Origin: a virus
IMG/VR virus record: IMGVR_UViG_3300010885_091047
Location: 1-27,163 of that record
Reading direction: 5' to 3' (one strand)
DNA length: 27,163 nt
Part shown: positions 1 to 27,163 of the stretch, piece after piece
How the letters are laid out: the number at the start of each line of letters is the position of its first letter
How positions within the stretch are numbered: position 1 is the stretch's first letter
The notes under the pieces: model-generated
What the model was told of the DNA's origin: nothing
Databases searched by the model: none
What the model saw: the letters and a program-made list of their open reading frames with translations, nothing else
Position numbers and translations under genes: made by a program

Positions 1-2
1 AA

Positions 3-623
3 TCTTGGCAAATCTTTATGCAGGAGTTAGAATCAAAGCATGGCCACAAGAAGGCTACACTCGTGATGCACACAGAGCCCCTAGATCCGGAAGGTCCAAA
101 TCTCCACCACGTAATCGATACCCTGGGCGTCAAGGATAGCGTCTTCTTTTCGAAGAATAGGATAGGCTTCCAAGAAATGTGTGCTCTATACAACACCTTC
201 GACACTGTCGTCAACAGGAGCTGTAACGAAGGATTTGGGCTAGGAACCCTAGAAGCCATGATGTGCGGCAAGCCCATTATCGCTCTGAAAACAGGCGGAT
301 TGACTCGACAAGTGGAGGACCACGAAACAGGAGAACAATACGGCATAGGTCTAGACCCAGAGGTGCGATCTCTTGTGGGAAACCAGATGGTCCCTTATAT
401 CTACGAAGATTTTGTCTCCCACGAGACACTGGCAAAGTGCTTTATGAAGATGTACGAAATGGGGCCAGAAGCTCGAGAAGAACTAGGGAAAAAAGCTCTA
501 GCTCACTCTCACAAAGATTACAACATTGACGACGTCATCAAAAAGTGGGACGAGACGTTGATGGCTACAATTGAATCCTGGCAAGACCCAAACAGAAAAA
601 ACTGGACCCATACGGAGATTTGA
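3..623 (+). CDS. GT-B glycosyltransferase, C-terminal part (5' truncated by window edge)
   Basis: This is the C-terminal, nucleotide-sugar-binding half of a GT4-like glycosyltransferase. It would transfer a sugar from an activated donor to an acceptor that cannot be named. The frame is open to the left edge (residues SWQIF precede the first ATG at 18), so the true start lies outside the window and the ATG at 18 is probably internal. Counting from that ATG, the segment NEGFGLGTLEAMMCGKPIIA carries the EX7E signature (Glu71 and Glu79), followed by a TGG loop. A full GT-B enzyme is about 350-400 residues, so roughly half is missing. The gene ends just before a second glycosyltransferase, probably in one operon. 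Candidate acceptors are virion proteins, modified DNA bases or host surface glycans; the sequence does not decide. Confidence 0.85.
   Translation, partial: SWQIFMQELESKHGHKKATLVMHTEPLDPEGPNLHHVIDTLGVKDSVFFSKNRIGFQEMCALYNTFDTVVNRSCNEGFGLGTLEAMMCGKPIIALKTGGLTRQVEDHETGEQYGIGLDPEVRSLVGNQMVPYIYEDFVSHETLAKCFMKMYEMGPEAREELGKKALAHSHKDYNIDDVIKKWDETLMATIESWQDPNRKNWTHTEI
614..617 (+). promoter_or_regulatory. Ribosome binding site GGAG for the second glycosyltransferase
   Basis: GGAG lies 8 bases before the ATG at 626, inside the end of the upstream gene. It supports ATG 626 over the in-frame TTG at 620 as the start. Confidence 0.6.
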
Positions 624-625
624 AG

Positions 626-1798
626 ATGAAAAGAGTCGTTTTAAGAGGGCCCGTTCTTACACAATCTGGTTATGGCGTCCACTGTCGTCAAGTCGCCAAG
701 TGGCTGCTCTCTAAACCAGAGACCGAAGTTAAATTCCAGGCGCTGCCATGGGGAGATACCCCCTGGATATTAGATCAAAAATATGACAATGGTTTAATAG
801 AAAAAATAATGCAAAACACTGTAGACCTTGAGGTACCCGCCGACCAAAGGTTTGACGCGTCTTTTCAGCTACAACTCCCTAACGAATGGGATAAAAATAT
901 CGCCAAATATAACGTCGGTCTGACGGCTGGCGTAGAGACAGACGTCTGCAACCCGGAATGGGTTCAAGCCTGTAACAAGATGGACATGGTCATCGTACCT
1001 TCCAAACATTCACTCGATTGCATCAAGAAAAGTGGAGAGCTCAAAGTTCCTTCGGTCGTCGTACCTGAATCTTTTTGCGATGAAATATTGTCGGATTCGC
1101 TACCTATCGACGGACTTCCAAAGTTTTCTACCGACTTTAACTTCCTGATATTTGGACAAATAACAGGAGACAACCCGATGAACGACAGAAAGAATATCTT
1201 CTTTACCATCAAGTGGCTATGCGAAGTTTTCAAAGATGATCACAACGTCGGTATCGTGCTAAAGACCAATCTCGGCAGAAACACGCACATCGACAAGCGT
1301 CGAACTCAACAGCTGGTTGAAACGCTGCTCAAAGAATGTCGCCGTGGACAGTTTCCAAGGATTCACCTGCTACATGGAGAGATGTCCAACTTTGACGTCG
1401 CTGCTCTCTATAAACACTCTCAGATAAAGGCTCTTGTGTCTTTGACTCGAGGAGAAGGATACGGTCTTCCTATTTTAGAAGCGGCCGCCAGTGGCCTACC
1501 AGTCATTGCCACGGAATGGTCTGGGCATATCGACTTCTTGAACCACGGAAGGTATATCCCTGTCGCTTATAACTTGAAGCAAATACATCCATCCAGAGTC
1601 GACAACAAGATATTCATACAGCAGGCCAAATGGGCAGAAGTCATAGAAGAAGATTTTAAGAAGAAGGTCTCCAAATTCCGAACAAGCCCTAGCGTACCGC
1701 AAGGTTGGGCGACAGAGCTGTCTACTGTCGTAAAATTGAAGTATAATCATAAAGAAATTTGCAAAAATTATGATGAGGCCACAAAAGACGTAGTATGA
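626..1798 (+). CDS. GT4-like glycosyltransferase
   Basis: A 390-residue GT-B fold glycosyltransferase, the usual full length for the family. The N-terminal half has a Gly-rich opening (GPVLTQSGYGVHCRQ), typical of an acceptor-side Rossmann domain. The C-terminal half has a DRKN motif (about residues 187-190), where GT4 enzymes often have an Arg/Lys contacting the donor phosphates. It also has the EX7E motif EGYGLPILE (Glu277 and Glu285), then SGLPVIATEWSGH. I start it at ATG 626 rather than TTG 620 because of the GGAG upstream. Its last four bases (ATGA, 1795-1798) overlap the next start, implying translational coupling. It and the preceding gene share the C-terminal signature but little else, so they are distant relatives with probably different acceptors. 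The substrate is unknown. Confidence 0.88.
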   Translation: MKRVVLRGPVLTQSGYGVHCRQVAKWLLSKPETEVKFQALPWGDTPWILDQKYDNGLIEKIMQNTVDLEVPADQRFDASFQLQLPNEWDKNIAKYNVGLTAGVETDVCNPEWVQACNKMDMVIVPSKHSLDCIKKSGELKVPSVVVPESFCDEILSDSLPIDGLPKFSTDFNFLIFGQITGDNPMNDRKNIFFTIKWLCEVFKDDHNVGIVLKTNLGRNTHIDKRRTQQLVETLLKECRRGQFPRIHLLHGEMSNFDVAALYKHSQIKALVSLTRGEGYGLPILEAAASGLPVIATEWSGHIDFLNHGRYIPVAYNLKQIHPSRVDNKIFIQQAKWAEVIEEDFKKKVSKFRTSPSVPQGWATELSTVVKLKYNHKEICKNYDEATKDVV

Positions 1799-2094
1799 TT
1801 TATTTTTTAGGCCTATTGTCAGCAACACTAGGAATCGGTTTGTTCCTCAGTATCAAAAAAAATTTGGAACTAATTGAACGTCTAGAGGATGTCATGGAAC
1901 AGGTCGAAGAATCTTTGGAAATTCTTGATCGCTATTACGTCAGTATCGACAAAAAGTCTAAATTGGAGCTGTTGGCAGACGACCCAACAACTCGGGAACT
2001 AGTGCAAGACATTAAAGGTTCTAAGGACGCCATCTTACTAGTCGCAAACAAGATCGTAGAATCGATCGAGGAGCAAAAAGAAGAAAACACATAA
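1795..2094 (+). CDS. Small membrane-anchored coiled-coil protein
   Basis: A 99-residue protein of unknown function. Residues 2-20 form one hydrophobic segment (IYFLGLLSATLGIGLFLSI) with no cleavage site, so it is probably an N-terminal membrane anchor. The rest is highly charged and helical; residues 23-50 (NLELIERLEDVMEQVEESLE and following) have heptad-like spacing of Leu/Ile/Val that suggests a coiled coil. The start overlaps the glycosyltransferase stop as ATGA, and the stop falls one base before the sigma-factor ATG, so it sits within a tightly coupled run. I do not recognise a family. Single-pass proteins of this shape are common in large phages, so no role is proposed. Confidence 0.7.
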   Translation: MIYFLGLLSATLGIGLFLSIKKNLELIERLEDVMEQVEESLEILDRYYVSIDKKSKLELLADDPTTRELVQDIKGSKDAILLVANKIVESIEEQKEENT

Positions 2095-2095
2095 C

Positions 2096-2854
2096 ATGGA
2101 AAATCAGACGATGCCAAAAGAAGAGATAGAAAACAAGCCAGCGAAAGAAGCGAAGCAGAAGAAGATAGATCCAGTCAAGCTTTACTTCAATGCAGATACC
2201 CAGACGGCCATCGTTGCTTTCCAGAACTCGATTACAAAAAAAGAAAAAGATAGCCTGTACGTCAAGGAGATAATGCCTGCCTTTGAAAAGCTTGTCGAAA
2301 ATCTCATCAATATCCACAAGTTCGTCGGCCTACACGATTCTTATGACGATTTAAAGAACGATTGCGTTAATTTTCTTTTTGAGACTATCAGTAAGTTTGA
2401 TGCCGGTCGAGGAACAAATGCTTTTTCTTATTTCAATGTTGTGGCTAAAAATTGGTTAATCATTAAAACCAAGCAAAAATCTCAGAAAATTAAAAAAAAT
2501 ATTAGTTTAGATGACCCAGGTTCTATGACTTCCCATGAGAAAGATATCATAGAAGAACACAATATATTGCCATCGCAAGAAGACTTGTTCGGTGGAATCG
2601 TTTCAACAAATACTACAGTTAAAATACTCTATGAAATTAGGGAAAAAGCCAGGACAGAAAACGAGTTAACTTGTATCAATTCCATAATCACTATATTTGA
2701 AAATATAGATGAAATAGACCTTCTTAACAAGAACGCCATATTATTGTACATGAGAGAACTATCTGGATTGAGTCCAAAACAATTGACGACGACCATGCAA
2801 ATGGTTAAGAAACATTATAGAAAGATACGTATAGATTTAAAAAACGAGGACTAA
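2096..2854 (+). CDS. Late-transcription sigma factor, T4 gp55-like
   Basis: A 252-residue divergent sigma-70-family protein, probably the phage late sigma factor that redirects host RNA polymerase to late (structural) promoters. The first 25 residues are charged and look disordered. Residues 84-125 contain DDLKNDCVNFLFETISKFDA followed by GRGTNAFSYFNVVAKNWLI. This matches the region-2 core of gp55-type sigmas, where an acidic helix leads to a 'kFDp.rg.nafsYf..v..n.fi' motif. T4 gp55 is about 185 residues and lacks a proper region 4. This protein is longer, and residues 205-246 (NKNAILLYMRELSGLSPKQL and following basic residues) could form a helix-turn-helix like region 4. The gene lies immediately before the baseplate genes it would be expected to activate. 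Its stop abuts the next GTG start. Confidence 0.78.
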   Translation: MENQTMPKEEIENKPAKEAKQKKIDPVKLYFNADTQTAIVAFQNSITKKEKDSLYVKEIMPAFEKLVENLINIHKFVGLHDSYDDLKNDCVNFLFETISKFDAGRGTNAFSYFNVVAKNWLIIKTKQKSQKIKKNISLDDPGSMTSHEKDIIEEHNILPSQEDLFGGIVSTNTTVKILYEIREKARTENELTCINSIITIFENIDEIDLLNKNAILLYMRELSGLSPKQLTTTMQMVKKHYRKIRIDLKNED

Positions 2855-3226
2855 GTGATAGAGCGAGAAGAAGGAATCGTTGGCATATCAGAGATACGTC
2901 TCGAAGAAAAGGTCAGAGATTTTTCTGGTCTTTTAGATCAGATAGAAGGTCTATCTGACAAAAAAAAGAAATTATGGAAAGAGATTTACGAAAACGCTGT
3001 CTATGATAGGCAAAATGCCTATGCACTTTTTGTTAGACTCGTAAAAATAGTTGAAGATAAAAGCACAGAACATGCCGTACATGGCAGGTCGCTATCTTCT
3101 TATATTGAAAAAATGAGTAAATCTAACGATCAACTCATTAGGTTGGCCGAATTAGTTTCTAAAGCCGAAAAAATAAATGACGAAATAGATCCCGAAGAGA
3201 TGTTCAAAAAAATAAATGGGAGATAG
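2855..3226 (+). CDS. Small helical protein of unknown function next to the sigma gene
   Basis: A 123-residue, charged and almost entirely helical protein. It begins at GTG 2855, directly after the sigma-factor stop, with GAGGA at 2846-2850 as a close ribosome binding site. The C-terminal half (HGRSLSSYIEKMSKSNDQLI, then RLAELVSKAEK) is the most ordered-looking part and resembles an amphipathic helical hairpin. No catalytic motif is visible. Lying between a gp55-like sigma and the baseplate hub, it could be a late-transcription co-factor analogous to T4 gp33, or a small terminase-like or assembly protein. I found no gp33 sequence resemblance, so these are only guesses from position. Confidence 0.65.
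   Translation: MIEREEGIVGISEIRLEEKVRDFSGLLDQIEGLSDKKKKLWKEIYENAVYDRQNAYALFVRLVKIVEDKSTEHAVHGRSLSSYIEKMSKSNDQLIRLAELVSKAEKINDEIDPEEMFKKINGR
3218..3223 (+). promoter_or_regulatory. Ribosome binding site GGGAGA for the baseplate hub gene
   Basis: GGGAGA sits 5 bases before ATG 3229 and is one of the few good Shine-Dalgarno sites in the window. The neighbouring tail genes mostly lack one. Confidence 0.6.
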
Positions 3227-3228
3227 CA

Positions 3229-4728
3229 ATGGGATATGAACCAGATCATGTCAATAATATAGTCGAAGGAAAAACGTCTCAAATAGACAGTAAAATTAAA
3301 AAAATGATACAGGATCCCTTGCCATCCTTTGTGAGGATGGTAGTCCTGGACGTCATATCAGATCCTCAAATAATAACAGAAGAAAAAATAGCCTATTGGA
3401 AAAATATTCTTCAGGTTTCCAATATAAGATTTGCTAGCTCTTTGCCAAGAAATACTGTTATTGGTCAAAGAACCACAACGGGAGCCTCCAGAATTAAACA
3501 AATATATTTTTTGTTTCCTTTTTTTCCTTCCCATTTGGCCTTGCCTTGTAAGGCAGGGGAAATGGTGTGGGCCATGTTCGAAAATGCAAATGCCAGGAAC
3601 ATAGAAATGGGATATTGGTTTTGTAGAATTACCGAACCAAATTTTGTAGACGATGTAAATCATACCCATCATGCCAGACAACTTGATAATTCTTTTTTCC
3701 CGAGTTTGGAAAAAAGAAAAGAAGCGTCTGACGCCGGCGAAGATCCAATACCAATATACGAATTAAGAAATGGTAAAGTCATTGAAAACAAAGACGGCAC
3801 AAGAAAAACAGTGCCCGAATCTAGTGTCATAGTAAATGAAAAGGAAGATATATTTGAAAGATTAATAACACAAACCGACGCCGCCCGCATAACCCAATAC
3901 GAGTCGATACCAAGATTTAGAAAAAGACCCGGTGACGTTGCTTTAGAAGGCAGCAATAATACATTAATAGTATTGGGTACCGACAGAAATGCAGAATGGG
4001 CATCCTATGATTATGAAAATATAGACCCAGATTTAGGATTAATACCAGAACTACCTGAAGCAGACTGTCAAGGATTTTGTGGATCCATAGACATAGTTGC
4101 CGGAAGAGGCACTTATTCAGAAACAGGCGGAATTCCGGCTTCTACGACCAGCTTCCTCGTGCCTGGATATGAATTAAAAAAAGAATTAGGCAAATCTGAA
4201 TTTGAAACTTCAGTATTCGAAGGGGATCCAAGTTTTACTGACGACAGAAGCAGAATCTTGATATCCCAAAGAACTGCCGTTAACAAAAATTTTAATCTAG
4301 ATTCATATGGAGAAATAGAAGGAGATAACGAATCCGGAGACGCAGCCATAGCCATAAAATCAGACAAAATTAGAATTATAGCGAGATCTGACATATCACT
4401 CATAGTCACGGGATATACCGAATATACTCCTGACGCAGAAACACCACCGATTAAAAACGAAAATGACGATATTGGACAATGGGCATCCATAACCATCCAA
4501 TCCAATGGCGACATAACATTTAGCCCAAGCCAACAAGGAGTAATAAGACTAGGTGGCTTTGATGCCGATAAAGGCATACTATGCACATCCAAACCTTCCC
4601 AAGTCCAAGATGGAAGTGTAGTCACAGCCATGCCAATAGCCACCACAGCAGGTGGATATGTAGGCACATCTGTCCCTGGTCAAAAACCAGATTTGGGAAC
4701 TTTTTCAACCAAAGTATTAATTAAATAA
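3229..4728 (+). CDS. Baseplate hub protein, T4 gp5-like, without lysozyme domain
   Basis: A 499-residue protein probably forming the central baseplate hub and puncturing spike. Residues about 30-140 look like the gp5-type OB-fold: alternating beta-strands around FLFPFFPSHLALPCKAGEMV, then WAMFENANARNIEMGYWFCRI, with the D-x-NHTHHARQLD segment following. Residues 375-500 are short beta repeats (AIAIKSDKIRIIARSDISLI, then SITIQSNGDITFSPS), as expected for a beta-helical spike. T4 gp5 (575 residues) carries a lysozyme domain between these parts. Here the middle (about 150-370) has no lysozyme-like E...D...T signature, so wall degradation probably falls to the next gene. The start is supported by a strong ribosome binding site. 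The stop is one base from the next ATG. Confidence 0.75.
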   Translation: MGYEPDHVNNIVEGKTSQIDSKIKKMIQDPLPSFVRMVVLDVISDPQIITEEKIAYWKNILQVSNIRFASSLPRNTVIGQRTTTGASRIKQIYFLFPFFPSHLALPCKAGEMVWAMFENANARNIEMGYWFCRITEPNFVDDVNHTHHARQLDNSFFPSLEKRKEASDAGEDPIPIYELRNGKVIENKDGTRKTVPESSVIVNEKEDIFERLITQTDAARITQYESIPRFRKRPGDVALEGSNNTLIVLGTDRNAEWASYDYENIDPDLGLIPELPEADCQGFCGSIDIVAGRGTYSETGGIPASTTSFLVPGYELKKELGKSEFETSVFEGDPSFTDDRSRILISQRTAVNKNFNLDSYGEIEGDNESGDAAIAIKSDKIRIIARSDISLIVTGYTEYTPDAETPPIKNENDDIGQWASITIQSNGDITFSPSQQGVIRLGGFDADKGILCTSKPSQVQDGSVVTAMPIATTAGGYVGTSVPGQKPDLGTFSTKVLIK

Positions 4729-4729
4729 T

Positions 4730-6823
4730 ATGGGAGTATTAAAAAACAACGGTGTATTAGATGGTGATGGTAATTTAACAGATGTAGTTTGGAAAAGCTA
4801 TATTAAAGATTTAAAAATAGCTTTGGCTACCGGCAAATCATCAATACCTTCAGAGGCAGGTGGAAAAGATGGAGAACCAATACAAGGCGCAGAAAATTTA
4901 AATTTGGAAGACAAAGAAACCTTCCCAGATTTCGAAAAAATTTGGAGAAGTCGTCTTCAAAATATGGCCCAACAATTGGACGTTGATGGAACAGCTTCAA
5001 ATCCTTTATTTTATGACCCCTCAGCCGTCGCAAAAAAAGCAGGAGGCAAATCCAAAATACCTCCAGCTGATGCCGCAGCAGCAGCAATAACCTTCGCCAT
5101 CGGCGGTCCAACGGTAAATCCAGTTGACTTAATGCAAAAACCGGCCACGGCCCCCGCCGCCGCGGGCTTGATGGTCACAAATTATGGATTAGAATTAAAT
5201 TCAATACTCGATGTAAGCAACCCGCAGGCGCCTGTACCTAAATTATTCCCAGATCTTCCACCACCACCAGGTCTTCCGCCTCCAAAGGCCTCGCCATCCC
5301 AAGACACACCATCGGATGGCAAAGATCCAGCCATACTACCTTCTCCAGGGGCTTTGCCGGTCCCAACCCCTAGCCCCTTGCCACCACTTCCAGATAATGC
5401 TGATGAATTAGCGGCAGACGGATACACAGAACAATTAAAAAAAGAAACAGAAATTTTGGCTGCCCCCGTCACAGTCGCCCTAGGCTTATTGGGCTCTATT
5501 GCGAAAATCCCAGGTGCCTTGGTTCCACCCAAGCCGCTTAGTCTTGTCTTGGATCCTGTAATGGCTGCATTACCTCCATCAGAAGACCACGCCACCTTCG
5601 AAAAAACTGCTTTTAAAATATTAGGAGATTATCAATCCAAGTGGCAGGCAATGGGTTTTTTGGCCCAACAAATAGGTGATGGCGACATAGTTTCTTTTTT
5701 GGCAGAAACACCCATGATCGATGGTGGCCTCGGCGTCATCATTGCCGAAGAAGCACCTCCCCTTGAACCTCCGCCTTCTCTCGAAGTAAGAGGTAGAAAA
5801 AATTCCGCTATTCGTCAAAAAATAAGAGAAGTTATAGAAAGTTTACTCGGCCAACCACCCGATGGATGGGCAAATTATCCCAGATGGAACGAAGATAAAT
5901 CAAAGGATCATGGATTTAGCCAGATTTGCAGCAATTGGTTTCCCAGTAATTATAACGATCAAAAGAGAGCAAAAGCCGATCGCGCCAAACGCAACGCAGC
6001 TTCGAGGGCAGCTAGGGCTGCTGGAGTCAATAGTCTTACTGTGGCACCAACCGGCATTTCGGCCAATCCCGATCCATTATCGCCTAGTGCCCTGGCAGCT
6101 GTTGAAGCAAGAGCTAAAGCTGAAGCTGCAGCTGCAGATGTTGCAGCTGCAGCGAAGAAAAAAGAAGATGATGCAGATCAAAAAGGCGGACGCATCGCAG
6201 TTGGAGGCAAATGGATCACAACTTGCAATACCCTTCCTCCATTTATACTTAATAGAGTCATTGTCGGAGGCTCACAAAGTACAAAAAAAATAGTATCTAA
6301 AGATCTGACTCTTTTGCCAAAACCCCAACAAAAAATGGGGCAATTAGGAGGCAAAGATTCCTATGGAGTGTCTGTGTTTGTAAAATGGTTGGGTTTGTCT
6401 TCGGGAGCATGGTATGATGCCATCCATCACGCTGATCCATTGGCATCTCCAATGACGAATGTTTATAAAGCAGATGGAATGTTAGCAGAAAATGAAATGC
6501 CCCTTCCTAGCTATGGTGACATGTACATACTTTGCGATGATCAAGAAAATTTCAGCCACGTTGGAATAGTGATTGAAGGAAATTTATCAAATGGAAAAGA
6601 TTTTATTACTGCCGACGGGGGACAAGGTGGTACGACCATGGAGAATCCACAGGCCGTAACATATAGAAAAAGAAAAATTTCTAAAAATAATAAAACAGGA
6701 AATCTTGAGGCGGAAGGAGAACATTTACAACAGCCTCCGGTTAAACGAAGGATTTTGGGATGGCTTGATGTTGATGTTTTTTTTGAATTTTGGAGGCAAA
6801 AGGCAGATTTAAAGCTGGTTTAA
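4730..6823 (+). CDS. Tail-associated peptidoglycan peptidase (NlpC/P60-CHAP-like) with Pro- and Ala-rich linkers
   Basis: A 697-residue structural protein whose C-terminus looks like a cysteine peptidase or amidase that would cut cell-wall peptide during DNA injection. Residues about 486-685 carry the candidate nucleophile in KWITTCN (Cys499), the motif YGDMYIL, the histidine in NFSHVGIVIE (His610), and TADGGQGG (Asp629 or nearby polar residue). A closing GWLDVDVFF motif is typical of these domains, in which a 'GQGG...GW.D...F' tail follows the catalytic His. Before it come residues 1-110 (unknown), an Ala-rich stretch, a Pro-rich linker (174-222, e.g. FPDLPPPPGLPPP), a helical region (230-345) and a Lys/Ala-rich helical linker (411-484). 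It lies between the hub and gp25, fitting a hub-bound lysin. No ribosome binding site is visible; translation is probably coupled to the hub gene. Confidence 0.72.
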   Translation: MGVLKNNGVLDGDGNLTDVVWKSYIKDLKIALATGKSSIPSEAGGKDGEPIQGAENLNLEDKETFPDFEKIWRSRLQNMAQQLDVDGTASNPLFYDPSAVAKKAGGKSKIPPADAAAAAITFAIGGPTVNPVDLMQKPATAPAAAGLMVTNYGLELNSILDVSNPQAPVPKLFPDLPPPPGLPPPKASPSQDTPSDGKDPAILPSPGALPVPTPSPLPPLPDNADELAADGYTEQLKKETEILAAPVTVALGLLGSIAKIPGALVPPKPLSLVLDPVMAALPPSEDHATFEKTAFKILGDYQSKWQAMGFLAQQIGDGDIVSFLAETPMIDGGLGVIIAEEAPPLEPPPSLEVRGRKNSAIRQKIREVIESLLGQPPDGWANYPRWNEDKSKDHGFSQICSNWFPSNYNDQKRAKADRAKRNAASRAARAAGVNSLTVAPTGISANPDPLSPSALAAVEARAKAEAAAADVAAAAKKKEDDADQKGGRIAVGGKWITTCNTLPPFILNRVIVGGSQSTKKIVSKDLTLLPKPQQKMGQLGGKDSYGVSVFVKWLGLSSGAWYDAIHHADPLASPMTNVYKADGMLAENEMPLPSYGDMYILCDDQENFSHVGIVIEGNLSNGKDFITADGGQGGTTMENPQAVTYRKRKISKNNKTGNLEAEGEHLQQPPVKRRILGWLDVDVFFEFWRQKADLKLV

Positions 6824-6861
6824 GGCCATCATTTTTATTTATTGATATATAGATTAAGCTG

Positions 6862-7335
6862 ATGTCAAAAATAAGCTTTAAGAGTGTTGGGGTCTCTGCT
6901 CAGGCGGCTGCTGTTCAAATTGCTTCGACCCAATCTTCTCCTACTCCCATTGGTATAAAAACTCCTTTGCAGCTTGGTGGATCTGATGGTATTTTTGTAA
7001 TGAATTATGATCTTGCTGATCAATTGGCTGACAACTTAAGAAATTTATTGTTGACAAATTGGGGTGAAAGAGTTGGTCAATATTTTTTAGGAGCCAATCT
7101 CAGGCCCTTGACAACAGAGTTCGTTTCTCAAGATTCCTTTGACAATGAAGCTGTTGTCAGGATAAAGAACGCTGTTGGCACATGGATGCCTTACGTAAAC
7201 TTAATAGATTTTATTTCTGAAGTTGATAGAACCCAAAATAACAGTACAGGCGTTATCAAAGTAACCATTACTTACAGTGTGCAAGCTTTGAAGATAGAAA
7301 ATAAAAAAATACAGATATTTTTGTATATATTGTAA
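6862..7335 (+). CDS. Baseplate wedge protein, gp25/GPW family
   Basis: A 157-residue member of the gp25/GpW family, a small wedge component that triggers sheath assembly from the baseplate in contractile tails. The diagnostic block is NLLLTNWGERVGQYFLGANL at about residues 60-79, matching the family pattern 'LLl T..GERv....fGs.L'. It is followed by a beta-strand-rich C-terminus (VIKVTITYSVQ). T4 gp25 is 132 residues; the extra length here is an N-terminal Ser/Ala/Gln-rich extension. It is directly followed by the gp6-like gene, the usual pairing in T4-related and R-type-tail clusters. ATG 6862 has no clear Shine-Dalgarno sequence. The 38 bases upstream are AT-rich and hold no feature I can support. 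Confidence 0.88.
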   Translation: MSKISFKSVGVSAQAAAVQIASTQSSPTPIGIKTPLQLGGSDGIFVMNYDLADQLADNLRNLLLTNWGERVGQYFLGANLRPLTTEFVSQDSFDNEAVVRIKNAVGTWMPYVNLIDFISEVDRTQNNSTGVIKVTITYSVQALKIENKKIQIFLYIL

Positions 7336-7358
7336 ATTATTTTTGATTGTAAAAATAT

Positions 7359-9221
7359 ATGGCCATAGATCCTAAAACGAATTTAACACAAATTAGACAA
7401 CGTCGTTATTTGGGGCGGGATTTTGATTCATTGCGAGCCACTTTATTGGACTATGCTCGACAATATTATCCTAATCAAATACAAGATTTTTCTGATGCGT
7501 CAGTAGGCGGTTTGTTTTTGGATCTTGCCGCTTATGTTGGCGACAACATGTCTTTTTATTTAGATCATTTATATGGTGAATTGAACTATGATACGGCGAC
7601 AGAAATAGACAGCATAGAAAGGGCTTTGATAAACGTTAACATACCAATTAACGGAGCCGCTCCGGCAACTGTCAGGACTACAATTTATATTGAAGTGCCA
7701 GTATTAAATCCAGATGATGTATTACCAGATGTTAATTTATTGCCTGTCATAAAAGAAGGAAGCATTTTTTCATCCAATTCTGGTGTTAAATTTACTTTAA
7801 TAGAAGATGTGTCATTCGCTATAAGTCCCACAGACGACGGTAATTATATTTTAAATCCTGATGCTCAAATGAGCATCGGCAAAGTGCGTTCTTCAGATGG
7901 TGCTGTATTGACTTATTTGTTGTCCTTGAGCGGTTTATGTGTTTCTGGACAAGAAATAAAAGAAATTTTTCAATTAGGTGGTTTTGTCCCATTTAGAAGA
8001 TTTACTTTGGGTAGCAGTAATGTTACGGAAATAATCAAAGTTTATGATGATTATGGGAACACATATTACGAAGTTGGTTCTTTGACTCACGATGTAGTTT
8101 ATAAAAATGTTCTAAATTCTTCTAGTGATAGCGCCTTAGTTAAAGATGGACTTAGGGTCATTCCTGCACCTTATAGATTTACAAAATCAAATTCTTTGAG
8201 CACAAGAGAAACCACAATTACGCTTGGTGGTGGGAATGCCAATACGCTGGAAGACGACATAATACCTGATCCTTCAGAATTTGCCATAGCCTTTCCCTAT
8301 TCCAAAACAATATCCAGAATACCTGTAAATCCAGAAAAATTATTAACAACTAATACTTTAGGAATTGCAGCCTCTGATACAAATTTAAATGTTATATATC
8401 GTAGTGGCGGAGGTTTATTTCACAATGTCTCACCAGGAACTATCAGAACAATAAATAACATAAATGTAGTTTTTCCGTTGAATCCAAGCAATTCTTCATC
8501 TTCTAAGGTAAAAAATAGTATTGAAATTTCCAACAATGAAAGGGCATCAGGAGGAGAAGATCCACTAACGATTGATGAATTAGTTGCTTTAATACCTGGT
8601 GTTAAGAATTCTCAAGAAAGAATAGTGACCAAAGAAGATTTGTTGGCTCGAGTATACACAATGCCTTCTAATTTTGGCAGGGTTTTTAGGGCATCTATAG
8701 CTTCTAATCCAAATAACCCCTTGGCTACGCAACTTTTTATTATTTCTAGGAATACTTCTCAAAAATTAGTAACATCGCCAGATACTCTAAAAAATAACAT
8801 AAAAAAATATCTAAATTCTTATAGAATGATATCAGATGCAATCGATATTTTAGATGCCCGGGTTGTTAACTTACAATTAAAATTTACTGTAGTTGTTGAC
8901 CCAGCTTTGAATAGGAGCACCGTGCTTGTGACTATATTAAATAAATTACAAGATCAATTTAATATAAAAAAGATGTATATAGACCAACCCATTGTCATTT
9001 CCAATGTAATTAATACAATTTTTACGGTTACTGGCGTCATAGCCGTTGATAATGTTCAATTTATCAATGTTTCTGGCTATATAAACAATAAGGAATACAG
9101 CGAAGTAACACACGACATACAGAATTACACAAGAAGACAGATGATTTTTCCGCCACCGGGAGGAATATTTGAAATTAGATACCCAGAAATTGATATAGTT
9201 GCGAAAGTAGTGAGTAACTAA
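7359..9221 (+). CDS. Baseplate wedge protein, gp6 / baseplate J-like
   Basis: A 620-residue homologue of T4 gp6 (about 660 residues), the dimeric wedge protein forming the inner baseplate ring. The N-terminus is the best evidence: RRYLGRDFDSLRATLLDYAR, then DFSDASVGGLFLDLAAYVGD and FYLDHLYGE. This is the shared opening of gp6 and baseplate J-like proteins, in which the acidic/aromatic helix precedes a helical core. The body is beta-rich, and residues about 420-480 contain ERIVTKEDLLARVYTMPSNF, another segment typical of the gp6 family ('...vT.eDy...v...p...g.v'). It follows gp25 by 23 bases. Its stop overlaps the next start as TAATG, so the two are likely co-translated. Confidence 0.88.
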   Translation: MAIDPKTNLTQIRQRRYLGRDFDSLRATLLDYARQYYPNQIQDFSDASVGGLFLDLAAYVGDNMSFYLDHLYGELNYDTATEIDSIERALINVNIPINGAAPATVRTTIYIEVPVLNPDDVLPDVNLLPVIKEGSIFSSNSGVKFTLIEDVSFAISPTDDGNYILNPDAQMSIGKVRSSDGAVLTYLLSLSGLCVSGQEIKEIFQLGGFVPFRRFTLGSSNVTEIIKVYDDYGNTYYEVGSLTHDVVYKNVLNSSSDSALVKDGLRVIPAPYRFTKSNSLSTRETTITLGGGNANTLEDDIIPDPSEFAIAFPYSKTISRIPVNPEKLLTTNTLGIAASDTNLNVIYRSGGGLFHNVSPGTIRTINNINVVFPLNPSNSSSSKVKNSIEISNNERASGGEDPLTIDELVALIPGVKNSQERIVTKEDLLARVYTMPSNFGRVFRASIASNPNNPLATQLFIISRNTSQKLVTSPDTLKNNIKKYLNSYRMISDAIDILDARVVNLQLKFTVVVDPALNRSTVLVTILNKLQDQFNIKKMYIDQPIVISNVINTIFTVTGVIAVDNVQFINVSGYINNKEYSEVTHDIQNYTRRQMIFPPPGGIFEIRYPEIDIVAKVVSN

Positions 9222-10732
9222 TGTTTCTTAAACTAAAAGTCGACAAAGACGCCTATATTACAAATAAATTTGTAGATAACATTCAGGCCAAAAATGGAAA
9301 TACAGGTTTGGCTGGTTCACTAGATTTATTTAAATTATATGGCATAACTCAATTGACAAGTGGGTCTATAAAAATACCACAAACTGAATTATCTAGAATT
9401 TTATTACATTTTAATTTAGAACCTTTAAGAAATTTATTTTCCACCAACAAAATAGACATATCTTCCAATAGCTTTAAATGTCACTTGAGTCTAAAAGACA
9501 TTTATGGCGGACAACCAACACCCAATAACTTTACATTAGATATATTTCCATTGTCAGCTTCTTTTGATGAAGGAATAGGCAAAGATGTTGCCTATTATGC
9601 TGATTTGGACAGATGTAATTTTTTATCTTCTTCTAAAGAAACAACTTGGTTTGGTGAAGGATGTTCATTAGCATGTTTTTCTTCAAGTTCCGGAGATTAC
9701 ATCACGAGTTCCATTACAATTCTTGATACCAAGGCTTCACAATTTTTCAAAACAGGCGAAGAAGACTTGTTGGTCGACGTCACCAGCATAATATCGGCAA
9801 CCTTAAAAAACGAGTTGCCGGATTCTGGATTTAGAATTTCATACAGTGACTCTATAGAAAATGATAATCACACTTATTTTGTAAAAAGATTTGGTAGTCT
9901 ACAGTCTTATGACGAAAGCAAACACCCTAGTTTGCTTGTTAGATTTGATGATTCTATTTTTGATGATACTTCCAATCTATATGTTGACTCGAATGCCAAT
10001 TTATTTTTATATAATTATGTTTATGGACAATTAGAAAATATTAACTCGGCTGGTCTTTTCATCACTGGTTCTAATTGTTTGTTATTGGAATTAAAAACAG
10101 AAGTCTCAGGAATTGGCAGTTATTCTTTATATTTTACAGGCTCTCAGTATGGATTTGGAAATAATTTAATTTCTGGAATTTATTATTCTCCTGTTTTTAT
10201 TTCCTCATCTGATGCTAATATAAAAATTAATTTATCTCAATCCGGTAGCGTCAAATTCACTCCAATCTGGGGCTCATTAGATGGGACTTTGTCCTATGTC
10301 ACTGGTAGCACCATCTCAGCAAAATCTCCGCAAAGAATTTCCAAAAGATTGAATTCTAGAAGATACATTGTTTCTGCAATAGCGACAAGTTCTGAATATA
10401 GCAATAATGAAGATGTAACTGTGAAGGTCAATATTTTTGACAACAATGATCCAATTATAATTGCAAAAAAAATGCCATTTTTATTGCCTGGAGCGGTACT
10501 TAGGGGTTCTCATTATGCAATTAGAGATGCTTCCACTAATGAATATGCTATACCGTTTGATATTGAATTTGGTTCTACTAAATTGTCTAGCGATTCAGAT
10601 GGAATGTATTTTAATTTCAACACATCAGCGTTGATGCCTTTGAGGACTTATGTTATAGACATAATGTTAAATGTCGATGGAATGCAACAAAAATATTTGA
10701 ATGCTTCTTCTGTGTTTAATATAAAGAAATAG
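9221..10732 (+). CDS. Baseplate/tail protein with a DNRLRE-like N-terminal domain
   Basis: A 503-residue probable virion protein. Residues 1-150 resemble the DNRLRE/CBM96-like beta-sandwich found in surface proteins: DAYITNKFV opening, a GNTGLAGSLDL loop, SRILLHFNLEPL (the conserved 'sRaLlrFdl' strand), then LDIFPLSASFDEGIGKDV. A lone Trp-x-x-Gly (TTWFGEG) comes later, where the family has 'W.eG'. Residues 200-500 are Ser/Gly-rich beta-structure ending in a strand-rich domain (VTVKVNIFDNNDPIIIAKK). It sits between gp6 and the giant LamG protein and begins one base inside the gp6 stop. In T4 this place would be gp7, but I see no gp7 similarity. It may be a decoration or receptor-binding adaptor. 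The domain call is by pattern only. Confidence 0.6.
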   Translation: MFLKLKVDKDAYITNKFVDNIQAKNGNTGLAGSLDLFKLYGITQLTSGSIKIPQTELSRILLHFNLEPLRNLFSTNKIDISSNSFKCHLSLKDIYGGQPTPNNFTLDIFPLSASFDEGIGKDVAYYADLDRCNFLSSSKETTWFGEGCSLACFSSSSGDYITSSITILDTKASQFFKTGEEDLLVDVTSIISATLKNELPDSGFRISYSDSIENDNHTYFVKRFGSLQSYDESKHPSLLVRFDDSIFDDTSNLYVDSNANLFLYNYVYGQLENINSAGLFITGSNCLLLELKTEVSGIGSYSLYFTGSQYGFGNNLISGIYYSPVFISSSDANIKINLSQSGSVKFTPIWGSLDGTLSYVTGSTISAKSPQRISKRLNSRRYIVSAIATSSEYSNNEDVTVKVNIFDNNDPIIIAKKMPFLLPGAVLRGSHYAIRDASTNEYAIPFDIEFGSTKLSSDSDGMYFNFNTSALMPLRTYVIDIMLNVDGMQQKYLNASSVFNIKK

Positions 10733-10737
10733 TAATC

Positions 10738-13700
10738 ATGGCCACAAAAAATAATTCCCCTTATATTCCATCTTTTTTAAAGGCCTCGCTGTCTGACTCG
10801 AGACCACAACAATTAACTTTTCAAGACATAAATGGCAGCGATCCTACAAATTTATCCAGCACAGCTTCTTTCAAATATGAACCGATAGACTATCCATTAA
10901 AAAATACTCAACAATTAAATGTTGATTGGAAAAATTTTTCTAACCACACCTTTTTTTCCTCAGCTGAAGTAAAAACCAATGTGGCATTTGATCAGATTAT
11001 CAATGGATATCCTTTTGATGGCACAAAAAAAGAAATAGAAAAATTTTTTGATGGAATTAGCGGTTTTGAAAAATGGGTATTTGATAGATTTCCAATCTTT
11101 GGAGGACAATTACATTTTTCTGGAACTCAAGTAAATGAAGATCCACTCAATGGATATAACGAAAAATTGGGCACCTGGATAGAAGTTAAAGACAAAGCCG
11201 GTTGGTTATATCCAGATTTATCTAAAAACAAAAGTGGAAATTCTATTTTAAATCCACCTAAAAATAAGTCTTTTACGATAGAAGCACATGTATTTTTGCC
11301 CAATCAAATTAATGATAGACAAGTAATACTACAAAAAATGTCCCCTGATCTATTGCAAGGATTTACTTTGCATATCGAACCTTCTGTCACTGATTCTGTC
11401 ATTTGTACCTTTAGTTTTATCTCAGGCTCGGTTGCTAATTTTGTTAGTGCACCATTAAAAAAGGGTAATTTCAGCCATATTTGTGTGTCTTTGAGCAGGG
11501 AATTATCAGACAATTATTTATATTTTTTTGTTAATGAAAAATTAATATCACAAAGTAAAAAGACAAAAAATTTTGGAGAATTTACTGACAATTCTAGTCT
11601 AACGATAGGATCCGGATCTTCTTTTTATATCGATAATTTATTTGTTTTACCAACACAAACACTAAGTGGAACATTGGATGAATTTAGAATATTTCATTCA
11701 TTCAGGTCTACATTGCAACAACAAATATACGCATCGAAAGGCTTATATGCATCGCCGGATACCCTAAAATTATATTTTAGGTTCAATGAACCTCCTACAG
11801 CTTTGTCTTCTTCTCCGCTTGATCAAGTAAATTCCATAGTCTTGGACAGTTCTGGCAATTCGCTTCATTCCTTGATCTATAATTTTGATACTTCTTTAAG
11901 ACTTTCTTCTGAAAAAGATGCTTTAAATCCAATGATACATGAAAAGTCAGATTTTAAAAAAATACTTTTCCCATATAATCCTCAGGTCATTAGTCTCAAT
12001 GAAGAATTATTATCTTCAGCTAGCATCTATGATCAGAACAACCCCAATACCATTACCAAACTAATACCCAGACATTACTTTAGAGAAGGAGCACTAGAAG
12101 AAGGATTTTCTAATAACAAAATAGAAGGATCCATCGGAAATGCTTACGGAGGAACAGGAATTCCAGGACAGGGAGAATTAGGATCCACACAGGTAATGCT
12201 AACATTTCTCTATATTTGGGCCAAATTTTTTGATGAAATCAAAATGTTTGTCGATGCCTTTAAAAATCTTAAACATGTGGATTATTATAATAATGAAACT
12301 ATTCCTACTAATTTTTTATTTGATTTGATAAGAAGCTATGGCTTCTATCTGCCTCCATTTTTTAATAGTTCAAATGTCAAACAATATGTCGATGGAGAAG
12401 ATGTCAATGGCATTAGTATAGGCGATTATGCCTTGAAAGAAATTCAAGGACAGCTGTTGAGAAGAATTTTAATTAATATGCCTGATATCGTGATGTCAAA
12501 AGGCACACAGCATAGCATAAGATCATTTTTAAAATCTGCTGGCATAGATCCAGATAACAGCATGAGAATTAGAGAATTTGGAGGTCCTTCTGTTAGACAT
12601 CTTAATATAAATAGAGAAAGTAGAACAGAACCAATAGGTATCGTAAAATTCAATAATTTTTCTTTAGCTTCTACTCCATTTTTATCAGCCTCCAGAACAG
12701 AGCCTGGATATCCTTATCCTGCAGGAAATTTTATTTCTGGTATTTCTAACAATCCGAATGATGGATTGTTAACTTCAGGCTCCTGGACACTTGAAGGATC
12801 TTATCGATATATTCCATCCGTACAAGGAGAATCACATTCTTTGGCCAGATTAGAAGTAACTGGTTCGTCACCCACAGCTAACCCAGGTGTTATTTTAAAT
12901 TTATTCAACTCTGGTTCTTTATATGCTTATATAAGGCCTGGCATGGCTTCAAATTCACCAATTCTTAAATTAAATTTACCTAAGGCCAATATTTTGAATG
13001 GAGAAAGATGGAGTGTTTCTGTCGGTTGTTATAGAAATGACTCGATCAATAGTGAAATATCTTCCTCTTATTTTCTAAGAGCTGCAACTCATAATGCTGG
13101 TGAAATAAACAAAATTTACATGACGTCTTCTTATTTTAATGAAACACCATCTAGCGAAAAAAATGCTTTTAAAACCTTAGACTCTTTAAATAATGCTTCT
13201 GGTTCTAGATTGTCAATAGGAAATCTAGATATACCACAAGGAATATTTGGTTATTTGTATCTAAATGATTCTTTGGAGGTGGGAGATGAAGGTAGAACAA
13301 CTAAATTTAATGGAAGTGTAAACAACATTAGATTTTGGTCAAAAGGACTAACAGAAGATGAATGGAAAGAACATGTTAGAAATTATAAATCCTTTGGTGT
13401 AGAAGACCCATTGACAAATTACAATTATGTCACCAGCAAAGAAGGGTCTTTTGAAAGATTAAGACTCGATTCTTTTAAAACACAAAATCAAAAATTTGCT
13501 GATGAAAATGGAGATATATTATTTTTAGATTTTAGCGAAAATAATTTCCATTTAAATGGCCGCGGATTTAATGCTTCCAATAGAGTCATTGGAGGAGACT
13601 TGATAGATTATACTTATATTTCTCCGTATTTTGATGAGTATTCTTCAAGTGAAAAAATAAGAATTAGGAGCTTTCAAAATGAAGACTATATCAAAGATTC

Positions 13701-14184
13701 TCCATGGGCTTCATTAGCACCCGTTTATGAAATTCCGCCAACTGAAATACCACTAGATGATCCTCGATTATCCATCGAATTTTCTTTAATAGACTCTCTA
13801 AACAAAGACATTATTTGCATGTTTTCTAATTTGAACGCCATGTCAACAGCTATAGGCAACCCGGAACTTCTATATTCTTACGATTATCCGAATTTAGAAA
13901 AATTAAGGGAAGTCTATTTTAACAGAATAAAAGAAAAATTAAATTTTAGAGGATTTTTTGAATTTTATGAATGGTTCGATTTGTCCATCAGTACTTTTAT
14001 TGAACAGCTTGTGCCAAGAAAAACAAAATTCAAAGGCACTAATTTTATTATAGAATCACACATGCTGGAAAGGCACAAAATAGAATATCAATCCAGTGAA
14101 ATATATTTAGGAGATTCCAATAGAAGCAGAATAAGGGATGTGTTATTGGTTCAACAAGTTGTAGGAAGCATACACAAATTTTGA
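10738..14184 (+). CDS. Giant baseplate/tail protein with two LamG-like domains (gp7-like position)
   Basis: A 1148-residue structural protein. Residues about 172-350 form a concanavalin A/LamG-like beta-sandwich: KSFTIEAHVFLP, FTLHIEP, FSHICVSLSR, YLYFFVNEKLI, LSGTLDEFRIFHSFRS. A second copy spans about 675-885 (SGSWTLEGSYRYIP, GERWSVSVGCYR, GSVNNIRFWSKGLTEDEW). Between them, at about 500-620, lies LLRRILINMPDIVMSKGTQH, then IRSFLKSAGI and MRIREFGG. As I recall, this 'LL..lP.i...KGT..si...l..fGi....lrirEyGG' block recurs in large phage tail proteins. The size and position after gp6 recall T4 gp7 (1032 residues), but the LamG sandwiches suggest carbohydrate binding as well. The C-terminus (about 1030-1148) is helical and acidic/basic. 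The reading frame is intact throughout. Confidence 0.7.
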   Translation: MATKNNSPYIPSFLKASLSDSRPQQLTFQDINGSDPTNLSSTASFKYEPIDYPLKNTQQLNVDWKNFSNHTFFSSAEVKTNVAFDQIINGYPFDGTKKEIEKFFDGISGFEKWVFDRFPIFGGQLHFSGTQVNEDPLNGYNEKLGTWIEVKDKAGWLYPDLSKNKSGNSILNPPKNKSFTIEAHVFLPNQINDRQVILQKMSPDLLQGFTLHIEPSVTDSVICTFSFISGSVANFVSAPLKKGNFSHICVSLSRELSDNYLYFFVNEKLISQSKKTKNFGEFTDNSSLTIGSGSSFYIDNLFVLPTQTLSGTLDEFRIFHSFRSTLQQQIYASKGLYASPDTLKLYFRFNEPPTALSSSPLDQVNSIVLDSSGNSLHSLIYNFDTSLRLSSEKDALNPMIHEKSDFKKILFPYNPQVISLNEELLSSASIYDQNNPNTITKLIPRHYFREGALEEGFSNNKIEGSIGNAYGGTGIPGQGELGSTQVMLTFLYIWAKFFDEIKMFVDAFKNLKHVDYYNNETIPTNFLFDLIRSYGFYLPPFFNSSNVKQYVDGEDVNGISIGDYALKEIQGQLLRRILINMPDIVMSKGTQHSIRSFLKSAGIDPDNSMRIREFGGPSVRHLNINRESRTEPIGIVKFNNFSLASTPFLSASRTEPGYPYPAGNFISGISNNPNDGLLTSGSWTLEGSYRYIPSVQGESHSLARLEVTGSSPTANPGVILNLFNSGSLYAYIRPGMASNSPILKLNLPKANILNGERWSVSVGCYRNDSINSEISSSYFLRAATHNAGEINKIYMTSSYFNETPSSEKNAFKTLDSLNNASGSRLSIGNLDIPQGIFGYLYLNDSLEVGDEGRTTKFNGSVNNIRFWSKGLTEDEWKEHVRNYKSFGVEDPLTNYNYVTSKEGSFERLRLDSFKTQNQKFADENGDILFLDFSENNFHLNGRGFNASNRVIGGDLIDYTYISPYFDEYSSSEKIRIRSFQNEDYIKDSPWASLAPVYEIPPTEIPLDDPRLSIEFSLIDSLNKDIICMFSNLNAMSTAIGNPELLYSYDYPNLEKLREVYFNRIKEKLNFRGFFEFYEWFDLSISTFIEQLVPRKTKFKGTNFIIESHMLERHKIEYQSSEIYLGDSNRSRIRDVLLVQQVVGSIHKF

Positions 14185-14196
14185 TGTAATAATTTT

Positions 14197-15078
14197 ATGA
14201 GCTTTAACAAAAATAATTTTTATTCTTCTATACAACAATATGAGATTGGTAATCTACATGTTTTTGATGAAGGTCCACAAATTGTAAAAACGTCCTTAAT
14301 TATTAATTCTTCTAGCATTTCCACCTCTGCCATAGATGCCTTTAGACAAGGCGTTGAAATTACCCAAGAAAAATATATAAATGGTCTTGTAAAAATTTAC
14401 GCGGGCACGCCTGGACACATTATAAAACCCTTGAGTTTTGGTATCAATAATTTGGATATAATTTCTCAAAATTCTTATATAGAAATAGAATATTTTAATC
14501 CAATAGATTATTTGAAAGCACAAGAGCCCGGAAAAAAATTAAAAAAAGTAATAACTTTTCCAATCATAACTAGCGATTCAAATCAGCAAGAAAATTATGT
14601 CTTAAATGGCATCATCGAGCCTTTGACAATCAGACCTGTCATTTCCTTCTTTTCCATAGAATTTCCATTTGAATCTCATGGAGTTCGTGGAAGCATGATG
14701 GGAGGAAATTTGGACCCCCGCTTCGCCAGCGGAGATCAAATTTTAACTATTGACTATTATAAAAATAAAATTAATAGAAGTTATTATCTTGATGCTTTCG
14801 AAACTTTAACCCCTGGTTCAACAAAAGTTCCATTACAGACCGGTTATGTAAATGAAAATTTCAATTACGTCGATTCTTGTGACGATACCATCGTATACCT
14901 AAATGCAATTGGCATAACAGCTACAACACACGGACAAGACATGGTAGATGTTTTTACTGTGATGACAGGAACCACAGGAGCATATATACCACCAGGAAAA
15001 AAATCAGGCGTTGCAGGTTTTGTGTATAATACGGCTTATGGCACTGACTCCATTGCTTTCGGGGGCCTAACTTACTGA
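14197..15078 (+). CDS. Tail/baseplate structural protein of unknown family
   Basis: A 293-residue protein with no catalytic motif I can recognise. The sequence is beta-rich with an aromatic N-terminus (NNFYSSIQQYEIGNLHVFDE). A mid-protein block (VISFFSIEFPFESHGVRGSM, then MGGNLDPRFASGDQI) has many Gly/Pro/Phe turns. The C-terminus ends in a Gly/Ser-rich, strand-like tail (GVAGFVYNTAYGTDSIAFGG). It lies between two very large tail genes, all on one strand. It starts 12 bases after the previous stop without a visible ribosome binding site, and its stop shares a base with the next start (TGATG). That context makes a virion protein the most likely call. A connector between the LamG protein and the nidogen-like protein is possible but unproven. 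Confidence 0.6.
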   Translation: MSFNKNNFYSSIQQYEIGNLHVFDEGPQIVKTSLIINSSSISTSAIDAFRQGVEITQEKYINGLVKIYAGTPGHIIKPLSFGINNLDIISQNSYIEIEYFNPIDYLKAQEPGKKLKKVITFPIITSDSNQQENYVLNGIIEPLTIRPVISFFSIEFPFESHGVRGSMMGGNLDPRFASGDQILTIDYYKNKINRSYYLDAFETLTPGSTKVPLQTGYVNENFNYVDSCDDTIVYLNAIGITATTHGQDMVDVFTVMTGTTGAYIPPGKKSGVAGFVYNTAYGTDSIAFGGLTY

Positions 15079-18000
15079 TGCTATCATCTTCAAGAAAATT
15101 AAAAAAATATCAACCTGAAAAAAACCTAGATAATTACGTAGCTTCTATCCGTAATTTGAACGGAATCTATCCTAAATCCATACCGGATTCTAATTTTCAA
15201 GGGACTAATTATTTGGTTAGCGGTGGCCCAGATTTTATAACTTTGACTTATACTGAAAGCAAAAAAATACCAATAGGTTTTGATATAAAAATAAATGGTA
15301 AAAAATATAAAAATTTTACTGCTTCCTTGAATGGATGGATCATACTTCATGACATCAATTCCATAAATGAAACTGCAGCGCAAGATATACTCGAGTTGAC
15401 CAAGGGGCATATAACTATGCCACCAGCTCTCCCTGGATTTGTATACGATACGCCTGATCTAACAGCAAATGATACAATTTTAGATCAATTTTTGAATTAT
15501 GATCATATACTTTTGGCACCTTGGTTTGATTCAAGCTATCCAATTTATGATGGATTTGAATCATTTAAAAATGGAAACTTATATGATTGGACTTTGAATA
15601 CTCCTGAAAAATATCAGGCAGTACGAATGGGAGCCGATCCTGGAAATTACCCTTTTGATAATGTCGACCATGGACTCAGGTATACAAATGTCTATGACGA
15701 CAAAAAAGGAAATTGCTTGTTGGTCAGGTGGACAGTTTCACAAGAAGGATTTAAAAATAAATTAAAGTTTGAAATAGCTCTATATGAAAGTGGTCGAATA
15801 GAATACAGATATTGGCCATTAATTGATACTTTTGTGCCCTCAAATTATCCACAAAATTTTATTAATTCCACAGCCACGTGCGGAATATTTTGGTCCGGTG
15901 CAAACATAGGCACAAATAAATTTAGAGATTTTTCCACTCTTTTGAGCTATAAAAGAGATAAAAGAAAAATATTAGAACTAGGAGCCACAACCTACGATTC
16001 TGGATTTTCAGAGGCCATACCGTCTCCACATGGTCCAAATTTTCTAGCAAATAAACCTTACACTCATCAATTAAACGAAATATATTGGCCAAAAAATGGT
16101 GCCGTTATAACTTTCTCTCCTCCCGTAAATTCTGCCAAATTTCTTACTCGTAAGGTGATAGGAGACATATCATCGACCCGGGAAATAGTTAGACAACCTG
16201 GTCTTTTTGATGATAGAAAAGCATTTAATTTTCAAAAACCAGGAAATGGTGGTCGTGCGCACATGCCATCAACATTACCATCAAGATTAAATGGAGATTC
16301 AGGAGATGTTGATATATCCTTAAGACAACAATTGTTTACTAGCGGCAGCATACAAGTAACATCAAGTAGCTTCACCAATGCTACGATAGATGGGTTTTTA
16401 TTGGCTTTGGATGCAAAAGAAAAATTATATTTATCTGTAGATCGATCTTTCAATGAATTTGAACGTGATTATCAGCCCATAAATTCCAATTCTGATTTTT
16501 ATGCTACAGGATCAGCCATACCGGGATTTACATCGCCACTCAAGTCCAAAACGCAATTTAATTTTTCCTTGCCAGTCACAAAAAAAATAGACATGCCAGA
16601 ATCGCAATCAGCCATGTACTATTATGATTCTATTAAAAAAACCTGGGCAATGGTGGCACCTCAAGACGTCGCAGATCCGCAGAATTGGAGAAGTGACATG
16701 AAATATCCTGGGGTTAGATTATACGAAATAACAGAGACCTCTCGAGGATTTGATGCCGTAGGAAGAAAAATAGTCTCGGGATCCGGAAAAATAGGATATC
16801 CGGCCGGATCTTTATCAAAGGTTGGATTTATCTCAGGTGAAATAGGTCAGGTTATAGCCGGCAATAGCAAAGATGATATTGGCAATATATTTTCTAATTT
16901 GCAAGAAAAAACAACGATTGGTTATGCAAATAGCATAACAGACAATCAACACTATTATCCATCTTCCTCCCAAATGATATCTTTTCCCACAGACTATCCT
17001 TTTTTAATAGAAAAAATAATCGTAGAACTACCAGTTGAAATTGGAAATAATTGGTTTCAAGATTTAACCAGATTCTATAGGCCTTATGCGCATTCTTTGA
17101 ATAAGCTTTTGACAGGCGAACAAGCCGGACCTCTTGATTTTGGTGGACCCGGTGTAACATTTTCCATTATGTGTGCTAGAAAAATTTCTAAAGATGCTTC
17201 GTATGTTGACTTAATAGCATCCGGCACCATTACACATGAATTTGATGATATTTCTCAACCCATCCTAAGATATCCTAAAAAATGGTACGATCTTTCGCCA
17301 TCCGGATTTAGGTCTTTTTCCAATCCAACAACAGTCATCAGTAGCTCAATCAGACCGCCAGATTTATCTTGTTATAGCGGTAGCATAAGACTGGAAATGG
17401 AAGCATCTGTTTCTAGCGGAGTTATGATAGCAAGAGAAGACAGGTCTCCTAGCTTACAATCCATAGATCATATTAACAGCAATAGAAAAAGATTCATTGA
17501 TGTATTGACAACTGAAAAATTAAATTTATTTGACAAATCAACCTTTATTCAAGGAAATCAGGTTGGCGATGGTTATTTGCCGACCGACAATCCCGACTAT
17601 GATGACGAAATACAAATAGAAAATTATAATGCAAGGCACCCGTGGTTTTATTTGCAACAATTGAGCCCATTATCACGAGGTTCTTCAAATTTGGAATTTA
17701 ATGGAAATTCTAGCGTAGGTTCTTCCTTTGTGGTGCCATCAACAAATGTTGTAAAAAATCCATTATATTTATCGCCTAGTAGCTCCTTAGATCCTTCTTA
17801 TAAGGACATCATAGATTCTCCTAATTTTAGCGGCATGATTTATAATCTATTAACAAATTTTACTTCCAAGCCTTCACCCTATCTTATTATGCCAGGAGAC
17901 AAAATTACTTTATCTGTGTCTAAAACTCGGCCAACTATTTTTCAAAGCGAGTATATTGCTGGAAATATATTTACTGGGGAAGTCTATGGAAATTATCAAC

Positions 18001-18101
18001 CATGGGAAGATGCTCGTCATGACTTTAGTTTGGCTACAGGCGAAATTAATGTAACTATTTATGGAAGCTATATACGCGGAGGCATCGAATATAATCCATG
18101 A
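15078..18101 (+). CDS. Giant tail protein with nidogen/adhesin-like N-terminal region
   Basis: A 1007-residue virion protein. Residues about 64-290 follow the layout of nidogen-like and related bacterial adhesin domains. In order they show IPIGFDIKINGKKYKNFTAS and LNGWIILHDI ('lpFdf.f.G..Y....vs.NG...f'), ILLAPWFD ('iaPfWdD'), CLLVRWTVSQ, FEIALYESGRIEYRYWPLID ('fqv.Ly..G.I.f.Y'), and CGIFWSGANIG. In established adhesin families this domain mediates extracellular contacts, so a role in host-surface recognition is inferred. The remaining 700 residues are beta-rich with several Ser/Gly-rich linkers and no second recognised domain. The start overlaps the preceding stop; the end overlaps the next start as ATGA. 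Unusually large for a phage adhesin, it may instead be a baseplate rim protein carrying the domain. Confidence 0.65.
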   Translation: MLSSSRKLKKYQPEKNLDNYVASIRNLNGIYPKSIPDSNFQGTNYLVSGGPDFITLTYTESKKIPIGFDIKINGKKYKNFTASLNGWIILHDINSINETAAQDILELTKGHITMPPALPGFVYDTPDLTANDTILDQFLNYDHILLAPWFDSSYPIYDGFESFKNGNLYDWTLNTPEKYQAVRMGADPGNYPFDNVDHGLRYTNVYDDKKGNCLLVRWTVSQEGFKNKLKFEIALYESGRIEYRYWPLIDTFVPSNYPQNFINSTATCGIFWSGANIGTNKFRDFSTLLSYKRDKRKILELGATTYDSGFSEAIPSPHGPNFLANKPYTHQLNEIYWPKNGAVITFSPPVNSAKFLTRKVIGDISSTREIVRQPGLFDDRKAFNFQKPGNGGRAHMPSTLPSRLNGDSGDVDISLRQQLFTSGSIQVTSSSFTNATIDGFLLALDAKEKLYLSVDRSFNEFERDYQPINSNSDFYATGSAIPGFTSPLKSKTQFNFSLPVTKKIDMPESQSAMYYYDSIKKTWAMVAPQDVADPQNWRSDMKYPGVRLYEITETSRGFDAVGRKIVSGSGKIGYPAGSLSKVGFISGEIGQVIAGNSKDDIGNIFSNLQEKTTIGYANSITDNQHYYPSSSQMISFPTDYPFLIEKIIVELPVEIGNNWFQDLTRFYRPYAHSLNKLLTGEQAGPLDFGGPGVTFSIMCARKISKDASYVDLIASGTITHEFDDISQPILRYPKKWYDLSPSGFRSFSNPTTVISSSIRPPDLSCYSGSIRLEMEASVSSGVMIAREDRSPSLQSIDHINSNRKRFIDVLTTEKLNLFDKSTFIQGNQVGDGYLPTDNPDYDDEIQIENYNARHPWFYLQQLSPLSRGSSNLEFNGNSSVGSSFVVPSTNVVKNPLYLSPSSSLDPSYKDIIDSPNFSGMIYNLLTNFTSKPSPYLIMPGDKITLSVSKTRPTIFQSEYIAGNIFTGEVYGNYQPWEDARHDFSLATGEINVTIYGSYIRGGIEYNP

Positions 18102-19366
18102 ATAAATTCATAAATACAGAATGCATCTTTTCCACGATTGGCGACTACCCAGTAGTGGATCAATTCGATGTATCTTATTCTAAATTATTGTCAGGTTCGA
18201 TTGTCGACAATTATGTCACTGGTTCTTTATTCACAATAACAAAAATTAATAATTCTTATAAAACAAGTTATGGAGAAAGAGGTCTAGCTTTTAGCAAAAC
18301 TGGCGTTAAACAGAAAGTATTTCCATCGCACAAAAATGACACTAGTGCAGACAGTTATGCCTCGCAAACCTGGAGAGAAAGAGCTGGAACAATAAGAAAT
18401 TTGAGAATTTTTTCAGAATCTGAGCGTTTTTATGATACTTTGTTGCCTTCGTTAAATAATCTCGTGAAAGCCGTTGGCGGAGAAATTATATGGGAAGCAA
18501 ATCCCGCTAATAATCCTAGAATGCCCCTGCTGGCAATTTATTTTGATGACTGGACTGGTTTTCAATATGCCGCCAATTTAAACATGACATTCCCTTTTGA
18601 ACCTAAATTTTCAATGGTTCAAAGATCTCAATTTAAAAAATCTTTTATAGCAACAATATCAACACTTGATGACACAGATTATGTAAAATGTGATCCTAAA
18701 AATTCAAGCAATTTAATTATTTTTGACTATATCGATACAAATCATGCAGGAGAGAGTCGAAAATGGCAAAGAAGTTTATCTGATGCATATGTCTATGGGC
18801 CATCGGAGGAAGATATAATAAAGATTATTTTTGGAATTGGAGATAAATCCAAAAATAAACTAAATAGAAGATTGTATTATTCGGGTCAGCTTACTGCTGT
18901 TGGTCCAATCATCAGAGGATGGAAATACGGTCTTTTTAGTGGTTTTCCTGTGTATAGTAGCGTTCTCTTTAGAAGAGATAGATTTGGCCAATTCAGAGAC
19001 ATGCTAGAACAACGACAATACACCGCAGTCACAGTCGACTATTTGAATGCGCCAGGTGTCAAATTTAACGAATTTGAGGGCACGCCAATTCCTATATCAA
19101 ACTCTTTGTCTAATAAAATAAATACAATCCAAGAACATCCAGTTGAAGTGAGGTTTGTTAAACAGACTTTATTAAATGGAAAACTCTCTTATGTAAAAAA
19201 TGATTCAATAAATACAGATTCTTCCAATCTTAGTCAATTTGTCACATCTTCTTTGCCTTATTTTGATGGAGAATCTAAAAATAGAGGGCCGCTGCCTCCT
19301 TCTGTCAATGCAAATACCGCAGTATTGACCATGAAACCAGATTCTTTTGGAAATATAACCATATAA
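18098..19366 (+). CDS. Tail/baseplate structural protein of unknown family
   Basis: A 422-residue protein I cannot assign. The most distinctive block is at about residues 268-312: GPIIRGWKYGLFSGFPVYSS, then VLFRRDRFGQFRDMLEQRQY. It is rich in Arg, Gly and aromatic residues and looks like a conserved structural or processing motif. Residues about 90-170 contain WRERAGTIRNLRIFSESERF followed by GGEIIWEANP. The C-terminal 100 residues are Asn/Ser/Pro-rich and probably flexible. It begins inside the previous stop codon (ATGA) and ends 8 bases before the next gene, so it belongs to the same late operon. A minor virion protein is the safest description; no enzyme motif is seen. Confidence 0.6.
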   Translation: MNKFINTECIFSTIGDYPVVDQFDVSYSKLLSGSIVDNYVTGSLFTITKINNSYKTSYGERGLAFSKTGVKQKVFPSHKNDTSADSYASQTWRERAGTIRNLRIFSESERFYDTLLPSLNNLVKAVGGEIIWEANPANNPRMPLLAIYFDDWTGFQYAANLNMTFPFEPKFSMVQRSQFKKSFIATISTLDDTDYVKCDPKNSSNLIIFDYIDTNHAGESRKWQRSLSDAYVYGPSEEDIIKIIFGIGDKSKNKLNRRLYYSGQLTAVGPIIRGWKYGLFSGFPVYSSVLFRRDRFGQFRDMLEQRQYTAVTVDYLNAPGVKFNEFEGTPIPISNSLSNKINTIQEHPVEVRFVKQTLLNGKLSYVKNDSINTDSSNLSQFVTSSLPYFDGESKNRGPLPPSVNANTAVLTMKPDSFGNITI

Positions 19367-19374
19367 TTTAATTC

Positions 19375-20148
19375 ATGCCCATACAAAGTGATCCCACCAC
19401 CCTAGGCAAAGCCCTTGAATCTTTTTTCGTTTATTTAAAAAATATAGACACAAATACAATTCAAAAATTAGCTACAAGTTCTGGATTGCAAATAGGTTTG
19501 TCCAATAATCCTGCAGAACTTCAAGTAACCGGTCGGATCAGCTTAAGCTTAATTAATATTTCTTTGACGGCCGGACAAAATTATAATTTATCAAATGATG
19601 TAACATTCGTCAATATAAGTCCAACAGGCACAGGCGCTGTTTCGATAACTCTTCCTGATTCGCCTAGACAAGGTCAAATATTGTTCATTAAAGACTACTC
19701 GGGAAATGCTGGTACTACAAATATTGTTGTCAATAGCGGTTCACAATCACAATTAATTGATGGATCTTTAACAAAAAATATTTTTTATAATTATGGCTCT
19801 TTAATTTTGTCCTGGCAAGGAAACAGCTGGACAATAAATTCAACTAGCGAATCAAGTATAAACAATCTTTATGCAGTGGCTTCTTATACGACAACAGGGA
19901 CAACATCTGCATTAACTGAAGTTGCTGCTGTTAATTCGATTGGTGGTGGATTTACCTTGTCTTTAGATTCAAATCCGAGCATTGGAAAATCAATTATTAT
20001 TAAAGACATCGGCGGAAATGCAGGAACAAATAACGTCATCATTTCCGGAAATGGGAAAACGATAGATGGTTCAGCCACTTTTTTGTTAAATGCAAATTAC
20101 AACTCCATAGAGTTAATTTACACAGGATCCGAGTGGAGCATTATATGA
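19375..20148 (+). CDS. Tail-fibre-like protein with two tandem beta-repeats
   Basis: A 257-residue probable fibre or appendage protein. After a helical N-terminus (TLGKALESFFVYLKNIDTNT) come two related units of about 90 residues each. Unit one (about 65-153) contains GAVSITLPDSPRQGQILFIK, DYSGNAGTTNIVV, LIDGS and GSLILSWQGNSWTI. Unit two (about 168-257) contains GGFTLSLDSNPSIGKSIIIK, DIGGNAGTNNVII, TIDGS and NSIELIYTGSEWSII. This unit (hydrophobic strand, 'G..l.IkD..GnAGt.nI.i..', 'iDGs', 'l.y.g..W.ii') is widespread in phage tail fibres. The protein ends exactly at the second unit, and the stop overlaps the collagen-like gene start as ATGA. The two may therefore be subunits of the same fibre. 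Confidence 0.75.
   Translation: MPIQSDPTTLGKALESFFVYLKNIDTNTIQKLATSSGLQIGLSNNPAELQVTGRISLSLINISLTAGQNYNLSNDVTFVNISPTGTGAVSITLPDSPRQGQILFIKDYSGNAGTTNIVVNSGSQSQLIDGSLTKNIFYNYGSLILSWQGNSWTINSTSESSINNLYAVASYTTTGTTSALTEVAAVNSIGGGFTLSLDSNPSIGKSIIIKDIGGNAGTNNVIISGNGKTIDGSATFLLNANYNSIELIYTGSEWSII
20135..20138 (+). promoter_or_regulatory. Ribosome binding site GGAG deciding the collagen-like gene start
   Basis: GGAG lies 6 bases before ATG 20145 and overlaps the upstream coding end. It favours ATG 20145 over the in-frame GTG at 20133. Confidence 0.55.
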
Positions 20149-20738
20149 CATATATCAAAAATTTAGGAGGACCACAGGGCAATCAAGGATCCGTGGGTAT
20201 TACTGGTCCACAAGGCAATCAAGGAATTGTTGGATTGCAAGGATACCAAGGATATCAAGGTTCCACAGGGCCATTGGGAGGACCACAAGGGTCAACGGGT
20301 CCGGTCGGTTCCATGGGGGCCCAAGGTCGCCAAGGAGTTGCAGGAATCCAAGGCCATCAAGGCTATCAAGGCTATCAAGGTCTCACAGGTCCACAAGGAT
20401 TAGGAACCTCTATATCTTCATACACGGTAAATATTTCCTCGTTTACATCAGATGGCATTAATCCTGCGACCCCAACGGCGACAGGAAATTATGTTTCTAT
20501 TGGAAATTATTATATTGTTAAAATAGAAATACAACTAGCAACTAACTTTGGTTCTAGGGGTCTGGCGACTGTGTCCTTGCCTGTTAGTCCAACACACGCA
20601 ATCACAGCGACAGTTCTCAATACAGGAACAGGTGCCATAACCAGCGCTACAGCTCCGGCAGGTGGACATGTATTGACATTGGCTGGAACAGCATATGATA
20701 GCAATAAAAAAATTGTCAATATTTCTTATTGGCACTGA
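20145..20738 (+). CDS. Collagen-like tail appendage protein
   Basis: A 197-residue protein with a short N-terminus (MTYIKNLG), a collagen-like Gly-X-Y region (residues 9-87) and a C-terminal beta-domain of about 110 residues (VKIEIQLATNFGSRGLATVS, then LTLAGTAYDSNKKIVNISYW). The collagen region has 26 triplets with one extra Gly breaking the register (GPL-G-GPQ). Gln dominates the Y position (GYQ, GNQ, GPQ, GHQ). Such proteins form trimeric stalks, and the C-terminal domain probably nucleates the trimer or binds the receptor. The start is ATG 20145, which overlaps the previous stop (ATGA) and has GGAG upstream; an in-frame GTG at 20133 is less likely. It closes the long late operon before the HAD gene. 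Confidence 0.85.
   Translation: MTYIKNLGGPQGNQGSVGITGPQGNQGIVGLQGYQGYQGSTGPLGGPQGSTGPVGSMGAQGRQGVAGIQGHQGYQGYQGLTGPQGLGTSISSYTVNISSFTSDGINPATPTATGNYVSIGNYYIVKIEIQLATNFGSRGLATVSLPVSPTHAITATVLNTGTGAITSATAPAGGHVLTLAGTAYDSNKKIVNISYWH
20169..20405 (+). repeat. Collagen-like Gly-X-Y coding repeat
   Basis: Seventy-nine codons encode 12 Gly-X-Y triplets, one extra Gly, then 14 more triplets. At DNA level near-identical blocks such as caaggatatcaagg and caaggctatcaaggctatc recur, making this tract prone to slippage and length change between phage strains. Confidence 0.9.
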
Positions 20739-20752
20739 GTTATAGTTATATC

Positions 20753-21313
20753 ATGTTTAATCTGTACCTCCTCAGAGAATACGTCCTGCAAGTCATCAAA
20801 GAGGAAAGGTTAAGTCGAGAACAAAAACTTAGAATCTTTGACTTCGACGATACTCTGGTCAAGACAGATTCCAAGATATATGTCAGTAATCCTTCAATAG
20901 GCCAGACAGCGACATTGACACCCGGCGAATTTGCTGTCTACGAGACTCAACCTGGAGACCAATTCGATTTCTCCGACTTCGAAAAACTCATTAATCCACG
21001 AATGATACCTTGGACCGGAAAAATACTTCGAAATCTCGCAGACAAAGGTAGCCAGGTCGTCATCTTGACGGCTCGCAGCGCTGAAGAACCAGTCAAACAA
21101 TTCTTGAGCGACGCCGGTTTACCGACTTACGAAGTAGTTGCCCTCGGCAACGCTGATCCACAAGCTAAAGCAAATTGGATATCTTCTAGGATACGATTGG
21201 ATAAAGTCAAACTAGTTGAATTTTTTGATGACAGTCCTAAAAATATAGCAGCCGTCAGACGTCTCAAAGATCTACATCCTGACGTCAAGATAACGGTAAG
21301 ACCTGTCGATTAA
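20753..21313 (+). CDS. HAD-superfamily phosphatase
   Basis: A 186-residue HAD hydrolase, expected to remove phosphate through an aspartyl-phosphate intermediate. Motif I is IFDFDDTLVKTD (nucleophile Asp30, acid/base Asp32). Motif II is VVILTARS (Thr106). Motif III is probably Lys138 in KANWI. Motif IV is VEFFDDSPKN (Asp159/Asp160). The small cap and the ILTAR...FFDD spacing resemble phage polynucleotide 3'-phosphatase-like and small-molecule HADs; the substrate cannot be told. The first 20 residues (LLREYVLQVIKEERL) form an amphipathic helix ahead of the catalytic domain. I start at ATG 20753 because the in-frame TTG at 20729 lies inside the collagen gene. The stop overlaps by three bases the stop of the convergent gene on the other strand. 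Confidence 0.85.
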   Translation: MFNLYLLREYVLQVIKEERLSREQKLRIFDFDDTLVKTDSKIYVSNPSIGQTATLTPGEFAVYETQPGDQFDFSDFEKLINPRMIPWTGKILRNLADKGSQVVILTARSAEEPVKQFLSDAGLPTYEVVALGNADPQAKANWISSRIRLDKVKLVEFFDDSPKNIAAVRRLKDLHPDVKITVRPVD

Positions 21314-21786
21314 TTTAAAGTCCTTGGTTTTTTCTCTCGAAAAGATTGTATTTCTTCTTCTTCATCCATCGCCGCAAACAATACGTCTAAATCAAATTTA
21401 TGTTTGGACCTCTTTGTCAGCATTGTGGTCTTTGTGTCTTCGTCAGCCCCCGATTTAAAAGTCATTATGTCTTCGACAATCCACCCTTCTTGTATGCCCA
21501 CCAAGTCCTTCTTTAGATAAGGAGTGACCTTCACAACCTTACCCAGTCTGATGTAGTCTATCCTGGCCTCAAAAGAATCTTCATAGATAAATTCACAGCC
21601 TCTCCACTCCACTTCCATCGTCTCACCTTTCTTCAGGTACACTTCGGTTCCCAACGAAGGATCCATCTTTTTTTCGGCCTGCAGGTCCGGGTCGTTTAAC
21701 CAGACGTAGAGGGATTCCGGGCTATTGAATATCTTGAATTTCTTCCCAGAAGAGCCCTTGTTGACTGTTATCCTCATCTTCTTCAT
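21310..21786 (-). CDS. Protein of unknown function, last gene of the minus-strand block
   Basis: A 158-residue protein without a recognised family. The sequence is a mix of beta-strands and charged helices: KMRITVNKGSSGKKFKIF, then SPESLYVWLNDPD, a strand-rich middle (EVYLKKGETMEVEWRGCEFI, DYIRLGKVVKVTPYL), and an acidic/basic C-terminal tail (LFAAMDEEEEIQSFREKKPR) that is probably disordered. I start at ATG 21786; a TTG at 21801 and an ATG at 21777 are alternatives, and no ribosome binding site distinguishes them. It follows the PTH2 gene by 41 bases, so it is probably co-transcribed with it. Its stop overlaps that of the HAD gene, giving a tail-to-tail junction with no visible terminator. 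Confidence 0.7.
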   Translation of the reverse strand: MKKMRITVNKGSSGKKFKIFNSPESLYVWLNDPDLQAEKKMDPSLGTEVYLKKGETMEVEWRGCEFIYEDSFEARIDYIRLGKVVKVTPYLKKDLVGIQEGWIVEDIMTFKSGADEDTKTTMLTKRSKHKFDLDVLFAAMDEEEEIQSFREKKPRTLN

Positions 21787-21827
21787 GTCTATAATCGCCA
21801 ATCTACATCAACAAAAAAAATGATAAA

Positions 21828-22223
21828 CTACAACAACTTAAGGTGACCTGTTATCTGGTCGACTTCCTCCACGACGTCGGGACCAAAAGCCGCACAGACT
21901 ACGGTCTCTGTTGTTTCCCCATTTTCATCTGGAGCACCCTTGTCGATGATTGGATAAACCTCGACGCTGGATAATCTGGCTTTAAATATAAGATCGTTTA
22001 AAGCGTCTTCAGAGTCAATTCCGACCATAATGGTTCGAAATCCACTATTGATCCATTTGGCTTCTTCACCAGACAGCTTGACGGATATCTCATCCCCGCG
22101 TTCAGAATCGTTGTTGTCCACAATAAACTTCATAGAAGCATGAGCGGCATGCGAAAACATCTCACTCTTCCGCATGTTAAGGTCTCGTCGGACGACTATT
22201 ACCTGTTTGATATCATTGGACAT
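21828..22223 (-). CDS. Peptidyl-tRNA hydrolase, PTH2 family
   Basis: A 131-residue PTH2-type peptidyl-tRNA hydrolase, an enzyme that frees tRNA from peptides left by aborted translation. The full family layout is visible: KQVIVVRRDLNMRKSEMF then AAHAS (N-terminal strand and first helix), the W...GFRTIMVGIDSEDAL block, the Asp94 loop (YPIIDKG), the strand ETVVCAAFGP, and the terminal VDQITGHLKLL. The length matches the family (about 115-135 residues). Two key positions are unusual: in the usual 'M.kGK.aAQ.aHA' helix the catalytic Lys aligns with Glu21, and the Gln with His25. Thr105 and Asp94 are kept. It lies 12 bases after the NADAR gene with a short AT-rich inverted repeat before its ATG, so the two look like an operon. 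Activity is uncertain because of Glu21. Confidence 0.85.
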   Translation of the reverse strand: MSNDIKQVIVVRRDLNMRKSEMFSHAAHASMKFIVDNNDSERGDEISVKLSGEEAKWINSGFRTIMVGIDSEDALNDLIFKARLSSVEVYPIIDKGAPDENGETTETVVCAAFGPDVVEEVDQITGHLKLL

Positions 22224-22235
22224 GATATAGAAAAT

Positions 22236-22745
22236 CTATACAACACTACTATTGTGTATATCTTCTTTACGAATTCTGTCTCTCTCCTCGACTAATATCC
22301 TACCCAACCAGTTCTCACCAATGCCTCGACAAACTCCCCAGAAAGTGTCATTCCACTTGTTGTTAAGTACCAGTTCGGCTTCTCCCGTGCCCAACAACAA
22401 CGGTCTAAGAAAAGGATTTTCGAACTTTTCTCTTACTAGAGCTCTCATTATTTCCAACCTAACTTCTAGCCAATCTTCTCTAACAGGAATAGCTTGACCC
22501 AGCTTTTTGGCCTCGAACGGGCTCTTGGCTTTTCTTATCGTCTCTCGTATATTAATGTCGATGGTCTTGGCCGCCTGATAGGCGTGTTCGAGAGTCGGAT
22601 ATAGAGCACCTTCGAATCTAACGGTAGACGGGTGGAAGTTAGACAAAAATTCGTGTCCATTTTCTTTAGTGAACCTGTCTATCAAAGGTTTCTTGTCTTC
22701 CATCTTTCTACCGTAAAATGAATTATGGCGGCTCATGGCCGCCAT
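22236..22745 (-). CDS. NADAR-family (YbiA-like) N-glycosidase
   Basis: A NADAR-domain protein. The family hydrolyses N-glycosidic bonds: YbiA acts on riboflavin-pathway intermediates, and other members remove ADP-ribose from guanine bases modified by DarT-type toxins. All family blocks are present: GHEFLSNFHPSTVRFEG, LYPTLEHAYQAAK, EDWLEVRLEIMRALVREKF, LLLGTGEAELVLNNKW, and NDTFWGVCRGIGENWLGRIL. The domain alone is about 150 residues, so the protein is complete. The start is unsure. ATG 22745 (given, 169 codons) and ATG 22736 both lie inside a perfect hairpin. ATG 22703 (155 codons) lies just beyond it and would begin MEDKKPLIDRF, close to a typical NADAR N-terminus. An open extension upstream to 23003 is a shadow of the lipoprotein gene. 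In a phage, repair of damaged or ADP-ribosylated nucleotides is a plausible but unproven role. Confidence 0.88.
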   Translation of the reverse strand: MAAMSRHNSFYGRKMEDKKPLIDRFTKENGHEFLSNFHPSTVRFEGALYPTLEHAYQAAKTIDINIRETIRKAKSPFEAKKLGQAIPVREDWLEVRLEIMRALVREKFENPFLRPLLLGTGEAELVLNNKWNDTFWGVCRGIGENWLGRILVEERDRIRKEDIHNSSVV

Positions 22746-22749
22746 AATT
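22721..22749 (-). promoter_or_regulatory. Perfect 12-bp inverted repeat with 5-base loop over the NADAR start region
   Basis: The arms aattatggcggc and gccgccataatt are exact reverse complements around the loop tcatg. On the minus strand the RNA would hold one AUG in the 5' arm (22745) and one in the loop (22736). It lies 21 bases past the lipoprotein stop. It could be a terminator without a real U-tract, or a fold that hides the NADAR start codon. Confidence 0.6.
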
Positions 22750-22770
22750 TCTTTCTTTATGTATTTTATA

Positions 22771-23046
22771 TCACTTCTTGTCGGTCGACTTCGAAGTAAC
22801 AGTCGTGGTGGTGGTCGTCGCCTTCTCGGTGACAGCAGCGCCATTGGCCGCTGGAACGACCGTTGCGCTCGTGACGACTGGAACAACAGCGGCCACTGTG
22901 GAAGCTGCAGAAGCACTGGCAACAGCTGGAGCAACCGACGCGCTAGCAGAAGCCGAAGGCGCCGCCGCATCAGCGTCGACCGCAGGAGCACTAGAACCAA
23001 CACAACCAGCCAACATAGCTACGCAACAAAAAATTACACTCTTCAT
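22771..23046 (-). CDS. Ala/Ser/Val/Thr-rich lipoprotein
   Basis: A 91-residue secreted lipoprotein. Residues 1-14 form a short signal peptide (KSVIFCCVAM) ending in the lipobox LAGC, so Cys15 should be lipidated and the mature protein anchored to a membrane. The mature part is low-complexity: Ala/Ser/Pro/Val-rich (APSASASASVAPAVASASAA), then a Thr-rich stretch and a basic tail (SKSTDKK). The start at ATG 23046 is chosen over ATG 23061 because GGAG lies 9 bases upstream and the lipobox spacing fits. Phage lipoproteins commonly act in lysis (outer-membrane spanin) or superinfection exclusion. This one lacks the Pro-rich Rz1 signature and no Rz partner is nearby, so neither role can be assigned. 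It is the most GC-rich gene here. A 159-codon plus-strand ORF covering it is its mirror. Confidence 0.7.
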   Translation of the reverse strand: MKSVIFCCVAMLAGCVGSSAPAVDADAAAPSASASASVAPAVASASAASTVAAVVPVVTSATVVPAANGAAVTEKATTTTTTVTSKSTDKK

Positions 23047-23055
23047 TTTGAATTT

Positions 23056-23059
23056 CTCC
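23056..23059 (-). promoter_or_regulatory. Ribosome binding site GGAG for the lipoprotein gene
   Basis: On the minus strand GGAG is followed by nine bases and ATG 23046. This favours the shorter start, which also gives the better signal peptide. Confidence 0.5.
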
Positions 23060-23067
23060 ATTTTTAT

Positions 23068-23085
23068 GCCTGAACCAAAGCAGGC
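23068..23085 (-). repeat. Short inverted repeat upstream of the lipoprotein gene
   Basis: The 5-bp arms gcctg and caggc enclose an 8-base spacer, just upstream of the lipoprotein start and past the end of the possible small gene. It is too short and lacks a T-tract, so calling it a terminator or operator would be speculative. Confidence 0.3.
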
Positions 23086-23115
23086 GGTCCTAATTATATG
23101 CCACAGATGCCCACA

Positions 23116-23319
23116 TTACAAATTTATTTTATCTCTTGTGTTTAGGCCCTTTGGTAACCTGAGATTTGGATTCTTGGGATCTCGCCTATCCCCAAATTCA
23201 TTATCATTCTTATTTTTTGTTGTAGAATCTATAACGGTCTCGACGGGCCAACCATAGACCATTTCCTTTATCAAACAGCGAATAGCAATTTTAAGGGCAC
23301 AAAGCTCTAGATTTTTCAT
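23116..23319 (-). CDS. Possible small protein at the head of the minus-strand block
   Basis: A 67-codon reading frame that fills the space between the lipoprotein gene and the divergent fibre gene, on the strand expected for this block. The translation begins KNLELCALKIAIRCLIKEMV, an amphipathic helix. It ends in a charged, Asn/Pro-rich and probably unstructured tail (KNKNDNEFGDRRDPKNPNLR). No ribosome binding site precedes ATG 23319 and no family is recognised. The balanced composition and its place in the operon support it; the small size and missing ribosome binding site argue against. No gene on either strand overlaps it apart from shadow frames. Confidence 0.4.
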   Translation of the reverse strand: MKNLELCALKIAIRCLIKEMVYGWPVETVIDSTTKNKNDNEFGDRRDPKNPNLRLPKGLNTRDKINL

Positions 23320-23328
23320 ACTTTAAAT

Positions 23329-23415
23329 ATGGCTGCCTTTACAAACAAATTCAAGAATGGGATGATAATTAAGTCTGAGGTCCGTGCCGAGGTCGATGCA
23401 CACAGAGAACTATAG
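23329..23415 (+). CDS. 28-codon micro-ORF in frame with, and just before, the fibre gene
   Basis: A short frame from ATG 23329 to TAG 23413-23415, encoding MAAFTNKFKNGMIIKSEVRA and eight more residues. It is in the same frame as the fibre gene, whose ATG follows the TAG by three bases. It could be a leader peptide coupling translation of the fibre, a remnant of a longer fibre N-terminus cut by the amber codon, or chance. There is no ribosome binding site. Confidence 0.2.
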   Translation: MAAFTNKFKNGMIIKSEVRAEVDAHREL

Positions 23416-23418
23416 ATT

Positions 23419-24822
23419 ATGGTCGTCAAAAAGATTATCAACGACAGGCAACGAGCCCGAAGGGTTTATGGTTTCGTCCAAAGACTTCCAGACCCCGTCT
23501 CGCTCGGAGCGGCAGAAAGCAACGTAGCCATGTTTAACCTAGATTGGAAAGAATCAGTAAGGTTTGCGTCGACAGGAAACATCAGCTTGCCACCCGGAGA
23601 TCCACTCCAGGCCATAGACGGTACCATGCTCGACGACGGTGATAGAATTCTATTAAAAGACCAACTCACCGCCTCGGAAAATGGAATCTATATCGTCAAT
23701 GTCGGCGGTGGAACTTGGGACAGATCAGAAGATGCCATCCCAGGAGATACTTTGACCTGCGGTGCCGTTACCTATGTCGAAGACGGCGTAGTGAATGGCG
23801 GAAGTAAGTGGATAGTATCGACCAAACACGTCATATTAGGCAACGACATAACTTGGGTGCTATTCGACAGAGGCAATGACTGGATAGTTTCAGGTTCCGG
23901 TGGCCAGATGAAAACATCGGATCCGGTTGCCATAGGCAACGAAGGATTTTCTTCGGAAATTGCAGACGACGTGTTCCTCTACGTTTCAGGATCTAGACAC
24001 TATGGTCAATCTATCGACAGGGGTATTTCTCTTTTTACAGGAGACGTAACAATAAGCGGCACCGTCAACATGACTACCAGCGACGGTTTCTATGGCGATC
24101 TTATGGAAATCAGCGGATCGCTTCGAGTCACGACTGGTTCTTTTGCATTGCAACATGCCGGCACCAATGATTATTTGTTCTTTGTTGATTCTGAGACAGG
24201 GAACACTACTATTGATGGCAGCATGTTTTTCTCTGGATCAATGGCCCAAGGATATAATTCAATGGCCACGGGAATAGCATCACAAGCCATTGGTCTTTTT
24301 GCGCTATCACAAAGATTTGGACAATTTTCTCATGGTGCCTCCGGGGTAGGCCCGGATTATTCTTCTAATTTTTATGGACAAGGATTTTCACAATATGCTC
24401 GGCACGTTTGGACGGCAGAGGGATTGGCAGGAAATTCTGAAACTTATTTCATGGGGTATGATGACACAAATAATTTATCAAGATATTTGTATCTTGAAGA
24501 CGGCAAAGCCTATTATGTTAAAGCATCAGCAATAATATCCGAAACAGCGGCATCTCCATATCAAGCGGCACTAATTAGAGAATCCCTCATATACGTCGAA
24601 GCCGGCACCGCATATCGAGTAGCAATCAACGATACTTTAAGCATGCCCAATACCGCCGTTTACGATTTTGATGTTGATGTTGATTCGACGGGACCTTTCG
24701 ATTCTTTGACTTTCAAAATAACAGCCAATGACGCCGGCACAATTCCACCGAACACTTTCGCCAACCCGATAAGGGGAACAGTCACTATAGAAATGTCAGA
24801 AATATTGGGATACAAGCCCTGA
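23419..24822 (+). CDS. Tail fibre protein with YadA-head-like repeats
   Basis: A 467-residue fibre protein. Residues about 48-155 contain a widespread phage fibre module: VRFASTGNISLPPG, LDDGDRILLKDQLTASENGI, YIVNVGGGTWDRSEDA, TYVEDGVVNGGSKWIV. Residues about 180-260 (DDVFLYVSGS, FTGDVTISGTV, LMEISGSLRVTTGSF) form a beta-strand linker that recurs in the next gene. Residues about 278-310 (MAQGYNSMATGIASQAIGLF, then ALSQRFGQFSHGASG) resemble the A-x-G-x-x-S-x-A-x-G repeats of YadA-type trimeric adhesin heads. The C-terminus is a strand-rich domain (YLYLEDGKAYYVKASAII, then AYRVAINDTLSM and TFKITANDAGTIPPN), probably the receptor-facing tip. Composition shifts from GC-richer in the first half to AT-richer after about 24150. 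ATG 23419 has no strong ribosome binding site. Confidence 0.8.
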   Translation: MVVKKIINDRQRARRVYGFVQRLPDPVSLGAAESNVAMFNLDWKESVRFASTGNISLPPGDPLQAIDGTMLDDGDRILLKDQLTASENGIYIVNVGGGTWDRSEDAIPGDTLTCGAVTYVEDGVVNGGSKWIVSTKHVILGNDITWVLFDRGNDWIVSGSGGQMKTSDPVAIGNEGFSSEIADDVFLYVSGSRHYGQSIDRGISLFTGDVTISGTVNMTTSDGFYGDLMEISGSLRVTTGSFALQHAGTNDYLFFVDSETGNTTIDGSMFFSGSMAQGYNSMATGIASQAIGLFALSQRFGQFSHGASGVGPDYSSNFYGQGFSQYARHVWTAEGLAGNSETYFMGYDDTNNLSRYLYLEDGKAYYVKASAIISETAASPYQAALIRESLIYVEAGTAYRVAINDTLSMPNTAVYDFDVDVDSTGPFDSLTFKITANDAGTIPPNTFANPIRGTVTIEMSEILGYKP

Positions 24823-24853
24823 CCTTGATTAACCTATAGAGCGCGAGAAACCA

Positions 24854-27163
24854 ATGTCAAAAAAACACTTCAGGGAGGCAGGAGATAAAACGCTATATAG
24901 CGTCTCTCAAACCGCAGTTGTCAACGCACCTCCCGATTTAATAATGAAATCACCCTTTGCCGACATTGGCGAAGATGTTTATTTTTACGTTTCGGGCTCA
25001 ATAGACGGGCATGATGCCATGGACCGCCACGTCTCAGTCTTTGGTGGCGATGTTGTTATCAGTGGTTCGCTGCGCGTCGAGGGCGGCGAAATGACGGGCG
25101 ATTTTAAATTCGATTGCAACACTCTGGAACTAACGGGTTCTATCGACGTCGATGGCAACGGAATATTCAAGACAGGCATGACAGGGTCGTTGACGCAACT
25201 CCCTGACGGCACTTCTTATCTAATCGCTGGAGAAAATATAAACATCGTTACCGGCACAAAAGGTGGCGTCACGATTTCAGTTGATCAAAACATGATCATC
25301 AATTCGTTGCATAGCAATACCGAACTTTCACTATCAGCTACGGATAATCTTTTGTTATCAGCCAATGGTGGAACATATTCTTTGGCCACACCTGCTGATG
25401 TTACAAATTACCCAGCTGTTTTTGGAAATAGCTCTTTAGTAGGTGCAGTATTAGAGGCCAAGTCGGAAGGTTACGCGTACTATCGTAAAGGATATCTACT
25501 TGCAGGAAACATAGACATCAATGGCAACCTAGACATCACCTCCGTTGGTACCATGAGGCCTGGGTGGGATGACGAACGAGACATAGACATATATGTCAAC
25601 GGCGTTCTACAACATCGTTATCATAGTGAAAATTTAGCATCCGATTTTTATATGGTCGACGATCATACGATACATTTCAACGATTACGAAAATTTCACGT
25701 CGGATGAAGTTGTAACGATCATCGTCAAAAATTCCAATGGAGCTCCTTTTGGCACAGGATATATCCCTCCTCCGGCTGTCACGATGGTCGGAGATGTTAT
25801 TGGTGATTCCAATTCTTCGACGGTGGCGCGCATCCGAAGCAGAACTGTTTCTTCGGTTGCTCCTAATGATGGTGACGTTTATGCTTGGAATTTTGCAGCA
25901 AATCAATGGGTGCCCACAGCCATTTCGGCCGCCTCTGGCACGCCTGGTGGCACAAACTCGCAAATTCAATTTAATGACAATGACTCTTTTGGTGGCGATG
26001 CGCAACTGACTTACGACAAAACGACGGACACTCTTTCTGGCATCGTCATAAAAGCTTCAACTGGATTTTCTGGGTCTTTGACCCGTCTAACTGACGGAAA
26101 ATCCTATCTAATAGCTTCTTCTAGTAGTACATGTTCACAAACAGGAAGCATATCAATAGCTACGGGATCCAATGGCCAAGTCACAATATCTTCTTATGTT
26201 TTCCCAGACAACTTGACAGTATCTTTGTCTGGTGGTAAAACTTTCGGTAGATATGCCAGTGGCGACGTAATACCAGCAAAAGGTAAAACTCCTGCGGAAG
26301 TTATACTAATGGCCATAGCTGAACCAATAAATCCAACAGTTTCTTTGAGTTCGGCAACAACAATACAATTTAACCAAACTACAATTAGCAACATTTTGAA
26401 CTTTAGTTACGTAATAAACAGCCTAGGAGCTTCAATTTCCTCGGTCGCGCTGGATTGGCGTAGAAATAACTCGGGTGGGTGGACTTCGTTGTCAACAAAT
26501 ACCGGTTTAACCACTTACACTCACGGCTATTCGGATTCTAGCTATAATGCGCAACCATTTAATTACAGATACAGGGCGACGGATTCACAAGGTGCATCAA
26601 GCATTGCCACGTTTAACATAACACCATCGGTCTATGTCTCACCGTCTTTCTCGTTGTCAATAGCGGCGTCTTCTATAACTTCGCCAGAGACCAACACAAA
26701 GCGCGAAAAAGGAAATGTTTCTACTGTCATCGGAGGCACAATAACAAAGAACAGTCCGCTAGTGACCATGACACATTATTCTGTTCAATACCAGATCAAT
26801 GGAGCAGGCTCTTGGATAAATGTACCAGGATTGTCTTCAGTTGTCATTTCAGGAAATCCCCCTAGCGTCATTATACCCTCTACGATCCATAACGATGTAT
26901 CGCTTAAGTCCTCAGATAACATAGCTTATCGTATACAGGTGACTGATGGCTATCAAACGACTAATTCGTCAAGCGTGGCGGTCGATTTCATAAACATCAT
27001 ATTCTATGGTTCTTCAGCTTCAAAGCCTACAACTTCGAGTGACATCAGAAACCTAGATAATCGTGTCTTTGCCGATCGTACCAGTAATCCTTTAACTCTG
27101 GACACTGGAACAGCAAACAAGATATTTACTGTAGCCATGCCGTCTTCTTTGTCATTGACGAGC
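24854..27163 (+). CDS. Large modular tail fibre protein (3' truncated by window edge)
   Basis: An open frame of 770 codons that runs past the right edge without a stop; I translated it throughout. The start is ATG 24854, with GAG six bases upstream. Residues 38-95 (EDVYFYVSGS, FGGDVVISGSLRVEGG) repeat the linker of the preceding fibre. Residues 111-142 and 407-446 are two copies of a module: GSLTQLPDGTSYLIAG...VTIS and GSLTRLTDGKSYLIAS...VTIS. Other familiar fibre segments are DIDIYVNGVLQHRY, VGDVIGDSNSSTVARIRSRT followed by VSSVAPNDGDVYAWN, and TNSQIQFNDNDSFGG. From about residue 495 the protein changes to Ig-like or fibronectin-like beta-sandwich repeats (FNYRYRATDSQGASSIATFN; IAYRIQVTDGYQTTNSS). 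It is probably a long fibre or baseplate-attached appendage; the receptor is unknown. Confidence 0.82.
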   Translation, partial: MSKKHFREAGDKTLYSVSQTAVVNAPPDLIMKSPFADIGEDVYFYVSGSIDGHDAMDRHVSVFGGDVVISGSLRVEGGEMTGDFKFDCNTLELTGSIDVDGNGIFKTGMTGSLTQLPDGTSYLIAGENINIVTGTKGGVTISVDQNMIINSLHSNTELSLSATDNLLLSANGGTYSLATPADVTNYPAVFGNSSLVGAVLEAKSEGYAYYRKGYLLAGNIDINGNLDITSVGTMRPGWDDERDIDIYVNGVLQHRYHSENLASDFYMVDDHTIHFNDYENFTSDEVVTIIVKNSNGAPFGTGYIPPPAVTMVGDVIGDSNSSTVARIRSRTVSSVAPNDGDVYAWNFAANQWVPTAISAASGTPGGTNSQIQFNDNDSFGGDAQLTYDKTTDTLSGIVIKASTGFSGSLTRLTDGKSYLIASSSSTCSQTGSISIATGSNGQVTISSYVFPDNLTVSLSGGKTFGRYASGDVIPAKGKTPAEVILMAIAEPINPTVSLSSATTIQFNQTTISNILNFSYVINSLGASISSVALDWRRNNSGGWTSLSTNTGLTTYTHGYSDSSYNAQPFNYRYRATDSQGASSIATFNITPSVYVSPSFSLSIAASSITSPETNTKREKGNVSTVIGGTITKNSPLVTMTHYSVQYQINGAGSWINVPGLSSVVISGNPPSVIIPSTIHNDVSLKSSDNIAYRIQVTDGYQTTNSSSVAVDFINIIFYGSSASKPTTSSDIRNLDNRVFADRTSNPLTLDTGTANKIFTVAMPSSLSLTS

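Follow-up and report, generated by a model that had tools for sequence, protein, structure and literature searches.

A conserved NADAR–PTH2 cassette of large uncultured tailed phages, with catalytic residues lost in a tRNA-free subclade

The genes for a NADAR protein, a PTH2-fold protein and a 158-aa protein are shown here to make up an operon-like cassette that is conserved within a single clade of large, uncultured tailed phages. The window, by which we mean the whole stretch of 27,163 nt that was analysed (IMG/VR record IMGVR_UViG_3300010885_091047), comes from a tRNA-free subclade in which, as alignments and substitution rates show, PTH2 and NADAR have lost catalytic residues and yet remain under strong purifying selection. 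The best explanation, which we hold tentatively and with slightly less than even confidence, is that this cassette of disarmed enzymes is a repurposed pseudoenzyme module that would bind without catalysis.

Results

The island lies on the minus strand at 21310–23319 of the window and holds the genes of the 158-aa protein, PTH2, NADAR and a lipoprotein together with a small ORF, flanked by plus-strand tail and fibre genes, just as the preliminary description had placed it. The first gene of the core encodes a NADAR protein of 155 aa (22236..22703, minus strand; PF08719, E = 5e-24), the second a PTH2-fold protein of 131 aa (21828..22223, minus strand; PF01981, E = 2.8e-21) and the third the 158-aa protein, with an MKK start (21310..21786, minus strand). 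The NADAR ORF is open further 5′, and its homologues begin at MEDKK; for the third gene an alternative TTG start is possible at 21801. A gene for a HAD phosphatase that is polynucleotide-kinase-phosphatase-like (20729..21313, plus strand; phrog_415, E = 3e-12) converges on the third gene with a 4-nt overlap. A 48–54% HAD homologue adjoins the third gene in loci L009, L024, L027, L039, L041, L043 and L049, and the convergent pair is also present in relatives that carry tRNA arrays.

Upstream of NADAR, a 14-bp hairpin (22720..22750; z = −5.3), terminator-like on the plus strand, lies between NADAR and the gene of an Ala/Ser-rich lipoprotein of 96 aa with a lipobox in its sequence (22771..23061, minus strand). 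Because this hairpin separates the lipoprotein gene from NADAR, and because the distance between the two varies among relatives, the lipoprotein is a loose companion upstream of NADAR and not a core member, which corrects the preliminary description. A sigma-70-like promoter match, TTGTAA-17-TATAAT, which is a consensus match only, lies upstream of the lipoprotein gene (23093..23121, minus strand). A 67-aa ORF (23116..23319, minus strand) is probably a real gene, with a 41% homologue in L026. Pfam gave no significant match for the lipoprotein or for the 67-aa ORF, matches to the T4-type late promoter TATAAATA were not above chance, and PADLOC returned a weak PDC-M42C match for NADAR only.

In 32/32 of the clade loci where it was found, NADAR shared its strand with PTH2 and lay upstream of it. 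The third gene was downstream of PTH2 in 30/30 clade loci, and the order and strand of the three were kept in every clade locus having the genes together, which is more than chance would give. The trio is strictly syntenic in the clade, so the ground named in the preliminary description for rejecting the island, that its genes be scattered and never together in relatives, does not hold. The clade marker was a baseplate-region protein of 1148 aa (10738..14184, plus strand), whose identity across the cassette-bearing contigs tested was 48–68%, except for one short contig; by this marker the cassettes share one tail-side locus and one clade. The marker had no match in INPHARED, and no isolate relative was found by a DNA-level search of phage records or by protein searches with the marker and the 158-aa protein. 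The literature searched described no PTH2–NADAR cassette and no inactive phage NADAR.

In many relatives, NADAR, PTH2 and the third gene are dispersed through arrays of about 8–30 tRNAs, in loci that also carry PF09414 and T4 Rnl1-type RNA ligases, an RF-1-domain protein, DUF4326, SLOG and HAD. Because relatives place the trio in this company, the cassette belongs to an RNA-repair/ribosome-rescue locus, and its side of the tail locus is shown to be the one which bears the RNA-repair/ribosome-rescue and tRNA-array island in array relatives. The window itself has 0 tRNAs and no PF09414 match, both of which are present in array relatives, and contigs of array relatives carry 48–58 tRNAs each, against counts of 0, 0, 0, 1 and 14 for the five compact contigs compared (187–278 kb). 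A genome search with PF09511 was left out because it gave no match at all, known occurrences of the family included. The array relatives resemble the RNA-repair/tRNA-array loci of jumbo phages (PMC7824862, PMC9503650), in which Pth2 has been noted as ribosome rescue (PMC7824862), by combining tRNAs, RNA ligases, an RF-1-domain protein, PTH2, NADAR, DUF4326 and SLOG, whereas the window's branch keeps only NADAR, PTH2, the third gene and HAD, with no tRNAs and with degraded catalytic sites. The cassette might be regarded as the remnant of a lost tRNA/RNA-repair island that survived because its proteins serve in the virion or in some other structural capacity, for example by being packaged; it shares its locus with the arrays beside tail genes, and packaging into myovirus virions has been proposed for NADARs (PMC9503650). 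We consider this improbable, because the cassette is transcribed in the direction opposite to the tail genes and because the array relatives share the gene order while their catalytic residues are mostly intact, a sign that the proteins work inside the cell.

The window PTH2 is alike in fold and overall sequence to the archaeal/eukaryotic-type Pth2 peptidyl-tRNA hydrolases: it matches PF01981 at 76 bits (cut-off 23), and its model retains the Pth2 fold (Foldseek TM 0.85 to 1xty). However, it falls under the NCBIfam equivalog cut-offs (64 bits against 82 for TIGR00283 and 67.6 against 126 for NF003314), and its homologue from the array locus L009 is above that of TIGR00283 with 95.3 bits. We take K18, D86, T90 and T98 of SsPth2 to be the active-site residues of Pth2, given the roles reportedly assigned to them in Fromant 2005 and their invariance in the comparison below. 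By alignment the window protein has E21, P98 and V109 in place of K18, T90 and T98, D86 is kept as D94, and the DxGxTEF loop is missing. This quartet is invariant in the sequences from other phages (20/20) and is retained by most array relatives, being intact in 15/19 tRNA-bearing clade loci as compared with 0/17 tRNA-free ones; the contrast gives a Fisher p of 7e-7, which is not an independent-event test, because the correlation between tRNAs and PTH2 may go back to just one or two events (AU test p = 0.36). Accordingly, independent losses of the tRNA array are not established. Loci L044 and L049 bear arrays and their PTH2 is degraded too, thus tRNA loss and catalysis loss are not strictly coupled. 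That a PTH2 degrades whenever it lies far from tRNAs was rejected, as 13/13 such proteins in other phages are intact.

The window NADAR belongs to the NADAR/YbiA family, which includes DarT1-linked antitoxins, T4 gp30.3 and bacterial YbiA, with 85.7 bits for PF08719 (cut-off 35.1) and 79.6 for TIGR02464 (cut-off 73.7). Aligned with 8bau, YbiA and 14 control NADARs from phages, it keeps E39 and K46, the counterparts of E43 and K50 in P. nicotianae numbering, and in that numbering also the ADP-ribose contacts W89, D130 and W133. At the position of the catalytic residue E125 of P. nicotianae NADAR (PMC11543638) it has L113 (codon 22365..22367, minus strand). This Glu is found in 27/27 array and control NADARs versus 0/10 of the window subclade, and it is the only NADAR column with at least 90% conservation that is lost there. 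Known NADAR subfamilies do differ in the acid residue (PMC11543638), the third catalytic residue being Glu in YbiA, Asp in the DarT1 type and His in gp30.3, but Leu in the window protein. That such a change is normal for phages was rejected for close relatives, since 14/14 controls keep Glu. Unlike in the DarTG1 toxin–antitoxin system, no DarT toxin gene adjoins the window NADAR, whose neighbours are the PTH2 fold downstream and the lipoprotein and 67-aa ORF upstream.

Discussion

The preliminary description had put the island forward as a good candidate for host takeover or counter-defence by active tRNA salvage, N-glycosidase repair and an envelope lipoprotein. Its link with tRNA and repair gains from the identities of PTH2 and NADAR and from the RNA-repair context of the relatives, and NADARs of T4 phage and bacteria do strip guanosine-ADP-ribose from RNA (PMC11833690). 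Nevertheless, because the window PTH2 and NADAR are without key catalytic residues, salvage or N-glycosidase repair by catalysis is unlikely in this phage, and the lipoprotein stands behind a hairpin with variable placement; as a whole that reading is hard to credit.

For compact pairs dN/dS is mostly about 0.03–0.13, hence the cassette genes are not decaying. Moreover, alignments and models show that the predicted PTH2 fold and the ADP-ribose-contact residues of NADAR are kept in the window subclade. Because catalytic residues are lost while strong selection persists, PTH2 and NADAR are probably binders and not enzymes. The same selection, together with the retained E39/K46 and pocket residues, would also fit enzymes with altered chemistry or substrates, whose substituted residues would let them process another tRNA adduct or another derivative of ADP-ribose. 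Variation of the acid among known subfamilies (PMC11543638) agrees with this, as does a second compact subclade in which the NADAR Glu is shifted one residue on (LINENRWND) and the protein may be active. Against it, the residues found at the lost positions differ among compact PTH2s (K, P, N, S, E or D in place of T90) and give no new motif in common, and in NADARs of the window subclade the acid is replaced by L or M, with N, D or G adjacent; we thus regard changed enzymes as rather unlikely, though less so than active salvage or a virion role.

If the repurposed, non-catalytic module is the right reading, NADAR would bind and sequester or read an ADP-ribose-type ligand, either a free signal or ADP-ribosylated nucleic acid, PTH2 would bind either the end of a tRNA or proteins that partner it, and the 158-aa protein could be a partner of the two. 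Such a module would protect phage translation or blunt defences based on NAD/ADP-ribose or tRNA. The more specific proposal, a counter-defence complex descended from a tRNA-array repair island, in which two retired RNA-repair enzymes (an acid-less NADAR sequestering or reading such ligands and a PTH2 without its active-site loop binding tRNA ends or partners) join a clade-specific third protein, is possible but doubtful. A precedent for a phage protein that binds a ligand while others of its family are enzymes is RyDEP, one phage protein family with both enzyme members and members that act as sponges against ADP-ribose signals (PMC13232231). That family is unrelated to NADAR, and sponge-like binding by the window NADAR, sequestering the signal with no turnover, is suggested by its kept pocket and lost acid. 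If true, phage repair enzymes would have become non-catalytic binders in array-less lineages while the order of their genes stayed fixed. One locus offers matched pairs of active-looking and disarmed homologues, so that a non-catalytic purpose of phage NADAR and PTH2 is directly testable, and the strict synteny ties phage NADAR to tRNA and RNA repair.

The family of the 158-aa protein, with 22 loci in viral_contigs and no match in INPHARED or genome_contigs, is found only in the window's phage clade. Its AlphaFold model is confident (pLDDT 90), but Foldseek with a limit of E ≤ 0.001 matched it to nothing in PDB or BFVD; the best VIA-align Z of 4.6 leaves a known fold possible.

Organization of the cassette and conservation of the core trio

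The 27,163-base window, an entire virus record, carries five minus-strand genes that are flanked on both sides by plus-strand tail genes. They are a 67-aa ORF (23116-23319), a lipoprotein gene (22771-23061) and the core trio of NADAR (first, 22236-22703), PTH2 (second, 21828-22223) and a 158-aa protein (third, 21310-21786), with gaps of 12 and 41 nt inside the trio. A strong hairpin (22720-22750, z -5.3) is located between NADAR and the lipoprotein gene, and upstream of the latter lies a promoter-like TTGTAA-17-TATAAT, which is a consensus match only. Elsewhere in the window, a glycosyltransferase gene is present near the start (620-1798; PF00534 and PF13692, the GT4-conflict match being borderline) and 2096-2854 matches a late sigma factor family weakly; a sigma-70 family factor (PF04542, PF04539) also lies near the cassette of locus L005 (1365-2156).

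Viral contig scans recovered the 158-aa protein in 22 loci and PTH2 in 74, in places several per contig. In HMM scans of the clade loci, NADAR was on the same strand and upstream of PTH2 wherever it was found (32/32), and the 158-aa protein was on the same strand and downstream (30/30); these counts exclude L057, truncated at its contig end, and L042 and L104, which come from other phages. Of the island noted in the preliminary description, NADAR-PTH2-158-aa protein has a fixed order in these loci, whereas the lipoprotein is variably placed. In the window subclade, eight loci encode small Ala/Ser-rich lipoproteins at 83-870 nt upstream of NADAR; in the other compact subclade two loci do so, at a distance of ∼4.7 kb. 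None was found in array loci. The lipoprotein is a companion of the cassette and not a core member. Nine loci of the array or intermediate type have, upstream of NADAR, a conserved gene (e.g. L033:573-1226) for a ∼200-aa secreted-looking protein without a Pfam hit, and a gene of similar appearance lies directly upstream of NADAR in L003 (5427-6014). Between PTH2 and the 158-aa protein, L005 has an MT-A70 methyltransferase gene (7420-8004; PF05063, E 5e-29) and L013 encodes a closely similar protein (5411-6004).

An 1148-aa baseplate-region protein (10738-14184, plus strand) was shared at 48-68% identity by the tested cassette-bearing contigs, except one short contig (L037), and eight comparison contigs had at most a short, weak match to it; neither it nor the 158-aa protein had a match in INPHARED. 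Hence the cassette-bearing contigs, the largest reaching 369 kb, are one clade of uncultured large phages, and the cassette occupies a single genomic position adjoining baseplate and fibre genes.

Compact and array loci

In compact loci (the window, L003-L008, L011-L021, L030, L062, L064 and L068-L074) the trio is adjacent or almost so, with 0-1 tRNA nearby. Array loci (L009, L024, L032-L034, L037-L041, L043, L044, L048, L049, L054 and L100) keep the order, but the genes are dispersed over several kb with ∼8-30 interleaved tRNAs; L026, with 4 tRNAs, is intermediate. Whole-contig tRNA counts were 0 for compact contigs G001 (200 kb), G017 and G019, 1 for G018 and 14 for G020, and 48-58 for four array contigs. 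A HAD phosphatase gene convergent with that of the 158-aa protein is common to the window, where it is on the plus strand and the two overlap by 4 nt, and many array loci. Conserved plus-strand genes of array loci encode a PF09414 RNA ligase, a T4 Rnl1-type ligase, an RF-1-domain protein, DUF4326, YAcAr SLOG and HNH proteins, in agreement with the RNA-repair and ribosome-rescue theme of jumbo phages (PMC7824862, PMC9503650). The tree is unrooted, and the compact locus may be a collapsed array or the arrays may have grown from a compact locus.

Loss of active-site residues under constraint

Residues K18, D86, T90 and T98 are reportedly catalytic in archaeal Pth2, and we measured their invariance by aligning PTH2s to solved archaeal Pth2s. 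All four were intact in 15/19 tRNA-bearing clade loci versus 0/17 tRNA-free ones, and in 20/20 PTH2s of other phages, 13 of them without tRNA nearby. The tRNA-bearing exceptions were L016 and L017, with a single tRNA, and the array loci L044 and L049; because these two array loci carry a degraded PTH2, the link between tRNAs and catalysis is not strict, and the correlation may reflect one or two events. The window PTH2 has E, D, P and V at these positions, and in its subclade the DxGxTEFxG loop has ceased to be a conserved motif. The model of the window PTH2 (pLDDT 93) has a TM of 0.85 to Pth2 structures. The quartet is intact in L026.

Schuller et al. (2023) defined E43, K50 and E125 of NADAR and reported that activity is lost on replacement of the E125 equivalent (PMC11543638). 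In our alignment E43 and K50 are retained in all clade NADARs. At the acid position, 13 NADARs from array loci and 14 from control phages have Glu, and in the window subclade 10/10 have L/M; it is the sole column of at least 90% conservation to be lost there. The second compact subclade has Asn there with Glu one residue further (LINENRWND), so its NADAR may still be active; L026 has Gln followed by Glu. Because the catalytic residues are present in other phages and archaea, they would most simply be ancestral and their loss derived.

Pairwise dN/dS in compact loci was mostly ∼0.03-0.13 for all three core genes, which indicates that these genes are not decaying; the single higher value, 0.56, was obtained for two almost identical sequences (dS 0.012). 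The trio persists in fixed order and under constraint, minus the residues that define the chemistry of PTH2 and NADAR. The simplest account is a catalysis-independent function; the main rival is that both enzymes are still catalytic with a changed chemistry. With a catalysis-independent function, NADAR is predicted to bind an ADP-ribose-type ligand and PTH2 tRNA ends or partners, and the 158-aa protein, whose confident beta-rich model (pLDDT 90) had no significant match in a Foldseek search, would serve as a partner. The phage family RyDEP has enzymatic as well as sponge members (PMC13232231).

In the jumbo phages XacN1 (AP018399, 171204-174458) and RAS14 (OP752703, 158406-160380), NADAR and PTH2 genes lie on the same strand ∼1-2.5 kb apart by head genes, and the association therefore recurs outside the clade.
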